Assembly (NCBI RefSeq): GCF_000812865.1
Contig: NZ_JSYL01000010.1
Location: 1 to 64,000, forward strand
Source: Kaistella jeonii
GTDB taxonomy: Bacteria > Bacteroidota > Bacteroidia > Flavobacteriales > Weeksellaceae
Reading direction: 5' to 3'
Length of the DNA: 64,000 bases
The translations under genes and the position numbers were made by a program. Numbering within the stretch: position 1 is the stretch's first letter; every line of letters begins with the position of its first letter. The notes beneath the pieces were generated by a model, which was given only the letters and a program-made list of their open reading frames with translations, had not been told where the DNA came from and ran no database searches. Positions 1-64,000 of the stretch are shown in pieces.

Positions 1-168
1 GAAAGATGGATTAGAGCTTTATCTGGGAATACAAAAATGGTTATTGAGATATCACAACAGAAGTCATCAAGGAATACAGCTTAAAAAACCACTGGAAAAG
101 TATAAATCAGCAGCATAAAAAACAATTAAGAAACAGCTAATTGTGGTCTAGAGAAATGAGGGTAGAAT
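1..168 (+). mobile_element. Right end of an IS3-type insertion sequence (cut by window start)
   Basis: The first 118 bases encode the C-terminus of a DDE transposase, followed by about 50 bp of non-coding element end. The right boundary is inferred, not seen as a clean inverted repeat. On the minus strand a DUF11-type protein reads normally down to about base 170 and then becomes unrelated sequence, so the element tip should lie at about 161-168. The left end and the target duplication are outside the window. Confidence 0.6.
2..118 (+). CDS. IS3-family transposase, C-terminal 38 residues (5' partial)
   Basis: The frame entering from the left edge gives 38 residues ending at TAA 116-118. The tail contains RYHNRSHQGIQ followed by P-x-x-x-Y, the usual end of the rve integrase core in IS3-type OrfB proteins (H-Q-x-x-x ... 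P-x-x-x-Y). The DDE catalytic residues would lie upstream, off the window, so activity cannot be judged. It sits at the junction of a disrupted surface-protein gene on the opposite strand. Family assignment rests only on this short tail. Confidence 0.65.
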   Translation, partial: KDGLELYLGIQKWLLRYHNRSHQGIQLKKPLEKYKSAA

Positions 169-602
169 ATATATTCGGTTTTACCATCTGTTTTAGTAAT
201 TGATAATTCTGCACGAAATTGTACTCGTGCATTTACACAATGCGCACCGTCATTGCCAGTAGCGGAGATCGAGGCAGAAATCAGAGTAGCAGCACCACTT
301 GTTTTATTAAAACTGTAAATAGCATCATTTGTATTTGAATTACCATATACAGCACCCGTAATAGTATCAGTGTACATTGCACCAAAACTACTTTCATTAC
401 CAGTTGCACCTATAAAAGTAACTGCACCTGAAGTAGGATTAATCGTAAATAAATTATCTGTGGTATTATCAACACCGTACAATAAACCATCTACTTTGTT
501 GTAGGCAATATCTAAAGGTTTAGGAGCACCACCGGTGAAATTAATCAAGGTAGCTACTTTTGTAGTAAGATTAATTTTGTAGAAATTGGCAGTTTCGTTT
601 GA
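126..602 (-). pseudogene. Truncated secreted DUF11-type surface protein interrupted by the IS
   Basis: The minus-strand frame is open from base 602 to 126 but has no ATG and no signal peptide; the first usable start would be TTG at 548. Residues such as NFYKINLTTK, DIAYNKVDGLLYGVD and LFTINPTSGAVTFIG are the repeating units seen in Bacteroidota secreted proteins that narrate values, usually followed by DUF11 repeats. The text AELSITKTDGKTEY is the start of a DUF11 repeat. It breaks off at about base 170 and the last 13-15 residues come from the IS end. The N-terminus is also missing, since an in-frame stop lies at 603-605. I read it as a fragment of a larger gene cut at both ends. It may be related to the DUF11 protein at 1403-3805. 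Confidence 0.7.
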
Positions 603-679
603 CTACATGAAATCTTAATTGCACCTCGCTATGATTGAGTAAACTGAATATAAAATTTTATAATTTGAAGGCTTTATAA

Positions 680-711
680 ATAAAGACCCTTTTTTTCAAA
701 AGGGTCTTTAT
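680..711 (-). terminator. Hairpin downstream of the 791-1327 gene
   Basis: AAAGACCCT and AGGGTCTTT pair across an 8-10 base loop, about 80 bp after the stop codon of the upstream minus-strand gene. The following tract is TTTATAAA, a weak U-run. It is probably the transcription terminator of the secreted-protein cluster. Confidence 0.6.
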
Positions 712-790
712 AGTCTAGGATAAAAAGTATAATCCCATATTATGGACGGAATTAAAATTAACTTATAAATTTAATTTATAAATTCATTTT

Positions 791-1327
791 TTATGGTTTC
801 CAATAACTCCATTTGCTGCCATTGTAAACGGCAAGTCTTTTTGCGCCAGTTTTATTTACATAAACCATCATTCCTGGGGAAGGACTTGGAATATCCGACA
901 CTTTATTAACTTGTGGTAAAACCATCGCTTTAGTTGAAGATTCTAAAACTAAAACACCATCTGCACTGGAACTTCTGGCGCCAATAATAGATTTTGAAGT
1001 GGTTTCAACGACAGATGTTGGCTGGATAGTCAGAGCCGCAGTAACATTTGCATCTTGTCCACTTAAATCAACCCAACTTGTTCCGTTGGAAAATTTAACT
1101 CTTGCTGCAGTTGCTGTACTTGCATCTAACAAAATTGTTCCCTGAGTGATTGGCGCAGGAGCAGGAAGAGTTCTTACGTAAGGTAAAATCAAACCTTTGT
1201 TTCCCAGCGCAAATTCTAGTAAAACGGATGTTTTTACCGATGCAGTACCTATTGCATCACCAATAATTACTTGCGCGTTTCCCAAGGTGAATCCTGTTAA
1301 AAGTATTGCTGATATTAATTTTTTCAT
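791..1327 (-). CDS. Secreted hypothetical protein with GMMVY/W C-terminal module
   Basis: A 178-residue product starting MKKLISAILLTGFTLGNAQ, a clear signal peptide with a probable cut after NAQ. An upstream in-frame ATG at 1363 would put 12 extra residues before the signal peptide, so I chose the ATG at 1325-1327. The C-terminus has the pattern VLESSTK-x-MVLPQV ... SPGMMVYV ... KRLAVYNGSKW. The same pattern ends the 800-residue neighbour (VLESNTKGFVITRM ... EGMMVYD ... CLKLYDGTGW). I know this tail from many secreted Flavobacteriia proteins but not its function. It lies 75 bp downstream of that neighbour with a hairpin between. There is no T9SS sorting domain of the usual type. Confidence 0.75.
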   Translation of the reverse strand: MKKLISAILLTGFTLGNAQVIIGDAIGTASVKTSVLLEFALGNKGLILPYVRTLPAPAPITQGTILLDASTATAARVKFSNGTSWVDLSGQDANVTAALTIQPTSVVETTSKSIIGARSSSADGVLVLESSTKAMVLPQVNKVSDIPSPSPGMMVYVNKTGAKRLAVYNGSKWSYWKP

Positions 1328-1356
1328 TTTATTATATTTTTTAATTATTAAAATAT

Positions 1357-1388
1357 GGAGCATCTTTATGTTGAAATAAAAATGCTCC
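1357..1388 (-). terminator. Hairpin between two secreted-protein genes
   Basis: GGAGCAT and ATGCTCC arms, extended by TTTA/TAAA, form a stem in the 75-bp gap after the stop at 1403. The downstream tract is AT-rich but not a pure T-run, so it may terminate partially or act as a processing hairpin. Confidence 0.5.
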
Positions 1389-1402
1389 TATTTTAGTTAT
1401 GT

Positions 1403-3805
1403 TTATGGACAAGCTGGAGTGTTAAAACAGCTCCAACCAGTTCCGTCATACAATTTTAAACATTTCGCAAAAGTATCATAAACCATCATTCCCTCCTGTG
1501 GATTGGTAATTTTACTAATGTGGTTTGCGGGAACCGGTATAATCGGATCACTTGTCATTCTGGTAATTACAAAACCTTTGGTATTGGATTCTAACACTGT
1601 ATGTGCAGATTTTCTAATCATTGGCCAATCAGTGTTTGTACCTCCAGCTCTTTGTAGCAAAGTGATGCCTTGTTTCGTAGGTACGCCGGCATTTGTAGTA
1701 TCTGGATCTTCATAACATGCAAGAGTAACCACTACAATATTATTGGTCTTAATATTATTACAAGAACCACCGATTCCATTATTTGCACATTCGTAATAAG
1801 GATTTGTAGGCGGAATAGTGATATTAGGGTTTGTTGCATCTGGATCAGTAACATCGTTGGTACGTAATATCGCAGCTTCTACAATTTGATTACCTGTTGT
1901 AGCTAGATTAGTAACAGTTACCGTGATGATGTAGGTGATTTCGCACCCATTTGGAAGATTAAGATTTGAGGTATAAGTATTAGTACCCGCGTTATAACTC
2001 ATTGCTAAGCTTTCGCTTCCACATCCATTATTAATAAACTGAATATTTTGTGGAGATAAACCAGTAGGAATTTTAAATAAGAATGGAGCACCTGTTACAT
2101 CGCTTGTCCCACCATTTTTCACTTTTACGGTGTAAGCGATCTGTTCTCCTACTAAAGCATTTGTTCTATCGGGAGTGATAGAAGAAACCATTAAATCAGC
2201 ACTTTTCACCATTACACTTGTAGTCACAGTAGTTTCTTCAGCCTTAATAAAGGTCCACGTATCAATTGATTTAACATCTCCAAACAGTCCGCTGGTACCG
2301 CTTCCTCCCACACCCCATTTGTGTCCATTGGTATTACTACTTATTCCAGTACTATTTGCCGGTGGCAAATGGCTATTATTTTTAGGGGACGAATTTGAAC
2401 CATTGGTTACATTAGGAATATCAATGTCATTCCAGTAAACAATATCTGAAACGACTTGAACTACTGGAGTTGGTAAACTTAACTGAGTATGATCAAGAAG
2501 TTCTACAATAGTTCCGAAGCGGTTGTACTCCATATCAAAATAAGGAAAGTGGACTTCCGCCTGTTGTAGACGGATTGTAATTTTAACTGGAAATGTTCCA
2601 ACTGGTGACTGTGTTCCGCCTCCATCTTTGCCATCCCAAAAAATTTGATTGGCTCCTGCTGCAGAAGATCCTACAAGTACGCGCGTTACAAAACTAGGAT
2701 TTGCGGGCGTACCTTCGATAGCGATACTATAATTGCCCTGTACATCTGCATTGAATTTTATATAGCCACCTTTTTTACTTATTTGCCCAGTAGTACCCTC
2801 AACTCCAACAATTGAAACACCTGTGACCTGGGGAGTTTTTACAGCATCTTTTAGCCATGTAGTAGAACCCGGAACTGCACCCACAGATGAGGACGGGAGA
2901 TCAGCACTCGGCAGGGTATAGAACATTTTATGAGTTATATTTTTAGCAGTATCTGCGCTATTTGGATTTTGTACTTTACCCGCTAAAAAACCAGATGTGG
3001 AGCCATTTAAGCTTTTATAAACAGGATCCTGTGTAGTAGCATCGATAAAACCGTTATTATTTACAAAAAATGTAAAATAAATCCCATTATTGCCATTATT
3101 ATTTACACGATAAGTGTAGCCGTCTTTAGTTAGCGCATATAATTTTCCATAAAAACCGTCGCTACTAACATTACTTAGTCCATTACTAAGGTTTAATACG
3201 TTTGTATAAACTCTACCCGGGATAAAAGCAGTACTTCCCACGCTGATAACCGAAACATCCCATGCCATAATTGACACATCATTACCTTGAGACCAGGACG
3301 CATTTGCCTTAACAGTTGTACTGGGGTCGTTTGTTCCTCTAGCTACGAATTCTACCCGATAAATCCCTGCACCGTTGGCTGGAACCTGGTAATAAATAGG
3401 GATATATCTTCCTCCTGAAGCTGATCCAGACAACTGGGGTCCAGCTATTTCTGCAGTCCTGTTTGGTATTTGACCTGCAATGGTATTATCGTTAACCTTT
3501 AGACTACCATCGGGTGCAAACAATCTAATTCTAGAATTTCCTCCAGAATTTTGCGCACTGGATGCTAATGCAATTCGTTCACCGACCTTTGCATAGACAT
3601 AATGGACTCCCTCATTAGGAAATGGCCAGTTTTCCGTTGGGGTTAAACTTGATCGGAGATAAGCACGTAAGCCTACCGCACCACTTGGATAAAGATCTTT
3701 TGAGCCGTCTGCAAATAGAGAATTACTACAGAGGATTGTGGCAAAAACTAGTAATATGCGAAACATACGTACCTGTTTTTGCAATGAATAAATTATTAAT
3801 TTCAT
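1403..3805 (-). CDS. Large secreted DUF11 repeat protein
   Basis: An 800-residue secreted protein. The start is ATG 3805 (MKLIIYSLQK) or the internal ATG 13 codons later (MFRILLVFATILCSNSLFA), which gives a cleaner signal peptide; I keep the longer form. The middle has an Ig/FlgD-like stretch (IFWDGKDGGG-x-x-SPVGTFPVKI) at about 390-410. A single DUF11 domain follows at about 555-660 (SADLMVSSITPDRTNALVGEQIAYTVKVKN ... LPNGCEITYIITVTV), which is a beta-sandwich adhesin-like fold. The last 60 residues carry the GMMVYD ... LYDGTGW tail shared with the next gene. It is likely exposed at or beyond the outer membrane. No enzymatic motif is seen. The truncated gene at 126-602 also holds the beginning of a DUF11 unit, so the locus probably once encoded several such proteins. 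Confidence 0.75.
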   Translation of the reverse strand: MKLIIYSLQKQVRMFRILLVFATILCSNSLFADGSKDLYPSGAVGLRAYLRSSLTPTENWPFPNEGVHYVYAKVGERIALASSAQNSGGNSRIRLFAPDGSLKVNDNTIAGQIPNRTAEIAGPQLSGSASGGRYIPIYYQVPANGAGIYRVEFVARGTNDPSTTVKANASWSQGNDVSIMAWDVSVISVGSTAFIPGRVYTNVLNLSNGLSNVSSDGFYGKLYALTKDGYTYRVNNNGNNGIYFTFFVNNNGFIDATTQDPVYKSLNGSTSGFLAGKVQNPNSADTAKNITHKMFYTLPSADLPSSSVGAVPGSTTWLKDAVKTPQVTGVSIVGVEGTTGQISKKGGYIKFNADVQGNYSIAIEGTPANPSFVTRVLVGSSAAGANQIFWDGKDGGGTQSPVGTFPVKITIRLQQAEVHFPYFDMEYNRFGTIVELLDHTQLSLPTPVVQVVSDIVYWNDIDIPNVTNGSNSSPKNNSHLPPANSTGISSNTNGHKWGVGGSGTSGLFGDVKSIDTWTFIKAEETTVTTSVMVKSADLMVSSITPDRTNALVGEQIAYTVKVKNGGTSDVTGAPFLFKIPTGLSPQNIQFINNGCGSESLAMSYNAGTNTYTSNLNLPNGCEITYIITVTVTNLATTGNQIVEAAILRTNDVTDPDATNPNITIPPTNPYYECANNGIGGSCNNIKTNNIVVVTLACYEDPDTTNAGVPTKQGITLLQRAGGTNTDWPMIRKSAHTVLESNTKGFVITRMTSDPIIPVPANHISKITNPQEGMMVYDTFAKCLKLYDGTGWSCFNTPACP

Positions 3806-3910
3806 TATATTTGTGTTTAATGTTCTAATGTTTTTAATATCATGAAGAATTATTCTAAGGAACTTGGTTCCATAGATATAATCTGATATAAGAATAAAAT
3901 GATTTTTTTC

Positions 3911-4501
3911 TTAACAAAAAGGAGGAGGTCGGGAAAATAAGAATTGTGAAAGTGCTGCAGTTTTAGAAAATTCTGCAGTATAAATATTAATTAAATATAA
4001 CAATACTGGAATACTGAGCGCTGTATGATGGTACACAATAACATTCTTCGCAAAAAAAACAGGATTGATTATAGAATTTCTTGTATTTGAAAAACTACCA
4101 GCACCAAAGTTTTGATTTGATGTTGAACTTTTAAATACGAATTTGGGTTTGGATAATTTTGGAAGATTTTCAGCTTGCTTTCTAGACTCTTTCTTAGCAA
4201 TTGGTATTTCCTTCTTGATTTTGGAATCTGTGATGTTTTTAGAATCTTTTGCTTCAAGCGGCGCTTTTATCTTTACAATGGAAGCGTTAGTAACATCTTC
4301 TGTTCCGAAAACAACTGCATTTTCAGTAACATAAATTATTGCCTGTTGATCTTGCTGCGGAACATCAACTTTTAATGCAGACGCACTAAAAAACGAGGAG
4401 ATGCACAGAAGAGGCAACAGAATCAAATTAAAAAAAACAGAATTAAATCCTCTTTTTTTAACTGTTGATCGTGTTGCTCTAAAGAATAAATTTTCTTTCA
4501 A
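3911..4501 (-). CDS. Hypothetical exported protein with TTG start
   Basis: A 196-residue product. No ATG lies in frame between the upstream stop (TGA, near 4531) and the signal-like hydrophobic segment (FNLILLPLLCISSFFSASA, about residues 24-42). The only sensible start is TTG at 4499-4501, just inside the transcript predicted from the promoter at 4533-4561. The centre is Lys/Glu/Ser-rich (KIKKEIPIAKKESRKQAE) and low in complexity. A second hydrophobic stretch (IPVLLYLINIYTAEF) lies near the C-terminus, which ends RPPPFC. I do not recognise a family. It is the first gene of the secreted-protein cluster, 105 bp ahead of the DUF11 protein. Confidence 0.55.
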   Translation of the reverse strand: MKENLFFRATRSTVKKRGFNSVFFNLILLPLLCISSFFSASALKVDVPQQDQQAIIYVTENAVVFGTEDVTNASIVKIKAPLEAKDSKNITDSKIKKEIPIAKKESRKQAENLPKLSKPKFVFKSSTSNQNFGAGSFSNTRNSIINPVFFAKNVIVYHHTALSIPVLLYLINIYTAEFSKTAALSQFLFSRPPPFC

Positions 4502-4532
4502 GCTTGTGTTTGTGTTTTGTGTTTTTTCAGAT

Positions 4533-4561
4533 CAAATCTAAAAGAAATAATCTTCCACAAA
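4533..4561 (-). promoter_or_regulatory. Promoter for the 3911-4501 gene
   Basis: On the minus strand the -7 element is TAGATTTG (4540-4533) and a TTTG lies 17 bp upstream (4561-4558). This matches the Bacteroidota primary-sigma consensus TTTG-N17-20-TAnnTTTG. Transcription would begin about 4525-4529, leaving a leader of about 25 nt before TTG 4501. Confidence 0.6.
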
Positions 4562-4902
4562 AATAATAAATAAAAAATAATTCAATCTATAAATTAGATT
4601 AAAGTAGAAATTTTATAATATAAAGGGTTAAAACACCCTTTGTCATTACTATAAAAATACCTAAAAACGTAAAAAGAAATTACGAATTATTAATTAATAA
4701 ATTATTATTACTTTATCATTGATAATAAAATTATTTCAAAATTACAACTTGTAGTTAAAATTACTATTATGATAATATTTTCTGCATTTAAATTATAATC
4801 AATTTATTTATCAAACGGATGTTAATTTTTGTTAAATATAATTTAGAATTTTAAATCAGTCCTTTAAAATATTACCACCGAATTGATGAATAGTTTATAA
4901 AA
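4562..4902. other. Gene-free AT-rich stretch
   Basis: About 340 bp between the promoter above and the rplL terminator. It holds only homopolymeric AT sequence and a small hairpin at about 4622-4641 (AAGGGT/ACCCTT). I see no open frame, RNA gene or clear promoter. In most relatives rpoB would be expected directly after rplL, so this stretch marks the break point of that gene order. Confidence 0.5.
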
Positions 4903-4930
4903 AAAGCCGCTTCCTTCAGGAAACGGCTTT
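4903..4930 (-). terminator. Terminator of the rplK-rplL operon
   Basis: AAAGCCG and CGGCTTT arms with a GTTTCCTGAAGGAAGC core form a strong stem, followed on the minus strand by seven T residues. It begins 20 bp after the rplL stop codon, so transcription ends here instead of running into rpoB. Confidence 0.85.
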
Positions 4931-4950
4931 ATAATAAGGTTGTGGGAGAA

Positions 4951-5316
4951 TTATTTTACTTCTACTTCTGCACCTGCATCTTCTAATTGTTTTTTCAAAG
5001 CTTCAGCTTCGTCTTTAGAAATACCTTCTTTGATAGCAGTCGGAGCTGTATCTACCATATCTTTAGCTTCTTTCAAACCTGCACCAGTTAAATCTTTAAC
5101 TAATTTTACAACTGCTAATTTAGAAGCACCTGCAGCTTTCAAGATAACATCGAATTCTGTTTTTTCTTCTACCGCTTCTGCAGCACCACCACCAGCAGCA
5201 ACAGCTACAGCAGCTGGTTCGATTCCGTACTCATCCTTAAGGATAGTAGCTAATTCATTTACATCTTTAACGGTTAAGTTTACAAGCGTTTCCGCTAATT
5301 TTTTTAAATCTGACAT
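4951..5316 (-). CDS. rplL: 50S ribosomal protein L7/L12
   Basis: A 121-residue protein of normal length. L12 forms the dimeric ribosomal stalk on L10 that recruits and activates translational GTPases such as EF-Tu and EF-G. The N-terminal dimerisation helices (about 1-32) are followed by a short Ala/Gly/Glu hinge ([21 protein letters not shown]). The C-terminal domain has the typical [17 protein letters not shown] motif with Lys and Gly residues that contact the factors. It is last in the rplK-A-J-L operon, 54 bp after rplJ, and ends in a strong terminator. Confidence 0.97.
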
Positions 5317-5370
5317 TTTGATAATGTTTTAATTGTTGAACGATTTATTTTGATTTGTTTTTGAGTCTAA

Positions 5371-6006
5371 TTACTCTGCACTTGGTGCATCTGTAGCTTC
5401 ACTGCTTGCTTCTGGAGCAACTTCTGTAGCTGGAGTTTCTTCTGCTTTTACCTCTTCTTTAACTTCTGCAACCGGTGCAGCTTCTTCTACAACTGGAGCA
5501 GCTTCTTCAGCGTTTCCTGTAGCTTCATCTTTATTCTGAAGGGCAGAAAGTATATTTCTAAGCGGAGATTGTAGCAATGTGATGATTTCGCCAATCATTT
5601 CTTCTCTAGACTTGATGTTAACCAAAGTTCCTAGATTTTCGTCACCTACATAGAATGTATCTTGCAAATAAGCAGATTTCAAAGCAGGAAATTCAGCTTT
5701 TTTTCTGAATGTCTGAATCAACTTAGCCGGAGCGTTTGCAGTTTCAGAGATCATCAAAGCAGTGTTTCCTTTGAAAGATTGGAACATTTCTGAGTAATCT
5801 ACATCACCTTCCATTTGTTCCATTGCTTTTTGCAACAGGGTGTTTTTTACAACTTTCAGTGTAATATTTTGCTTAAATGCTTGTCTTCTGAAATCTGAAG
5901 TCGCAGCAGCATTCATTCCTTCAAGGTTTGCAACATAGACTACTTTCGCGTCCTGTAACATTCCTTTTATATCTTGTATTACTAATACTTTATCTTCTTT
6001 TGTCAT
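5371..6006 (-). CDS. rplJ: 50S ribosomal protein L10, with long acidic tail
   Basis: L10 anchors L12 dimers to the ribosome. The first 165 residues or so are standard, with the rRNA-binding N-domain (KNTLLQKAME) and the helical region that binds L12. At 211 residues it is about 40 longer than usual. The extra C-terminus is an Ala/Glu/Pro/Val repeat (EEAAPVVEEAAPVAEVKEEV ...) with acidic charge, probably disordered. Such tails occur in some Bacteroidota L10 proteins as far as I recall, but their role is not known to me. It starts 13 bp after rplA. Confidence 0.96.
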   Translation of the reverse strand: MTKEDKVLVIQDIKGMLQDAKVVYVANLEGMNAAATSDFRRQAFKQNITLKVVKNTLLQKAMEQMEGDVDYSEMFQSFKGNTALMISETANAPAKLIQTFRKKAEFPALKSAYLQDTFYVGDENLGTLVNIKSREEMIGEIITLLQSPLRNILSALQNKDEATGNAEEAAPVVEEAAPVAEVKEEVKAEETPATEVAPEASSEATDAPSAE

Positions 6007-6019
6007 TGTTCTTCAGATT

Positions 6020-6712
6020 TTAGTTTACAGATTTAGTATCAATTGCAATACCTGGACTCATGGTAGAAGACAAATAAATGCTTTTCACATAAACACCTTT
6101 AGAGGCAGTTGGTTTCAATTTGAGTAAAGTCTGAATTAATTCAGCAGCATTTTCTCTGATTTTAGCAGCATCAAAAGATACTTTACCAATCCCAGCGTGA
6201 ATGATACCATATTTGTCAACTTTAAAATCAATTTTACCAGCTTTTACTTCAGCTACCGCTTTACCGATATCCATAGTTACTGTACCTGATTTTGGATTTG
6301 GCATCAAACCTCTTGGTCCTAATACTCTACCCAATGGACCTAACTTACCCATTACTGCAGGCATTGTTACGATCACATCAACATCAGTCCAACCGTCTTT
6401 AATTTTCTGTAAATATTCGTCAAGACCTACGTAATCTGCACCTGCTGCTGTAGCTTCCGCTTCTTTGTCAGGAGTTACCAATGCCAAAACTTTTACATCT
6501 TTACCAGTACCGTGTGGAAGAGAAACTACGCCTCTTACCATTTGGTTGGCTTTTCTAGGATCAACACCTAATCTCACTGCTAAGTCAACAGAAGCGTCGA
6601 ATTTTGCAGTATTTACTTCTTTTACCAAAGCCGAAGCTTCGTCAAGAGTGTAAACTTTATTTTTTTCTAATTTGCTTAAAGCTTCTTTTTGCTTTTTTGT
6701 CAATTTTGCCAT
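6020..6712 (-). CDS. rplA: 50S ribosomal protein L1
   Basis: A 230-residue L1, the mobile stalk protein near the E site, which helps release deacylated tRNA. The family signature [28 protein letters not shown] is split across about residues 115-142 and matches the conserved [20 protein letters not shown] motif. In other bacteria L1 also represses its own operon by binding an mRNA leader. Only 11 bp separate it from rplK, so the two are co-transcribed. Confidence 0.97.
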
Positions 6713-6723
6713 ATCTATAAGTT

Positions 6724-7167
6724 TTAAGCGTTAGTTGGTTTAGTTCCTGTTACTCTTAATCCCATAGATCTTGCAGTTCCGGCAACCATTGTAAGTGCGC
6801 CATCCATTGTAAAGCAATTAAGATCTACCATTTTGTCTTCAGCAATTTTTTTAACCTGATCCCAAGATACAGAACCTACTTTGATTCGGTTTGGCTCTCC
6901 TGAACCTTTTTTCTGCTTAGAAGCATCTAAAAGTTGGATTGCAGCTGGTGGAGTTTTAATAACGAATTCAAATGATTTGTCTTCGAATACTGTAATTACT
7001 ACAGGTAAAACTTGTCCCGGCTTGTCTTGAGTTCTTCCGTTAAATTGCTTACAAAACTCCATAATATTCACCCCTGCAGAACCCAAAGCTGGACCTACTG
7101 GTGGAGATGGGTTTGCTGCTCCTCCTTTTACTTGGAGCTTAACCATTTTAAAGACTTTTTTAGCCAT
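6724..7167 (-). CDS. rplK: 50S ribosomal protein L11
   Basis: A 147-residue L11 that binds the GTPase-associated region of 23S rRNA and takes part in factor binding and the stringent response. The N-terminal [19 protein letters not shown] motif and the C-terminal RNA-binding helices ([10 protein letters not shown]) are intact. It is the first gene of the rplKAJL operon and has its own promoter at 7262-7292. In the usual order nusG would lie immediately upstream, but a secreted esterase gene has been placed between. Confidence 0.97.
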
Positions 7168-7261
7168 TGTTATTTTTTAATAAAATTAATAATTTATGAA
7201 TGTGGAAGCATTTATAAATCTGCAAAGGTTGTTTCATCCAACTACTTTACATTTCGGACTG

Positions 7262-7292
7262 CAAAATTAAGAATATTTTTTGATTACACAAG
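7262..7292 (-). promoter_or_regulatory. Promoter of rplKAJL
   Basis: A -7 element TAATTTTG (7269-7262) matches TAnnTTTG, and a CTTG lies exactly 19 bp upstream (7292-7289). The resulting leader is about 90 nt long, room for ribosomal-protein autoregulation, though I could not assign a specific L1-type fold. The promoter lies after the esterase terminator, so rplK is transcribed independently of it. Confidence 0.6.
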
Positions 7293-7334
7293 AGGTAATT
7301 GCTTGATTTTTAGAAAGAATTTGCATCAATTAAA

Positions 7335-7362
7335 AAAGCCACTCTTTTTAAAAAGTGGCTTT
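7335..7362 (-). terminator. Terminator of the secreted esterase gene
   Basis: AAAGCCACT/AGTGGCTTT stem followed on the minus strand by TTTTTTA, 20 bp after the stop codon at 7383. It separates the esterase transcript from rplK. Confidence 0.85.
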
Positions 7363-7382
7363 CGGTTATTTATTACTTATTT

Positions 7383-9668
7383 TTAATTCTTTACAATAAT
7401 TTTCTTCGTAATGGTTTCTTTACCAGAAGTTATTGTCATTATATAAACCCCATTACTCAGGTTAACTTGTATTTCTGTCATTCCCGAAATATCCTGTTGT
7501 TTACCTGCAAAAACTTTTCTGCCTGAATAATCAGCAATTGTAATTTGAGCATTCTTCATTAAATAATTGGATTTAATTTTCAAAGAATTTTTCACGGGAT
7601 TTTCTACCCAAATCTGATGTGTAACATTATTTGTTCCCGTTGCCAAAGTACTGGAATTCAAAATTTCATTTAAAGCAAACGCTACGTTTTGAGTATCTAA
7701 AGTCACGTGATCTTCATTCACAGTGGGAACAGAATAGGCGACAAAAGGCGTTACGGAGGAAGAGGTAACAGGTGAGTAATAATTGTTACCGTTTATTGCT
7801 AAAGAACTTAATGCGGGAATAAAATTGAAATACATAATATTCAAATTATTCACAAATTCTGTAAGAAGAGGATTTCCTCCTGCTGCAGCTGCAAACTGAC
7901 TCAAATTAAATCTTCCACCTGGAGCAGTATCTAAACCATCAGAAGTCGTGGTAGATTTTGCACTCGCTGCACTTGAAAATCCAGTGATCCAAATAAAAAT
8001 TTTCTGCTGACCTTTGAAATTGCTTATTTCTAAAGTTTGATTTTTTAGAGGAGTATAATTTACCTTTATAATCGCACGTTGACTGCTGGAAGTATTAAAA
8101 GTATGATCCATCACCACCATTCCCGGAGTTCCCGTCATAGTTGAATTTCCTGCACCATTACTGATGGCCACATTTCTCGTACTTGTTGGAAATCCCATCG
8201 TATTCAGTTCAGTTTGGAAAGGCGTTCTGTAATTAGGAGCACCAACAGGTAATAATTTAGCGGGATCAAATTCTACAGCATCACCCGCTTTTAAATGACC
8301 TTCAAAATGATCGATCAACATTTCTCTAGCAGCCGGACTTTTCAGCATTCCATTTACAATCCCTTGCAAAGTAACATCTCCTAATGGACCATAACCCATA
8401 TAATTGAACAAATGTTGAAATCCGATCGGAACATTTGCTCCTAAATGTGGTGCATCGAAGGAAATATAAAGTCGAGTATCAGGACTCAAACTATTTTGTT
8501 CCATATATCTTAATGCGTATCTCGAAATCAATCCGCCCATACTTGGCCCGATAAGAACATTTTTCTCCGTTCCTACTTTTTCAGCGTTAATTTTTTTCAT
8601 TAATTCTACCAGAATCATGGCATTTCTTTGAATATAATCTACACCACCATCAATAATTGTTGTAGAAGCATCTCTGGTATAAGTTGGGAAATTTAAAACG
8701 ATTACATCATAACCTTGAGCTCGAATTACATCGCCTAAATTTTGATTGGTGCCATAATTTAAAAGTTGATAAATCGCCGAAGTATTTCGAGTATCACCAG
8801 GATCAAAACCATCTACCAAAATAATTGGTTTATCTAAAACACCGTCTACCGTATCCAGAAAAACTTCGTATTCACCTTTTCCAAGAAATGCGGTTGCTTC
8901 GCCATAACCTTTGTAGGGAATTGTTGAAGAAATATTGGTAACAACATTGGGTTGAAAAGCAGAAGTTCCTTTTCCTTCGACTGCTCTTTTTTGATATTGA
9001 ATATCGATCACAAATGACTGCGAAATAATTTTTCCGTCAGTGAAATGAATTTTATAGGGAATTGTATTTAGACCATTCTCATTAAAATTTAATGTAAAAG
9101 GTTGGTCAATACTAATTTTTCTCCAAGTATTTTTTTCTTTTACTTCAATAAAAGTAACTGTTCGTTTTGTAGTATTGAATATCAAATTACTTTTTAGAAT
9201 AAAAGTAGCTTGATTATCTTTGGTTTTACCTAAAACAGTTCCTAAAAGATTGATTTGATATTGATCGAAAACATCGGTAGCTTTTCCTTTTAATTCTAGC
9301 TGATTTTTAGAATTCAAAGAAACTTTTTGGGTTTCGAAAGCAGTGGATTTCAAATTATCAAAATCTGCAATCAACAACGAAAGCGGAATATTATGATTAT
9401 TAAAACCAGCATCGGCTAATTTCTGAACATCATCTAATTTCGGAAGTCTTTGCAAATAATCAGCTCGTTGAATTTCATGATAAACCTGCAGGAAATTGTT
9501 GGCAGAAACTTGGTTGGTTTTAAGATGAGTCGCATCTGAAACCGGATAAACACGATCATAAATAATCTTGGTTTCGGAATAGGGTTTTAGTAAATCGTAA
9601 TTTTGCTCTTGTCCGTAAGACAGCACAAAGCTGACGATCAATAATAAGAAAGTAATTTTAGTTTTCAT
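7383..9668 (-). CDS. Secreted alpha/beta-hydrolase (lipase/esterase-like) with T9SS sorting domain
   Basis: A 761-residue protein. It starts MKTKITFLLLIVSFVLSYGQ, a signal peptide cut after YGQ. The central part is an alpha/beta-hydrolase: IILVDGFDPGD (oxyanion strand, about 280), then GPSMGG with the nucleophile Ser at about 376, and FDAPHLGANVP shortly after. The last 70 residues or so are a type A T9SS C-terminal sorting domain (VENPVKNSLKI ... GVYIMTITSGKETITKKIIVKN). The protein should therefore be exported by Sec, passed through the SprA translocon encoded further along, and anchored or released outside. The substrate is unknown; a lipase, esterase or PGAP1-like role is possible. It stands alone between nusG and rplK with terminators on both sides. 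Confidence 0.8.
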   Translation of the reverse strand: MKTKITFLLLIVSFVLSYGQEQNYDLLKPYSETKIIYDRVYPVSDATHLKTNQVSANNFLQVYHEIQRADYLQRLPKLDDVQKLADAGFNNHNIPLSLLIADFDNLKSTAFETQKVSLNSKNQLELKGKATDVFDQYQINLLGTVLGKTKDNQATFILKSNLIFNTTKRTVTFIEVKEKNTWRKISIDQPFTLNFNENGLNTIPYKIHFTDGKIISQSFVIDIQYQKRAVEGKGTSAFQPNVVTNISSTIPYKGYGEATAFLGKGEYEVFLDTVDGVLDKPIILVDGFDPGDTRNTSAIYQLLNYGTNQNLGDVIRAQGYDVIVLNFPTYTRDASTTIIDGGVDYIQRNAMILVELMKKINAEKVGTEKNVLIGPSMGGLISRYALRYMEQNSLSPDTRLYISFDAPHLGANVPIGFQHLFNYMGYGPLGDVTLQGIVNGMLKSPAAREMLIDHFEGHLKAGDAVEFDPAKLLPVGAPNYRTPFQTELNTMGFPTSTRNVAISNGAGNSTMTGTPGMVVMDHTFNTSSSQRAIIKVNYTPLKNQTLEISNFKGQQKIFIWITGFSSAASAKSTTTSDGLDTAPGGRFNLSQFAAAAGGNPLLTEFVNNLNIMYFNFIPALSSLAINGNNYYSPVTSSSVTPFVAYSVPTVNEDHVTLDTQNVAFALNEILNSSTLATGTNNVTHQIWVENPVKNSLKIKSNYLMKNAQITIADYSGRKVFAGKQQDISGMTEIQVNLSNGVYIMTITSGKETITKKIIVKN

Positions 9669-9837
9669 CGTTGTATTTTAGCGAACTAAATTACGAAAAA
9701 TTATTAATCTTATGACTTTAATTTACGAATCTGATACCTATTTGTTCTAAATCAGACCTATTACTACTAAGTCAATAACAAATTCAAACAAAATCTCTTT
9801 AAATGATAAATTAAACCTTTAATTTTAAAACAAAAAA

Positions 9838-9860
9838 AAGAACCAAGTAACTTGATTCTT
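9838..9860 (-). terminator. Terminator after nusG
   Basis: An 11-bp stem (AAGAATCAAGT with ACTTGGTTCTT) with almost no loop is followed on the minus strand by TTTTTTTTG. It begins 25 bp after the nusG stop. It closes the secE-nusG transcript before the esterase gene. Confidence 0.8.
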
Positions 9861-9884
9861 TTTGTATTTATTAAGAAGTAAGGT

Positions 9885-10427
9885 CTAAACCTTTTCTACT
9901 TGCATATAACTTAATTCCATTGGTGTTTTTCTTCCGAAAATCATTACTGAAACTTCTATTTTCTTTTTATCTTCAAATAATTTTTCGATCGTCCCATTAA
10001 ATCCGTTAAAAGGACCATCGATCACTTTGATATTTTCTCCAACGATGAATGGAATATTTGCTTCCACTGCGAACTCAGAAAGTTCATCCATTCTTCCAAG
10101 CATTCTGTTTACTTCAGATTTACGCATTGGTACTGGATCTCCTCCTTTGGTTAAACTCAAAAAAGAAATAACTCCCGGAATATTTTTGATAATGTGAGGA
10201 ACTTCTCCTGCTAAATTAGCTTCAACCATTAAGTAACCTGGGTAGTAAGGTTTTTCTTTTGGGACCTTTTTACCATTTCTCAGCTGGATTACTTTTTCCA
10301 TAGGAATGACCACTTGGGTTACGAAAGCTTCGAGCCCATAATGTTTCATTTCGTTCTCAATATAGGTTTTCACCTTATTTTCCTGTCCGCTGATTGATTT
10401 CAGTACATACCAGTTAGTGTCACTCAT
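9885..10427 (-). CDS. nusG: Transcription termination/antitermination factor NusG
   Basis: A 180-residue NusG that binds RNA polymerase and links it to Rho or the leading ribosome. The N-terminal NGN domain (WYVLKSISGQENKVKTYIE ... YYPGYLMVEA) is followed by the KOW domain (FIVGENIKVIDGPFNGFNGTIEKL), which is intact. It starts 14 bp after secE, the usual secE-nusG pair. Unlike the common order, it is followed by a terminator and an unrelated secreted hydrolase before rplK. Confidence 0.96.
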   Translation of the reverse strand: MSDTNWYVLKSISGQENKVKTYIENEMKHYGLEAFVTQVVIPMEKVIQLRNGKKVPKEKPYYPGYLMVEANLAGEVPHIIKNIPGVISFLSLTKGGDPVPMRKSEVNRMLGRMDELSEFAVEANIPFIVGENIKVIDGPFNGFNGTIEKLFEDKKKIEVSVMIFGRKTPMELSYMQVEKV

Positions 10428-10441
10428 TTTGGAAAATAATT

Positions 10442-10645
10442 TTAATTGAAAAGATTGATAAAGAGAGTAAGGAAATTAGCAATCGATTTACTAAAAAGTG
10501 AATCTATTCCAAAAGTGAAAATTGCTAAAACAACTGTTCCAATTGTAACCACGATTGTGGACGATTGCAATTCAGGCCACTTCGGCCATTCAACTTTATC
10601 CTTGAATTCGGTATAAGAACCTTTTATAAAATCAACTAAGCTCAT
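10442..10645 (-). CDS. secE: Preprotein translocase subunit SecE
   Basis: A 67-residue single-span SecE, the small essential clamp of the SecYEG channel. The amphipathic helix (FIKGSYTEFKDKVEWPKWPEL) with the conserved V-x-W-P motif precedes one membrane segment (VVTIGTVVLAIFTFGIDSLF). I chose ATG 10645; a frame upstream is open, but its extra residues (MCPCKKKI) are encoded inside tRNA-Trp. It lies 13 bp after the tRNA and is co-transcribed with nusG. Confidence 0.92.
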   Translation of the reverse strand: MSLVDFIKGSYTEFKDKVEWPKWPELQSSTIVVTIGTVVLAIFTFGIDSLFSKSIANFLTLFINLFN

Positions 10646-10658
10646 TATCTTTTTTTTG

Positions 10659-10729
10659 CACGGGCACAAGGACTCGAACCCTGATCAACGGTTTTGGAGA
10701 CCGGTATCCTACCATTGGACGATGCCCGT
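10659..10729 (-). tRNA. tRNA-Trp (CCA)
   Basis: The minus strand folds as a 71-nt tRNA with acceptor ACGGGCA/TGCCCGT, T-arm GGGTTCGAGTCC and anticodon loop CTCCAAA (anticodon CCA). The 3' CCA is not encoded. The position between tuf and secE is the conserved one. Confidence 0.95.
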
Positions 10730-10740
10730 AAATTAAAAAA

Positions 10741-10768
10741 AAGTCCCGTAAGTTTCCCTACGGGACTT
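10741..10768 (-). terminator. Terminator after tuf
   Basis: A 10-bp perfect stem (AAGTCCCGTA/TACGGGACTT) is followed on the minus strand by TTTTTT, 17 bp after the tuf stop. It lies directly before tRNA-Trp, so the tRNA and secE are reached by read-through or by another start. Confidence 0.85.
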
Positions 10769-10785
10769 CAATATTTATTTAGAAA

Positions 10786-11973
10786 TTAATCTAAGATTTC
10801 AGTTACCTGTCCTGCACCAACTGTTCTACCTCCTTCTCTGATCGCAAATCTAAGACCTACGTTAAGAGCGATTGGCTGTAACAATTCTACAGTAATAGTT
10901 AAGTTGTCTCCTGGCATTACCATTTCTACACCTTCTGGTAAGAAGATCTCACCTGTAACGTCTGTAGTTCTTACATAGAACTGTGGACGATATTTGTTGT
11001 GGAATGGAGTGTGACGACCACCTTCTTCTTTAGAAAGAACATAAACCTCAGCTTTGAAGTGTTTGTGTGGTTTAACAGAACCAGATTTTACGATAACCAT
11101 ACCTCTTTTGATGTCGGTTTTTTCAATACCTCTTAATAGGATACCTACGTTATCTCCAGCTTCACCTCTATCAAGGATTTTTCTGAACATTTCTACTCCA
11201 GTTACAGTTGATGTTAATTTTTCATCACCCATACCTACGATATCTACACCGTCTCCAGTATTGATTACACCTGCTTCAATTCTTCCTGTTGCTACAGTTC
11301 CACGACCTGTAATAGAGAATACATCTTCAATAGGCATTAAGAATGGTTTGTCAACATCTCTTGTTGGAAGTTCAATCCAAGTATCAACAGCTTCCATTAA
11401 TTCGTCGATTTTCGCTACCCATTTAGCATCTCCATTCAATCCACCTAAAGCAGATCCCTGGATTACTGGAGCATTATCACCATCATAATCATAAGAAGAT
11501 AAAAGTTCTCTTACTTCTAATTCTACTAATTCTAACAATTCTGGATCATCAACCATATCTACTTTGTTCATAAAAACAAGTACATTAGGTACATTTACCT
11601 GACGACACAAAAGGATGTGCTCTCTTGTTTGAGGCATTGGTCCGTCTGTAGCAGCTACAACTAAGATAGCACCGTCCATTTGAGCAGCACCTGTAACCAT
11701 GTTTTTAACATAATCGGCGTGACCTGGACAATCTACGTGAGCATAGTGTCTGTTCGCAGTTTCATATTCGATGTGTGAAGTATTGATTGTAATACCTCTT
11801 TCTTTTTCTTCTGGTGCAGAATCGATAGAAGAGAAATCTCTTGCTGTTCCGAATCCTTTGTCAGATAATACTTTACTGATTGCTGCAGTAAGTGTAGTTT
11901 TACCATGGTCTACGTGACCGATGGTACCAATGTTCAAGTGTGGTTTGTTACGATTAAACGTTTCCTTTGCCAT
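10786..11973 (-). CDS. tuf: Elongation factor Tu
   Basis: A 395-residue EF-Tu, the GTPase that carries aminoacyl-tRNA to the ribosome. The G1 motif GHVDHGKTT (about 19-27), RGITI switch I, DCPGHADY switch II, NKVD and GSAL are all present, and domains 2 and 3 are complete. The ancestral neighbour upstream is tRNA-Thr, but here a metal-efflux cassette of 7.7 kb lies between them, and tuf has its own promoter and leader. It is the only tuf in the window. Confidence 0.98.
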
Positions 11974-12016
11974 GATATAAATTATTTATTAATTAATTAT
12001 TTAATTTTTCGGTGTG

Positions 12017-12024
12017 CAAATATA
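12017..12024 (-). promoter_or_regulatory. -7 element of the tuf promoter
   Basis: TATATTTG on the minus strand fits TAnnTTTG exactly; the -33 region holds only TTTTC about 20 bp upstream. It is about 45 nt ahead of the tuf ATG. The same core with a preceding TGC context recurs in the tRNA-operon promoter at 20578. Confidence 0.6.
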
Positions 12025-12309
12025 GTTATTTTTTGAATATTGAAAATCTTTTTTTTACAAAAAATTTCTAACATTCAAAAATATTGCCTACACCTTTGAT
12101 ATTTTACCGATTTATCGGAGTGCAAATTTAAGGAAAATTATTTATTCGTGAAAATTCTATAAATGAATTTCTCGAAACATTTCCTTTTTTAAGGAAACTT
12201 TATCATTATTACTTAATTTCTCTCAACTTAAATTTTTATTAAAACGTTCTACATCAAAGATTTAATATTGAAAATAGTTATTATCTTTAAATCTGTTATT
12301 TCCAGTAGT
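12025..12309. other. Intergenic region between the efflux operon and tuf
   Basis: About 285 bp, AT-rich, with no open frame. A second possible -7 element, TAAATTTG, lies at 12130-12123 with a poor -33. A small CCGAT/ATCGG hairpin lies at 12109-12120. I see no strong terminator after the czcA stop at 12310, so read-through from the efflux operon into tuf is possible. Confidence 0.45.
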
Positions 12310-15300
12310 TTAAACAGTCTCTGATTTTTTTGTTTTATTAAAAATCCAGAATATAATGGGGAATATTAATAACGTTAAAACAGTTGCAGTAAACAATCCT
12401 CCAATAATAACGATTGCCAATGGTTTTTGGGACTCTGATCCAATTCCTGTAGAAAGTGCAGCCGGTAATAATCCAACCGACGCCATTAATGCGGTCATCA
12501 CAATTGGTCTGGTTCTCACTTTTATTCCTTCTAAAATTCCTTCTGCGACCAACATTCCCGCTTTTATATTTTGATGGAATTCGGAAAGAAGCAATACTCC
12601 ATTCTGAATACAAATCCCGAACAAGGCGATAAAACCTACTCCAGCAGAAATCCCGAAATTCATTCCTGTCATGTGCAAAGCGATAATTCCTCCAATCAAA
12701 GCAAAAGGAACATTAGCTAAAACCAAAAGGGAATCTTTAATATTACCAAACAGAATAAACAGCAGGAAAAAAATCATGATAATACTTATCGGCACCACTT
12801 GTCCTAATCTTTTGGAGGCGCGCTGTTGATTTTCAAACTGACCCGTCCAGCCAAAACTATAGCCTTCCGGAAGCTTAATCTGATCAACTTTTTCCTGTGC
12901 TTCAGCAATCGTACTTCCTAAATCCCGATCCCGTATCGAAAATTTAATCCCAATAAACCGTTTGATATTATCCCGATAAATAAAGGCTGCACCATTATCT
13001 TGCTGTATTTCACAAATTTCTTTTAATGGAATCAAAGCTCCTGCTTGTGAAGGAACCATCAATTGTGCAATATCATTTTCATCTTTTCGGTATTGCTTTT
13101 CATATCGAATTCTGATATCAAATTTTCTTTCGCCATCAAATAATTCAGAAGCAGTTTTCCCACCAAAAGCAGTTTCTAAAACCGACTGCGCATCTTTAAG
13201 ATTCACGCCATACTGCGCCATTTTTTCCCGATCGAGAATTACGCTTACTTCCGGTTGTCCAATGTTTTTAATGATTCCGGGCTCTTTTACCCCAGGAACT
13301 TTTTTAATAATTTCATAAACCTGTTTTGCGTATTGATCAAGCGTATTGAGATTATCACCATAAATTTTTACTCCATTTTCAGCTTTAAAACCTGCAACTG
13401 CTTCAGCCACGTTATCAGAGATCGGCTGAGAATAGTTGAACGTGATTCCCTGATATTGTTTCAGCTTTCCATCCATATCTTCAATGAGATTATCCATCGT
13501 GATTTTTCTTTTCCAGTCTTCTTTTGGTTTTAAATTCACGGCAAACTGCACGAAACCAAAACCATTAGGATCGGTTCCGTCATTACTTCTCCCCGTTTGT
13601 GAGAGCACTCCCGTTACTTCAGGAAAAGACATAATGACTTTCTTTAATTGATCGGTAATTTTTAATGATTCATCCAGCGAAGTACTCATCGGCATTTCTG
13701 CGGTGACCCAAAGCGATCCTTCATTGAGCGGCGGTAAAAATTCGGTTCCTAAAAATTTAGCTGAAAATAATGTCGCTCCCAAAATTCCAACTGCAACCAT
13801 TAAACTCATTCTTTTATTTTTAAAGGTGAACAGAAAACCTTTTACTACGATCCGATCCCAAAAATTCACGAACGGATTGTTTTTTTCTCGCACATTTTTA
13901 TTAAGAAGAATATGCGACAAAACCGGAACGAGCGTTAAAGTAAATAACAACGCTCCCATCAAAGCAAACCCTAAAGTATAAGCCAATGGTGCAAACATTT
14001 TACCTTCTACTTTCTGAAAAGAGAAAATAGGTATTAATGATGTGATAATTATTAATTTAGAAAAGAAAATCGCTTTTCCTAAACCGATTCCGGTATTTTT
14101 TATCCAACCTGCTTTTGCCATTTTGTTGAATTTTTCCATGCCGTATTTTTTCGCTTTGTGATCTAACATCACAAAAACTCCTTCGACCATGACGACGGCT
14201 CCATCAATGATAATCCCGAAATCCACCGCTCCGAGGGAAAGTAGATTTGCGCTCATTCCCGCCAGTTTCAAACATAAAAAAGAAAATAATAATGATAATG
14301 GAATAATGATCGAAACAATAAAAGTCGTGCGCCAATCGGCCATGAATATAAATACGATGACGGTGACCAGAATAATTCCTTCAATTAAATTGTGAAGAAC
14401 TGTATGTGTGGTGAAATCCATGAGGTTTTCCCGGTTGTAGAAAGTCACCAGTTTCACGTCTTTGGGTAAAATCTTATTGTTCAGTTCGTCGATTTTCGCT
14501 TTGACCAGTTCTAAAACTTCCACGGGATTTTCGCCTTTCCGCATTACGATGGTTCCTGCGACAACATCATTTTGATTATTGTAACCAGCTTGTCCAACTC
14601 TTGGTAACGCGCTTTCCTGAACGGTTGCCACATTTTTTACGAGAATCGGATTTCCATGTTCGTTTTGAATGGTAACATTTTCTATATCCTGAATTGATTT
14701 TAATAATCCAATTCCGCGAACAACGTAAGATTGCCCGTTTTTTTCGATAACATCTCCACCAACATTGAGATTTCCCTGATTTACGGCATCATAAACCTGA
14801 GAAGTTGTTAGATTATATTGCTCCAATTTTCTCGGATCAATACTTAATTCGTAAATTTTATCCTGACCACCAAAAACATTAATATCTGCAACTCCCGGAA
14901 TTCCACGCAAGGCACGATCAACAACCCAAGTTTGAAGCGTCAATAATTCCCGCGAATCTTTTTTCGGACTTTGAAGAACATATCGGTAAATTTCGCCAGT
15001 TGGTCCATACGGCGGTTGAATTTCGGGACCAGCTCCATCGGGAAGTGTTACGGTTCTGATCTGATTATTAACTTGATTTCTCGCAAAAGCATCATCAACA
15101 CCATCATCGAAAATAATTTTAATGATCGATAATCCAAACATGGTTGAACTTCTGACACTGGTCTTTTTCTGAACGGAACTCATCGCCAACTCAATCGGTG
15201 TCGTGACAAAACGCTCTACTTCTTCGGCACTTCTACCATTCCACTGCGTGATGATTACAATTTGGGTATTGGTAACATCTGGAAAGGCTTCAATCGGCAT

Positions 15301-15408
15301 ATTTTTAAAACTGATAAAACCACCAATCGCCAAAATAGAGACCCAAATAAAAGTGAACGCTTTATTTTTTAAGGAAAAAGCGATGATATTTTTTATAAAT
15401 TTATTCAT
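12310..15408 (-). CDS. czcA: CzcA-type heavy-metal efflux RND pump
   Basis: A 1032-residue inner-membrane RND pump that exchanges protons for metal cations. It has two symmetric halves, each with one and then five membrane helices (for example TFIWVSILAIGGF at the start and SLLVLANVPFALIGGIIAL near 880). In TM4 the motif VDFGIIIDGAVVMVE (about 394-408) has the Asp, Asp and Glu that define the heavy-metal RND class exporting Co, Zn and Cd, as opposed to the Cu/Ag form. It is last in an operon with adaptor and outer-membrane genes, 151 bp after the adaptor. The metal is inferred from the motif only; a multidrug role is unlikely. Confidence 0.88.
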   Translation of the reverse strand: MNKFIKNIIAFSLKNKAFTFIWVSILAIGGFISFKNMPIEAFPDVTNTQIVIITQWNGRSAEEVERFVTTPIELAMSSVQKKTSVRSSTMFGLSIIKIIFDDGVDDAFARNQVNNQIRTVTLPDGAGPEIQPPYGPTGEIYRYVLQSPKKDSRELLTLQTWVVDRALRGIPGVADINVFGGQDKIYELSIDPRKLEQYNLTTSQVYDAVNQGNLNVGGDVIEKNGQSYVVRGIGLLKSIQDIENVTIQNEHGNPILVKNVATVQESALPRVGQAGYNNQNDVVAGTIVMRKGENPVEVLELVKAKIDELNNKILPKDVKLVTFYNRENLMDFTTHTVLHNLIEGIILVTVIVFIFMADWRTTFIVSIIIPLSLLFSFLCLKLAGMSANLLSLGAVDFGIIIDGAVVMVEGVFVMLDHKAKKYGMEKFNKMAKAGWIKNTGIGLGKAIFFSKLIIITSLIPIFSFQKVEGKMFAPLAYTLGFALMGALLFTLTLVPVLSHILLNKNVREKNNPFVNFWDRIVVKGFLFTFKNKRMSLMVAVGILGATLFSAKFLGTEFLPPLNEGSLWVTAEMPMSTSLDESLKITDQLKKVIMSFPEVTGVLSQTGRSNDGTDPNGFGFVQFAVNLKPKEDWKRKITMDNLIEDMDGKLKQYQGITFNYSQPISDNVAEAVAGFKAENGVKIYGDNLNTLDQYAKQVYEIIKKVPGVKEPGIIKNIGQPEVSVILDREKMAQYGVNLKDAQSVLETAFGGKTASELFDGERKFDIRIRYEKQYRKDENDIAQLMVPSQAGALIPLKEICEIQQDNGAAFIYRDNIKRFIGIKFSIRDRDLGSTIAEAQEKVDQIKLPEGYSFGWTGQFENQQRASKRLGQVVPISIIMIFFLLFILFGNIKDSLLVLANVPFALIGGIIALHMTGMNFGISAGVGFIALFGICIQNGVLLLSEFHQNIKAGMLVAEGILEGIKVRTRPIVMTALMASVGLLPAALSTGIGSESQKPLAIVIIGGLFTATVLTLLIFPIIFWIFNKTKKSETV

Positions 15409-15559
15409 TTGTAATTTCTAATTTTTTTTAGGTCAAATGGAATCGCCAATTTTTCATTTATTTAAAATATAAAAATATTGCACTGGCGATTTCATGAATT
15501 TTTTATTTACTACGAACGAAAACGTCGATGTATTTTTTTTAAAGGAAAAGGAAACTAAA

Positions 15560-16645
15560 TTATTCGTTGAGCGATCGATAAATCAGCAGTTGATTATTCG
15601 TCATCACTTTATCACCTTCTTTGAGACCGTCGGAAATGTAGGCGATATCCGGAGTTTGTTTTGCCACTTTTACTTCCTGCACTTTTACATTGCTTTGACT
15701 TTTGAAGAGCACCACATAATATCGGTTATCATCAAAAATTAAGGCTTTTGACGGAATGGAAAGTCCGGTCATATTTTCGGTTTGAAAAACTTTGATGGTG
15801 GCTTTACTTTCGGGGATCAGTTCTCCAGACGCATTATCTAAAACAACTCTGGCTTGCATCGAACTCGTGTCTGGATCGATTATTTTGAAGATCTTATCGA
15901 TTTTACCGTAGAAAACTTTATCAGGTGCAGCCAAAGTTGAAACCTCCGCTTTCATTCCTAAAGAAATTTTATTGATGTCGCTTTGATTCACATTCACGAT
16001 TGCCCAAACATTTTTCGTATTCGCAACATCGAAAATATTATCGGAACGGTCATTTCTCAACTGCATGTTTTTATTGATGTTTTTTTGAACGATGTAACCA
16101 TCAATTGGGGAAACAACGGAGTAAATATTTCCGTTGCGCATATTGTAAACCTGATTCACAGATTGTGATCTTCGCATCTCGTCCTGTGCTTTCTGAACCT
16201 GACTTCTTGCTTCCAAAACATCTTTTTCGGTATTGAGTTTACCTGTAAATAAATCCTGTGCTACACGTAGATTATTTTGCGCAACGACAAGATCTGTTTT
16301 GGCATTGCTTAAATCTTTTTGATAGCCTGCAACTTCGGTACTTCTAATGGTCGCTAAGACTTTTCCTTTTCTCACATAATCTCCCAATTCAGCATTGACG
16401 GAAACTACATTTCCACCGACCAAAGGGAAAATATCGATATACTGATTCTTATCGGCTGCGATTTTTCCAAAAAAAGCCATTTCATCTTTGATATATTCAT
16501 TTTGAACTGTTGCCAAAGTCGTCGATTTCATCATTAAATTACTGATGACAAAACCTTTCGCCGGAGCTGCTTCTTTTTTTTCTTCTTCTTTTTTACAGGC
16601 AAACAAAGCGAATGATGCCAATAAAATAAATAAATTCTTCTTCAT
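15560..16645 (-). CDS. Efflux RND periplasmic adaptor lipoprotein (CzcB/CusB-like)
   Basis: A 361-residue membrane-fusion protein linking the RND pump to the outer-membrane channel. It starts MKKNLFILLASFALFACKKEEEKK; FAC is a lipobox with Cys17 as the anchor. It has the order expected of adaptors: a beta-barrel/lipoyl half (IDIFPLVGGNVVSVNAELGDYVRKGKVLATI), a coiled coil (KDLSNAKTDLVVAQNNLRVAQ ... SQVQKAQDEMRRSQ), the second lipoyl half (SPIDGYIVQKNIN), and a C-terminal beta domain. It starts 2 bp after the TolC gene, so the two are co-translated. Confidence 0.88.
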   Translation of the reverse strand: MKKNLFILLASFALFACKKEEEKKEAAPAKGFVISNLMMKSTTLATVQNEYIKDEMAFFGKIAADKNQYIDIFPLVGGNVVSVNAELGDYVRKGKVLATIRSTEVAGYQKDLSNAKTDLVVAQNNLRVAQDLFTGKLNTEKDVLEARSQVQKAQDEMRRSQSVNQVYNMRNGNIYSVVSPIDGYIVQKNINKNMQLRNDRSDNIFDVANTKNVWAIVNVNQSDINKISLGMKAEVSTLAAPDKVFYGKIDKIFKIIDPDTSSMQARVVLDNASGELIPESKATIKVFQTENMTGLSIPSKALIFDDNRYYVVLFKSQSNVKVQEVKVAKQTPDIAYISDGLKEGDKVMTNNQLLIYRSLNE

Positions 16646-16647
16646 AA

Positions 16648-17889
16648 CTAATTGAAAATAGGAGTTTGTACGAGTTGGTTCAGTTCTTCAGCAGAGATCA
16701 CGACCTGCTTTTGCATTTCGTTGATTTTCAAAACCGTTTCTTTATAGCTGTTGGTAAAATCGGTGAAGTCGATCAGAGTGACATTTCCTTTTCTGAAATT
16801 ATCCTGCATTCCTTTGTAAACGGCATCCAGATTATTGAGGTCTTTTTGTTCAATGCTGAAATACGCATCATAATTATTTTGCCAGGTTTGATAAGCTGCA
16901 GTAACGTTGCTTTCAACTTCGAGCTTTTTGAATTCGGAATTTTTCTGACTTTGATCGATCAGGGTTTTTGCTTTCTGAACATTTCCTTCGTTCTGTTTCC
17001 ATAAAGGAATTGGAATTCCGACGGTGAAATTAACTTCATTCTTGAAAATTCCGTTGCTTTGATTCCATTGTAAACCACCTGTGACATTAGGAATATTTAA
17101 TGATTTCTGCCATTTGTAATAGGATTTACTGTTTTCAATGGCTTTTGCGACATACAGATAATCGGCATTATTTTCTAAAGCTTTCTGTTTAATTTCATCT
17201 AAAGAATTCAGCGTTTGTCTTCTGATGGTTGCATCAACTTCTTCATCGTTCATTTCCGGCACAATTTCACCGCTGATTCCTGTTAAAGTATGAAGATCCT
17301 GTAGTTGAGAAGAAATGCTGTTTTTGATCTGTAATTTTTCATTATTAAGATCGAGAACAATCGCCTGCAAACGAACCTCATCTTTAAGAGCGATATTTCC
17401 TTTGGCAGTTTGAACTTTGTAAGCTTTCACCAAATCAGTTAGAAAACTCAATTGTTTATTGATGCTTTCTAATTTTTTCTGATCAAAATAAATGGAATAA
17501 AAATTTTCCCGCAATTTGGTTTTCAGACCAACCAATAACTGCGAAAACTGAAGTTGTGCCAATTCTTTGTTCGATTTAGCAAATTCGATTTCATTTTTTC
17601 TTTTTCCACCTAAAACGAAAAGCTGCTGAACGGCTAAACTTTTGGATGGACCAACATCAAAAACTCTTTTATCTTCGGGATTGTAAACATTGGCTTGAAA
17701 ACTTGCTTCCGGAAGTTCCCAGATTTTCGCCTGAATGATGTCGGCGTCGGCGATGGAAATATTGTATTGCTCTGCAATAAGCTGTAAATTATTTTTAACG
17801 AAAGCTTCTTCGGCTTCATTGAGCGCAATTTTCTGTTGCGCAAAAGCTCCGGAAGAAATCAAAAGACCCATCAAGATCAGTCTGTTCAT
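16648..17889 (-). CDS. TolC-family outer-membrane efflux protein (CzcC-like)
   Basis: A 413-residue outer-membrane channel. A signal peptide (MNRLILMGLLISSGAFAQ) precedes two OEP repeats rich in long heptad helices (for example LDEIKQKALENNADYLYVAKAIENSK). It is the first gene of the three-gene pump operon, 81 bp after the sensor kinase stop. That gap holds the four-repeat operator described at 17929. The kinase and regulator upstream most probably control it. Confidence 0.85.
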   Translation of the reverse strand: MNRLILMGLLISSGAFAQQKIALNEAEEAFVKNNLQLIAEQYNISIADADIIQAKIWELPEASFQANVYNPEDKRVFDVGPSKSLAVQQLFVLGGKRKNEIEFAKSNKELAQLQFSQLLVGLKTKLRENFYSIYFDQKKLESINKQLSFLTDLVKAYKVQTAKGNIALKDEVRLQAIVLDLNNEKLQIKNSISSQLQDLHTLTGISGEIVPEMNDEEVDATIRRQTLNSLDEIKQKALENNADYLYVAKAIENSKSYYKWQKSLNIPNVTGGLQWNQSNGIFKNEVNFTVGIPIPLWKQNEGNVQKAKTLIDQSQKNSEFKKLEVESNVTAAYQTWQNNYDAYFSIEQKDLNNLDAVYKGMQDNFRKGNVTLIDFTDFTNSYKETVLKINEMQKQVVISAEELNQLVQTPIFN

Positions 17890-17910
17890 AGTTATCCTTT
17901 TTTAATGGGA

Positions 17911-17918
17911 CAAAAGTG
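17911..17918 (-). promoter_or_regulatory. -7 element of the efflux operon promoter
   Basis: CACTTTTG on the minus strand is one base off TAnnTTTG and lies 21 bp upstream of the TolC-gene ATG. A canonical -33 TTTG is missing; the regulator repeats occupy that place. This is the arrangement of a promoter that needs an activator. Confidence 0.55.
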
Positions 17919-17928
17919 AAGAGATAAC

Positions 17929-17966
17929 CTTAAAAGGAACTTAAGTTTAGCTTAAAAAAAGATTAA
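17929..17966 (-). promoter_or_regulatory. OmpR-type operator with 11-bp TTAA repeats
   Basis: On the plus strand CTTAA occurs at 17929, 17940 and 17951, and ATTAA at 17962, each exactly 11 bp from the next. Tandem half-sites one helical turn apart are the usual binding pattern for OmpR/PhoB response regulators. The block ends 10 bp before the -7 element and overlaps the missing -33 site, which fits direct activation by the regulator encoded at 19338-20018. The assignment is inferred from spacing and position. Confidence 0.65.
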
Positions 17967-17970
17967 AAAG

Positions 17971-19341
17971 CTATAACGGAAAGGTAATTTTGAAATTATT
18001 TTCGTTGTCATAACGACTTTGGTAAGTGATGGCGCTTTGATGGTATTCTAAAATTCGCTTCACAATTCGTAAGCCTAAACCGGAACCGGTAATTTTCTGA
18101 GAATTGCTTCCACGCATAAAAGCATCGAATAAACGGCTTTGTTCCTCCGTAGAAATTGTTTTCCCGAAACTTAGAACATTCACCGTTAAAGCATTTTTCG
18201 ATTCTTCAATCGTTACCTGCACCATATCATTTTCGGTGTACAGAGCGGCATTTTTGAAAAGGTTAATAAAAACAACTTCCAGTAAAGATTTTACACCTTT
18301 CACGGTGAGTTGACCACTTTCTAAACTGTATTCAGAAATCTGGAAATCCATTTTTAAGTTGGGAAAGTTTTTTTCTACAATTCCATAAGCATCAAAAATG
18401 ACTTCATCAATGCGCACTTCTTCATAAATATCCTGAATATTTTCTTTATCGAACTTTGTTAAAACCAAAAGTGAATTGGTAAGATCAGACAATTGATAAA
18501 TATCTGTGGAGATTTGTGAGAGTACCGACAATGTTTTTGGCGAATGGTATTCTGCTTTCGTTAGATTTTCTAATTGAAACGCAATCCTGGTCAAAGGCGT
18601 TCTGATTTCGTGAGAAGCACTCGCTGTAAAATCCTTTTGGGACTGAAAAACATCATTCAAACGAACGATCATGGTATTGAAAGACTGCGCTAAAACTCCA
18701 ATTTCATCATTGGAAGCTTTCACAGGAATCTGCGTCGTTAGTTTATGGGCCGTAACTTCAGAGATTTCTTTCTTTAGTTTTTCTAAAGGCTTCAAAAATT
18801 TATCGATGATGTAATAACTGAAAAACCAGATGAGAATAATACTCATGATGTAGGAAAAAATCAGAAGATATTTCAAGAAATCCAGTTTTGACTGACCGGA
18901 AGTATCCATCGCACTAGTAATGATGTAATAATTTTTACCATGAATATTTCTTAAAGCAGCATAAATCTCAGGTTTTGTTTGCTCGTTGTAAATAGTACTG
19001 TCAGCATCTAATTTTTTTAGCAAACCATTGTCCCAATTAATATTTTTGTCTTTTATGGTGCTGTATAGTAAATGTTTCTTGCCATCGAAAATCAAGATAT
19101 TTTCATTGAGCATAATATTATCAGCTGTTTCACTAAAAAGATTAGGATTGCTTTGGTTAAACCCGTTCGACTGCGAAATGTAATTCACCGAAAATTCTAA
19201 TCTTTTTTCGAATCGCTCCCGAAATTCATCGCGCCGGAAAGAGTTGAATGAAACATAGATAATCGCCATCACGATACCAAATAGCAAAGAAAATGCAATG
19301 CTTAGATTTAGGGCTATTTTACGCTTCAGAGACATCATCAT
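17971..19341 (-). CDS. Sensor histidine kinase of the efflux system (CzcS-like)
   Basis: A 456-residue membrane kinase. An N-terminal membrane helix (ALNLSIAFSLLFGIVMAIIYVSF), an extracytoplasmic sensor domain (about 35-160) and a second helix (YLLIFSYIMSIILIWFFSYYII) are followed by HAMP (LKPLEKLKKEISEVTAHKL). The H-box is SHEIRTPL, with His at about 242. N, G1 and G2 boxes follow (FINLFKNAALYT ... GSGLGLRIVKRI). Three ATG codons stand in a row; the first overlaps the regulator stop as ATGA, so I use it. It should sense metal in the periplasm and phosphorylate the regulator. Confidence 0.88.
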   Translation of the reverse strand: MMMSLKRKIALNLSIAFSLLFGIVMAIIYVSFNSFRRDEFRERFEKRLEFSVNYISQSNGFNQSNPNLFSETADNIMLNENILIFDGKKHLLYSTIKDKNINWDNGLLKKLDADSTIYNEQTKPEIYAALRNIHGKNYYIITSAMDTSGQSKLDFLKYLLIFSYIMSIILIWFFSYYIIDKFLKPLEKLKKEISEVTAHKLTTQIPVKASNDEIGVLAQSFNTMIVRLNDVFQSQKDFTASASHEIRTPLTRIAFQLENLTKAEYHSPKTLSVLSQISTDIYQLSDLTNSLLVLTKFDKENIQDIYEEVRIDEVIFDAYGIVEKNFPNLKMDFQISEYSLESGQLTVKGVKSLLEVVFINLFKNAALYTENDMVQVTIEESKNALTVNVLSFGKTISTEEQSRLFDAFMRGSNSQKITGSGLGLRIVKRILEYHQSAITYQSRYDNENNFKITFPL

Positions 19342-20018
19342 GCAGGACTTAGATAGTACCCAAACCCAGAACGGGTGTGAATTAGCTTCACATCAAAATC
19401 TTTATCGATCTTTTTTCTGAGGAAATTGATATACACTTCAACAGTGTTGGTATTCGTGTTAAAATTATGTTCCCAAACATGTTCTGTGATCTGCTGTTTA
19501 GAAACCGTTCTGCCTTTTGCTTCTGCCAAAAAAACCAAAAGTTGTAATTCTTTTACGGTCAGTGAAATCTCCTGATTATTGCGGTAGACTTTCTGTTCCG
19601 TTTTATTAATGGTAAGATCTTCTATCTTAATGATCTCATCAGAAAACTTCGCATCAATATCTTTCCTTCTGATCAATGAATTGATTCTCATCAAAAGCTC
19701 TTCAAACTGAAAAGGTTTAACAAGATAATCATCTGCTAATAGACTGAACGCATCTTTTTTACTGGAAAGGTCGCTGTACGCAGAAATCATAATGATCGGA
19801 ACATTTTGATCGTGCGCTCTAATTATTTCGCAAACTTTGAGACCATTTAATTTAGGAACATTGATGTCCAACAGATAAATGTCGTAAATATCCTGATCCA
19901 CCTCACGCAGGACGAGGTCACCATCATATACTTTTTTTACTTCGAACCCACTGTTTTCCAAAAACGTGCTGAGTTCGGCAGAAAGAATAAGATCATCTTC
20001 TAATAAAAGTATTTTCAT
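19338..20018 (-). CDS. OmpR-family response regulator of the efflux system (CzcR-like)
   Basis: A 226-residue DNA-binding regulator. The receiver domain has the acidic pair Glu-Asp-Asp (7-9), the phospho-acceptor Asp51 (LLDINVPKLNG) and the Lys of LVKPF (about 101). The C-terminal winged helix has the expected LTVKELQLLVFLAEAKGRTVSK and VEVYINFLRKKID. It overlaps the kinase by 4 bp. Its likely target is the repeat block at 17929-17966, with 11-bp spacing as for other OmpR regulators. Confidence 0.9.
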   Translation of the reverse strand: MKILLLEDDLILSAELSTFLENSGFEVKKVYDGDLVLREVDQDIYDIYLLDINVPKLNGLKVCEIIRAHDQNVPIIMISAYSDLSSKKDAFSLLADDYLVKPFQFEELLMRINSLIRRKDIDAKFSDEIIKIEDLTINKTEQKVYRNNQEISLTVKELQLLVFLAEAKGRTVSKQQITEHVWEHNFNTNTNTVEVYINFLRKKIDKDFDVKLIHTRSGFGYYLSPA

Positions 20019-20034
20019 AGTAGGATTTGAAAAA

Positions 20035-20042
20035 CAAATTTA
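20035..20042 (-). promoter_or_regulatory. -7 element upstream of the response regulator
   Basis: TAAATTTG fits TAnnTTTG. A TTTTG lies 16-17 bp further upstream, inside the terminator hairpin of tRNA-Thr. It gives a leader of about 12 nt before the ATG. Confidence 0.5.
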
Positions 20043-20050
20043 AACAAAAA

Positions 20051-20077
20051 AAATCTCCCAAAAGATTGAGAGATTTC
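20051..20077 (-). terminator. Terminator after the tRNA cluster
   Basis: AAATCTC and GAGATTT arms (with a G-C extension) are followed on the minus strand by TTTTTTTTG, just after tRNA-Thr(GGT). It ends the tRNA transcript before the efflux operon. Confidence 0.7.
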
Positions 20078-20082
20078 TACAG

Positions 20083-20154
20083 AGCCAACTATGAGATTTG
20101 AACTCACGACCTCTTCCTTACCAAGGAAACGCTCTACCCCTGAGCTAAGTCGGC
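20083..20154 (-). tRNA. tRNA-Thr (GGT)
   Basis: A 72-nt cloverleaf with acceptor GCCGACT/AGTTGGC and anticodon stem-loop TTTCCTTGGTAAGGAA (anticodon GGT). The CCA is not encoded. It is last in the Thr-Tyr-Gly-Thr cluster and would precede tuf in the ancestral order. Confidence 0.93.
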
Positions 20155-20165
20155 GAAAAATTAAA

Positions 20166-20202
20166 AAAAAATCACAAGCCATAAAAATGATTGTGATTTT
20201 TT
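20166..20202 (-). terminator. Hairpin between tRNA-Gly and tRNA-Thr(GGT)
   Basis: AAAATCACAA and TTGTGATTTT arms with a 13-base loop and a following T-run look like an intrinsic terminator inside a tRNA cluster. It may reduce expression of the last tRNA or act in processing. Confidence 0.55.
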
Positions 20203-20206
20203 TGAG

Positions 20207-20279
20207 AGCGGAAGACGAGGGTCGAACTCGCGACATTCAGCTTGGAAGGCTGACGCTCTACCAACTGAGCTACTTCCGC
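20207..20279 (-). tRNA. tRNA-Gly (TCC)
   Basis: A 73-nt cloverleaf with acceptor GCGGAAG/CTTCCGC, T-arm GAGTTCGACCCTC and anticodon loop CTTCCAA (anticodon TCC). CCA is not encoded. Confidence 0.94.
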
Positions 20280-20362
20280 ATTTTTGTTTCCAAAAACTGT
20301 TGGTAAACGGTTTGCAAATTTAAAATAAATTTACAATCTCGCAAAATAAATAGAAAAAAATG

Positions 20363-20445
20363 TGGGGAGAGTAGGATTCGAACCTACGAAGTCGTAAGAC
20401 AGCAGAGTTACAGTCTGATCCATTTGGCCACTCTGGAATCTCCCC
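20363..20445 (-). tRNA. tRNA-Tyr (GTA)
   Basis: An 83-nt class II tRNA with acceptor GGGGAGA/TCTCCCC, a long variable arm (GTCTTACGAC) and anticodon GTA in ACTGTAACT. CCA is not fully encoded. Confidence 0.94.
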
Positions 20446-20464
20446 AATTTTATTTTTTTCAATG

Positions 20465-20538
20465 AGCCTCCAGAGGGACTCGAACCCACGACCTGCTGAT
20501 TACAAATCAGCTGCTCTAGCCAGCTGAGCTACGGAGGC
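20465..20538 (-). tRNA. tRNA-Thr (TGT)
   Basis: A 74-nt cloverleaf with acceptor GCCTCCG/TGGAGGC (one G-U pair), T-arm GTGGGTTCGAGTCCC and anticodon TGT in TTTGTAA. First tRNA of the cluster. Confidence 0.94.
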
Positions 20539-20577
20539 AAAGATTTTTAAAGAACTACTTATCTCTTTTTGCGAGTG

Positions 20578-20610
20578 CAAATATAAGTGAGTTTTTTTGA
20601 AATCCGCAAA
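20578..20610 (-). promoter_or_regulatory. Promoter of the tRNA cluster
   Basis: The -7 element TATATTTG (20585-20578) is preceded by TTTG 21 bp upstream (20610-20607). It lies about 40 bp ahead of tRNA-Thr(TGT) and inside the region after hpf. Confidence 0.6.
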
Positions 20611-20639
20611 TTATTTTGAAGATATTTTTATATTTTTTT

Positions 20640-20930
20640 TTAAGCCAGTTCTTTTTTCTTGATTAACAGCTTTTTAGCTACTTCAGCACACAAGTCTAAA
20701 CTCTCTTCAAAAGACGCAGAAGTCTTTTTTACGACGATATCATCACCCGGAACAGCCAAAAGTATCTCTACTGTTTTATTTTCTTTGTCTGATTTGTTCT
20801 CAACTTTCAGAAAAACTTTGCATTCTACTATTTTGTCAAAATAGTTTTCGAGTTTGCCCAATTTTTTTTCAATATGTTCTTCAAGCGGTGCGTGTGGCGT
20901 CAATCCCATTGACTGTACTGAAATTTTCAT
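20640..20930 (-). CDS. hpf: Short-form ribosome hibernation promoting factor
   Basis: A 96-residue HPF/RaiA-family protein that binds the 30S decoding region in stationary phase and protects idle ribosomes. The beta-alpha-beta-beta-beta-alpha fold is visible (MKISVQSMGLTPHAPLEEHIEKKL ... VEILLAVPGDDIVVKKTSASFEESLDLCAEV). It lacks the C-terminal dimerisation domain of long HPF. Its ATG overlaps the xerC stop by 4 bp (ATGA), so the two are translationally coupled. It sits in the conserved rpsU-xerC-hpf-tRNA-tuf order. Confidence 0.9.
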   Translation of the reverse strand: MKISVQSMGLTPHAPLEEHIEKKLGKLENYFDKIVECKVFLKVENKSDKENKTVEILLAVPGDDIVVKKTSASFEESLDLCAEVAKKLLIKKKELA

Positions 20931-21817
20931 AAATCTACATTTTTTTTAGCTCGAGGGTGAGCTTTGTTAAACACTTTTTTTAATTGTTCAATATTGGCAG
21001 TCGTATAAACCTGCGTTGAGGCAAGCGACGAATGACCCATGATCATCTTCACTTTAGAAATTTCAGCCCCATGCTCTAAGACGTGTGTTGCAAAACTGTG
21101 TCTTAAAATATGGGGACTTTTTTTCTTCTTTGAAGTTACAAGACTAAGATAGTAATTTACGGTAGAATAGACAAACTTATCATTCAAAATTTTGCCCTTT
21201 GGATTAATGAAAAAGTACATCTCCCACTCTTTCAGCGGATTCCTTTCAGTTAAATATTTTCGAAAATTAACAGCGAGTTTTTCTGAAATAGGAATAATTC
21301 GAGCCTTGTTGCCTTTTCCGATCACTTTCATCTCCATTTTGCTAAAATCTACATTTTCTAAAAGCAAATTCACCAGTTCTGCACGCCGCATTCCTGTTTG
21401 ATAAAGTGTTTCGATGATGAGTTCTTTTAGGAAACTGCCTTTCTTTGGATGGAATTCCGGCAGTTGTTGATTGCTCATTTCCTCTTCAGAAAAAGGAATT
21501 TGTTTCTCGGCGTAAAATTTTAAAGATTGAATGTTTTCTAAAGGAGATATTTTAACCTGACCAATTTTCAACAGAAAAAGGTAGAAACTTCTCAGAGAAG
21601 AGAGTTTGCGGTTGATAGAGCGTTTAGCGATTTTTTTTTCACTTAGGGCAACCATAAAATTGCGGATGATCTTTTTGTCAACCAGATCAAAATCCTGATG
21701 CGCTTCCGATTTAAGCAGAAAGAGAGAGAAATCCTCCAGATCCTTTCTGTAACTCGTCAAAGTGTGTGGTGAATACCGTCTTTCGACCGCAATATATTCC
21801 AAAAATCGTTCTATCAT
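20927..21817 (-). CDS. xerC: Tyrosine recombinase XerC/XerD
   Basis: A 296-residue tyrosine recombinase, probably the chromosome-dimer resolvase. I chose ATG 21817 (MIERFLEYIAVERRYS); the earlier ATG adds seven unsupported residues. The N-terminal SAM-like DNA-binding domain (about 1-90) is followed by the catalytic domain with Arg in TGMRRAEL, Lys in GKGNKARIIPI, HILRHSFATH (His, Arg), MGHSS (His) and the Tyr nucleophile in VYTTAN. The position between rpsU and hpf is shared by many Flavobacteriia, which supports a housekeeping rather than phage or integron role. Confidence 0.9.
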   Translation of the reverse strand: MIERFLEYIAVERRYSPHTLTSYRKDLEDFSLFLLKSEAHQDFDLVDKKIIRNFMVALSEKKIAKRSINRKLSSLRSFYLFLLKIGQVKISPLENIQSLKFYAEKQIPFSEEEMSNQQLPEFHPKKGSFLKELIIETLYQTGMRRAELVNLLLENVDFSKMEMKVIGKGNKARIIPISEKLAVNFRKYLTERNPLKEWEMYFFINPKGKILNDKFVYSTVNYYLSLVTSKKKKSPHILRHSFATHVLEHGAEISKVKMIMGHSSLASTQVYTTANIEQLKKVFNKAHPRAKKNVDL

Positions 21818-21831
21818 AATATACCAACAAA

Positions 21832-21869
21832 AAATCACTCTTCAAATATAACTATTTGAAAAGTGATTT
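21832..21869 (-). terminator. Terminator between rpsU and xerC
   Basis: AAATCACT and AGTGATTT arms, extended by TTCAAATA/TATTTGAA around TAAC, form a long stem followed on the minus strand by TTTTTG. It lies 27 bp after the rpsU stop. Confidence 0.75.
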
Positions 21870-21895
21870 AGGTATTTTGCTAAGAAAAATTTGAC

Positions 21896-22093
21896 TTAAG
21901 CCTGCTCTTCTTTGCTCAAAAGTCTTTGTTTGTGAGCAGCTTTCACATTGGCCTGTCTTTTAACAACAGACGGCTTGTTGAATTGTTGACGACTTCTAAG
22001 AGCTCTAATAGTTCCTGTTTTGTCAAATTTCCTTTTATATTTTTTTAAGGCTCTGTCGATGGATTCACCATCTTTTACTGGGATTATTAACAT
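21896..22093 (-). CDS. rpsU: 30S ribosomal protein S21
   Basis: A 65-residue bS21 with the family pattern IPVKDGESIDRALKKYKRKFDKTG ... RSRQQFNKPS. In Bacteroidota bS21, with bS6 and bS18, sequesters the anti-Shine-Dalgarno tail of 16S rRNA, and rpsU is reported as a gene that still carries an SD-like site for autoregulation. Here TGAGA lies 8 nt before the ATG (22102-22106). The transcript starts very close by, from a consensus promoter, so the leader is under 25 nt. The gene is divergent from the helicase gene. Confidence 0.95.
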   Translation of the reverse strand: MLIIPVKDGESIDRALKKYKRKFDKTGTIRALRSRQQFNKPSVVKRQANVKAAHKQRLLSKEEQA

Positions 22094-22101
22094 AATTTAC
22101 A

Positions 22102-22106
22102 TCTCA
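22102..22106 (-). promoter_or_regulatory. Alternative Shine-Dalgarno-like site TGAGA of rpsU
   Basis: TGAGA, 8 nt upstream of the rpsU ATG, stands where an SD would lie, though the canonical GGAGG is absent. I recall that some Chryseobacterium relatives have a 16S tail ending in UCUCA with a matching TGAGA at rpsU. The 16S gene is not in this window, so the pairing is inferred. Confidence 0.6.
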
Positions 22107-22116
22107 TTTTGGATTG

Positions 22117-22147
22117 CAAAAGTAAGATTTTTTTTCGGAATGGCAAA
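22117..22147 (-). promoter_or_regulatory. Consensus promoter of rpsU
   Basis: TTTG (22147-22144), 19 bp, then TACTTTTG (22124-22117) is a perfect fit to the Bacteroidota primary promoter. Divergent from it on the plus strand, TACTTTTA (22156-22163), with TTTC 19 bp upstream, can serve the helicase gene. Confidence 0.8.
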
Positions 22148-22182
22148 TTTTTTACTACTTTTAAACTCAATTAATTCACAAG

Positions 22183-25100
22183 ATGCAAAAAAATTATACG
22201 GTCATCAACGCTTCAGCAGGTTCAGGCAAAACGTACGCTTTGGTACAGAATCTTTTAGCGATTTGTTTGAAGCATCCTTCGCAACCGGATAAAATTCGAA
22301 ACATTCTGGCGCTGACTTTTACCAATAAAGCTGCGAACGAAATGAAACACCGTATTATCGAGTGGTTAAAGAACTTTTCTACTGACTCTTTTGCCTCGAA
22401 TCAAGATCTGATAAACATTCAAATTAAACTGAAAAGTCAGGGATTTACTATTTCTTTAAATGATCTGCATGAACGCTCGAAAAAAATTCTAGATTACGTG
22501 CTTCACCACTACTCTACTTTGAATATTGGAACGATCGACAAGTTTAATGCGCGTTTGGTTCGAAGTTTTTCTTACGAACTAGGTTTGGCGCAAAACTTCA
22601 ATCTCGAAATTAATCCGGAACCTTTTCTAATGGAAGCGGTTGATAAAATGCTGGAAGATATTGGAGAAGAAAACAATGTTTCCGGTGCTTTTATGGATTT
22701 TGTGAACTACAGTTTAGATAATAATGACCGCGTTAACCTCAACAAAACTTTGTACGATTCCGCGAAAGAATATGTGCAGGACAAACACTATTTTCGTTTG
22801 CATGAGAACAAAGATTTCGATTGGGAAGTTTATGACAAGTCTAAAAATAAGCTTCGGGAAGATCTGAAAAATCTAAGAAAGGAAAATATAGAATTGTTGG
22901 AAACTTCAGCTCAATTAGTGATTGAAAAAAATCTGCAAGTCGGTGATTTTGCCGGCGGAAACAGCAACAGTATTGCGAAATTTTTCAACGAATCATTAAA
23001 ATATTATCGCTCGGAGCGGAAAGATTTTCCTTTTCCAGGTAATGAGGAAAGTGCAAAAAATAAATTTCTTGCAGGAGCTTCTGCCACAAGCAAAAACCGG
23101 GAAAGCGAAATCTTGGAAATCCTTGATTATTTGCTGAAAAATAGACAGAAAATCATCATCAATTATATTCTCACCCAAAAAAAAGAGAAAATCCTTCAGG
23201 CAATTTTACCTTTAAAAGTTAACAAAGATATTCAGGATAAACTCGCAGAAATCGAAGCAGAAAACGATTTAGTTTTACTATCGAAATTTAACATTCTGAT
23301 CCACGAAAATCTACGCAATGAACCGTCCTCATTCATTTACGAAAAAATTGGAACTAAATTTTCGAATTACTTTTTCGATGAATTTCAGGACACTTCTTTT
23401 CTGCAATGGCAAAATTTTATTCCTTTGCGAGATCATGCAGTTTCGTCCAGCGACATGAGTTTTACTTTGGTGGGTGATCCAAAACAGAGCATTTATCGAT
23501 TTCGGGGCGGAGATTCTAAACTCATGCTCGACATCATTAATCATAAAGAAAAATCACTTGTTCTTGCCGAATTAGAAAATCTGGGAAGCAACTGGCGAAG
23601 TGCAAAGAATATCGTGGATTTCAATAATGAATTGTATCAATTCTTTTCCAGTTTTACACAGGAAGAACATCAAAAAATATTTGGGCCCGATTCTCAGCAA
23701 ATTTCGGAATCAAAATTACAAGGTCGTGTTCGCATTAATTTGATGGAAAATGCAACGAAAGGTATTTTTTATGAAGAAGTTGCGGAACAAATGAAAACCG
23801 ATATTCAAAGTTGTGTTGATAATGGATTCAGCCTTTCTGACATTACGATTCTTTGTCGTGGAAATTTCGATATTTTTAGTTTTTCGCAGTTGTTGGGAAA
23901 TTTAAAAATCAGCTATCAAAACAAAGAAGAATTCATCAAAACCATTTCTGATTCGGGTTTAACTCTAAATTTATCTTCCACTTTAAAGGCGCTTACGGAG
24001 TTTTTACGCTGGGAACAGAATCCGAAAAATTATCAGTTTGCCGTAAAAATGCTTTACTACTTAAATGTTTTGGGCAGAATAAAAATTGAGGATTTCACTG
24101 CTGAAATGTTAGAAATGCTGCAACTCGCCAATAAATCTGAAATGGAAGATTTCATCGAAAAGAAATATGACATTCAGTTGAAACATAATCATTTGCTTCA
24201 ATTGAACCTCTATAATCTGATCGAAAATTATTTGCAGGAATTCGCGGTCGATCATAAAGAAACCGATTTCCTTTTCAACTACCTCGAAATGCTTTACGCG
24301 TATTGTCAAAACACCGGTTCTACGCTTAAAGATTTTCTCCGGTTTTGGGATGAAGAAGGCAATATGAAGACAATTCAGGCGTCTGATAATTTGGATGCGA
24401 TCAAACTGATGACGATTCACAAAGCAAAAGGCTTAGAATTTCCAATTGTTTTCTTGCCGATGGAAAACTCAAATAAAGACGGGAAATTTACGAACTGGCT
24501 CGAAATTGAGGCTGAAAATGGTTTATCTGCAGTCAACATCAATGCTTTCGCAAAGGAGCTTGAAGTTTATGATCCTGAAATGGAAAAATTTAATCAGGAA
24601 AATGCGTATCAAAATAAAATCGACCGTTTCTGTTTGCAATATGTTGCGACTACGAGAGCTGTAGAACAACTTTTTTTCTATATTCAAAAACCAAATAAAA
24701 CGACGAATCACCTGGAGATCTATGAATTTTTAGAACCTAAAATTCCTGTAAATGAATCTGGGGAAGAATTGTCTTCCTTTGATTTATATGAAATTTCGGA
24801 GGAAAATTTAAAAAAACAAACGAAGGATAAAACTTCGGAAATGGTGACAAAACCCATTCAATTTAAGACCGAAAAAAGAGCAGATCTGGAAGCAATTAAA
24901 ATCGCAACTCCTTCAAAAAGTTACCAGAATCGCGTAGAAAAAGTGCGGATCGGCATTTTCACGCACGAAATTTTAGCTCAAATAAACACAGAAAAAGAGG
25001 TAGAAAAAACCTTGCAATCTTATCTTTTGGCAGGTACGATCACAGAGGAGGAGAAATCTGAAATTAGTGAAAGACTTTATGGTTTCATTAAAAACCCAGA

Positions 25101-25344
25101 ATATTCGAAATATTTTATTGAAAATCAAGTGGTTATAAATGAAAAAGATATTATGATCTCAGAGAATGGGGACTCAAAAATTTACCGTCCAGATCGAATG
25201 ATTGACACTGGAGATGGCTTTATTATTCTCGATTTTAAAACAGGTGACTTTAAGGAAAAACATCAGTTACAAATTGATGAATACAAATCTGTCCTTGAAA
25301 AACTAGGTAAAAAAGTTCTGGAGACGAAGATTATTTACGGATAA
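22183..25344 (+). CDS. AddA/RecB-like UvrD helicase with C-terminal nuclease domain
   Basis: A 1053-residue superfamily-1 helicase-nuclease for double-strand-break repair. Walker A is ASAGSGKT (10-17), motif II DEFQDTS (about 399), motif III/IV GDPKQSIYRFRGGD (about 430), and motif V KLMTIHKAKGLEFPIVFLP. The last 150 residues are a RecB/AddA-type PD-(D/E)XK nuclease: RPDRMID, then ILDFKTGD (about 1015) and QIDEYKS. The partner AddB is not in the window, so I give no symbol. It is transcribed alone from a promoter divergent from rpsU and ends at a convergent junction with the DUF3857 gene. Confidence 0.85.
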   Translation: MQKNYTVINASAGSGKTYALVQNLLAICLKHPSQPDKIRNILALTFTNKAANEMKHRIIEWLKNFSTDSFASNQDLINIQIKLKSQGFTISLNDLHERSKKILDYVLHHYSTLNIGTIDKFNARLVRSFSYELGLAQNFNLEINPEPFLMEAVDKMLEDIGEENNVSGAFMDFVNYSLDNNDRVNLNKTLYDSAKEYVQDKHYFRLHENKDFDWEVYDKSKNKLREDLKNLRKENIELLETSAQLVIEKNLQVGDFAGGNSNSIAKFFNESLKYYRSERKDFPFPGNEESAKNKFLAGASATSKNRESEILEILDYLLKNRQKIIINYILTQKKEKILQAILPLKVNKDIQDKLAEIEAENDLVLLSKFNILIHENLRNEPSSFIYEKIGTKFSNYFFDEFQDTSFLQWQNFIPLRDHAVSSSDMSFTLVGDPKQSIYRFRGGDSKLMLDIINHKEKSLVLAELENLGSNWRSAKNIVDFNNELYQFFSSFTQEEHQKIFGPDSQQISESKLQGRVRINLMENATKGIFYEEVAEQMKTDIQSCVDNGFSLSDITILCRGNFDIFSFSQLLGNLKISYQNKEEFIKTISDSGLTLNLSSTLKALTEFLRWEQNPKNYQFAVKMLYYLNVLGRIKIEDFTAEMLEMLQLANKSEMEDFIEKKYDIQLKHNHLLQLNLYNLIENYLQEFAVDHKETDFLFNYLEMLYAYCQNTGSTLKDFLRFWDEEGNMKTIQASDNLDAIKLMTIHKAKGLEFPIVFLPMENSNKDGKFTNWLEIEAENGLSAVNINAFAKELEVYDPEMEKFNQENAYQNKIDRFCLQYVATTRAVEQLFFYIQKPNKTTNHLEIYEFLEPKIPVNESGEELSSFDLYEISEENLKKQTKDKTSEMVTKPIQFKTEKRADLEAIKIATPSKSYQNRVEKVRIGIFTHEILAQINTEKEVEKTLQSYLLAGTITEEEKSEISERLYGFIKNPEYSKYFIENQVVINEKDIMISENGDSKIYRPDRMIDTGDGFIILDFKTGDFKEKHQLQIDEYKSVLEKLGKKVLETKIIYG

Positions 25345-25347
25345 CAA

Positions 25348-25377
25348 AATCCTGCCTCGAAAACGGAGACAGGAATT
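25348..25377. terminator. Hairpin between convergent genes
   Basis: AATCCTGCCTCG and CGGAGACAGGAATT pair (one mismatch) around AAAA in the gap between the helicase stop and the facing DUF3857 gene. Without long T-runs it may act on both strands weakly. Confidence 0.5.
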
Positions 25378-25461
25378 AAATGTTATTTTATTTCTCAACA
25401 TTAAGATTCTTTTCAAGACATGAAAGAAAATCGGAAATTAATGCTTTAAATTTTTAAATTT

Positions 25462-27390
25462 CTACTTTTTTACCGCAGTTACAACTTGCGCTTCCATCTT
25501 AGTAATATTGTCATAAATCTGTGTGAAAGCCGGATAATATTCTGCCGGAAATACTGCATCATCAATCTGAACGCTCGTTTCTACCGTTAATCTATTTCCC
25601 TCCTGCGTCACCAAATACGTGTATTGCAACGCATTATCATCGGTACGGAATTTTTTGGATTTCGGCACATTTTCAAAGACGTAATTATCAGGAATTGTAA
25701 TGGTTACTTTCTTATTTCTATCGTAGGCGGAATAAAATTCAAGCGGTGCTTTCCGCGGTTCTTTCTGATCAAAATCATGGTTTTGAGAATACAAAAATAA
25801 GAGTGGATTAAATACCATTTTACTGCCTAAAACATCGGTAAATGTATCAGAAGTAAAGTCGAAACTCGTTTCGAAATCGTTGTTTTCCTGAACGCTCTGT
25901 TTAAAATTGGAGTAAGGAAATTTGTACAAGTCTTTGTAAGTTTTAGCGTATTTTTCTTTGTCTGCCAGAAAACTTTCGTTCACCATCATTGCATATAATT
26001 TAGTGTCGCGATCTGCAAAACTTCCTTCGAAAGTTCCATCAGCATTCATTTTTGCATTTACGCTGAGAATGGTTTTACTTACTTCGGGGAACACAATATT
26101 AATTTGGCTGGCGTCATCTTTTGGCATGTAAAATCCGTAATAATTCAACGCACGTGGAGAAATCATATTAAGGTCACTTTGCTTAGAAGTCGCATCTAAA
26201 AGTATAAATTTCTTACCTTCAACATAAGAAGCCATAACAAAATTTAGTTGTGCCATAGAAGGAAGGTACCCCGCTAACATTCCGCGTTTTACAGTTGATA
26301 AAACAATTGGATTTGCATCAATATCTGCACTTCTCAATAATAAAATTAATAAGATATTCAGTTCGGCTGTGTTCCCGATCTTGTTAGTCAAAAGATTCTT
26401 AATTCCTTTATCTGTAACTACATCATCATCTTTATTCCATGTATAATTTTTCTGCACAAATTTTAAGATGGCTCGAGCACGATCGCTTTTTAACGGGATT
26501 TCTTTTATTGCAATAGGAAGTAGATCTTTGACTAAATTCTTCTTTCTTAGTTCTTCACCAAAGTTGTCATTTTCATATAATCTCTTGCTAACATCCTTCC
26601 AGGTTAGCGTATAGGATTTTAGTTGTGCTCCAAGAAAGATAGAATTTAGTTCGGACTTGATTCCAGTTTTATAGTTATCATTGTTTAGTACATACTTTTC
26701 TTCTTTGTAGGGAGGAACGTTTTCATAAGCAAACCGATAAATATTGTAATCACTGCCATACATTATACGATCGCCAGTTTCCCGGAAACTTGGGTTCAAT
26801 TTACCGTTATAATTTATGCTGTATCCAATTAGTTTTGGGGTGTCGAAAACGTACTCTATATACTTTATTGGGATTTCATCTTCAATTAAAATCCTTGGTG
26901 TAGAACCGATGAAGGGGCTGTAGAGACTGTATGAAAACTCTACAACAGAGCCATTTTTAACATTCGGAAAGGCAAACTTAGTGATCGTATAATTTTTATC
27001 TTCTTTAGACTGATATTTTTCGTCGCGCTCTATTTTGGTGGTAACTTTTTTTCCATCTTCCCAATTGGAAGTGAAAGCCTTTAAATCACTGAGTGTTTCC
27101 CTCTTTCCCTGACTATTTTTATAGATTGAAATTTGATGATCTAAAAAGGTAGAAGCATTATCTTTATTATAAATCTTCACGCGATCAGTTACATCTTTAT
27201 AGATATATCCGTCATAATCAACTCTGAAATGAATGGACCGATATAAAACTTCTGCAGGTGCGTCTGGATATTTTTCGGATTTCTCCCTTTTTAGATCTTC
27301 ATCGGAAAGTTTCGGAGTTTCCAAAAATTTATGCTGAGAGTAAATAAAACCAAATAAAAGAAGACAGAAAGAGAGTAGAATTTTTTTCAT
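25462..27390 (-). CDS. DUF3857 protein with catalytically dead transglutaminase domain
   Basis: A 642-residue exported protein (MKKILLSFCLLLFGFIYSQ). A DUF3857 domain (about 50-220) is followed by a transglutaminase-like domain. In active relatives the core reads GDCKxK with the Cys nucleophile and then F-N-H. Here it reads IGNTAELN, then LNFVMAS, so both Cys and His are missing. The Asp-bearing LLDATS is kept. It is probably a non-enzymatic envelope protein, and this variant seems conserved in Flavobacteriia as far as I recall. It overlaps the stop/start of the upstream paralogue by 1 bp. Confidence 0.8.
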   Translation of the reverse strand: MKKILLSFCLLLFGFIYSQHKFLETPKLSDEDLKREKSEKYPDAPAEVLYRSIHFRVDYDGYIYKDVTDRVKIYNKDNASTFLDHQISIYKNSQGKRETLSDLKAFTSNWEDGKKVTTKIERDEKYQSKEDKNYTITKFAFPNVKNGSVVEFSYSLYSPFIGSTPRILIEDEIPIKYIEYVFDTPKLIGYSINYNGKLNPSFRETGDRIMYGSDYNIYRFAYENVPPYKEEKYVLNNDNYKTGIKSELNSIFLGAQLKSYTLTWKDVSKRLYENDNFGEELRKKNLVKDLLPIAIKEIPLKSDRARAILKFVQKNYTWNKDDDVVTDKGIKNLLTNKIGNTAELNILLILLLRSADIDANPIVLSTVKRGMLAGYLPSMAQLNFVMASYVEGKKFILLDATSKQSDLNMISPRALNYYGFYMPKDDASQINIVFPEVSKTILSVNAKMNADGTFEGSFADRDTKLYAMMVNESFLADKEKYAKTYKDLYKFPYSNFKQSVQENNDFETSFDFTSDTFTDVLGSKMVFNPLLFLYSQNHDFDQKEPRKAPLEFYSAYDRNKKVTITIPDNYVFENVPKSKKFRTDDNALQYTYLVTQEGNRLTVETSVQIDDAVFPAEYYPAFTQIYDNITKMEAQVVTAVKK

Positions 27391-29279
27391 TATAATTTTG
27401 ATATTAAGATTTTGGTATTGTCGTTACTCGCCGTTTTTTTTCTGAAAGCAACATATTCCTTAAATTTTTCTTTTGGATAAATTCCTTTTTTAATGGTTAA
27501 GATGCGGTGTACAGAAAGTTTATTGTCTTTTATATTAAAGTTGATCGTGTACGAACCAAATTCTGTAGAAAAAGTAGCGGAAGCAGGAACTTCGCCAAAA
27601 ACATAACCGTTTGGAATACTATATTCCAATTCATAATCATCTTGAAAAGGAAAAGACGTCTCAAAGGGCAAAACTCTCTCGTCATTTGTAGAAAAAGTGG
27701 TCGCTTGGTAATAAGGCATGACCGGAAAGAACATATCATTTCCTAATTTTTTTGAAAAGGAATTGGCTTTCAATGAAAGATCATAGTTAATTACAGCGTG
27801 ATCTCTGTCATTTTTTAAATTATTAATGGAAAGCTGATCGATCTTTAAATTGAAATGTCTGCTTTTCAAAGCTTCGATCATTTCATCATTTTTCAAACTG
27901 AAAAGCCTTAAATTAGTATCATATTGACCGCCAGAAAATTCGAAATTAGCCTCAGACGCGATGCTGCAGTCTTCTGCGATCTTTATTTTACCAACTAATT
28001 TTTCTTTGCTTTCTTCCGGTTGATAAATGGGAGTGTCGATGATTTCGATGCCAGTTTCTTTCACTGCCAAAACATTTCGGTTGTGAGAGGAATAAGAAAG
28101 ATGATTAAAGGCAACGCGTTGTGAAGTATTTTCTAACCAAATTGGATCTTTCTCCGTGGGAACCATCAAAATTACGTGGTTACCCGCAAGTTTCGGAAAA
28201 TCTTTATCAAAAGTCAGCACCGAATCATCACTGTAAATGACAGAATAAAAAGATGGAATTCCCGCTGCAGTAAGTAAAGTCCGCATGTAATTTGTCAATG
28301 CTTTGCAATCACCGTATCCTTTTTTACTTACTTCTGAAGCAGGCATTGGTTGCCAACCGCCGATTCCCATTGAGATAAGAACGTAGCGCGTTTTATTTTG
28401 CATGTACTGATAAATCGTTTTTACTTTTTCAGAGGTTGTTCCCGATAAATTTAAGGCTGAAATCTCTGCTGAAATCTCCGGAGTTACGGCTGAAACTGGG
28501 GTGATCAACTTTTCATAATACCATTTACCGAACGTATTCCAGTTTGTCATGTCGCCTTGTTTGCCTTCAAGGGTAAATTTTTCGGGAGAAAATTCAACTT
28601 TCGGAATCAGATAATCAATACTTGGGGCCAAATTTTCTTCTACAATCGCAGGAATATTTTCATAAGAATATTTCCACAAATTTCCCTCTTCAGAATGCAT
28701 CACTTTCGCTAACGGAGTATCTTTTATTTTCGTTCTTATCTTTATTCCGGAATTATTCAAAACCGAGAACGTCGTTTTTTGCACAGCGATGTCATAAGAA
28801 CGTAATGGTTTGAAATTATTCAGATAAACCGTGTTGGAAGTATTGGTTTCATAACTCGTTTTTACGGTAAAAGGATATTTGGTAGATATAGGTCTCAATA
28901 CGAGAATTCGGTCATCTACATACAAACCGGAACTCGGATTATTGGTGTAATCTGAGAAATCTTTTTTGGTAAAAGTTTTGAATAATTTCCCATACGCATC
29001 ATAAAGTTCTACTTTTATGCTGCTGACTTTCGTGGTAGGATTGTAGGGAATTACAACCAGGGAATATTGATCTCCCGCAGTACTTAAAATAGTGATTGCG
29101 GTGGTTTGCTTTATTTCCATATCGCTCACCGATTTCAAAACGTAATCTTCAGAACTTTCTCTAATTACGGCATTTGCATTCTTTAAAAGGTTTTCGGGAA
29201 TCGATGAAACGCTGTAATCCTGCGCAAAACTGAAAACTGAGAAGACCAAAAAAATAAAAAGGTAAAATTGTTTTATCAT
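27390..29279 (-). CDS. DUF3857/transglutaminase protein with intact cysteine
   Basis: A 629-residue exported protein (MIKQFYLFIFLVFSVFSFAQ) with DUF3857 (about 45-215) and a transglutaminase core. That core has GYGDCKALTNYMRTLL (Cys), GNHVIL (His) and WLENTSQ, where active family members usually have Cys or Asp at the third position. DUF3858-type sequence follows. It lies 5 bp after ferritin and 1 bp ahead of the inactive paralogue, so all three are one transcript. Substrate and role in the envelope are not known. Confidence 0.8.
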   Translation of the reverse strand: MIKQFYLFIFLVFSVFSFAQDYSVSSIPENLLKNANAVIRESSEDYVLKSVSDMEIKQTTAITILSTAGDQYSLVVIPYNPTTKVSSIKVELYDAYGKLFKTFTKKDFSDYTNNPSSGLYVDDRILVLRPISTKYPFTVKTSYETNTSNTVYLNNFKPLRSYDIAVQKTTFSVLNNSGIKIRTKIKDTPLAKVMHSEEGNLWKYSYENIPAIVEENLAPSIDYLIPKVEFSPEKFTLEGKQGDMTNWNTFGKWYYEKLITPVSAVTPEISAEISALNLSGTTSEKVKTIYQYMQNKTRYVLISMGIGGWQPMPASEVSKKGYGDCKALTNYMRTLLTAAGIPSFYSVIYSDDSVLTFDKDFPKLAGNHVILMVPTEKDPIWLENTSQRVAFNHLSYSSHNRNVLAVKETGIEIIDTPIYQPEESKEKLVGKIKIAEDCSIASEANFEFSGGQYDTNLRLFSLKNDEMIEALKSRHFNLKIDQLSINNLKNDRDHAVINYDLSLKANSFSKKLGNDMFFPVMPYYQATTFSTNDERVLPFETSFPFQDDYELEYSIPNGYVFGEVPASATFSTEFGSYTINFNIKDNKLSVHRILTIKKGIYPKEKFKEYVAFRKKTASNDNTKILISKL

Positions 29280-29284
29280 ATAAA

Positions 29285-29794
29285 CTAATTTACCGGGTTT
29301 GGAACGAAAACACGCTGACTTAATTCCTGATCGAAAAGATAAAGTGCAGAAGGATTTTCACAAACCATTTTTATTTTGGTAACGAGTTGCGATGCATTTG
29401 CTTCTTCTTCAACCTGTTCATTTACGAACCACTGCAGAAATGAAACCGTGGCAAAATCTCCTTCGTTATTAGCATTCTTTAAAATATTGAAAATACTTTT
29501 GGTAATGATTTTTTCGTGTGCGAGCGCTTTTTCAAAAATTTCAGTAGCATTTGCGAATTCATAGGGAGGCTGTTCGATGGCTCCCATTTTTATTTCGGCT
29601 CCTACATCATTCAAAAAATCAAACATTTTGTCGGCGTGCATTAATTCTTCTTTGCTTTGAATTCTAAAGTAATTGGCAATACCATCTAAATCCTTTCCAT
29701 AAAACCACGCAGACATTGACAAGTAGTATTGTGCAGCGTACTGCTCCTGTGCGATCTGGTGATTGATCAAGTTTGCTATTTCATTCGATATCAT
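29285..29794 (-). CDS. Non-heme ferritin
   Basis: A 169-residue bacterial ferritin of FtnA type that oxidises Fe(II) and stores iron in a 24-mer shell. Start chosen at ATG 29794 (MISNEIANLI); the longer frame adds 26 residues unlike the family. All ferroxidase residues are present at standard positions: Glu17, Glu50, His53, Glu94, Gln127 and Glu130. It is the first gene in a tight cluster with two DUF3857 genes, an unusual partner. No Fur-type box is evident. Confidence 0.93.
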   Translation of the reverse strand: MISNEIANLINHQIAQEQYAAQYYLSMSAWFYGKDLDGIANYFRIQSKEELMHADKMFDFLNDVGAEIKMGAIEQPPYEFANATEIFEKALAHEKIITKSIFNILKNANNEGDFATVSFLQWFVNEQVEEEANASQLVTKIKMVCENPSALYLFDQELSQRVFVPNPVN

Positions 29795-29845
29795 AAATTG
29801 CTTTTTATCAAATATATAGATTTCAAGGGTGGCGAACAAGAAAAA

Positions 29846-29867
29846 AGCGGAAAATAAATTTTCCGCT
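29846..29867 (-). terminator. Terminator after the Met-rich protein gene
   Basis: AGCGGAAAA/TTTTCCGCT stem followed on the minus strand by TTTTTTC, about 27 bp after the stop at 29895. It lies between that gene and ferritin. Confidence 0.75.
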
Positions 29868-29894
29868 CCCATAAAAAAAAATTAAAATTATGAA

Positions 29895-30338
29895 CTAGTT
29901 TTTTGCAGGCATTGTGTTCATATCTTTTTGCATCATATTTCCTTTTCTATGCTGCATTTTATCCTGCATTTTTTCTTGTTTCTTAGATTGCCATTTTGTG
30001 TATTGATCAGGAGTAAGAATTGTTTTCATGTCAGAGTTCCACTGATCCTGATTGCTTTTCATCATTTCCATTTTGGCTTTACGGTCGCCTGTCATTTGAG
30101 AAGAATTTGCTTTTCGTTCTTCCATTTTTTTGTCATGCATAGCTTTGATCTGCGTAACCTGCGAAGGCGAAAGATTTAATTCAGACTGCATCATTTTCAT
30201 GTTGTCAGCTCTTCTTTGTTCCATTTTAGCTGGATCTCTCATTTTCATATTTTGAGTGCTTTGCATCTGATCAGTTTGTTGCGCCATTGCAAATGTTCCT
30301 ATCGCTAAGAAAGCTGCGCTTAAAAGTAATTTTTTCAT
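29895..30338 (-). CDS. Met-rich periplasmic protein, Spy/CpxP-like
   Basis: A 147-residue exported protein with signal peptide MKKLLLSAAFLAIGTFAMAQ. The mature part is helical and very rich in Met, Lys and Gln. It contains ELNLSPSQVTQIKAMHDKKMEERKA and ILTPDQYTKWQSKKQEKM, two LTPxQ-like motifs of the Spy/CpxP/LTXXQ family of periplasmic chaperones and metal-stress proteins. Repeated Met residues (MQSTQNMKMRD, MMQKDMNTM) may bind Cu(I) or Ag(I), which is an inference. Single-gene unit. Confidence 0.75.
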   Translation of the reverse strand: MKKLLLSAAFLAIGTFAMAQQTDQMQSTQNMKMRDPAKMEQRRADNMKMMQSELNLSPSQVTQIKAMHDKKMEERKANSSQMTGDRKAKMEMMKSNQDQWNSDMKTILTPDQYTKWQSKKQEKMQDKMQHRKGNMMQKDMNTMPAKN

Positions 30339-30504
30339 TTTTTTATTATTTAATTATTTTGTTGCTATTTGACGTTTGGATAAATTTTTTCCATTGATGT
30401 TAAACAGCAGAATCATAAATTTTTGTTAATTTAAATTATGAGTAAAATTTATACAAAATTATCATCATTGATTATGATGTCTATTCGACAATATTTTAAA
30501 AAAA

Positions 30505-30534
30505 AGAGCAGCTCTTTGCAAACTGCTCTCTTTA
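30505..30534 (-). terminator. Terminator after the Tyr-rich repeat protein
   Basis: AGAGAGCAG and CTGCTCTTT arms with a loop of about 11 bases are followed on the minus strand by TTTTTTTT, about 15 bp after the stop codon at 30547. Confidence 0.8.
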
Positions 30535-30546
30535 TATTTGTTTGAA

Positions 30547-31623
30547 TTATCTTCCTGTAAATCTAAATCCGGAACTGTTGGAAGTTCTGATCTCCGGAGC
30601 ACGTTTTTGCTGTGAAGAATTTTTTTCTATTTTCCTTTCCTGACTTTTATTTCGCAAACCAGCGTCGCTATTTCTCGATCCTGAATTATTATTTCTAAAT
30701 CCATTATTCTGCGGAGCTGTCGATTGAGGTCTTACATCAGAATTATTTCTAAATCCTCCGTTATTAATTTGAGGGCTGGTTTTTACAGCAGTTTCTGCAT
30801 TACTTCTAAATCCGCCACTAGTTTGAGGAGTTGTGGTTTGAGGTTTTACATCAGAATTATTTCTAAATCCGCTGTCATTTAATTGAGGGTTAGTTTTAAC
30901 AGCAGTATCTGCGTTGCTTCTAAACCCACTATTTCTCGGCGTGGTTGATAAATTGTCGTTACTTCTAAAACCGGAATTGTTCGAATTATTCTGCCAGTTC
31001 CCATTGGTGTTTCTGCCGTTGTCTCTGAAACCCATCTCCTGTCTTGGATTGTTTTGCTGATATTGCGTTCTGTCGATTCGATATCGGTTGATATTGATGT
31101 TTCGGTATCTCGGCACGACATAAATATTGGTTACATAATGTTGTCTTCTATAATTTTGATAATAAACAACCGGATTGTATCCCTGGTAATAATTATTTTG
31201 GAAGACTACAAAAATTCGGGGTCCCATAATATTTTGCAACGCATAAAACCGATCGTAATACCATCTGTCCGGATTGTATCTGTAATAAGAATTCCAGGCG
31301 CTGTAAGAAGGATAACTGTCATTCAAAATCATGATTTGCTGAATTTGCCAGGAAGACAACCGATGTCTTGCAAAAAAACTATTCCAGTTTACATCGTAAA
31401 TACTGTTTCGGTAATCATTATATGAACTTTGATAAAAATCATTGGTATAATAATCTGAAGGATATTCATAATAATAATCATCTGGAAAATACGTAGCATC
31501 TTCTTCATCACCATAATAACTGCTGTTATTGTTATTGGCATTGGTCGGATAATGATCCGGATAATTCTGCGCGGAAATCAATGCTGATAAAAACACCGAA
31601 AGTCCAAAAAATATTTTTTTCAT
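30547..31623 (-). CDS. Secreted Tyr-rich protein with GFR repeats
   Basis: A 358-residue exported protein (MKKIFFGLSVFLSALISAQ). The first half is strongly Tyr/Asn rich (DDYYYEYPSDYYTND and similar) with a possibly folded segment FARHRLSSWQIQQIM. The second half is low complexity with at least seven GFR[S/N]N motifs, including two tandem copies of about 37 residues (GFRSNAxTAVKT ... GFRNNSDV ... PQT). It ends SSGFRFTGR. No family is recognised. The composition suggests an extracellular or matrix protein. Confidence 0.7.
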   Translation of the reverse strand: MKKIFFGLSVFLSALISAQNYPDHYPTNANNNNSSYYGDEEDATYFPDDYYYEYPSDYYTNDFYQSSYNDYRNSIYDVNWNSFFARHRLSSWQIQQIMILNDSYPSYSAWNSYYRYNPDRWYYDRFYALQNIMGPRIFVVFQNNYYQGYNPVVYYQNYRRQHYVTNIYVVPRYRNININRYRIDRTQYQQNNPRQEMGFRDNGRNTNGNWQNNSNNSGFRSNDNLSTTPRNSGFRSNADTAVKTNPQLNDSGFRNNSDVKPQTTTPQTSGGFRSNAETAVKTSPQINNGGFRNNSDVRPQSTAPQNNGFRNNNSGSRNSDAGLRNKSQERKIEKNSSQQKRAPEIRTSNSSGFRFTGR

Positions 31624-31746
31624 TTTAATCTACGTTTGTTTTTGTTACTTATACTTTCCTATTAGAAAAGTATGCCATTTTTTTTGGCTTAAAGCCTTTA
31701 GAGTAAACGATTTAAAAGCTTTCCTACCCTCTTTGATGCAAACAAA

Positions 31747-31782
31747 AGAGGGAAGTTAAAACCAAAGTTCTAACTTCCCTCT
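31747..31782 (-). terminator. Terminator after malQ
   Basis: A 12-bp perfect stem (AGAGGGAAGTTA with TAACTTCCCTCT) followed on the minus strand by TTTGTTTG, 86 bp after the malQ stop. Distance and the short T-run make it likely rather than certain. Confidence 0.6.
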
Positions 31783-31867
31783 ACAATATCGTAAGCAATT
31801 GATAATCAATTATTAAAAAACAGATACCAAATCATAAAAATAATTGATCTTTTTTAATTTATTTTAA

Positions 31868-34525
31868 TTAAATCCGATTTGAATCTTTGATCCATCCGCC
31901 AATCTTTTGGTTAAAATCTTCTTTTTTCAAAAGCTCTTCAACATTCAGATGCATTCGATATCTCCAGTAATGCGGGAAAACTGCAGGATTATTAATCCGT
32001 TCTTCATCCATATTTGGATTGGTTAATTCTGAATCTGTCGCCAAAAATTCCTGGATAGGGAAAATTGCTAACATCGCGTCATTATAAAGATGTTGCTTCA
32101 TGATGATTTCTGCGAGTTGTGGCTCTAAATTCCAGGGTGCGGTTCCCGATTGTCCCAGTTGTTTATTGAAATATTCCTGCGTGAAATTACGATCCTCATG
32201 CCACCATTGTCGCAATGTTGAACTGTCGTGCGAACTTGCAGTCACCACATTCATATAGCCAGCGTTTTTCGGATTGTACCATGCAATATTTTCTGAAGGC
32301 ATTCTTTGAACTTTCAAAGCCGTAATTCCCAATCGATCCATGACTTGCGGAACAGAATCCGGAACCATTCCCAGATCTTCGCCACAAATTAACATGTCGG
32401 TTGCATTTAAAATGACAGGCAGTTTTTCCATGGCTTTTTGATACCAAAGTCCATCTTGCCGTTTGAAAAAATAATCCACATATAAATCAGAGATCGCTTT
32501 TTGCTCCCAATCCTGTAAATATTGAAATGATTTCGTTTTGTTGATATTGAATCTTGGATGATAAACTATTTCGCCATCTTTCGTTTCTTCTGGCAAGAAA
32601 AGGACATTTGCACAAAGAGAAATTAGCTGCTCTTCAACCGAACCTTGCGGATTTTCTTTGAAATGATCTGATAATTTTCTTTGGGTATCAAATTTTTCTT
32701 TAAAAGTATAAGTTCCATCAAAATGATTGTTCATGAACTGATTATGAATCGCATCTCTCTCATCGCCGAAAAAATCCCAAAGAATCTGATCATTGATAAA
32801 AGGTTTACAATAACGGTTTTCATTGAAAGGAATATTTCTGGCTTGAAACTCCTCCATTCTCACAGGAATTGCAGGATAAAAATAACCTAAGATTCCCTGA
32901 GTGACGCTCATCGGCATTCTCCAGATCCTAAAGAACCCAAGAATATGATCAATTCTCATCGCATCGAAATACTGCTCCAAAGCTTTGAAACGATTTTTCC
33001 ACCATCGATAACCATCTTCCTTCATCGCCTCCCAGTTATAAGTCGGGAATTCCCAGTTTTGACCAAGATCTGTAAATTGATCCGGCGGTGCTCCGGCTTG
33101 AAAATCCATTCCAAACAATTCCGGTTCCGTCCATGCTTCAACAGAATATCTATAAATACCGATTGGTAGATCTCCCTTTACAGAAATTCCTAGACCGTGT
33201 GTATAATCGATTGCGTCTTTCAATTGCAAATGAAGTTGATATTGAACCCATGCGTGAAGCATTGTGGTATCATAATCTTTGCTTTTAGCACTAAAAAATG
33301 GCGTAATTTTTCCGGTTATATATTTCTTATGCGTTTTCCATTCGTTAAAGTTGGGCGTTTTGTATTTATCGCGCTGTACGCAAAAAGCAGAATATGGCAG
33401 AAGCCACTCTTCATTATCTTTCATGAATTTTTTGAAATTCCGATCTTTCAAAATCTTCTCTTTATTCGTGTCAAAAATTGCTTTTACAAATTTCCATTTT
33501 CCAGAAATCATTTGCTCATAATCGATGAGACTTAAGGAATTCAATTCAGCTTTTTTAGCATTAAATTCTTCTACTAAATCTTTCGGTAAAGAAAATTCGA
33601 GTTTTTCAATCGACAGATATTGTGGATGAAGTGCGTAAACAGAGATCGCTGCATAAGGATAAGAATCGGTCCACGTGTAATTCGCAGTTGTATCGTTGAT
33701 CGGTAAGATCTGCAACATTGAAAGATTGGTTTGTTTCGCCCAATCTGCAAGAACTTTCAAATCTGGAAATTCACCCACGCCAAAACCATTTTCAGATCTC
33801 AGTGCAAAAACCGGAATTGCAACTCCGGCTGCGTGATACATTTCAAACGATTTGAATTTGAAAAAATGATCTGCTTTAATCTGAAGAATATTTTTCTCAG
33901 CATTTGGTAACGCCCAACGGTTATCGCCGTACTCAATATCGAAAACTTGTCCGGAATCTGTATTTAATAATCCGTATTTGTATTGAATAAGTTGGTCAGA
34001 AGGCAATTCAATAGAAGCTTCCCAAATACCAAAATCTGTTTGAGACATTACGACAGCTTTCAAATATTCCCAATTTCCTAAAGCTTCGCTATTTCCGACC
34101 AAAACGATTTTCCAGTTCGGATGATAAATCGGCGCTTCTAAACGAAATAAATGAGTATGCTTTTTGAGAACTGAAATTTTCTCTGCTGTAAAACCTCTTA
34201 ATTTATTTTTAAGTATTTTATTATTGAGATAATTTTCAGGAAAATTCTTTTTATTCCAAACATCAAAAATGATAAATTCTTTGTAGTTGTGGGAAAAACT
34301 TAGTTTATGAGGAGAAAATTCTTCATCGAGAATCGTTCCGCCATCATTTACCAATTGGTATTTGTAGGAAATAGATTTAGAAAAAAAATCTACTTCGGCA
34401 TCCCAGTTTCCATTTTCATTATAATTTAGGAAATGATATTTATCTTCACTTCCATCTTCCATGACCAAGAGTTGGAGCTTCTCGCCCATTTTCGTCCGAA
34501 AATTAATTCTAAAATACAGTTTCAT
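31868..34525 (-). CDS. malQ: 4-alpha-glucanotransferase (GH77) with N-terminal starch-binding domains
   Basis: An 885-residue amylomaltase that transfers alpha-1,4-glucan segments during glycogen or maltodextrin use. About 250 N-terminal residues form two CBM20-like domains (for example LVGNSEALGNWEYLKAV). The GH77 core follows: QILPINDT, MRIDHILGFFRIW with the nucleophile Asp at about 523, CGEDLGMVP with the acid/base Glu at about 715, and ASSHDSSTLRQWW. This two-CBM form is common in Bacteroidota. It is a single-gene unit, with no other glycogen gene nearby. Confidence 0.9.
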   Translation of the reverse strand: MKLYFRINFRTKMGEKLQLLVMEDGSEDKYHFLNYNENGNWDAEVDFFSKSISYKYQLVNDGGTILDEEFSPHKLSFSHNYKEFIIFDVWNKKNFPENYLNNKILKNKLRGFTAEKISVLKKHTHLFRLEAPIYHPNWKIVLVGNSEALGNWEYLKAVVMSQTDFGIWEASIELPSDQLIQYKYGLLNTDSGQVFDIEYGDNRWALPNAEKNILQIKADHFFKFKSFEMYHAAGVAIPVFALRSENGFGVGEFPDLKVLADWAKQTNLSMLQILPINDTTANYTWTDSYPYAAISVYALHPQYLSIEKLEFSLPKDLVEEFNAKKAELNSLSLIDYEQMISGKWKFVKAIFDTNKEKILKDRNFKKFMKDNEEWLLPYSAFCVQRDKYKTPNFNEWKTHKKYITGKITPFFSAKSKDYDTTMLHAWVQYQLHLQLKDAIDYTHGLGISVKGDLPIGIYRYSVEAWTEPELFGMDFQAGAPPDQFTDLGQNWEFPTYNWEAMKEDGYRWWKNRFKALEQYFDAMRIDHILGFFRIWRMPMSVTQGILGYFYPAIPVRMEEFQARNIPFNENRYCKPFINDQILWDFFGDERDAIHNQFMNNHFDGTYTFKEKFDTQRKLSDHFKENPQGSVEEQLISLCANVLFLPEETKDGEIVYHPRFNINKTKSFQYLQDWEQKAISDLYVDYFFKRQDGLWYQKAMEKLPVILNATDMLICGEDLGMVPDSVPQVMDRLGITALKVQRMPSENIAWYNPKNAGYMNVVTASSHDSSTLRQWWHEDRNFTQEYFNKQLGQSGTAPWNLEPQLAEIIMKQHLYNDAMLAIFPIQEFLATDSELTNPNMDEERINNPAVFPHYWRYRMHLNVEELLKKEDFNQKIGGWIKDSNRI

Positions 34526-34750
34526 AGTTTCTCAATTGAAACTGCAATTTAGGGAAAATATGATAATTTTTTCTGTTTTTAGTATAAAATTTAAATAGGT
34601 TTAATCGCTGATTTATAGCGTCTTGCAAAGTACAAAATGAAAGACGCTGAAAAAAATTTAAAAATGAAATATTAAAATTTAGAATTGAAATAAAAAAAAT
34701 ACCTCTGCGATGTTGCATAAGAATTATGGTAATTATAAAAATTAAATTAA

Positions 34751-35068
34751 TTACTTCTGACGATTTAATTTTATGGGATTTTGTCTTGCGTCAAAAACAT
34801 CTGTGATTTCTACTCTGTTTTTCGCATCATTAAACCAATAAATAATCTTGTAATTTTTAAAAACCAGATATCTAAATTCTTCTTTTCGGTTAATAAGCAA
34901 TTCTTCCCTTTGTCCGATTCCAATTTGAAAATTCAATGAATTCCCTTTATTTATAATTCCTTCAACTAAATCAGAAGCAACTTTGCGACTTGCCTTAAAC
35001 TCGTAATACTTAAATATTTTCTTTAATTCATTTTTAGTAAAATGCGTCCAATAAACGTGGATTACCAT
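34751..35068 (-). CDS. RelE/ParE-family toxin
   Basis: A 105-residue RelE/ParE-fold protein (HFTKNELKKIFKYYEFKASRKVASDLVEGI ... FRYLVFKNYKIIYWFNDAKNRVEITDVFDARQNP). The C-terminal strand pattern with R-x-x-P is typical of ParE-type toxins. It starts 7 bp inside the antitoxin gene, the usual coupling of a type II toxin-antitoxin pair. The target (gyrase or mRNA) cannot be told from sequence. Confidence 0.8.
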   Translation of the reverse strand: MVIHVYWTHFTKNELKKIFKYYEFKASRKVASDLVEGIINKGNSLNFQIGIGQREELLINRKEEFRYLVFKNYKIIYWFNDAKNRVEITDVFDARQNPIKLNRQK

Positions 35069-35286
35069 TGTTTAATTTCTGAAAGTAGATTTGAGGTTTC
35101 TGTGACCCTATTATTTTTTGAATCTTCCATTGATTTATCAATTCTCTCGTTAAATTCATCAATTGTAAATGGTTTGAAATCAATTTTTTTATTCTTCAAC
35201 ACGCTTTCTAACTGAGAAATTAATTCCTCACTCTGTACTTTCAAAAATTCTTGAATAAACTCTATTTTTCGCGTTTGAATATCCAT
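35062..35286 (-). CDS. Antitoxin partner of the RelE/ParE toxin
   Basis: A 74-residue helical protein (QTRKIEFIQEFLKVQSEELISQLESVLKNKK ... FTIDEFNERIDKSMEDSKNNRVTE). The pattern is an acidic two-part helix followed by FTIDEFNERI, as in antitoxins that pair with Bacteroidota RelE/ParE toxins. I recognise the type by size and position, not by a named fold. It overlaps the toxin gene by 7 bp. Confidence 0.75.
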   Translation of the reverse strand: MDIQTRKIEFIQEFLKVQSEELISQLESVLKNKKIDFKPFTIDEFNERIDKSMEDSKNNRVTETSNLLSEIKQW

Positions 35287-35343
35287 ATTATTACTATTTA
35301 TTTCAAAATTACAAATTAAATTTTAAAACTTTAAGTGAGTGAC

Positions 35344-35592
35344 TTAAAGATATTTTTTAGATAAAGCTAAAGTTATGTCTTTCTTATAATCAAAATCTTT
35401 CGACATTTCAAAAGCACCTTTCATAGATTGTAAGTTTGCGGATATTTCAACTTCTGAACTTATATCTTCATTGGTTAAAATCCGCAAATAATTTTTTATT
35501 AAATCAAAAAGACTTCGCTCTTTTTCAAAAGCAAATTTCTTGGCTTTTTTAATTACAGATTTATCTATTTTTAAAGTAAATTTAGTTTTCAT
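35344..35592 (-). CDS. DUF6364-family antitoxin-like protein
   Basis: An 82-residue protein starting MKTKFTLKIDKSVIKKAKKFA at ATG 35592 (a longer ATG start lacks support). A ribbon-helix-helix N-terminus of the DUF6364 type (K-F-T-L-K-I-D ... IKKAKKFAFEKERSLFDLIKNYL) usually acts as the antitoxin of a PIN-domain RNase. No PIN gene follows. The next genes are the RelE pair, 57 bp on. It is either an orphan or a spare antitoxin in a toxin-antitoxin island. Confidence 0.7.
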   Translation of the reverse strand: MKTKFTLKIDKSVIKKAKKFAFEKERSLFDLIKNYLRILTNEDISSEVEISANLQSMKGAFEMSKDFDYKKDITLALSKKYL

Positions 35593-35668
35593 CCTTTTTA
35601 ATTTGATGAGAAATATAGTCAATTATTTTCGAGAAAGTATTTTTTATTAGCAACACATCTCTGAAAAA

Positions 35669-36505
35669 TTATTTTTTAACTTCAAACAATTTGACCACGT
35701 TAGCATACATAAAACCAGTGACCTGATAGGGAAATTGCTCATATAAAGAATTTCCTTCATTGAATGTAAACCCATTTTGCAAGTCGTTTTGGGCTTCTAA
35801 AAGTAGGATTTCTGCTTTTGCAGTTTCATTAAGATTCATTAATGATAATGCTTTAAAATATTTGGCGTCAGAAAAATTTGGATATAATTTGAGAGATTTA
35901 TCAAGGTTTTCGATTGCTTTGAAATAATTACCAGTTTCAAATTCTATAACTCCTAAGTAAAACATTTCATAAGGATTTACAATATCATTTTTAAGTCCAA
36001 ATGCCACAGATTTTTCAATGAATGTCTTTGAAGTAGCAAAATCATTTAGTTGCAAATAACATAAACCTTTCCAAAAGTCATAAATATGATCCATTATAAC
36101 TCCATTTGATCCATTAATTTCTGCTAAATAATTAAACTCTGCTAAAGATTCTAAATAGCTTTTCTGGAAAATACATTTAATAAATGCGCGATATTCTCGG
36201 TAATGATTAGAGTCGTCTAAATCAACTGCTTTATTTAAATACGTCATACCAAGTTCATATTTCTTTTGCTTGAATAACGGCATCGCCTTTTGCTGCCAAA
36301 AAAAAGGATCTTCGGGAAGTATAGTAAGAATAGAATCTAAATAATATTGATGCTGCCTGGAAAAAATAGAAACTGTAGCATCTTTTCTCAAAAGGTTCAA
36401 TAACATCTTTTTCTGATTTCCATCCAAACCTCTGATCATTTTTTCATTTTGAGAATAAACGAGAAAAGGTAAAAAAAGAAGTAGAATTTTGAAGAAGATT
36501 CGCAT
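35669..36505 (-). CDS. Exported TPR-repeat protein
   Basis: A 278-residue protein with signal peptide MRIFFKILLLFLPFLVYSQ; the ATG at 36505 is chosen because the longer frame hides the signal. Helical repeats of TPR type are visible (FFWQQKAMPLFKQKKYELGMTYLNKAVDL, EMFYLGVIEFETGNYFKAIENLDKSLKLYPN). It has no catalytic motif and probably mediates protein contacts in the envelope. It lies 90 bp downstream of cysS. Confidence 0.75.
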   Translation of the reverse strand: MRIFFKILLLFLPFLVYSQNEKMIRGLDGNQKKMLLNLLRKDATVSIFSRQHQYYLDSILTILPEDPFFWQQKAMPLFKQKKYELGMTYLNKAVDLDDSNHYREYRAFIKCIFQKSYLESLAEFNYLAEINGSNGVIMDHIYDFWKGLCYLQLNDFATSKTFIEKSVAFGLKNDIVNPYEMFYLGVIEFETGNYFKAIENLDKSLKLYPNFSDAKYFKALSLMNLNETAKAEILLLEAQNDLQNGFTFNEGNSLYEQFPYQVTGFMYANVVKLFEVKK

Positions 36506-36595
36506 ATTGATTTTTCTAATTAATCTGAAAAAATTTTGAACGTGTATTTGAGAATTAATACTCAATGATAGATTATATAGATTTTAAAATAAAAC

Positions 36596-38083
36596 TTAAG
36601 AGATCGAATAACTCGTTCCTTCTCTTCCGTCTTTCAACTCGATTCCTTCTGCAAGCAAACGGTCGCGGATCTGGTCGGAAAGGTCGAAGTTTTTGGATTT
36701 ACGGGCCTGATTTCTTAAGTCAATTAAAACCTGCAAAGTTTGGTCTAGTTTCGCATTATTATTCTCTTCAATATTCTGTAAACCGAGAACATCAAATACA
36801 AAATCATTCATTAAAGTTTTCAATTCCGCTAAATCATTTTCAGAGATGGTTTCTTTTCCATCCTTTAATTTGAAGATGAAATTAACCGCTTCGAAAAGAT
36901 GTGCAATCAAAATTGGCGAATTAAAATCGTCGTTTAAAGCGGTATAACATTTTTCTTTCCAGGATTTTAAGTTAATTGTAGGCGATTGATGATTAACAGG
37001 TGAATTATCTACCTCTTTAAATTCAAAATTTTTCAATATTTTCATGGCTTCCATCAAACGCTGGAATCCTTTTTCACTCGCAACCATGGCTTCATTGGAG
37101 ATATCTAAAACACTTCTGTAATGCGCCTGCATAAAATTGAAACGCACAACTGAAGGATGAAAAGGTTTCTCAAAAAAATCATTACTACCGGAAACGAGTT
37201 CCATCGGTAGAATATAATTTCCGGTAGATTTGCTCATTCGCTGTCCATTCATGGTCAACATATTGGCATGCATCCAGTAGTTTACGGGTTCGGTTCCATT
37301 GCAAGCTTTTCCCTGTGCGACTTCACATTCGTGATGCGGGAATTTAAGATCCATTCCACCACCGTGAATATCGAATTTTTCACCTAGATATTTAGTTGAC
37401 ATTGCAGTACATTCTAAATGCCATCCGGGAAAACCTTCGCCCCAAGGAGAATTCCAACGCATAATATGAGCGGGAGATGCTGCTTTCCAAAGTGCAAAAT
37501 CTGGTGCATTCTTTTTTTCGTTTTGACCGTCTAAATTTCGGGTATTGGCAAAAAGTTCTTCGATATTTCTATGAGAAAGTTCGCCGTAATTTAAGCCTCG
37601 TTTATTGTATTCAAGAACATCAAAATAAACAGAGCCATTACTTTCATAAGCGAATCCTTTGTCGATTAATTTCTGAGTCAGTTCAATTTGTTCTAAAATA
37701 TGTCCGGTTGCGGTTGGTTCAATCGTTGGTGGAAGTAAATTAAATACTTCTAAAACTTTATGAAAATCGACGGTGTATTTCTGTACAATTTCCATTGGTT
37801 CTAATTTCTCCAAACGAGATTGTTTCACGAAACGGTCATTGTCAACGTCGCCGTCATCGGTTAAATGTCCTGCATCGGTAATATTTCTAACGTACCGAAC
37901 TTTATAACCCAAATGAACTAAAGAGCGGTAAATAAAATCGAAAGACATGAAAGTTCGCACATTTCCCAAATGCACATTACTATAAACGGTAGGTCCGCAA
38001 ACGTACATTCCAACGCTATTTTCGTGAATTGGCTTAAAGATCTCTTTTTCGCCGGAAAGGGAATTGTATATTTTTAAATTCAT
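36596..38083 (-). CDS. cysS: Cysteinyl-tRNA synthetase
   Basis: A 495-residue class I synthetase that charges tRNA-Cys. The HIGH motif is HLGN (38-41), the zinc ligands are Cys29 (VCGPTVY), Cys in WHLECTAM and HHECE, and the KMSKS motif is RMSKSTGN (about 284). The C-terminal DALR-like helices are complete. A short non-standard linker ([16 protein letters not shown]) lies before the anticodon-binding part. It follows folE by 19 bp. Confidence 0.95.
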
Positions 38084-38102
38084 TTTTGTTGAAAGTTTGA
38101 TA

Positions 38103-38768
38103 TTAATCCAAATTAGAGCGGCTTCCTACATAATGAAGAAATTCCTGTCTCGTGATCGGATTGGTTCTGAAAAGCCCACTAAGCTCCGCAGTCGTTGTTG
38201 AACTTGCGGTATCTTTTATACCGCGACAATTGACGCATAAATGTTTCGCTTCAATGATACACGCTACATCTTTGGTTCCGAGCGCTACTTTTAAAGCCTC
38301 GACGATCTGCATGGTCAATCGTTCCTGAACTTGAGGACGTTTGGCATAATAATCTACGATTCTGTTGATCTTTGAGAGTCCGATAACTTCACCATTAGAA
38401 ATATAAGCAACATGCGCTCTACCAATAATTGGAAGAAAATGGTGTTCACAAAATGAATAAACCGTAATGTCTTTTTCCACCAACATCTGGCGGTATTTGT
38501 ATTTATTTGAAAAGGTCGAAATGCGTGGATTATTTTCGGGAAGAAGTCCGCCAAAAATTTCATTCACATACATTTTTGCAACACGTCTTGGCGAATCTTT
38601 TAGAGAATCATCGGTCATATCCATTCCTAAAGTCTCCATGATCTCGTGGAAATGTTTTTGGATAATCTCGATTTTTTCTTCTGGAGATTTTTCAAAAGCA
38701 TCATCTCTTAAAGGAGTATATCCTTTACCAGTGAATAGATCGTCGTCGTTGTCGAAATTTTTACTCAT
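38103..38768 (-). CDS. folE: GTP cyclohydrolase I
   Basis: A 221-residue enzyme that makes dihydroneopterin triphosphate, the first step of folate biosynthesis. The zinc ligands are in SFCEHHFLP (Cys, His) and HLCVNCRG (Cys). The substrate loop [22 protein letters not shown] is intact, and the N-terminal 35 residues are charged and variable. It is the first gene of the folE-cysS unit. A -7 element TAATTTTG lies at 38795-38788, 20 nt before the ATG. Confidence 0.95.
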
Positions 38769-38819
38769 AAGTTTATATAATGATTAGCAAAATTAAGGAT
38801 TTAATTTCTATTCTCACAC

Positions 38820-38851
38820 CAAAAATCCCTCACCGATGGGGAGGGACTTTT
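38820..38851 (-). terminator. Terminator after sprA
   Basis: GTCCCTCCCC and GTGAGGGAT pair around ATCG and are followed on the minus strand by TTTTTGG. It lies 24 bp after the sprA stop, just before folE. Confidence 0.75.
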
Positions 38852-38874
38852 AGAAAAATAAATATTTTTAATTT

Positions 38875-41800
38875 TTAGAAACCACCACTTCCAGAAAAAG
38901 TAAATGTTGCCGTTAAACCTGCTCTTATTGTAGAAAGAGGGAATGCTGTGGAAATTTTGTATTTGGTTAACAACTGATCATAAAAGAATCTAAGATTAAA
39001 GTTCTGAGACATATTGTAGTCTGCAGAGAATTTAAAGCTCATCATTCTTTGACCACCTGTAATTTGTGAATCATTTTGTAAAATATTGGTAATTCGGGTC
39101 TGGCTGTCTCTGAGGGAGAAATCACCACGAACATTTAAATCACTTTTAATAGTTCTTGCTTTACCTTTAAAATTGATTTTCATTTTCAGATCTTTTAGAA
39201 TATATCCAAAACCTACGATGTATTCATTACCGGCATCTTCAGTCAAAGTTTGATTGACCAAACCAAGCATGAACAATCTGTCGCGATTGTACTGCGCGCG
39301 GAACTGCATGTTATTTCTCATCGTAACATCGGCACCGATCAATGGCGCAAAAGCTTCAACATAACCAACTTGAGAGAATGTATATGGATTGAATCCATTC
39401 CCAAAACTGTCGCCAAGAGGTGCGTTTGCATTATTTTGTCTGTTATAATAATCTACGCTTGACTGAATTCCTGTTGCAGTATAAGTTGAAGTATAACCAT
39501 GAAGAATATCAAATTTTGAAAACTGACTGTTAATCAACGGAATATTTTTCAAGCCAGAATACGTAACTCTCCAGTTTGGAAGCGGGAATCCAGATTTTTT
39601 CGGATCTGAAAGCCTGCCATTTACAGATCTGCCCTCAACAGCCGCTTGAAATGCAGGAATCAAAACATAAGCATCTGCTAATCCACGACCCGCTTTGAAG
39701 TTACTTTCAATGTAAGAACCACCCGACTGAATGAAGATCTGTTTTGCATTTTCATACATCGCATCGTAAATACTTTTTCCGTCTTTAAAGGCGGTATTAA
39801 AAGTCCATGTTGTTTTGGAATAGCTGATCATATCGGTACCAAAAGAGTTCTGGAAACCATTTGCCGGATTAGAATCTGCATCTACATTATAACCACCCTG
39901 AATGAAATTGCTGTTATAATTTTTCAGGAAATTGAAGTCGATCCGGAAATCATTAATTGGTGCAACCTGCACATTCGCTAAGAAATTTTGATTTTTCATT
40001 TGCGAGTAAGGATCATTCATATAATTAGATGAAGAAAGCCATCCATTTTCAATAATCGTTCTTCTGACATCTGCTTGTGAACCTAGAAGGAAGCCAAAAG
40101 TAGGACCACCTAAAGTTTGTCCGTAACCATACCAATTTGGTGCAGAAAGTAAGCCGGGAAGCACTGTTCCGTTATTTTCATTATAAGAAACATCAATTTG
40201 TTTGATGGAAGTTAATGCATACGCAATCCCCTGGAAAGGATTCAATTTATTTTTGAATTTATAATTTTTGAAACTTTTCTTTTTGCCTTTCTTTTGCCAG
40301 GCTAAATTATAAACATTGTTGAGGGAATCAATTTCCTGTTTGCGTTTCTGCATCGTAGTATTGATCTTCTGGAAATATTTAAACTTACTGAAGAATTTCG
40401 GTACATCGAAAGCAGCAGTTGCTACAATATTATTGGTGTTTTGACCAATGCTTCCGAGACTTTCAGCTTGCTTGGTATCAGGATTTACAAAAGTCGTCAA
40501 CACGGTACTTCTCGCGTTCCAGTTATAGGTGAATCCGTAACCGAGTTCAGCATTGATAAAGTCGAGATACGGTAAATATTCGAACGGGAATTTATAATTC
40601 AACTGTATTTTGTGATTATACAATACCGGTCTTCCTGCACGTAACGGATTAGCGAAAATTGAATTGGTGTTCATATCATAAACATTCAAATTATCGTTCA
40701 GCGTTCGCATTGCAGAATTAATTTCGAGTTTTAAAGATTTCGTAAAATTAAATCCTATCCCATATTGCCACCCGAAATAGAAGTTTCTGTTTCTTATCAC
40801 ATCAAAATCCTGACCCGGAGTTCTACTCAGAATAGCTTCGATATTTCTAAATTCGAGCTCATTATAATTACGGTCGATCTCTGCACGGAAAGACAATCTT
40901 GTCGGAATCGGATTTATGTTTACTTCTTTCAACCATCTTAAGTATTTATACGATTTGGCGGTATCGCTTACTATTTTATTAAAAGGTCTTAAAACATAAG
41001 GTTTGAAGGAATAATTATAATCAATATACCCTCTCAAATACTGACGGTAATTTTTCTTAGTATAAACATCTCTAAAGAAGTCGTCGTTATAAATCGAAGT
41101 TACCGAAAGATTTTCTACATCATAGAATTTCGGTTTTTTATTCGGGTTCATTCTGTCTTTACGCATGTTCACAACACCTATACTTCGCTGCTGCGTGTAA
41201 GTTCGTGCAACTTTTTTCAGTTCCTCTTTATTCGGAGCCTGATCAAAAGTGACATCATTATCTAACGGATTATATTTCGGATCTTCAATAGTTTGTGTGT
41301 AAGAATAATTCACCGGAATTTTCATTCCAACTTTTTCAGGTAAAAATTTATCCACGTTCACTGTAGTATTAATACTGAAGGCAGAACGTGCAGATTGCGC
41401 TCTTTCCGCAGGTTTTTCGGTGATCCCACCAAAACCAATACTCGAAACTGAAGCATTTGCATTCACCAAAGCGAAATCTCCTAAATTAAAATTCACGCTT
41501 GCATTTCCGGCATAACCGCCTTTGTTTTCAATTTCAGAAAGACGGATTTCATTTACCCACAGAACCAAATCTTTTGTGTTGGTCAAGGATTTATTTCGAA
41601 CACCCAACATAATTGTTGTTACGTTTCCTAAACTTGGGCGACCTTTAATAAATATTTTTTTGTACGGATCGATCGCACCATAATCAAGATCTTCAGAACG
41701 GTCATCAATTCTGTTATTTGGATTTGAATCTCGTCTTAATTTCGCATCTACAAAATTTTGAATTTCCAGGTTCATTGTATTTTCCGCAGGCCAAATTTCT

Positions 41801-44800
41801 AAAGGTGATCTGGCGTTTGTAGCGGTATATTTTAATGACGCTTCGTATTCATAATAGTTATCAGTCGCATCGCTTCCGAAACGGATGAAGAAGGTTGCAT
41901 CTTTATCATAAGCCGTTGAAGTTGGATTTCTTAAATCTTCTGCATGTACGAAAAGTTCTAATTTTTTATAACGACGCATATCCAAAGCAACATTTTTGAA
42001 CACTCCTTTTGTAGTTTTCACAGCAATCGGCTGTGTTTTCATGTAAAGTGAAGATTCATTTTGTCTTTGTGCACCTGCATTTCCGCTCAAAACCTGTCTG
42101 TCAATTCCTGGAGGAAGAACGTAAGGAGGCTGGCTCAATCCGTTTTCTTCTAAGTTTACACTACCTACATCAACTTTTTCGTTGTCCACAGGATTTACAC
42201 CTTCTGTATCGGTAATTGTTGTGGCAATATCTTTCGTATATTTTCTCCAGTCACTTCTTACCAAATCCAAAGTTCCGAATCGAATCGTTGAAGCCTGGTC
42301 AAAACCAGTTAAAAGCATTCTTGCGAATCGAACATTATTTAAAATGGAAGGATCTTTTGAACCTCCAGAAGTAGGATCTTTATCAAATTGCTGAACAGGA
42401 ACGCGGAATAAGTACCATTTGTTACTTCCTTTTTGTCCGTTTTGGAATGTTACATCAACTTGTTTTTCATCAACGATAAATTTTTGTCCAACTGCGAGAC
42501 TCGATTTATCTAAATTGATGGTGTACTGGTTGTAATTTTCGCTTTGATCTAAGTTATAATCTCTGTTTACATCTTCCGCATCAGGAGTTTGTGTGGCAAC
42601 TTCGAGCGTATTGCTTTGTGAGTTTCCTTCCGGTCCACGGAAATATTTATATCTTTCTGTAAGTGATGAAGCTTGAGCGCCCTGGAATTTATCAGAAAGA
42701 TAAAACAGGAAATCATCGGAAGCAGGATCAGTCACTTTGGTTACAGGATTGATGAAACTAGTTCCAAATTTTGTGGCTTCACCTTGAGCATCAAGACCGT
42801 CATATCCTAAATCTTGTGCTGTTCTCTCTTCGTTTTCGGTAGAGAAAGCATACAAAATCGGAAACTGATTCGGCTGTGTTCCCCAATTAGTTGTAGTCGT
42901 GTTTGCAGGAACATTTGGTGTAGGCAAACCATTTTCATACATCAATTTGCCATCTTTCAAAACATCTTCTGAAACATTTCCTAATTGAAGCAATAATTTA
43001 GGATTTGCACCTAAAGGATTTCCGTCTGCATAAGGATCCATCATCCAGAATTCCACATATTCAATATTAGAATTGACAAAATTGGAAACCGAAATCGGAC
43101 GCATTAAACCAGCCCATCTTTGCTGAGTTGATTCTGCATTTGGATTCACGTTATAAGGCCCTCTTTCCTTTGGAAAATAACTGAGGTCAAAAGTATTGGT
43201 GTACAGTTGTTCGCCGGCAACAAAATCTCTGGAGTTGTATAATTCTCTGGTTTGAACTCTTCGTGAAGCGTGATTAGAAAGTGCTTGAGCATTAATTCCT
43301 CCTGGAGCGGCTCCACCAATTCCGTAGAATCGTGGATCAATATTGTACCAGGTTAACAAACCACGTCCGTTTCCTTGAGCGAGATCATTATTTAAGGTTC
43401 CATTCGCGAAATAAGGATCATTTGGATTTTTCTCAGGTTTTGAAGCCAAACTCCACATCGCCGGTTCTTTCAACGAAATTTTAGAAGTAGTCTGTTCAAA
43501 ATCATCAATATAAGACTGGTCTCCCGTTCCTTTATTCTGTCCCGGAATTAAGTAAGCTCCTTCCGCAGCAAAACTTAAATTAGATGGCGCTTCTGTATTG
43601 ATGAATGGGATTTTATCGGTCAATCTCGTAAGGAAAGGCAATTCATTATTGTACAAAACATTGAAACCTGCCATTGTATTATTCACCGCTTCCTGCCCGA
43701 AATTCACTTTTTGGGTTAAAGGAGTTTCAGCATAATTCACCACCGTTCCACCGATCGTAAGATGTTCATTAAATTTTCTTTCTAAATTTAATCCCAAAAA
43801 TCTTTTTCTCTGTGTATTAAAAGTCAATTGATTTTCCAGCGAAATATTAATCGCCTGACCTGATTGTTTTACGGTTTCATTAATGATATTTACCGTTCCA
43901 AGCATGTAATCAACCGTATAATCGATTCCTTCCTGAAGCTGAACACCATTCGCAGTAACTTTCACAGAACCTTGTGGAACGTTGATCGCGCCTAAAGAAA
44001 TCCCGGTTCCCTGCGAACCTTTGAATCGACCTTCCATGGTATATCCTAAAGCCAGTCTGTTTTCAGAAGCTACATTTTTGAACTTATCGTATAAATCATT
44101 AAAAACATATTTCGGATCACTGCTGCCTAAAACACCTTGCAAATAAGCCCCAAAAGGTTTTGCTTTGGTGAAAATCACCTTTCCATTTTGCGCATCGATC
44201 GTGATTCCGGGTACAAAATCGAAAATTCCGTCTCCGGTTACATTTCCATTTTGCTGTAAATCGTTGTTCATATTCAACCGATCCCAGTTGAATAATTTCA
44301 ATAAATTCGTATCCTGAACCGGAGTATTTGGCAAATAATTTACTTTACCGTTGGTTGGGTCTCTTAAATAAACATTGAGTAAAAAACCATCGCTGTTAAT
44401 TTGATTAGAATTCAATGAATAAATATTCTTCATCATCAAATCCCACATCGGAGTCGTAGTCGTTGTTTTTATATTTGATTTTAGCAACTTGGTGATCAAA
44501 ACCGGACTTTCTTCTGAAAATTCTCCAACTTTATACACTTTGCTGTCTCCATTCAAGGTAAAAGTATAAGCAACTGATAAAAGCTGATTATCATTCAACC
44601 GCTGATTCAGGGAAATATAACCCAATTGCGGATGAAAAGTAAATTCGTTCTGATTTAATTTCCGTGCTTTTCTATTAAAAATAAATTCTTCACCATCAGT
44701 ATAAGTTACTGGAGTTCCGTTTGCATTCGGAAAAGATTTCCCGTTGATCGCGTTGTAAGCGGTATTCACATCTCGAATTCCTGTTCCTAAACCGACAATT

Positions 44801-45948
44801 TGAGGGTAAAGCGTGTTTTGGGAATTATCTGGATATCCTGAAATGCCTTCTCCTAAATCACGAATTCCTAAGATTCCCTTCTGATCCTGAAGATTTCCGG
44901 AACCTTGATCTAGAACCCAGGCTTCAATTCGAGTGATGCTGATTCTGGAATTGATCTGTGGATAATTCAACAAGGCAGTATCATAATTATCTAAGAAATA
45001 ATGTCCGATATAGTAATGCTGATTGTCTTCATAGTCGATCGCATTCAATTTAAAGGTATTCATCACACCTCCACCTTGAGCGATAATGCTGCGAGATTCC
45101 CCCTGTTGTTGAGAGAATACCAATGTTCCCGTCGTTTTTCCGAGTTGAAATTCTGTTTTTAAACCAAATAATGATTCTGAACCACGAATCAAACTCGTAG
45201 AAAGCGGCATATTCACATTTCCAAATTCTACCCTTTTGATAATCTTATCTTCGCCGCCAGTAGTTTTATCGTTTAAACCTTTGGTCTGTAGATCTTTCCA
45301 GCTTCCTTTTGCCTGCCAAACCAAATTCATCTTATTCTCAAAAGCAAATCCGCTTTGAGTATCATAATTGGCTTTAAGTTGTAGGTTTTCACCGACTTTA
45401 CCAATTAATCCCAGCTGAATTCTCTGTTGAATGTCGATCGCAAAACTAGTTCTGTTCTGAGGTAAAATTAATGGATTGTCAATTTTTTGGTAAAGACCAC
45501 CGATATCAAAAGAAGCAAAACCTTGTGGAATAATTTCAATTTTATTTCCACCAAAGATATTTTCAAAAAGCCTGTTTTTTACCTTAAAACTCGGAAGTAA
45601 ACCTTTTTTCAGTGCATCAGTCTGATCTTTTTTGTAGCCTAAATTGTTCGTCGCCGATTTTTCATTATAATATTCGCTCAGCTGATTATTCAGCATATAT
45701 TGATGATATTCGGAAGAAGTCATGGAAACAGGATTTCCTACGACCATATTTCCGACTTTGGGATAGAGAAAATACATTCCGCTGGAAACATCATAAAATG
45801 CCTCATATCGCATAGGATTCGGCAGGGAGAAATCCTGTCGTACAGACGAACTGTCTTGCGGTTTTACCTGTGCAAATATACTTGCAGAAGAAAAACACAA
45901 GAAAATAATAACTAAGAATGTATGCTGAAAAAAATTATTCTTCTTCAA
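38875..45948 (-). CDS. sprA: Type IX secretion outer-membrane translocon SprA
   Basis: A 2357-residue giant outer-membrane barrel, close to the length of characterised SprA/Sov (about 2400). It is the channel through which T9SS cargo leaves the cell and is also needed for gliding in motile Flavobacteriia. The signal peptide (FFQHTFLVIIFLCFSSASIFA) is followed by Sprouty-like beta-rich repeats, a plug region and a long series of beta strands. The C-terminus ends FTFSGSGGF, the usual aromatic end of an outer-membrane protein. It lies 3 bp after ruvA. Cargo such as the esterase at 7383-9668 would use it. Confidence 0.93.
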   Translation of the reverse strand: MKKNNFFQHTFLVIIFLCFSSASIFAQVKPQDSSSVRQDFSLPNPMRYEAFYDVSSGMYFLYPKVGNMVVGNPVSMTSSEYHQYMLNNQLSEYYNEKSATNNLGYKKDQTDALKKGLLPSFKVKNRLFENIFGGNKIEIIPQGFASFDIGGLYQKIDNPLILPQNRTSFAIDIQQRIQLGLIGKVGENLQLKANYDTQSGFAFENKMNLVWQAKGSWKDLQTKGLNDKTTGGEDKIIKRVEFGNVNMPLSTSLIRGSESLFGLKTEFQLGKTTGTLVFSQQQGESRSIIAQGGGVMNTFKLNAIDYEDNQHYYIGHYFLDNYDTALLNYPQINSRISITRIEAWVLDQGSGNLQDQKGILGIRDLGEGISGYPDNSQNTLYPQIVGLGTGIRDVNTAYNAINGKSFPNANGTPVTYTDGEEFIFNRKARKLNQNEFTFHPQLGYISLNQRLNDNQLLSVAYTFTLNGDSKVYKVGEFSEESPVLITKLLKSNIKTTTTTPMWDLMMKNIYSLNSNQINSDGFLLNVYLRDPTNGKVNYLPNTPVQDTNLLKLFNWDRLNMNNDLQQNGNVTGDGIFDFVPGITIDAQNGKVIFTKAKPFGAYLQGVLGSSDPKYVFNDLYDKFKNVASENRLALGYTMEGRFKGSQGTGISLGAINVPQGSVKVTANGVQLQEGIDYTVDYMLGTVNIINETVKQSGQAINISLENQLTFNTQRKRFLGLNLERKFNEHLTIGGTVVNYAETPLTQKVNFGQEAVNNTMAGFNVLYNNELPFLTRLTDKIPFINTEAPSNLSFAAEGAYLIPGQNKGTGDQSYIDDFEQTTSKISLKEPAMWSLASKPEKNPNDPYFANGTLNNDLAQGNGRGLLTWYNIDPRFYGIGGAAPGGINAQALSNHASRRVQTRELYNSRDFVAGEQLYTNTFDLSYFPKERGPYNVNPNAESTQQRWAGLMRPISVSNFVNSNIEYVEFWMMDPYADGNPLGANPKLLLQLGNVSEDVLKDGKLMYENGLPTPNVPANTTTTNWGTQPNQFPILYAFSTENEERTAQDLGYDGLDAQGEATKFGTSFINPVTKVTDPASDDFLFYLSDKFQGAQASSLTERYKYFRGPEGNSQSNTLEVATQTPDAEDVNRDYNLDQSENYNQYTINLDKSSLAVGQKFIVDEKQVDVTFQNGQKGSNKWYLFRVPVQQFDKDPTSGGSKDPSILNNVRFARMLLTGFDQASTIRFGTLDLVRSDWRKYTKDIATTITDTEGVNPVDNEKVDVGSVNLEENGLSQPPYVLPPGIDRQVLSGNAGAQRQNESSLYMKTQPIAVKTTKGVFKNVALDMRRYKKLELFVHAEDLRNPTSTAYDKDATFFIRFGSDATDNYYEYEASLKYTATNARSPLEIWPAENTMNLEIQNFVDAKLRRDSNPNNRIDDRSEDLDYGAIDPYKKIFIKGRPSLGNVTTIMLGVRNKSLTNTKDLVLWVNEIRLSEIENKGGYAGNASVNFNLGDFALVNANASVSSIGFGGITEKPAERAQSARSAFSINTTVNVDKFLPEKVGMKIPVNYSYTQTIEDPKYNPLDNDVTFDQAPNKEELKKVARTYTQQRSIGVVNMRKDRMNPNKKPKFYDVENLSVTSIYNDDFFRDVYTKKNYRQYLRGYIDYNYSFKPYVLRPFNKIVSDTAKSYKYLRWLKEVNINPIPTRLSFRAEIDRNYNELEFRNIEAILSRTPGQDFDVIRNRNFYFGWQYGIGFNFTKSLKLEINSAMRTLNDNLNVYDMNTNSIFANPLRAGRPVLYNHKIQLNYKFPFEYLPYLDFINAELGYGFTYNWNARSTVLTTFVNPDTKQAESLGSIGQNTNNIVATAAFDVPKFFSKFKYFQKINTTMQKRKQEIDSLNNVYNLAWQKKGKKKSFKNYKFKNKLNPFQGIAYALTSIKQIDVSYNENNGTVLPGLLSAPNWYGYGQTLGGPTFGFLLGSQADVRRTIIENGWLSSSNYMNDPYSQMKNQNFLANVQVAPINDFRIDFNFLKNYNSNFIQGGYNVDADSNPANGFQNSFGTDMISYSKTTWTFNTAFKDGKSIYDAMYENAKQIFIQSGGSYIESNFKAGRGLADAYVLIPAFQAAVEGRSVNGRLSDPKKSGFPLPNWRVTYSGLKNIPLINSQFSKFDILHGYTSTYTATGIQSSVDYYNRQNNANAPLGDSFGNGFNPYTFSQVGYVEAFAPLIGADVTMRNNMQFRAQYNRDRLFMLGLVNQTLTEDAGNEYIVGFGYILKDLKMKINFKGKARTIKSDLNVRGDFSLRDSQTRITNILQNDSQITGGQRMMSFKFSADYNMSQNFNLRFFYDQLLTKYKISTAFPLSTIRAGLTATFTFSGSGGF

Positions 45949-45951
45949 ATG

Positions 45952-46536
45952 TTAAATGTTTTTTAAGATTTGCTTCACCAATTGTTCTACTGAAAAATCT
46001 GGATTTTGCTTTAAAATTCGATCTGCAATTTTCTCGCTCATTTTTTTGGGTATTCCCAAAACCTCTAATGCAGATAACGATTCTTCTTTAATTTTATTAT
46101 TTGCAAATGTAGAAATATTTTCGTCAGAATCCTTGAATTTTTGGACTTTATCCCTTAAATCAACAATCACTCTTTCAGCGGTTTTGGTGCCAATTCCCTT
46201 TACTTTTTGCAGGAGTAAACTATTGTTGGAAAGGATTGCTGTTGATATTTCTTCTAAGTTCAAAGAAGATAACATAATGATGGCAGAAACCGGCCCTACT
46301 CCATTAACACTTATTAACAGATTAAACATCTCTTTTTCTAAAATTGTGTTAAAACCGAAAAGTAAATGAGCGTCTTCCCGAATGATCTGTTGAATATTGA
46401 GAAAAGTTTCTTTTCCAAGCAATAATTTCTCGGAAGTCTGCAAACTAACGCCAACATAATAACCAACTCCCTGAACATCAATAACCATAGAAGTTGGATT
46501 GAGTTCCTGAACAATTCCTTTGAGTGAATAAATCAT
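45952..46536 (-). CDS. ruvA: Holliday junction helicase subunit RuvA
   Basis: A 194-residue RuvA that grips Holliday junctions as a tetramer and recruits RuvB. The OB-fold domain (MIYSLKGIVQELNP) is followed by helix-hairpin-helix motifs (SVNGVGPVSA, VKGIGTKTAERVIVDL) and the C-terminal RuvB-binding domain (ALEVLGIPKKMSEKIADRIL). It is just upstream of sprA; the order maeB-ruvA-sprA is conserved in Flavobacteriia. Confidence 0.95.
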   Translation of the reverse strand: MIYSLKGIVQELNPTSMVIDVQGVGYYVGVSLQTSEKLLLGKETFLNIQQIIREDAHLLFGFNTILEKEMFNLLISVNGVGPVSAIIMLSSLNLEEISTAILSNNSLLLQKVKGIGTKTAERVIVDLRDKVQKFKDSDENISTFANNKIKEESLSALEVLGIPKKMSEKIADRILKQNPDFSVEQLVKQILKNI

Positions 46537-46708
46537 TTTATTTTATAAATCTTTTGAAGTTAATACAATTTTCAAATTCAAGAAATGGATACATTTAAAT
46601 CCAAAACATACTTGAAAACATCTGAAAAATCACATTCCAACTTAAAAAAAATGAAATGTTTTTTTCAGAGCCCTAACTTACAAAAATTATAGAAATTTAT
46701 TTCACACA

Positions 46709-46736
46709 AAAAACGCTACTAAAATTAGTAGCGTTT
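46709..46736 (-). terminator. Terminator after maeB
   Basis: A 12-bp stem (AAAACGCTACTA with TAGTAGCGTTTT) followed on the minus strand by TTTGTG, 55 bp after the maeB stop. It separates maeB from the ruvA-sprA unit. Confidence 0.8.
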
Positions 46737-46790
46737 TATTAAATATTTAGTTGAACAAAGACCTTTTCAGACTTTGAAAATTATATAAAA

Positions 46791-49076
46791 TTAAGCATTC
46801 TCTCTTCTCTGTGCATCTAAAACAGCGATTGTCGCCAAATTCACAATTTCATCTACACTTGCGCGCATTTGTAAAACGTGAACAGGTTTTTTAAGACCCA
46901 TTAAAATAGGACCTACAACTTGCGCAACTTTTAATCCCCGAATAATTTTATAGGAAATATTTGCACTTTCTAAGTTAGGGAACACAAACACATTCGCCGG
47001 AGTTGTGCCCAGTTTTGAGAATGGATAATCGGAAAGATGATCAGCGTTTAAGGCAAAATCCGGTTGAATTTCACCATCAACGATCATATTCGGGAATTTC
47101 TCATGAAGCATTGAAACTGCTTTTGCTACTTTTTTTGAAGTCTCCGAAATACCTGCGAAATTTTCAAAAGATAACATGGCAATTCTCGGTTCGATGGCGA
47201 ACGTTTTTACAGTCATTTCAGCCATTTTCGCAATATTCACCAAATCTTCTGATGTCGGATTTGGAATGATGGAAGTATCGGCAAAAAACAAAGGTCTTTT
47301 TTCCGTCATAATCATCATCATAGAAGCGATTTTATCAACCCCTTTTTCTTTTTCAATAATTTTTAAAATCGGTTTGATCGTGGATGAATAATTTTTCGAA
47401 AAACCGACAATTAAAGCATCGGTGTCACCATGATGCAACATCAAAGGACCGAAGTAATCTCTTTGTCGAACATATCTTTTCGCTTTGTACTCGTTCATTC
47501 CTTTTCTCTGACGCAATTTCCAGAGCGTTTCGCGATATTTAAGGCGATTTTCTTCCTGATCATCATCCATTGGATCAACAATTGGAACATCGAGTTCGAT
47601 ACCGAATTTTTTCATTTGTTCCTTCACATATTTTTTCTCTCCCAGTAAAATTGGTTGTGCGATTCCTTCTTCGTAAAGAATTTGAGCAGCTTTCAAAACG
47701 TTGTATTCTTCGGCATTGCCAAGTGTAACTCTTTTTGGATTAGAACGCGCTCTGTTTTGCATCATTCGGATGAGTTTCTCGTCGCGACCCATTCTGTCGA
47801 GCAAAGCATTTTCGTAATCATCAAAATTTTCGATAGGTTTTCCGGCGATTCCACTGTCCATAGCAGCTTTTGCAACGGCTTTGGAAACTCGGGTGATCAA
47901 TCGGTTATCAAAAGGTTTCGGTATAAAATATTCTCTGCTGAAATTTAAATTTTTAACATTATAAGCTAAAATCACTGCTTCCGGCACAGGTTCTTTGGCC
48001 AAGTCAGCAATCGCTTTAACTGCGGCTAATTTCATTGCTTCATTAATTCCAGTTGCCTGAACATCGAGTGCGCCACGGAAAATATAAGGAAAACCAAGAA
48101 CGTTATTCACTTGATTAGGATAATCACTTCTTCCAGTTGCCATGATGGTATCTTTTCGAGTTTCCATCGCTAATTCGTACTCAATTTCAGGGTTCGGATT
48201 TGCCAAACCAAAAACGATAGGATTTTCTGCCATCGTCAAAAGCATTTCTGCAGTCATGACATCTGCCTTTGAAAGTCCTATAAAAACATCAGCTCCGTTT
48301 AATGCGTCTGCTAAAGTTTCCATCTCTGTGTTCGCTACAAAAAAGAGTTTTTCTGGAGTAAGATTTTCCCTTTTGTGATTGATGATTCCTTTTGAATCGC
48401 ACATCAAAACATTTTCTTTTTTCAGACCCAATTCTAAATAAAGTTTCGTACACGCAATTGCTGCAGCTCCGGCTCCATTAATAACAACTTTTACCTCACC
48501 AATTTTTTTATTGGCAATTTCCAGGGCATTAATTAGTGCAGCCGCAGAAATAATTGCCGTTCCGTGCTGATCATCGTGCATCAAAGGAATGTTGAGCTCT
48601 TCCTTTAATTTCTGCTCTATATAAAATGCTTCAGGAGCTTTGATGTCTTCTAAATTAATACCACCAAAAGTTGGCGCAATTCCTTTAACGATCTGGATGA
48701 ATTTATCGGGATCAGTCTCATTAATTTCAATATCAAAAACATTAATATCGGCGAAAATTTTGAACAGAAGTCCTTTTCCTTCCATCACGGGTTTTGAAGC
48801 TTCGGCACCAATATTTCCTAAACCTAAAACTGCAGTTCCATTAGAAATAACAGCAACCAAGTTTCCTTTGCCTGTATATTCGTAAGCTAATTTCGGATCT
48901 CTTTCAATTTCTAAACAAGGGATCGCAACACCCGGAGAATATGCGATTGAAAGATCGCGCTGCGAAGAATGTGGCTTTGAAGGAACAACTTCTATCTTTC
49001 CTTTCGGCTCACTTCTATGATAATCGAGGACTGCTTCTTTAAAATTCTTCTCGTCTCTGTTCGTTTTGTTTGACAT
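46791..49076 (-). CDS. maeB: NADP-dependent malic enzyme with phosphotransacetylase-like domain
   Basis: A 761-residue fusion. The N-terminal malic enzyme half (about 1-420) decarboxylates malate to pyruvate with NADP. It carries the catalytic Lys region (GKGNLVAVISNGTAVLGLGNIG), the metal-binding HDDQHGTAII and an NAD(P)-binding GAGAAAIA. The C-terminal half (about 440-760) resembles phosphate acetyl/butyryltransferase but lacks known activity in relatives and acts as a regulatory domain. Start ATG 49076 (MSNKTNRDEK); the earlier frame adds an unsupported 15-residue peptide. Confidence 0.94.
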   Translation of the reverse strand: MSNKTNRDEKNFKEAVLDYHRSEPKGKIEVVPSKPHSSQRDLSIAYSPGVAIPCLEIERDPKLAYEYTGKGNLVAVISNGTAVLGLGNIGAEASKPVMEGKGLLFKIFADINVFDIEINETDPDKFIQIVKGIAPTFGGINLEDIKAPEAFYIEQKLKEELNIPLMHDDQHGTAIISAAALINALEIANKKIGEVKVVINGAGAAAIACTKLYLELGLKKENVLMCDSKGIINHKRENLTPEKLFFVANTEMETLADALNGADVFIGLSKADVMTAEMLLTMAENPIVFGLANPNPEIEYELAMETRKDTIMATGRSDYPNQVNNVLGFPYIFRGALDVQATGINEAMKLAAVKAIADLAKEPVPEAVILAYNVKNLNFSREYFIPKPFDNRLITRVSKAVAKAAMDSGIAGKPIENFDDYENALLDRMGRDEKLIRMMQNRARSNPKRVTLGNAEEYNVLKAAQILYEEGIAQPILLGEKKYVKEQMKKFGIELDVPIVDPMDDDQEENRLKYRETLWKLRQRKGMNEYKAKRYVRQRDYFGPLMLHHGDTDALIVGFSKNYSSTIKPILKIIEKEKGVDKIASMMMIMTEKRPLFFADTSIIPNPTSEDLVNIAKMAEMTVKTFAIEPRIAMLSFENFAGISETSKKVAKAVSMLHEKFPNMIVDGEIQPDFALNADHLSDYPFSKLGTTPANVFVFPNLESANISYKIIRGLKVAQVVGPILMGLKKPVHVLQMRASVDEIVNLATIAVLDAQRRENA

Positions 49077-49171
49077 GTTTTTCTGTTTTTTGCAAGTGCA
49101 AATGTGAAAATTGATCAACATTTAATGATAGTTCTAATCATCAATGTTGAAGGTGAAATTTGAATTAAACT

Positions 49172-50026
49172 TTAATTCAAAATATATTTAAGGTGATAAT
49201 CTACTAAACTTTCGATGGGTTTCTGAACTACTTTTCCTATCTTTAAATTGAGTTCAGCCGCAGCTGATCTTAAAATATCTTCATAAATGAAAGCAATATA
49301 TCCAATAAAATTGATCTCTATTTCCCCGGCTTCAGGATATGGAAGGACCTGATAATCTAAGAAATTCTTCAATTCATCGAAAACCATATTTTGAAAATAA
49401 GGATGTTTTTTTCGTTCTGCAATAAATTTATTAAATTCTCCCAGATAAGCATTCGCTCTGGGATTATGATACATATTATGAATGGCATCTTCAATCGTAA
49501 GGTTGTAGGTGGCGCGGAAATCCTGCTCTAAATCTGAGGGTAACTTTTTCATAAAAAATCTGCGCAAAAGGTGTTTTCCCAAAGCACTTCCGCTTCCTTC
49601 ATCACCAATTAAAAAACCGAGCGAAGGTAGATCAACTCTAATTTTTTCACCGTCGAAAAAACAGGAATTAGAACCGGTTCCGAGAATGCACACAATTGCA
49701 GGTTTCCCATTATAAGCGGCATAAGCAGCTGCAGTCATATCTTCTTTGATGGAAATATCTGCCTGCGGAAAAGCTTTTACAAATTCATTTTCTACTTTCT
49801 TGGCATTATCGGGAGTTCCGCAACCTGAACCGTAAAAAAAGACTTTTTCTATATGGTTTTTTAGAAAAAAGAGTTCCTGATTTCTGTCGATCTCTTTTAC
49901 GATAAAATCGGGGTTAATGATATTTGGATTGAATCCCAAAGTGGTGGTTTTCAAATGGGTTTTTCCGGAATTTTCGAGGATCACCCAATCACATTTTGTG
50001 GAGCCGCCGTCAACAATGGCAATCAT
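49172..50026 (-). CDS. BadF/BadG-family ATPase, likely N-acetylglucosamine kinase
   Basis: A 284-residue ASKHA-fold kinase. Phosphate 1 is AIVDGGSTKCDW (2-13), phosphate 2 CILGTGSNSCFFDG, adenosine region LGFLIGDEGSGSALGKHLLRRF. Relatives in Bacteroidota phosphorylate N-acetylglucosamine or related amino sugars, so I infer cell-wall sugar recycling. The substrate is not provable from sequence. Neighbours (maeB, nifU-like) give no pathway context. Confidence 0.75.
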   Translation of the reverse strand: MIAIVDGGSTKCDWVILENSGKTHLKTTTLGFNPNIINPDFIVKEIDRNQELFFLKNHIEKVFFYGSGCGTPDNAKKVENEFVKAFPQADISIKEDMTAAAYAAYNGKPAIVCILGTGSNSCFFDGEKIRVDLPSLGFLIGDEGSGSALGKHLLRRFFMKKLPSDLEQDFRATYNLTIEDAIHNMYHNPRANAYLGEFNKFIAERKKHPYFQNMVFDELKNFLDYQVLPYPEAGEIEINFIGYIAFIYEDILRSAAAELNLKIGKVVQKPIESLVDYHLKYILN

Positions 50027-50132
50027 ATTTTATTAAATTTAATGCGCTAAAATATCAATTTAATTTTAAACCTTTAATTTTTTACGCTACTATTTTAATT
50101 CTGCTGTAATTTTTAAATATAAGAATCAAAAA

Positions 50133-50154
50133 GGCAATCCAAAACTGAATTGCC
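50133..50154 (-). terminator. Terminator after the nifU-like gene
   Basis: GGCAAT/ATTGCC arms with a 10-base loop and TTTTTG after, 27 bp past the stop at 50181. Confidence 0.6.
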
Positions 50155-50180
50155 AAGTTTATTTACAGGGTATCATTTAT

Positions 50181-50429
50181 TTATTCTACCTCTATTACTT
50201 CTAAAATTTCGGGTGCAAATTGTTTAATGGTATTTTCTACGCCTAATTTCATGGTCGAAAAACTCATGGGACAACCATTACAGTTCCCTTGAAGTTTTAC
50301 GGACACGATACCATCTTTCACATCGATCAATTCTATATCACCGCCGTCTTTGTTAAGAAACGGACGAATACTTTCCAGCGCATCCATTACTTTCGTCACT
50401 GTTTCTTCGTGTTTCATCTCTGTTTTCAT
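50181..50429 (-). CDS. NifU-type Fe-S scaffold protein
   Basis: An 82-residue protein consisting of one NFU domain with the cluster-binding CNGCPMS (CxxC) motif near residue 53, preceded by LNKDGGDIELIDVKDGIV. It delivers or holds 4Fe-4S clusters. The start may be ATG 1 or the ATG five codons later. It follows the Mrp ATPase by 79 bp, a second Fe-S carrier, so the two form a natural Fe-S maturation pair. Confidence 0.9.
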   Translation of the reverse strand: MKTEMKHEETVTKVMDALESIRPFLNKDGGDIELIDVKDGIVSVKLQGNCNGCPMSFSTMKLGVENTIKQFAPEILEVIEVE

Positions 50430-50508
50430 TTTTCTTTTGTGATATAAATTCGGTTTTTTCTAAACCGCTATTTTTTATTTCTATAAGCTTCTGGAAGTAA
50501 ATTCCAGC

Positions 50509-51612
50509 TTATTTTTTTGAAGAGCATCCCGCCATTGTGGTAATTTTTACCGCTTCAGTTGGAGGAAGTGATTTATTTCTTTCTACCAGACTTTCGATCA
50601 TATTTTGGGCAGTTTTGATGTAGATCTCCTGGATTTTTGAACCTTCCTGCAAAACTGCAGGTCGACCAACATCTCCCGCTTCTCTAATGCTTTGAATCAA
50701 AGGAATTTCTCCTAAAACAGGGATTCCTAAATCTTCTGCTAAATATTGTGCGCCTTGATTTCCGAAAATGTAATATTTGTTATCCGGTAATTCAGCCGGA
50801 GTAAAGTACGACATATTTTCAATTAAACCTAAGACCGGAATATTGATACTTTCCATTTGGAACATTGCGATTCCTTTACGAACATCAGCTAATGCAATAT
50901 GTTGCGGCGTACTCACGATCACGGCTCCTGTAACGGGAACTTCCTGAATAATAGACAAATGAATATCACCGGTTCCCGGAGGTAGATCGATCAAAAGAAA
51001 ATCTAATTCACCCCAAGCTGCGTCGCGAATCATTTGATTTAAAGCTTTTGAAGCCATTGGTCCACGCCAAACTACGGCTTGGTTTGCTCCGGAGAAATAT
51101 CCAATAGAGAGCATTTTCACACCATAATTTTCTACAGGTTTCATTAAATTCTTACCGTCGATCTCTACTGAAATTGGTTTTGAATCTGTAGTATCAAACA
51201 TGGTAGGAATTGATGGTCCATAAATGTCAGCATCTAAAATACCCACTTTAAAACCCATATTTGCTAAAGTTACCGCAAGATTTGCCGCAACAGTAGATTT
51301 ACCAACACCTCCTTTTCCGGAAGCTACGGCGATGATATTTTGAATTCCTTTGATTTGTTTTCCTTTGATCTGATTTTGCTGAACTTCCGAAGGTTCCGGT
51401 GAAGCGATCTTTAATTTCAAAACAACTTCTTCCCCAAATTCTGAAGCGAATGCCTGTTTCATTGCTGCTTCAAGTTTCTTTTTTTCGTGCATTGCCGGTG
51501 AATGTGCCGTCATATCAATATAAACATCATTTCCCATTACCTGGAAATTGTGTACTAGATCATCAACTTCTATTTCTTTCAAAAACGCCTGAACTTTTTC
51601 TTTCGTCAACAT
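50509..51612 (-). CDS. Mrp/NBP35 (ApbC) family Fe-S carrier ATPase
   Basis: A 367-residue P-loop ATPase. The N-terminal MIP18/DUF59 domain (about 1-90) precedes GKGGVGKST (Walker A, about 112), LLIDLPPGTGD and ENMSYF. The start is ATG 51612 (MLTKEKVQAFLKEI). Many ApbC proteins have a CxxC after ENMSYF for the shared cluster, but here that place reads TPAELPDNKYYIF. This matches other Bacteroidota relatives as I recall. The C-terminus ends GCSSKK with one Cys. Confidence 0.9.
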   Translation of the reverse strand: MLTKEKVQAFLKEIEVDDLVHNFQVMGNDVYIDMTAHSPAMHEKKKLEAAMKQAFASEFGEEVVLKLKIASPEPSEVQQNQIKGKQIKGIQNIIAVASGKGGVGKSTVAANLAVTLANMGFKVGILDADIYGPSIPTMFDTTDSKPISVEIDGKNLMKPVENYGVKMLSIGYFSGANQAVVWRGPMASKALNQMIRDAAWGELDFLLIDLPPGTGDIHLSIIQEVPVTGAVIVSTPQHIALADVRKGIAMFQMESINIPVLGLIENMSYFTPAELPDNKYYIFGNQGAQYLAEDLGIPVLGEIPLIQSIREAGDVGRPAVLQEGSKIQEIYIKTAQNMIESLVERNKSLPPTEAVKITTMAGCSSKK

Positions 51613-51854
51613 AATTCTGTATAATAAATTGGATGACAAATTTACGGAAATTTTTGTTATTTAGAATGAGTAAAAGTTATGATTAATGTCTGCATTTTGT
51701 TAATTCAAAGAAAAAGATTTTTTTCTGTGTTCCGTTTTTTTGCCACTAAACATGATCAGTAAAAACCATATTTGAATTACATTAAACTTACTAATTATGT
51801 TAAATTGTTGTTGTTTTTAACACAAAGAAGGTTAATATTTCGGAATTTTCTATC

Positions 51855-51862
51855 TACATTTG
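51855..51862 (+). promoter_or_regulatory. -7 element of the TonB receptor gene
   Basis: TACATTTG fits TAnnTTTG and lies 17 nt before the ATG at 51880; no clear TTTG at -33. It places the earlier in-frame ATG (51772) outside the transcript and so supports the shorter protein. Confidence 0.55.
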
Positions 51863-51879
51863 ATTTAAAATTAAAATAC

Positions 51880-54321
51880 ATGAAAAAACTCATTCTACCG
51901 ATCGTTCTTTGTGCTTCTCTATTTGTGTCTGCACAGGAAAAAAAGAAAGATTCTGATTCATTATCTGTTCAGGGAATTGATGAAGTCACCGTCACCGGAA
52001 GCAGAAATAAAAAAAGGACAGCAATTGACACTCCTGTTCCGGTAGATGTAATCGATGTAAAACAAATCAGCCAGGCAACAGGACAGGTTGATGTAAACCA
52101 GCTTTTGCAATTTGCAGCACCTTCTTTTAATTCTAATAAACAGTCAGGTTCTGATGGCGCAGATGCGGTAGATCCTGCAACTTTGCGCGGTTTAGGTCCC
52201 GACCAAACATTGGTTTTACTGAACGGAAAAAGATATCATCAATCTTCTCTCGTCAATTTATTTGGAACAAAAGGTCGCGGAAATTCTGGTACAGACATGA
52301 ACACGATTCCTCTTGATGCGATCAAAAGAATAGAAGTTTTGCGAGATGGCGCTTCTGCTCAGTATGGCTCCGATGCAATTGCAGGTGTAATCAATGTTAT
52401 TTTAAACGACAGAAAACAAGGTTTTGAAGCAAAGGCTTTTTACGGCTTAAATTTATTTAGAAGTCCGCACGGTGGAAATGAAATTGTTTCTGACAAAAAA
52501 TTAGACGGACTTACTTTAGATGTCAGCGGAAATTACGGTGCGAGAATCGGTAACAAAGGCGGATTCATCAACATTACGGGCGAGGTTATTTCTAAAGGTT
52601 ACGCCATTCGAAATGCTAATCCGGATTTATATACTGCGCCACGACAAAGATTTGGAGATGCAAAATCAAACAATTATTATCTTTTTTACAACGCGCAAAT
52701 CCCCGTTTCTGAGAAAACCGATTTTTACTCTTTTGGAGGGTATTCTTACCGCAACACCGATGCTTACGCCTGGACAAGAAGCGCCGATGCAGATGGAAAT
52801 GCACCTTCGATCTATCCGGATGGTTTCAATCCGATCGAAAACACGCAAATCAAAGATTTCAATTTTAATAATGGACTTAAATTTAAAGTTACCAACTGGG
52901 ATGTCGATTTATACAATGCGTTCGGGAGCAATCAGTTCACATACAACATCAACAATACCGTAAACGCGACTTTGGGTGCCAATTCGAAAACAAGTTTTGA
53001 TGCAGGCGGTCATTCGCTTTTACAGAATACGAGTGGCTTCAATGCGTCGAAAGGTTTTGGAGTTTTAGAAGGATTAAATGTGGCATTTGGAGCAGAATTT
53101 AGATACGAACAATTTAAAATCATCAAGGGAGAAGAGCAATCTTATGCAGCGTACGACATTAATGGAAACATTGTAACGGCTTCTACTCCCGAAGATCTAT
53201 TGGTCATAAATCCGCTTTCCGGAAATGTGAGACCAGCTGGTTCACAAGGATTTCCGGGATACTCTATGGCAGTGAATCAAGGAAGAAATAATGTTGCAGC
53301 TTATCTGGACACAGAACTTGATCTTACGAAAAACTGGATGATCAGTGCTGCAGGAAGATTCGAAAATTACAGTGATTTCGGAAGTACCGTTAACGGAAAA
53401 TTTGCAACCAGATATAAGATCACCAATCAATTTGCTTTTCGGGGATCGGTTTCTACCGGATTTCGCGCGCCTTCTTTGGTTCAGAAATTTTATGGTTTAA
53501 ACTTTACCAATTTTCAGGGTGGTCAACTCGTGACAATTCAGTTAGCTTCGAATGACAGCTTCCTGGCGAAATCGGTAGGAATTCCACAATTGAAACAGGA
53601 AAAATCGGTTAATGGAAGTGCCGGATTTACTTTTAATTCTAATAAATTCACCGCAACAGTTGATGGTTATTACGTAAAGGTGAAAGACAGAATCGTACTG
53701 ACCGGAAATTTTGATCAAACCGATGATAAAATTGGCCAAATCTTGATTGACAATCATATTGATCAGGCACAGTTTTTCACCAACGCCATCGACACCAAAA
53801 CTTTAGGACTTGATCTTATTTTAACGTACACCGAAAATATTGGAAACGGTAAATTAACTTCAAGTTTTGCCGCTAACTTTAATGATATGGAAATCACTTC
53901 TGTGAATACAACTCCTGAACTGAAGGGCAAAGAAGATGTTTATTTAAGTCCAAGAGAAAGAGCATTCATTTTGGCTTCGGCTCCTAAGAGCAAATTTAAT
54001 TTGAGTTTAAATTACAAGATCAATAAATTCAATACGAATTTACAGCTGGTAAGATTCGATAAGGTCACTTTGATCGGTTATAATGGTCCAGACGATTATC
54101 AAAAATATGGTGCAAAAGTAACGACGGATCTTTCTTTCGGTTATGATTTTACTAAAAATTTCAACTGGACCATAGGAGGTAAAAACGTATTCAACAGATA
54201 TCCAAACCTACAGGTTCCGGCTGTTTCTGATGGAAATACTGAGTCTGGAGGAATTTTCGACCCTGTTCAAATGGGATTCTCTGGAAGACAGATTTTCACA
54301 AGACTTCATTATACTTTTTAA
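51880..54321 (+). CDS. TonB-dependent outer-membrane receptor
   Basis: An 813-residue receptor. The start is ATG 51880 because MKKLILPIVLCASLFVSAQ is a clean signal peptide; an upstream frame adds 36 residues. A plug domain follows a TonB-box-like IDEVTVTG (about 38) and contains LRGLGPDQTLVLLNGKRYHQ and IEVLRDGASAQYGSDAIAGVINV. The C-terminal 22-strand barrel ends FTRLHYTF. There is no N-terminal carboxypeptidase-like domain, so it is not of the SusC type. Substrate unknown. Only 39 bp separate it from the aquaporin gene. Confidence 0.88.
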   Translation: MKKLILPIVLCASLFVSAQEKKKDSDSLSVQGIDEVTVTGSRNKKRTAIDTPVPVDVIDVKQISQATGQVDVNQLLQFAAPSFNSNKQSGSDGADAVDPATLRGLGPDQTLVLLNGKRYHQSSLVNLFGTKGRGNSGTDMNTIPLDAIKRIEVLRDGASAQYGSDAIAGVINVILNDRKQGFEAKAFYGLNLFRSPHGGNEIVSDKKLDGLTLDVSGNYGARIGNKGGFINITGEVISKGYAIRNANPDLYTAPRQRFGDAKSNNYYLFYNAQIPVSEKTDFYSFGGYSYRNTDAYAWTRSADADGNAPSIYPDGFNPIENTQIKDFNFNNGLKFKVTNWDVDLYNAFGSNQFTYNINNTVNATLGANSKTSFDAGGHSLLQNTSGFNASKGFGVLEGLNVAFGAEFRYEQFKIIKGEEQSYAAYDINGNIVTASTPEDLLVINPLSGNVRPAGSQGFPGYSMAVNQGRNNVAAYLDTELDLTKNWMISAAGRFENYSDFGSTVNGKFATRYKITNQFAFRGSVSTGFRAPSLVQKFYGLNFTNFQGGQLVTIQLASNDSFLAKSVGIPQLKQEKSVNGSAGFTFNSNKFTATVDGYYVKVKDRIVLTGNFDQTDDKIGQILIDNHIDQAQFFTNAIDTKTLGLDLILTYTENIGNGKLTSSFAANFNDMEITSVNTTPELKGKEDVYLSPRERAFILASAPKSKFNLSLNYKINKFNTNLQLVRFDKVTLIGYNGPDDYQKYGAKVTTDLSFGYDFTKNFNWTIGGKNVFNRYPNLQVPAVSDGNTESGGIFDPVQMGFSGRQIFTRLHYTF

Positions 54322-54360
54322 ATAACTGATATCATAATATTAACTAAAAACTAAAAAAAA

Positions 54361-55095
54361 ATGAACGTTTCCTTAACATCAAAAATTGTAGCAGAAATGC
54401 TCGGCACAATGGTCCTGGTCTTAATGGGTTGCGGAAGCGCGATAATTGCTGCATCCAATGGAATTCCAGACGTAAATGGGGTCGGACTTTTAGGGATCGC
54501 TTTTGCTTTTGGCTTAAGTGTTCTCGCCATGGTTTATGCGATCGGCCACATTTCCGGTTGCCACATTAATCCAGCTATTTCAGTCGCCATGGTCGTTGCG
54601 GGAAGAATGAAAGCCAAAGAAGCAGCATTTTATGTCATTGCCCAAATTATTGGAGCAATCATTGGCTCCGGGATTTTATATGTTATAGTAACAAATCAAA
54701 TTGCAGGTTTTGAATTAAAACCTTACGCTTTAGGATCCAACGGATGGGGAGCAGGTTATTTGGGAGAATACAATACGGTAGCGGCTTTTGTAGCAGAATT
54801 TATTTTCACCTTTATTTTCCTTCTGGTTATTTTGGGTTCTACCTCAACAAAAAATATCAACGGTGGATTTGCCGGGTTAGCAATTGGTTTGTCTCTTACG
54901 CTCATTCATATTGTAGGAATAAAAATTACGGGAGTTTCTGTAAATCCGGCTAGAAGTATCGGTCCCGCAATTTTTGCCGGTGGAGCAGCAATTTCGCAAC
55001 TTTGGTTATTTATCGTTGCGCCAATATTAGGAGGAGCTGTAGCAGCTCTTGTGCACGGAGCGTTAATTGAAAATCCCAAAAGTTTTAAGGAATAA
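54361..55095 (+). CDS. aqpZ: Aquaporin Z-type water channel
   Basis: A 244-residue six-helix MIP channel. It has two NPA motifs (GCHINPAISVA and VSVNPARSIGPA). The selectivity positions HIVGIKITGVSVNPAR show His and Thr before Arg, the water-selective AqpZ pattern, rather than the Gly/Phe of glycerol facilitators. The reading frame is complete. It is probably co-transcribed with the TonB receptor upstream; the biological link is unclear. A terminator follows. Confidence 0.9.
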   Translation: MNVSLTSKIVAEMLGTMVLVLMGCGSAIIAASNGIPDVNGVGLLGIAFAFGLSVLAMVYAIGHISGCHINPAISVAMVVAGRMKAKEAAFYVIAQIIGAIIGSGILYVIVTNQIAGFELKPYALGSNGWGAGYLGEYNTVAAFVAEFIFTFIFLLVILGSTSTKNINGGFAGLAIGLSLTLIHIVGIKITGVSVNPARSIGPAIFAGGAAISQLWLFIVAPILGGAVAALVHGALIENPKSFKE

Positions 55096-55117
55096 AAAAA
55101 TTATTATAAATATTTAA

Positions 55118-55147
55118 AAACACCAACTCTCGCAAAGTTGGTGTTTT
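55118..55147 (+). terminator. Terminator after aqpZ
   Basis: AACACCAACT/AGTTGGTGTT stem followed by TTCTTTT. It lies 22 bp after the stop codon. Confidence 0.75.
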
Positions 55148-55300
55148 CTTTTATAGAATAAACTTTAAAGTAAACATCGCTTTTTAGAGGACTCTAAGAT
55201 TTACATCATTAAATTTTTAACATCAATTTAATTTAGGAAAATTCTATTTTGAAAATTACTTCGATGAAGTTGAAATACCTCTGAATAACTCAATTCTAAT

Positions 55301-55317
55301 TTGGCAAAATAATTGCA
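55301..55317 (+). promoter_or_regulatory. Sigma-54-like promoter upstream of the DUF4142 gene
   Basis: TTGGCA at 55301-55306 and TTGCA at 55313-55317 place the GG and GC dinucleotides exactly 10 bp apart, the spacing required for sigma-54 (-24/-12). The expected start is about 55328, leaving a leader of about 50 nt. I saw no second site of this quality in the gene gaps I read. Confidence 0.6.
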
Positions 55318-55377
55318 CGATATAAAAAGTTAAAAAACATTAAACAATTTATACACAACATTTTAAATTCAATTTTT

Positions 55378-55986
55378 ATGAAAAATTCAATCTTAGCAAT
55401 TTTGGCTGTAGCTGCATTAGCTTCTTGCAAAAAAAATGAAACAACCGTGGTAGATAATGCTACAGACAGTTCGATGATTGCACCAACCACTGATTCTTCG
55501 ATGATGCCGAAGGATTCTACATCCATGACATCCACGACGGGAACAATGGGAACCATGAGTGCCCAAGACAAAATGTTCGCAGATGCAGCAGCAAAAGGAG
55601 GAATGATGGAAGTGATGATGGGTGAACTTGCTGAAACCAGCGGAATGAACGCGAAAGTGAAAGCTTTAGGAAAAATGATGAAAGAAGATCATACCAAAGC
55701 AAACGACGAACTGAAAAGTTGGGCAATGACCGCAAAATATATGCTACCTACCAAAATGGATGCAGATCAACAAAAAATGTATGACGATTTAAAAATGAAG
55801 AAAGGAGCAGATTTCGATAAAGCATATACCGATTTGATGGTAACTGACCACAAAAAAGATATCGCAGAATTCAAAAAAGAAGCTACCGAGGGAACAGGAG
55901 ATTTGAAAGCATTTGCTTCTAAAACAGTTTCAACTTTGGAAGGTCATTTAAAAGCTTCTGAAGATGCAATGAAAGCTGTAAAATAA
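55378..55986 (+). CDS. DUF4142 lipoprotein
   Basis: A 202-residue lipoprotein (MKNSILAILAVAALASCKKNE; lipobox ASC, Cys17). After a Ser/Thr/Met-rich linker (about 18-62), a DUF4142 domain spans about 65-200: a long helical bundle with MFADAAAKGGMMEVMMGELAE and KMMKEDHTKANDELKSW. This is a ferritin-like four-helix fold, but no metal ligands are clear. DUF4142 proteins are often stress-induced envelope proteins. The promoter looks sigma-54-like. Confidence 0.85.
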   Translation: MKNSILAILAVAALASCKKNETTVVDNATDSSMIAPTTDSSMMPKDSTSMTSTTGTMGTMSAQDKMFADAAAKGGMMEVMMGELAETSGMNAKVKALGKMMKEDHTKANDELKSWAMTAKYMLPTKMDADQQKMYDDLKMKKGADFDKAYTDLMVTDHKKDIAEFKKEATEGTGDLKAFASKTVSTLEGHLKASEDAMKAVK

Positions 55987-56007
55987 TCTACTAAAGATTT
56001 TTACGAG

Positions 56008-56035
56008 AAAATCCCGCAATTATGCGGGATTTTTT
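56008..56035. terminator. Terminator between DUF4142 and symporter genes
   Basis: AAATCCCGCA and TGCGGGATTT pair around ATTA, with T-run on the plus side (TTTTTAATT) and TTTTC on the minus side. It can serve both converging genes. Confidence 0.8.
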
Positions 56036-56090
56036 AATTCAGCCTTTTCAAATTTTTACTAAAGTTTTGATACTTTCTTTTAATAAAAAT

Positions 56091-57341
56091 TTACAAATCT
56101 CCGCCATGATTATCAAGTTGTCCTTCCCATTTGGAAACAGCAGATGTTGCTAAAGCATTTCCTAAAACGTTGGTCATACTTCTTCCCATATCACAAAAAT
56201 GGTCGATTGGTAAAATCAAAGCAATTCCTTCTGGTGGAATACCAAACATGGTACAAGTCGCGACGATGATGACCAAACTCGCTCTTGGAACGCCGGCAAT
56301 TCCTTTTGAGGTTAACATTAAAACTAAAAGCATAATGATCTGTTGCCCCAAAGTCATCTCGATGCCATAAATCTGGGCAATAAATATCGCTGCGAAAGTC
56401 ATGTACATCATACTTCCATCGAGGTTAAAGGAATATCCTAAAGGTAAAATGAAGGAGACAATTCTATTGTTACACCCAAATCTTTCCAGTTCTTCAACGA
56501 GTTTCGGGAAAACCGCTTCGGAACTTGTGGTAGAAAATGCGATGAGCAAAGGTTCTTTTATTCTTCGTAATAATTCAAAAAGTCGGTTTCCTAAAATTAA
56601 ATATCCTACGATGCAGAGAACAAGCCATAAAATTGCCAAGGCGAAGAAAAAATCTCTTAAATAAATGGCGTAAACTTTGAAAATATCAAAACCATTTGTG
56701 GCAACTACTGCTGCGATGGCTCCTAAAACTCCAAGTGGCGCAAACCACATAATATAACCGACCATTTTTAGAATGGCATGTGCACAAATATCTAAAGCGC
56801 GAACAATAGGTTTCGTATATTCTTCGCCCATATTAGCTAAAGCAATTCCGAACATAATGGAGAAAACTACGATCTGTAAAACTTCATTGGTGGCAAATGC
56901 TTCAAACAAACTTTTCGGAATAATATGTTTTACAAATTCTTCTAAAGATAAACCTTGACTGTTTGCGACCACATCTCCGGCTGCATCTGCAGCAGGTTTT
57001 GCGAGTTGCATAACGCGACCAGGTTCTAACCAATTTACAAAAGCCAATCCGATCATTAACGAAACTAAAGAAGCGGTAATAAACCAAAGCATCGCTTTTG
57101 AGCCGACTCTACCAATCATTTTGATGTCACTCATTTTTGCAATTCCCACTACTAAAGTGGTAAAAACCAAAGGCGCGATAATCATCTGTACAAGACGGAT
57201 GAAAATAGTTCCGAGTAATTTAATATTTTTCGAAAATCCCGCTGAACTTTCTGGATATTGCGTATGAACAACTCCACCCATAATGACCCCGATAACTAAG
57301 GCAATGATAATAAAGATGAACAGTTTGTTTTGACCTTTCAT
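56091..57341 (-). CDS. Dicarboxylate/amino acid:cation symporter (DAACS family)
   Basis: A 416-residue GltP/DctA-type transporter that takes up glutamate, aspartate or C4-dicarboxylates with H+ or Na+. I chose ATG 57341 (MKGQNKLFIFIIIAL); the longer frame adds 25 non-membrane residues. Hallmarks are the serine-rich re-entrant loop AFSTTSSEAVFPKL, the NLDGSMMYM motif and the C-terminal VIIVATCTMFGIPPEGIALILPIDHFCDMGRSMTNVLGN. The substrate is not determinable. A 17-bp palindrome covers its promoter (57352-57368). Confidence 0.9.
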   Translation of the reverse strand: MKGQNKLFIFIIIALVIGVIMGGVVHTQYPESSAGFSKNIKLLGTIFIRLVQMIIAPLVFTTLVVGIAKMSDIKMIGRVGSKAMLWFITASLVSLMIGLAFVNWLEPGRVMQLAKPAADAAGDVVANSQGLSLEEFVKHIIPKSLFEAFATNEVLQIVVFSIMFGIALANMGEEYTKPIVRALDICAHAILKMVGYIMWFAPLGVLGAIAAVVATNGFDIFKVYAIYLRDFFFALAILWLVLCIVGYLILGNRLFELLRRIKEPLLIAFSTTSSEAVFPKLVEELERFGCNNRIVSFILPLGYSFNLDGSMMYMTFAAIFIAQIYGIEMTLGQQIIMLLVLMLTSKGIAGVPRASLVIIVATCTMFGIPPEGIALILPIDHFCDMGRSMTNVLGNALATSAVSKWEGQLDNHGGDL

Positions 57342-57351
57342 ATGTTGATTT

Positions 57352-57368
57352 TTTGTAACGGTTACAAA
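57352..57368 (-). promoter_or_regulatory. Palindromic operator over the symporter promoter
   Basis: TTTGTAAC-G-GTTACAAA is a perfect 8-bp inverted repeat with one central base. It overlaps the -7 element TATATTTG (57372-57365) and the expected start site, 11 nt upstream of the ATG. This suggests repression by an unidentified dimeric regulator. Confidence 0.6.
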
Positions 57369-57409
57369 TATATGTTTTTTTGCGAAACACTGATTTAGAT
57401 TTCTGCTTT

Positions 57410-57580
57410 TGGACAAGCGATTAGCTCAATGCTATTTATATTTTTAATTTAATCGCCGAAACTCTGGACAAGCGATTGAAGTGGAAATCCTTTTTTTTGT
57501 GCAGGGAAAAGCGCTGGCAAAAAAAGATTGCAGCGAAAAGCGCGGTCCCGATAAGAAACATCAGTTTCTTATCGGGATGG
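57410..57580. repeat. Extragenic repeat element with long hairpin
   Basis: The 13-mer TGGACAAGCGATT occurs at 57410-57422 and 57465-57477. Downstream of the second copy lie GAAAAGCGC, AGCGAAAAGCGCGGTCC and a 14-bp perfect hairpin (57546-57577; TCCCGATAAGAAAC paired around ATCA). Similar blocks (an AAAGATTG-AGCG-AAAGCGCG motif followed by a C-rich hairpin) are common between genes in Flavobacteriia as I recall. It is probably a REP-like element with no coding role. Confidence 0.55.
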
Positions 57581-57593
57581 CCCAAAATAAAAA

Positions 57594-57615
57594 AACCCCT
57601 GAAAAATCAGAGGTT
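57594..57615 (-). terminator. Terminator after the SH3-domain gene
   Basis: AACCTCTGA and TCAGGGGTT pair around TTTT, with T-run TTTTTTT on the minus strand, 22 bp after the stop at 57638. Confidence 0.8.
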
Positions 57616-57637
57616 CCGTAGTATGTTTAAGTAGAAA

Positions 57638-58057
57638 TTAAGCTTTCAAATATCTTGCGTAAGCATAACCTTCTTCTCCATCGGCAGTTTTCACTTTCCA
57701 CCAATCATCGTTGGTTTGTTCAACCAAAGTGACAGATTCGCCTTTTGCAGCTTTACCAACAATGGCAGCATCTGTAGAAGCTTCCTGTCGGATATTCAAA
57801 TTAGAATCTTCTGTAGCAACCGTTAATGAAGCTCCAGCTGCCAAACCAGCAACCTGAACATCAACATTAATATCGGAAGCGGAATACGTAGAATCGATCG
57901 CTCCTAAAGCGTTCCAAACCGCATCTTTTGCAGAACTTGAACCAGCGTGACCTGAAACATAAAGAATCCCATCCTGTTCTGTAACCTGAAGATTTGAAAC
58001 TCCGGCTGATTGTGCTGCAGAAATTACTCCAGCGTATTTATCTTGTAATGCACTCAT
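57638..58057 (-). CDS. BON-like plus bacterial SH3 domain protein
   Basis: A 139-residue protein. The first part (about 1-65) resembles BON/OsmY (YAGVISAAQSAGVSNLQVTEQDGILYVSGHAGSSSAKDAVWNALGAID). The second (about 75-138) is a bacterial SH3 domain (LNIRQEASTDAAIVGKAAKGESVTLVEQTNDDWWKVK ... GYAYARYLKA). No signal peptide is visible, odd for SH3 domains, which usually bind the cell wall. It begins 6 bp after the lipoprotein gene, so the two are one unit. Confidence 0.78.
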   Translation of the reverse strand: MSALQDKYAGVISAAQSAGVSNLQVTEQDGILYVSGHAGSSSAKDAVWNALGAIDSTYSASDINVDVQVAGLAAGASLTVATEDSNLNIRQEASTDAAIVGKAAKGESVTLVEQTNDDWWKVKTADGEEGYAYARYLKA

Positions 58058-58063
58058 TTTTAA

Positions 58064-58543
58064 TTATTTTACGGTATAGTTATAATTTACTTTCCCTGCT
58101 TTCAAAGCATCTACAGACATTTTGATTTGTTTTGCCTGTGCTTGAGAAACGTTTCCTGTCAAAGTTAATTCGCCATTTACCACTTCTACTTTTACAGAAG
58201 GGAAATCTTTCACGGCATCTGTAACTTTTTGCTGAACCATAGGATCAACTGCAGAAACTGTCTCTACTACAACGGGAGCTGCGATCGTAGACATATCCAT
58301 TACATCTTTCACGCCAGGAATCGCTTTTAAGGAAGCTATCATATTATCTTTTGAAGCTTGATCAGCAAAAGTTCCGCTTAAATGTGCAGTACCATCTTTT
58401 ACTTCAACCGACGCATTTGGATTCGCAGTTACAACAGTAGTTGCCTGAGTTTGAAGCTCTGCATCAGAAACTTTCTTTTTACAAGAGATAGAACCGATAG
58501 ACACGGCAAGTGCCAAAGCAGCCATTGCAATTGTTTTTTTCAT
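58064..58543 (-). CDS. BON-domain lipoprotein
   Basis: A 159-residue lipoprotein (MKKTIAMAALALAVSIGSISCKKK; Cys at the lipobox ISC). It contains two BON domains (about 28-85: VEVKDGTAHLSGTFADQASKDNMIASLKAIPGVKDV; and about 100-155: KVEVVNGELTLTGNVSQAQAKQIKMSVDAL). It is probably an envelope-stress protein binding phospholipid or other lipids. The -7 element TAAATTTG is at 58585-58578, and a 15-bp palindrome lies 28 bp further upstream. Confidence 0.82.
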   Translation of the reverse strand: MKKTIAMAALALAVSIGSISCKKKVSDAELQTQATTVVTANPNASVEVKDGTAHLSGTFADQASKDNMIASLKAIPGVKDVMDMSTIAAPVVVETVSAVDPMVQQKVTDAVKDFPSVKVEVVNGELTLTGNVSQAQAKQIKMSVDALKAGKVNYNYTVK

Positions 58544-58612
58544 AGTTATATGTATTTAATGTTAAAAATTATGAATTCAAATTTAATAATAATATCTTCT
58601 TTTAAATCTTTC

Positions 58613-58646
58613 TATATGATAAATTTTTCTTAAAATTTATCATATA
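58613..58646. repeat. Perfect 15-bp inverted repeat between alkB and the BON gene
   Basis: TATATGATAAATTTT and its exact complement enclose TCTT. It lies 39 bp after the alkB stop and 28 bp upstream of the BON-gene -7 element. No GC and no T-run makes it a poor terminator, so an operator is also possible. Confidence 0.65.
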
Positions 58647-58684
58647 ACAGTTAATTCGTAGAGAATATGGCACAATAAAGATGG

Positions 58685-59305
58685 TTAAAGAGAAGAGTTG
58701 TTAACTATCATCCGGAAGGTCAGATTGATTCTTGGTGCAAATATTTTTTTTGTGGGCGGTAATCGGTGAACCCAAAAACTTTGAGTTTGATCTTTCATTA
58801 TCAGCAGACTTCCGTTGGCTAAAACCAATTCAACTTTTTCTTTCGTTATTTTATGTTTGAAGGAAAATTTTCTTTCGGCACCAAAACTTAAAGAAGCAAT
58901 TGCACCATTTTTTTTCAAATCTTTTTCGCCGTCGCTGTGATAAGCCATTCCTTCATTTCCGTCGTGGTACAGATTGAGCAAACAGGAATTAAATTTTTCA
59001 CCGGTTTTTTCTTCTGTTAATTTTTTGAGTTCTAAAAGTTGCGGCGTCCATTTCAAAGCTTTTTTAGTGGAATTGGAATAAGTGTATTCGAAATTTTCGT
59101 CGCCGTACCACGCCACTTTTCTTTTCGTAATGATTTTTTTACCGAAGATGATGGCTTCATCATTTCGCCACTCGATTGTTTTGAAAAGATGATCAAAGAA
59201 TTCATTCGCTTTTTCTTCCTTTAAAATTTTACCGTAATAATTTACCGTTCCATCTTGTGGAAGGAGATTTTTCTGTGGATCTGCGATATTTTCAAATAAT
59301 TCCAT
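58685..59305 (-). CDS. alkB: AlkB-type alpha-ketoglutarate-dependent dioxygenase
   Basis: A 206-residue 2OG-Fe(II) dioxygenase that removes alkyl damage from DNA or RNA. The HxD motif is AYHSDGEKDL (about 132), the distal His is in FWVHRLP and the 2OG-binding Arg is in PRINLTFR. It is closer to the short ALKBH2/3 type than to E. coli AlkB. Single gene; no ada or alkA nearby. Confidence 0.88.
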   Translation of the reverse strand: MELFENIADPQKNLLPQDGTVNYYGKILKEEKANEFFDHLFKTIEWRNDEAIIFGKKIITKRKVAWYGDENFEYTYSNSTKKALKWTPQLLELKKLTEEKTGEKFNSCLLNLYHDGNEGMAYHSDGEKDLKKNGAIASLSFGAERKFSFKHKITKEKVELVLANGSLLIMKDQTQSFWVHRLPPTKKIFAPRINLTFRMIVNNSSL

Positions 59306-59421
59306 GAATATAATTTAAAGTTCAAATTTCTGTTTTTTATTTTATAAATTCGTTCAAAATTATTTCTATGAAATCGCTAGGTTTTTTTTAAAGGAGACGA
59401 CAACTGAAAAGGCGATTACAT

Positions 59422-59454
59422 ATGACCACTAAAAATAATAAAATTTACATATGA
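59422..59454 (+). CDS. Ten-residue leader ORF overlapping the hydrolase start
   Basis: ATG 59422 opens a frame of 10 codons (MTTKNNKIYI) whose TGA overlaps the ATG of the next gene as ATGA. TACATATGA occurs at both starts. This could couple translation or be chance; no other evidence. Confidence 0.35.
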   Translation: MTTKNNKIYI

Positions 59455-61307
59455 AAAAATACTTTCAAATTACTTTTATCTTTTTAATGATTTTTGGCTT
59501 TGCTCAAAACAAGCCGGATAATACTTTTGTTAAGGATCATTACACCAAAAAAGAAGTTTATATCACGATGCGCGATGGTGTGAAACTCTTCACTTCTATT
59601 TACACGCCAAAAGATATTTCGAAAAATAAAAAACTTCCTTTTATAATGCAGCGAACCTGCTACAGCATTGCACCGTACGGAGAAACTGAATTTCCGAGAT
59701 CTTTGGGTCCTAATAAATATTTGATGCAGGATGAATATATTTTCGTTTACCAGGATGTTCGCGGAAGATATATGAGTGAAGGAAGCTGGACGAATATGAC
59801 GCCGCAAGTAGAACACAAATCTAAAAAAGATGTGGACGAAAGCACCGATACTTATGACACCATCGATTGGCTCATCAAAAATGTAGATAACAATAATAAA
59901 AAAGTCGGTCAGTACGGAACTTCTTATCCGGGATTTTATACGGCTGCAGGGATTTTGTCTGATCATCCGGCTTTAGTGGCATCTTCTCCACAAGCGCCAA
60001 TCTCAGATTTTTGGAACAATGATTTTTTACATAATGGAAAATTCATGTTAGGATATTTCCGAACGTTCCCTGTGTTTGGAATTCAGAAAACGAAGGCTGA
60101 AAAAGAGGGTTGGTTTATGGACACTTTCATTAAACCGACGTCAGAAGATGGTTTGAAATTCTACAGAGACATGGGAACTTTGAAAGATGGTTACGAAAAA
60201 TATTATAAAAATAATTTCTTCATGACCGAAATTATGAACCATCCAAACTATGATTATTTCTGGCAAAAAAGAAGTTTACTTCCTCATTTGAAAAACGTCA
60301 ATCACGCCGTAATGACTGTTGGTGGTTGGTTTGATGCTGAAGATCTTTCAGGACCTTTAAATATTTATAAAACGATTGAAAGAACGAGTCCGAAAGCGAA
60401 GAATACTATCGTTATGGGACCTTTTTCTCACGGTGGTTGGGGAAGAGAAACCGGAAAAGCATTTCAAAACGACATTTATTTCGGAGATAGCATCGCGACT
60501 TACTACCAGAAAAATCTGGAAACTAAATTCTTTAATCATTATTTAAAAGGCGATACCAAAACCGATGCGGGAATTCCGGAAGCTGTGATGTTTGATACCG
60601 GAAGTAAAGAATGGCGGGAATTTGCGCAATATCCGCCGAAAAACGCGAAGAAAATGAATTTTTATATGGCAGATGGAACTTTGAAAAATTCCGCTGCTAA
60701 TAATTTTACGGAATATTACAGCGATCCTTCAAACCCAGTTTTGAGTTCAGCGAACTTGAAAGATTTTAATGGTTTTACTCCTAGAAATTACATGAGCGAA
60801 GACCAGAGATTTGCAGAAGGAAGACCAGATGTTGCCACTTTTACGACAGATATTCTAACAGAAGACATGACCTTCGGCGGAGAATTAATGGCAAAACTCA
60901 ATATTGCTTCTACATCTACTGATGCAGATTTCGCCGTAAAATTAATTGATGTTTATCCAGAAGATTTTGTACCGAAAGAGAAAAAAGACGGTGTGATTTA
61001 TGGCAATTATCACCAAATGGTGCGAAGCGAAATTATGCCTGCACGATTTAGAAATTCGCGGGAAAAGCCGGAAGCTCTGGTTCCGAATCAAAAAACCGCG
61101 GTCGATTTTAAATTACAGGATGTGATGCATACTTTCAAAAAAGGACATCGAATTCAGATTCAGATTTCAAGCACCTGGTTTCCTTTGTTTACGGTAAACC
61201 CTCAAAAATTTATGGATAATCCAAATTTTGCGACTAAGAAAGATTATACAAAAGCGATGATCAAAATATTTGGGGACAGTTCTTTAGAAGTTGATGTTTT
61301 AAAGTAA
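59451..61307 (+). CDS. Exported CocE/NonD-family hydrolase
   Basis: A 618-residue protein with signal peptide MKKYFQITFIFLMIFGFAQ. It is an alpha/beta-hydrolase of the CocE/X-Pro dipeptidyl-peptidase type: YGTSYPG with nucleophile Ser158, GGWFDAEDLSGPL (Asp, about 283) and GPFSHGGW (His, about 325). A C-terminal jelly-roll (PepX_C) follows. Relatives hydrolyse alpha-amino-acid esters or cocaine-like esters. It is probably periplasmic or outer-membrane, and the substrate is unknown. A short leader ORF precedes it. Confidence 0.85.
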   Translation: MKKYFQITFIFLMIFGFAQNKPDNTFVKDHYTKKEVYITMRDGVKLFTSIYTPKDISKNKKLPFIMQRTCYSIAPYGETEFPRSLGPNKYLMQDEYIFVYQDVRGRYMSEGSWTNMTPQVEHKSKKDVDESTDTYDTIDWLIKNVDNNNKKVGQYGTSYPGFYTAAGILSDHPALVASSPQAPISDFWNNDFLHNGKFMLGYFRTFPVFGIQKTKAEKEGWFMDTFIKPTSEDGLKFYRDMGTLKDGYEKYYKNNFFMTEIMNHPNYDYFWQKRSLLPHLKNVNHAVMTVGGWFDAEDLSGPLNIYKTIERTSPKAKNTIVMGPFSHGGWGRETGKAFQNDIYFGDSIATYYQKNLETKFFNHYLKGDTKTDAGIPEAVMFDTGSKEWREFAQYPPKNAKKMNFYMADGTLKNSAANNFTEYYSDPSNPVLSSANLKDFNGFTPRNYMSEDQRFAEGRPDVATFTTDILTEDMTFGGELMAKLNIASTSTDADFAVKLIDVYPEDFVPKEKKDGVIYGNYHQMVRSEIMPARFRNSREKPEALVPNQKTAVDFKLQDVMHTFKKGHRIQIQISSTWFPLFTVNPQKFMDNPNFATKKDYTKAMIKIFGDSSLEVDVLK

Positions 61308-61511
61308 TATTTATATATCAACAGCAGTAGCAACAACCTCACATTTTGCACCTTTTAACATTACCTAAAAATTACAAATTTATCCTAATTTTCTTCGAAA
61401 AATTTCAAATTTTTAACAACAACTTAATATAATTGAAATTGATAGCTCTGAATATTCATGAATCACTTAATAAACATTTGCAAAACATATTTTTAGATTA
61501 AGATTAAGTTT

Positions 61512-61519
61512 TATATTTG
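61512..61519 (+). promoter_or_regulatory. -7 element upstream of the 61537 gene
   Basis: TATATTTG fits TAnnTTTG and lies 17 nt before the ATG; no well-placed -33. Confidence 0.5.
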
Positions 61520-61536
61520 TATAAAAACATATTGAG

Positions 61537-62376
61537 ATGAAAAAAATTTACACCTTAGTTGCTATCGTTTGCTTGTCGCTGCATTTAAGTGCACAAAATG
61601 CATCAAAAAGCGCTCACATTATTAAATTGATGGATGGAAAAGAAATGAAAGGAACTGTTGTAAAAGTTTCTGCCAATGAAGTTACTTTTGTCTATGAGGG
61701 AGAAAAAGCAGAATACACGGTGAAAAATTCTGACATTGAAAAAATCGAACATTCAAGTGGAAGAGTTGAGGTGTATAATAATAAAGTGGTTAAAAACGAC
61801 AATAAAGATTTATCTGCAAAAAAATATACCCGCGCTGAAAGAAAGAATAAGATTGCAATAATGCCGTTTACTTTTTTTGTTGAAAATGATTTGGGACCCG
61901 AGCAAATCGGTTTGAAAGCGCAGGAAGACACTTATGGATTGATCGCCAGGAATACACCTGGTTACACAATTTTAGATGCCAGAACTACAAATGCACTTTT
62001 GAACAGAGCCGGTGCTAAGAAAGAAAATATTGCAAATTTTACGATGGAAGATCTTTGTGAGATCGTGGGCGCTGAATATATTATTACTGGAACCGTATCG
62101 CAAACCAAAGCCGATAAAATTGAAAACGAGCGAGGACGTGTCGAAGTAAAACCAGAAACCAAGGGTAATGATGTTCTTACTGGCATCACCGGTATTGCGA
62201 CTGGCTCCAAAAGTAAACAGCAAAATTACAATGTGGCCGTAACTGTACATATTTACAAAGATGACAATACCAGTATTTACAGCCGTTCACACAAAGCATT
62301 TTTTCCCAGTACAGACGGTTCTTTCGCCGATCCTTTACAGTATATTATGAAAAGAAATCCGCTTTATAAAAAATAA
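61537..62376 (+). CDS. Exported protein with CsgG-like domain
   Basis: A 279-residue protein with signal peptide MKKIYTLVAIVCLSLHLSAQ. The N-terminal module (about 28-80, MDGKEMKGTVVKVSANEVTFVYEG) looks like a small beta-barrel seen in Bacteroidota exported proteins. The rest (about 100-279) has the KIAIMPF ... EIVGAEYIITGTVSQTK pattern of the CsgG/FlgO-type family, which assembles in the envelope. No lipobox. Function unknown. Confidence 0.7.
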   Translation: MKKIYTLVAIVCLSLHLSAQNASKSAHIIKLMDGKEMKGTVVKVSANEVTFVYEGEKAEYTVKNSDIEKIEHSSGRVEVYNNKVVKNDNKDLSAKKYTRAERKNKIAIMPFTFFVENDLGPEQIGLKAQEDTYGLIARNTPGYTILDARTTNALLNRAGAKKENIANFTMEDLCEIVGAEYIITGTVSQTKADKIENERGRVEVKPETKGNDVLTGITGIATGSKSKQQNYNVAVTVHIYKDDNTSIYSRSHKAFFPSTDGSFADPLQYIMKRNPLYKK

Positions 62377-62523
62377 TTATTGGTCGCACAAGATTCAATG
62401 GTAGTATTTATTGAAATCTAAATTGTACTATTTTTCATCAATATTATCCTTTTTAGATTTTGAATCACGATGTAATAAAATCTGTTTTACTCTGAAAAGC
62501 TAAATAAATTTAAACTGTATTTT

Positions 62524-63381
62524 CTATTTTCCTTTTCCCAAATGGTAATAAGCCAACATTTTATAATATAATTTTGCCGCTAAAAAAGCAGTTGGTTTCG
62601 GCATCGGAGAATCCATTAATTCTACAATATCAAAAGCTACCACATTGCATTTTTCAAAAACTTTTTTTAACAATTCTAAAGTTGGATACCATTGCAAACC
62701 ACCTGGTTCGGGTGTTCCTGTTGAAGGCGCAATCGATGGATCGAATGCGTCTAAATCAATCGTGATATAAACATTTCCGGAAACTTTTTCTAAAACATCA
62801 TCGATCCAGTCTGCTTTTTTAGCGATTTCGTGTGCCCAGAAACATTGCTCCTTATTTACATGTTCCATTTCTTCGATGTCGCAAGAACGAATTCCAACCT
62901 GTACCAAATTGTGCTTTTTGCTCGCTTCAAAAACGGCACAAGCATGATTGGAAGTGCTTCCATGAAAATCTGGACGCAAATCAGTATGCGCATCTAATTG
63001 CAAAATAGTTAATTTTTCATACTTTTCTCCAACTGCACGAATTGAACCGATAGAAACAGAATGTTCCCCACCAAAAAGCGTGAATAATTTTCCGTAGTTG
63101 CTCAAAAGTTCTTTCGTTTTTTGATAAACTGCTTCTGTCATTGCTTCGGGTGAAGATTTTTCTATGATTTCGCCACCAAGAAAAATGCCTTCCAAATAAG
63201 GCTCGGTATTGGTTTCGATATCATACAATTCCATGTTTTCGGAAGCATCTAAAAAAAGCTCCGGACCTTTGTCAGCACCTTTTCCCCAAGTGGAAGTTCC
63301 ATCGTAAGGAACGGTTACGAGCATTACTTTTGAAGTTTCCAGCTGAGCATTTTCTTCGGGAATTCCGGCGTATGTTTTCAT
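62524..63381 (-). CDS. speB: Agmatinase/arginase-family ureohydrolase
   Basis: A 285-residue binuclear-Mn ureohydrolase. Metal ligands lie in GGEHSVS (His), DAHTDLRPDFHGS (Asp, His, Asp) and TIDLDAFDPS (Asp, Asp); STGTPEPGG follows. The form fits agmatinase (agmatine to putrescine), used for polyamine synthesis. Related ureohydrolases cannot be fully excluded. A -7 element TATCTTTG lies at 63426-63419. It is divergent from the HAD gene. Confidence 0.87.
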   Translation of the reverse strand: MKTYAGIPEENAQLETSKVMLVTVPYDGTSTWGKGADKGPELFLDASENMELYDIETNTEPYLEGIFLGGEIIEKSSPEAMTEAVYQKTKELLSNYGKLFTLFGGEHSVSIGSIRAVGEKYEKLTILQLDAHTDLRPDFHGSTSNHACAVFEASKKHNLVQVGIRSCDIEEMEHVNKEQCFWAHEIAKKADWIDDVLEKVSGNVYITIDLDAFDPSIAPSTGTPEPGGLQWYPTLELLKKVFEKCNVVAFDIVELMDSPMPKPTAFLAAKLYYKMLAYYHLGKGK

Positions 63382-63477
63382 GAATTATTTTCGGTTTTAA
63401 GTTTTGAATTTAGATTGTCAAAGATAAGAAAATGGCGTTACAATTAATAAAAATGAAATCTCTTTTGAGGTTCTACT

Positions 63478-63508
63478 TTTAATTACTCATTCTAAATCCT
63501 TAAATTTG
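63478..63508 (+). promoter_or_regulatory. Promoter of the HAD gene
   Basis: TTTA (63478) then about 19 bp, then TAAATTTG (63501-63508). The -7 matches consensus and lies 13 nt before the ATG. Confidence 0.6.
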
Positions 63509-63521
63509 TAAAAATTCTCAA

Positions 63522-64000
63522 ATGCCATTAAAAGCAGTACTATTTGATATGGATGGAGTCATCGTTGACACTGAACCACTCCACCGAAAAGCGTATTATA
63601 AAATGTTTCATGATCTGGGAATTGAGGTTTCCGAAGAATTATACACTTCTTTCACGGGAGCGTCGACAAAGAAAGTTTGCGAAACTTTGGTCTCAAAATA
63701 TCAACTTGAAAAAAATCAGGAAGAATTAGCGGTCATTAAAAGAAAATATTTCAAGGATTATTTTTATAATGATGCAGATTTCCATCTTCTTCCCGGAGTT
63801 AAAAATTTGATTGAAAATTATTTTGAAAACGGAATTAAACTCGTGTTGGCTTCTTCTGCAAGTATGACGACGATAAATATGGTTTTTGAGAAATTTGCAT
63901 TGGAGAAATATTTCATTGGAAAAATAAGTGGTGCCGATTTGAAAGAGTCAAAACCTCATCCGGAAGTATTTTTAATTGCTGCTGAAATAGCGAATGAAGC
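63522..64000 (+). CDS. HAD-family phosphatase (3' cut by window end)
   Basis: The first 159 residues of a HAD hydrolase: FDMDGVIVDTEPLH (motif I, nucleophile Asp9 and Asp11), a helical cap (about 15-80), ASSAS (motif II) and KPHPEVF (motif III Lys). It is of the beta-phosphoglucomutase/GS1 type. The ATG at 63522 is the first in frame after the promoter. The C-terminus with motif IV is outside the window. Confidence 0.85.
   Translation, partial: MPLKAVLFDMDGVIVDTEPLHRKAYYKMFHDLGIEVSEELYTSFTGASTKKVCETLVSKYQLEKNQEELAVIKRKYFKDYFYNDADFHLLPGVKNLIENYFENGIKLVLASSASMTTINMVFEKFALEKYFIGKISGADLKESKPHPEVFLIAAEIANE

Follow-up and report, generated by a model that had tools for sequence, protein, structure and literature searches.

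The 16S rRNA of Kaistella jeonii ends in a changed anti-Shine-Dalgarno (anti-SD) sequence, and the leader of the rpsU gene, which encodes ribosomal protein bS21, matches this tail over 12 bp. This match was restricted to rpsU among the starts tested, and tail and leader covary in relatives. Together, these findings very probably represent the Chryseobacterium-group version of the bS21 autoregulatory switch of Bacteroidota. The anti-SD is among the most conserved bacterial sequences, and Bacteroidota retain it though their ribosomes hardly use SDs.

The window, that is, the whole stretch of 64,000 nucleotides that we analyzed, comes from a draft assembly of 35 contigs totalling 3.26 Mb, and it adds one more case to a system already described in the literature. 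A UCUCA anti-SD with a complementary rpsU SD is known from Chryseobacteria and genera related to them (Jha et al. 2021, as cited in PMC9976891 and PMC8710568), and where these two papers cite that work, one alternative core is named and all such organisms are said to keep the match. The tail core, the rpsU SD and the bacterial group are all the same in the window and nothing essential is different; the fully complementary sequence 5′ of rpsU is present, with 12 pairs, 5 nt from the ATG. The sequence-only reading of this DNA, which had raised a possible co-evolved tail, was right, but the pair had already been published (PMC9976891, PMC8710568). The window also belongs to the groups noted as lacking the CCUCC anti-SD, which include Chryseobacterium, Elizabethkingia, Riemerella, Blattabacterium and Weeksella, among others (PMC6107228, PMC10783764). 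One of these studies found no variant anti-SD that was perfectly complementary to a variant SD (PMC6107228), although its genome-wide motif method would be unlikely to detect a single-gene case such as rpsU. What would go beyond these papers, and is described below, are further matched pairs, exceptions to the match and the co-occurrence of SD loss with tail drift, some of which Jha et al. may already report.

Another close known system is that of Flavobacterium johnsoniae, in which the 16S tail is seated in a pocket formed by bS21, bS18 and bS6, and in which ribosomes without bS21 translate rpsU better (PMC9976891). As in that system, the window has a single gene with an extended SD, here of 12 bp; residue 54 of bS21, in contrast, is His in the window and Tyr in F. 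johnsoniae.

The rpsU leader and its promoter

The region 5′ of rpsU reads, 5′ to 3′, TTTGCCATTCCGAAAAAAAATCTTACTTTTGCAATCCAAAATGAGATGTAAATT-ATG, and the locus contains the following features:

21832-21869, minus strand: probable rpsU terminator, a 17-bp hairpin with a T-rich tail 3′ of it
21896-22093, minus strand: rpsU, encoding bS21, 65 aa, residue 54 His (KAAHKQR); Pfam PF01165, 60 bits; from the ORF list
22094-22116, minus strand: 5′ leader at its maximum extent, 23 nt after the -7 element; putative transcription start
22099-22110, minus strand: extended Shine-Dalgarno AAAATGAGATGT, 12 nt, ending 5 nt 5′ of the ATG; complement of the 16S tail ACATCTCATTTT
22102-22106, minus strand: TGAGA core, complement of the changed anti-SD UCUCA
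22117-22124, minus strand: TACTTTTG, -7 element of the TAnnTTTG form
22144-22147, minus strand: TTTG, -33 element, 19 nt from the -7 element

TTTG/TAnnTTTG is the promoter form of Flavobacterium, and TTTG-N19-TACTTTTG (22147-22117, minus strand) fits this form. The promoter ends 23 nt from the rpsU ATG, which limits the leader to 23 nt or less; the start of transcription itself would be placed by analogy with work in F. johnsoniae. A promoter just upstream and a leader shorter than 25 nt had been proposed from the sequence, as had a TGAGA 8 nt ahead of the ATG, and both were borne out, the latter at 22106-22102 on the minus strand with the 8-nt spacer TGTAAATT separating it from the ATG at 22093. 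TGAGATG precedes rpsU in 36 family genomes, and TAnnTTTG lies upstream in all 36 of them, usually 10 nt off (0.9% in shuffles).

At its other end, the probable terminator hairpin (21832-21869) would make rpsU monocistronic. The same strand carries, 3′ of rpsU (window 20082-22093), one gene for a tyrosine recombinase and one for a protein of the ribosome-hibernation type (Pfam S30AE), with four tRNA genes beyond them. If the recombinase ORF began at its first GTG (21838), its start would fall within the terminator hairpin, so a later ATG start is likelier. Elsewhere in the genome, prfB is uninterrupted, giving a full-length match with no internal stop and no programmed frameshift; prfB without the frameshift has been reported for Weeksellaceae (PMC8710568).

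The 16S rRNA tail is complementary to the rpsU leader

The single assembled 16S gene (G000:C2:390395-391911, minus strand; extra rRNA operons may be collapsed in this 35-contig draft) ends in ...ACATCTCATTTTT, with a 3′ end that reads GGCTGGAACATCTCATTTTTGAGACT and a tail of GGCUGGAACAUCUCAUUUUU. UCUCA replaces CCUCC in the tail core (G000:C2:390387-390419, ACATCTCATTTTTG), while most sampled Flavobacteriaceae-like genomes (f3) read GGCTGGAACACCTCCTTTCT at the 16S 3′ end. The changed UCUCA tail proposed from the window was thus found in the one assembled copy, and CCUCC, named beforehand as a finding that would refute the proposal, is absent there; complete family members have the same core in every 16S copy listed.

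The tail ACATCTCATTTT is the exact reverse complement of the leader AAAATGAGATGT, and the two form 12 consecutive Watson-Crick pairs, with a predicted duplex energy of -14.4 kcal/mol. Published values for rpsU SD complementarity are 9-13 bp and -14 to -21 kcal/mol (PMC9976891). The A/U-rich helix of the window is nevertheless weaker than those of most SD-bearing CCUCC relatives, which lie at -18 to -22 kcal/mol.

A separate observation concerns the 16S trailer. GAG stands just 3′ of the tail in 65/65 genomes and might base-pair with the anti-SD's invariant CUC, and in the window genome (L001 1480-1510) UGAGA folds onto UCUCA in a predicted hairpin, so precursor 16S may mask its own anti-SD.

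The match is restricted to rpsU among the starts tested

TGAGA alone is common, with 91 copies on the two strands of the window. The possibility that it precedes rpsU by chance for this reason was rejected, since the 12-mer AAAATGAGATGT is found once in the window and is conserved at a fixed distance from the promoter. In the SD regions of 41 ORFs of the window that encode 100 aa or more, no match to the genome's own tail was longer than 6 nt (AAAAAT), which is no better than in a mock region further upstream. The match at rpsU is 12 nt long. The ORF comparison confirms, within the window, the earlier remark that most other starts show no SD. Across the genome, the 8-nt core pattern TGAGATGTN{2,10}ATG gave 5 matches versus 3 for a reversed control, and rpsU was the only gene start among the 5; the other four matches to TGAGATGT..ATG were rejected as gene starts, being tiny ORFs or lying inside an acetate-kinase-like gene. 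By both measures, the 41 window ORFs and the genome-wide core pattern, rpsU alone carries a strong SD.

The leader might be a simple strong SD that ensures high bS21 expression with no feedback, and constitutive and regulated use of the rpsU SD are indistinguishable from sequence alone. We consider this very unlikely, however, since no other window gene has such an SD, and since the rpsU SD of F. johnsoniae is poorly used by ribosomes that contain bS21 and is boosted by bS21 loss (PMC9976891).

Matched tail and leader pairs across the family

The rpsU leaders and 16S tails of about 60 relatives were collected by pattern and family searches and then paired. Class A, UCUCA combined with TGAGATG, comprises 23 genomes in which tail and leader were both read. 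Class B, found in four Apibacter genomes (g17), combines UCUCUUUUUU with AAAAAAGAGATGT (UCUCU/AAGAGA), and class C, in Profundicola (g19) and g29, combines UCUCUUUUAU with ATAAAAGAGATGT over 13 bp, the tail of Profundicola and its kin being matched by the leader sequence ATAAAAGAGA. Class D consists of g10, whose tail UCUCUUAUAU makes partial matches of 6-9 bp. TGAGA before rpsU, whose absence from close relatives would have spoken against the sequence-only reading, is kept in those that share the tail and becomes AAGAGA in relatives where the tail is UCUCU.

In the 23 UCUCA genomes, the mean longest match of the leader was 11.9 bp (-14.7 kcal/mol), compared to 7.0 bp for UCUCU tails and 3.4 bp for CCUCC tails, and the leaders of the other classes also fit their own tail class best. 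The observed fit among 30 SD-bearing genus representatives was reached by 0/100,000 shuffles; as this shuffle takes no account of relatedness, more weight falls on the column counts. When the register was picked by best fit, which left a few mismatched cells, position 1535 was found as C-G or U-A, positions 1539 and 1543 were each found as C-G, U-A or A-U, and tail positions 1536-1538 were invariant across the compared pairs. We also noted that contig L070, labelled as a Candidatus Gastranaerophilales MAG, carries an rpsU leader pattern of the Apibacter/Profundicola type; its bin label may be wrong.

Shared ancestry alone could give a similar picture if tail and leader were both conserved in one clade and their pairing was not selected. 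Indeed, in a 16S tree built with the tail excluded, the UCUCA core forms a single clade (support 1.000), so its 23 genomes are not independent; Apibacter adjoins it (0.945), and g19/g29, g10, g22 and Weeksella form a deeper group. Nonetheless, this explanation appears highly improbable, since matching AAGAGA leaders accompany the UCUCU tails of Apibacter and Profundicola/g29, other positions of the tail are matched as well (1543, and partly 1541 in g10), and in some changed-tail lineages it is the leader that has decayed instead. A parsimony reading would make UCUCU the ancestral state of the family, with one origin of UCUCA in the core and another in g22/Weeksella, the latter without a matching rpsU SD, although the moderate supports and the fast-evolving symbionts make the root of the 16S tree uncertain.

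Exceptions and drift of the tail

Some relatives have a changed tail and no rpsU SD. In Weeksella (g28) the tail is UCUCAUAUUU and the leader ends in AAAATAGATAGATT, with a longest match of 5; g22, which has a UCUCA tail, reads AAATAGATAAAATT, with a longest match of 5-6; and an Apibacter-like genome, G016, has the changed tail AUAUCUCUUUU. These three, together with g10, which has only a partial SD, temper the published claim that the match is kept by every organism of this kind, and they indicate that the switch is dispensable in relatives.

Elsewhere in the order, both parts could be read in 24 genomes outside the family. Nine had a strong rpsU SD and all of these (9/9) had CCUCC, whereas 9 of the 15 genomes without a strong rpsU SD had another core; six families were involved. 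Among these 24 genomes, changed tails were therefore seen solely where the rpsU SD is missing (Fisher p = 0.007 for SD loss against changed core, a value that overstates the evidence because several genomes share a family). The cores other than CCUCC were UCUCC (f6 and f7), ACUCC (f4), CCUCA (f12), UCUCU after A-U-A or A-C-A (f11 and f16) and, in one f16 genome, UCUCA. The f16 genomes measure 0.3-0.6 Mb and look like those of insect symbionts. A base other than C at 1535 was rare elsewhere in the class. A search of f24, which has UCUCC tails, for AAGGAGRTGT..ATG returned chance-level matches of mixed types alone. In G716, from another Bacteroidia family (f80), two 16S ends on contigs C26 and C27 have differing tails, AATCTCTTTACT and AATCTCCTTATT, which reflects either mixed rRNA operons or contamination.

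The idea that the tail changed merely because SD pairing had become useless, leaving the rpsU match as a chance remnant, would fit the changed tails without an rpsU SD in f4, f6, f7, f11, f12, f16, Weeksella and g22, but for the window's clade it is scarcely credible given that a match of 11-14 nt is kept in about 25 genera and with three tail forms; it may yet explain what first allowed the tail to vary.

Residue 54 of bS21

Tyr54 has been reported as uniquely conserved in the bS21 of Bacteroidia, where it is characteristic but not necessarily indispensable. In F. johnsoniae it stacks on A1534 of the tail (PMC9976891). The bS21 of the window has His54 in place of this tail-contacting Tyr54, so its tail pocket may differ. 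The TGAGATG genomes of the family have His54 in 28/36 cases and Tyr54 in 8/36, while Tyr54 is found in 12/12 genomes with AAGAGATG (UCUCU) and in 12/13 family genomes without either SD. A candidate role for His54 is adjustment of the pocket to the new tail.

Discussion

By analogy with F. johnsoniae, the UCUCA tail would normally be held in the bS21/bS18/bS6 pocket, and the ribosomes would thus not use SDs. On ribosomes lacking bS21, the tail would be free to pair with the 12-nt rpsU SD, and bS21 would be translated; as the ribosomes fill with bS21, the tail would again be hidden and rpsU translation would drop. If rpsU is, as we infer, the main SD that fixes the sequence of the tail, then tail and SD would change together, or the tail would drift after SD loss.

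A broader reading, which in our judgment might equally well prove right or wrong, joins these observations. In the SD-blind Flavobacteriales, the rpsU SD would be the main constraint on the 16S tail, and its loss would lead to drift (UCUCC, ACUCC, CCUCA, UCUCU). In one family, tail and SD would have shifted in step through at least three pairs that are poorly compatible with one another (CCUCC/GGAGG, UCUCU/AAGAGA and UCUCA/TGAGA), and the replacement of Tyr by His at residue 54 would have come mostly with UCUCA/TGAGA. If one gene does hold the tail in place, lineages with and without the rpsU SD would reveal what keeps the anti-SD conserved, and the matched pairs of tail and SD that exist in nature would be ready-made tools for testing bS21 feedback.
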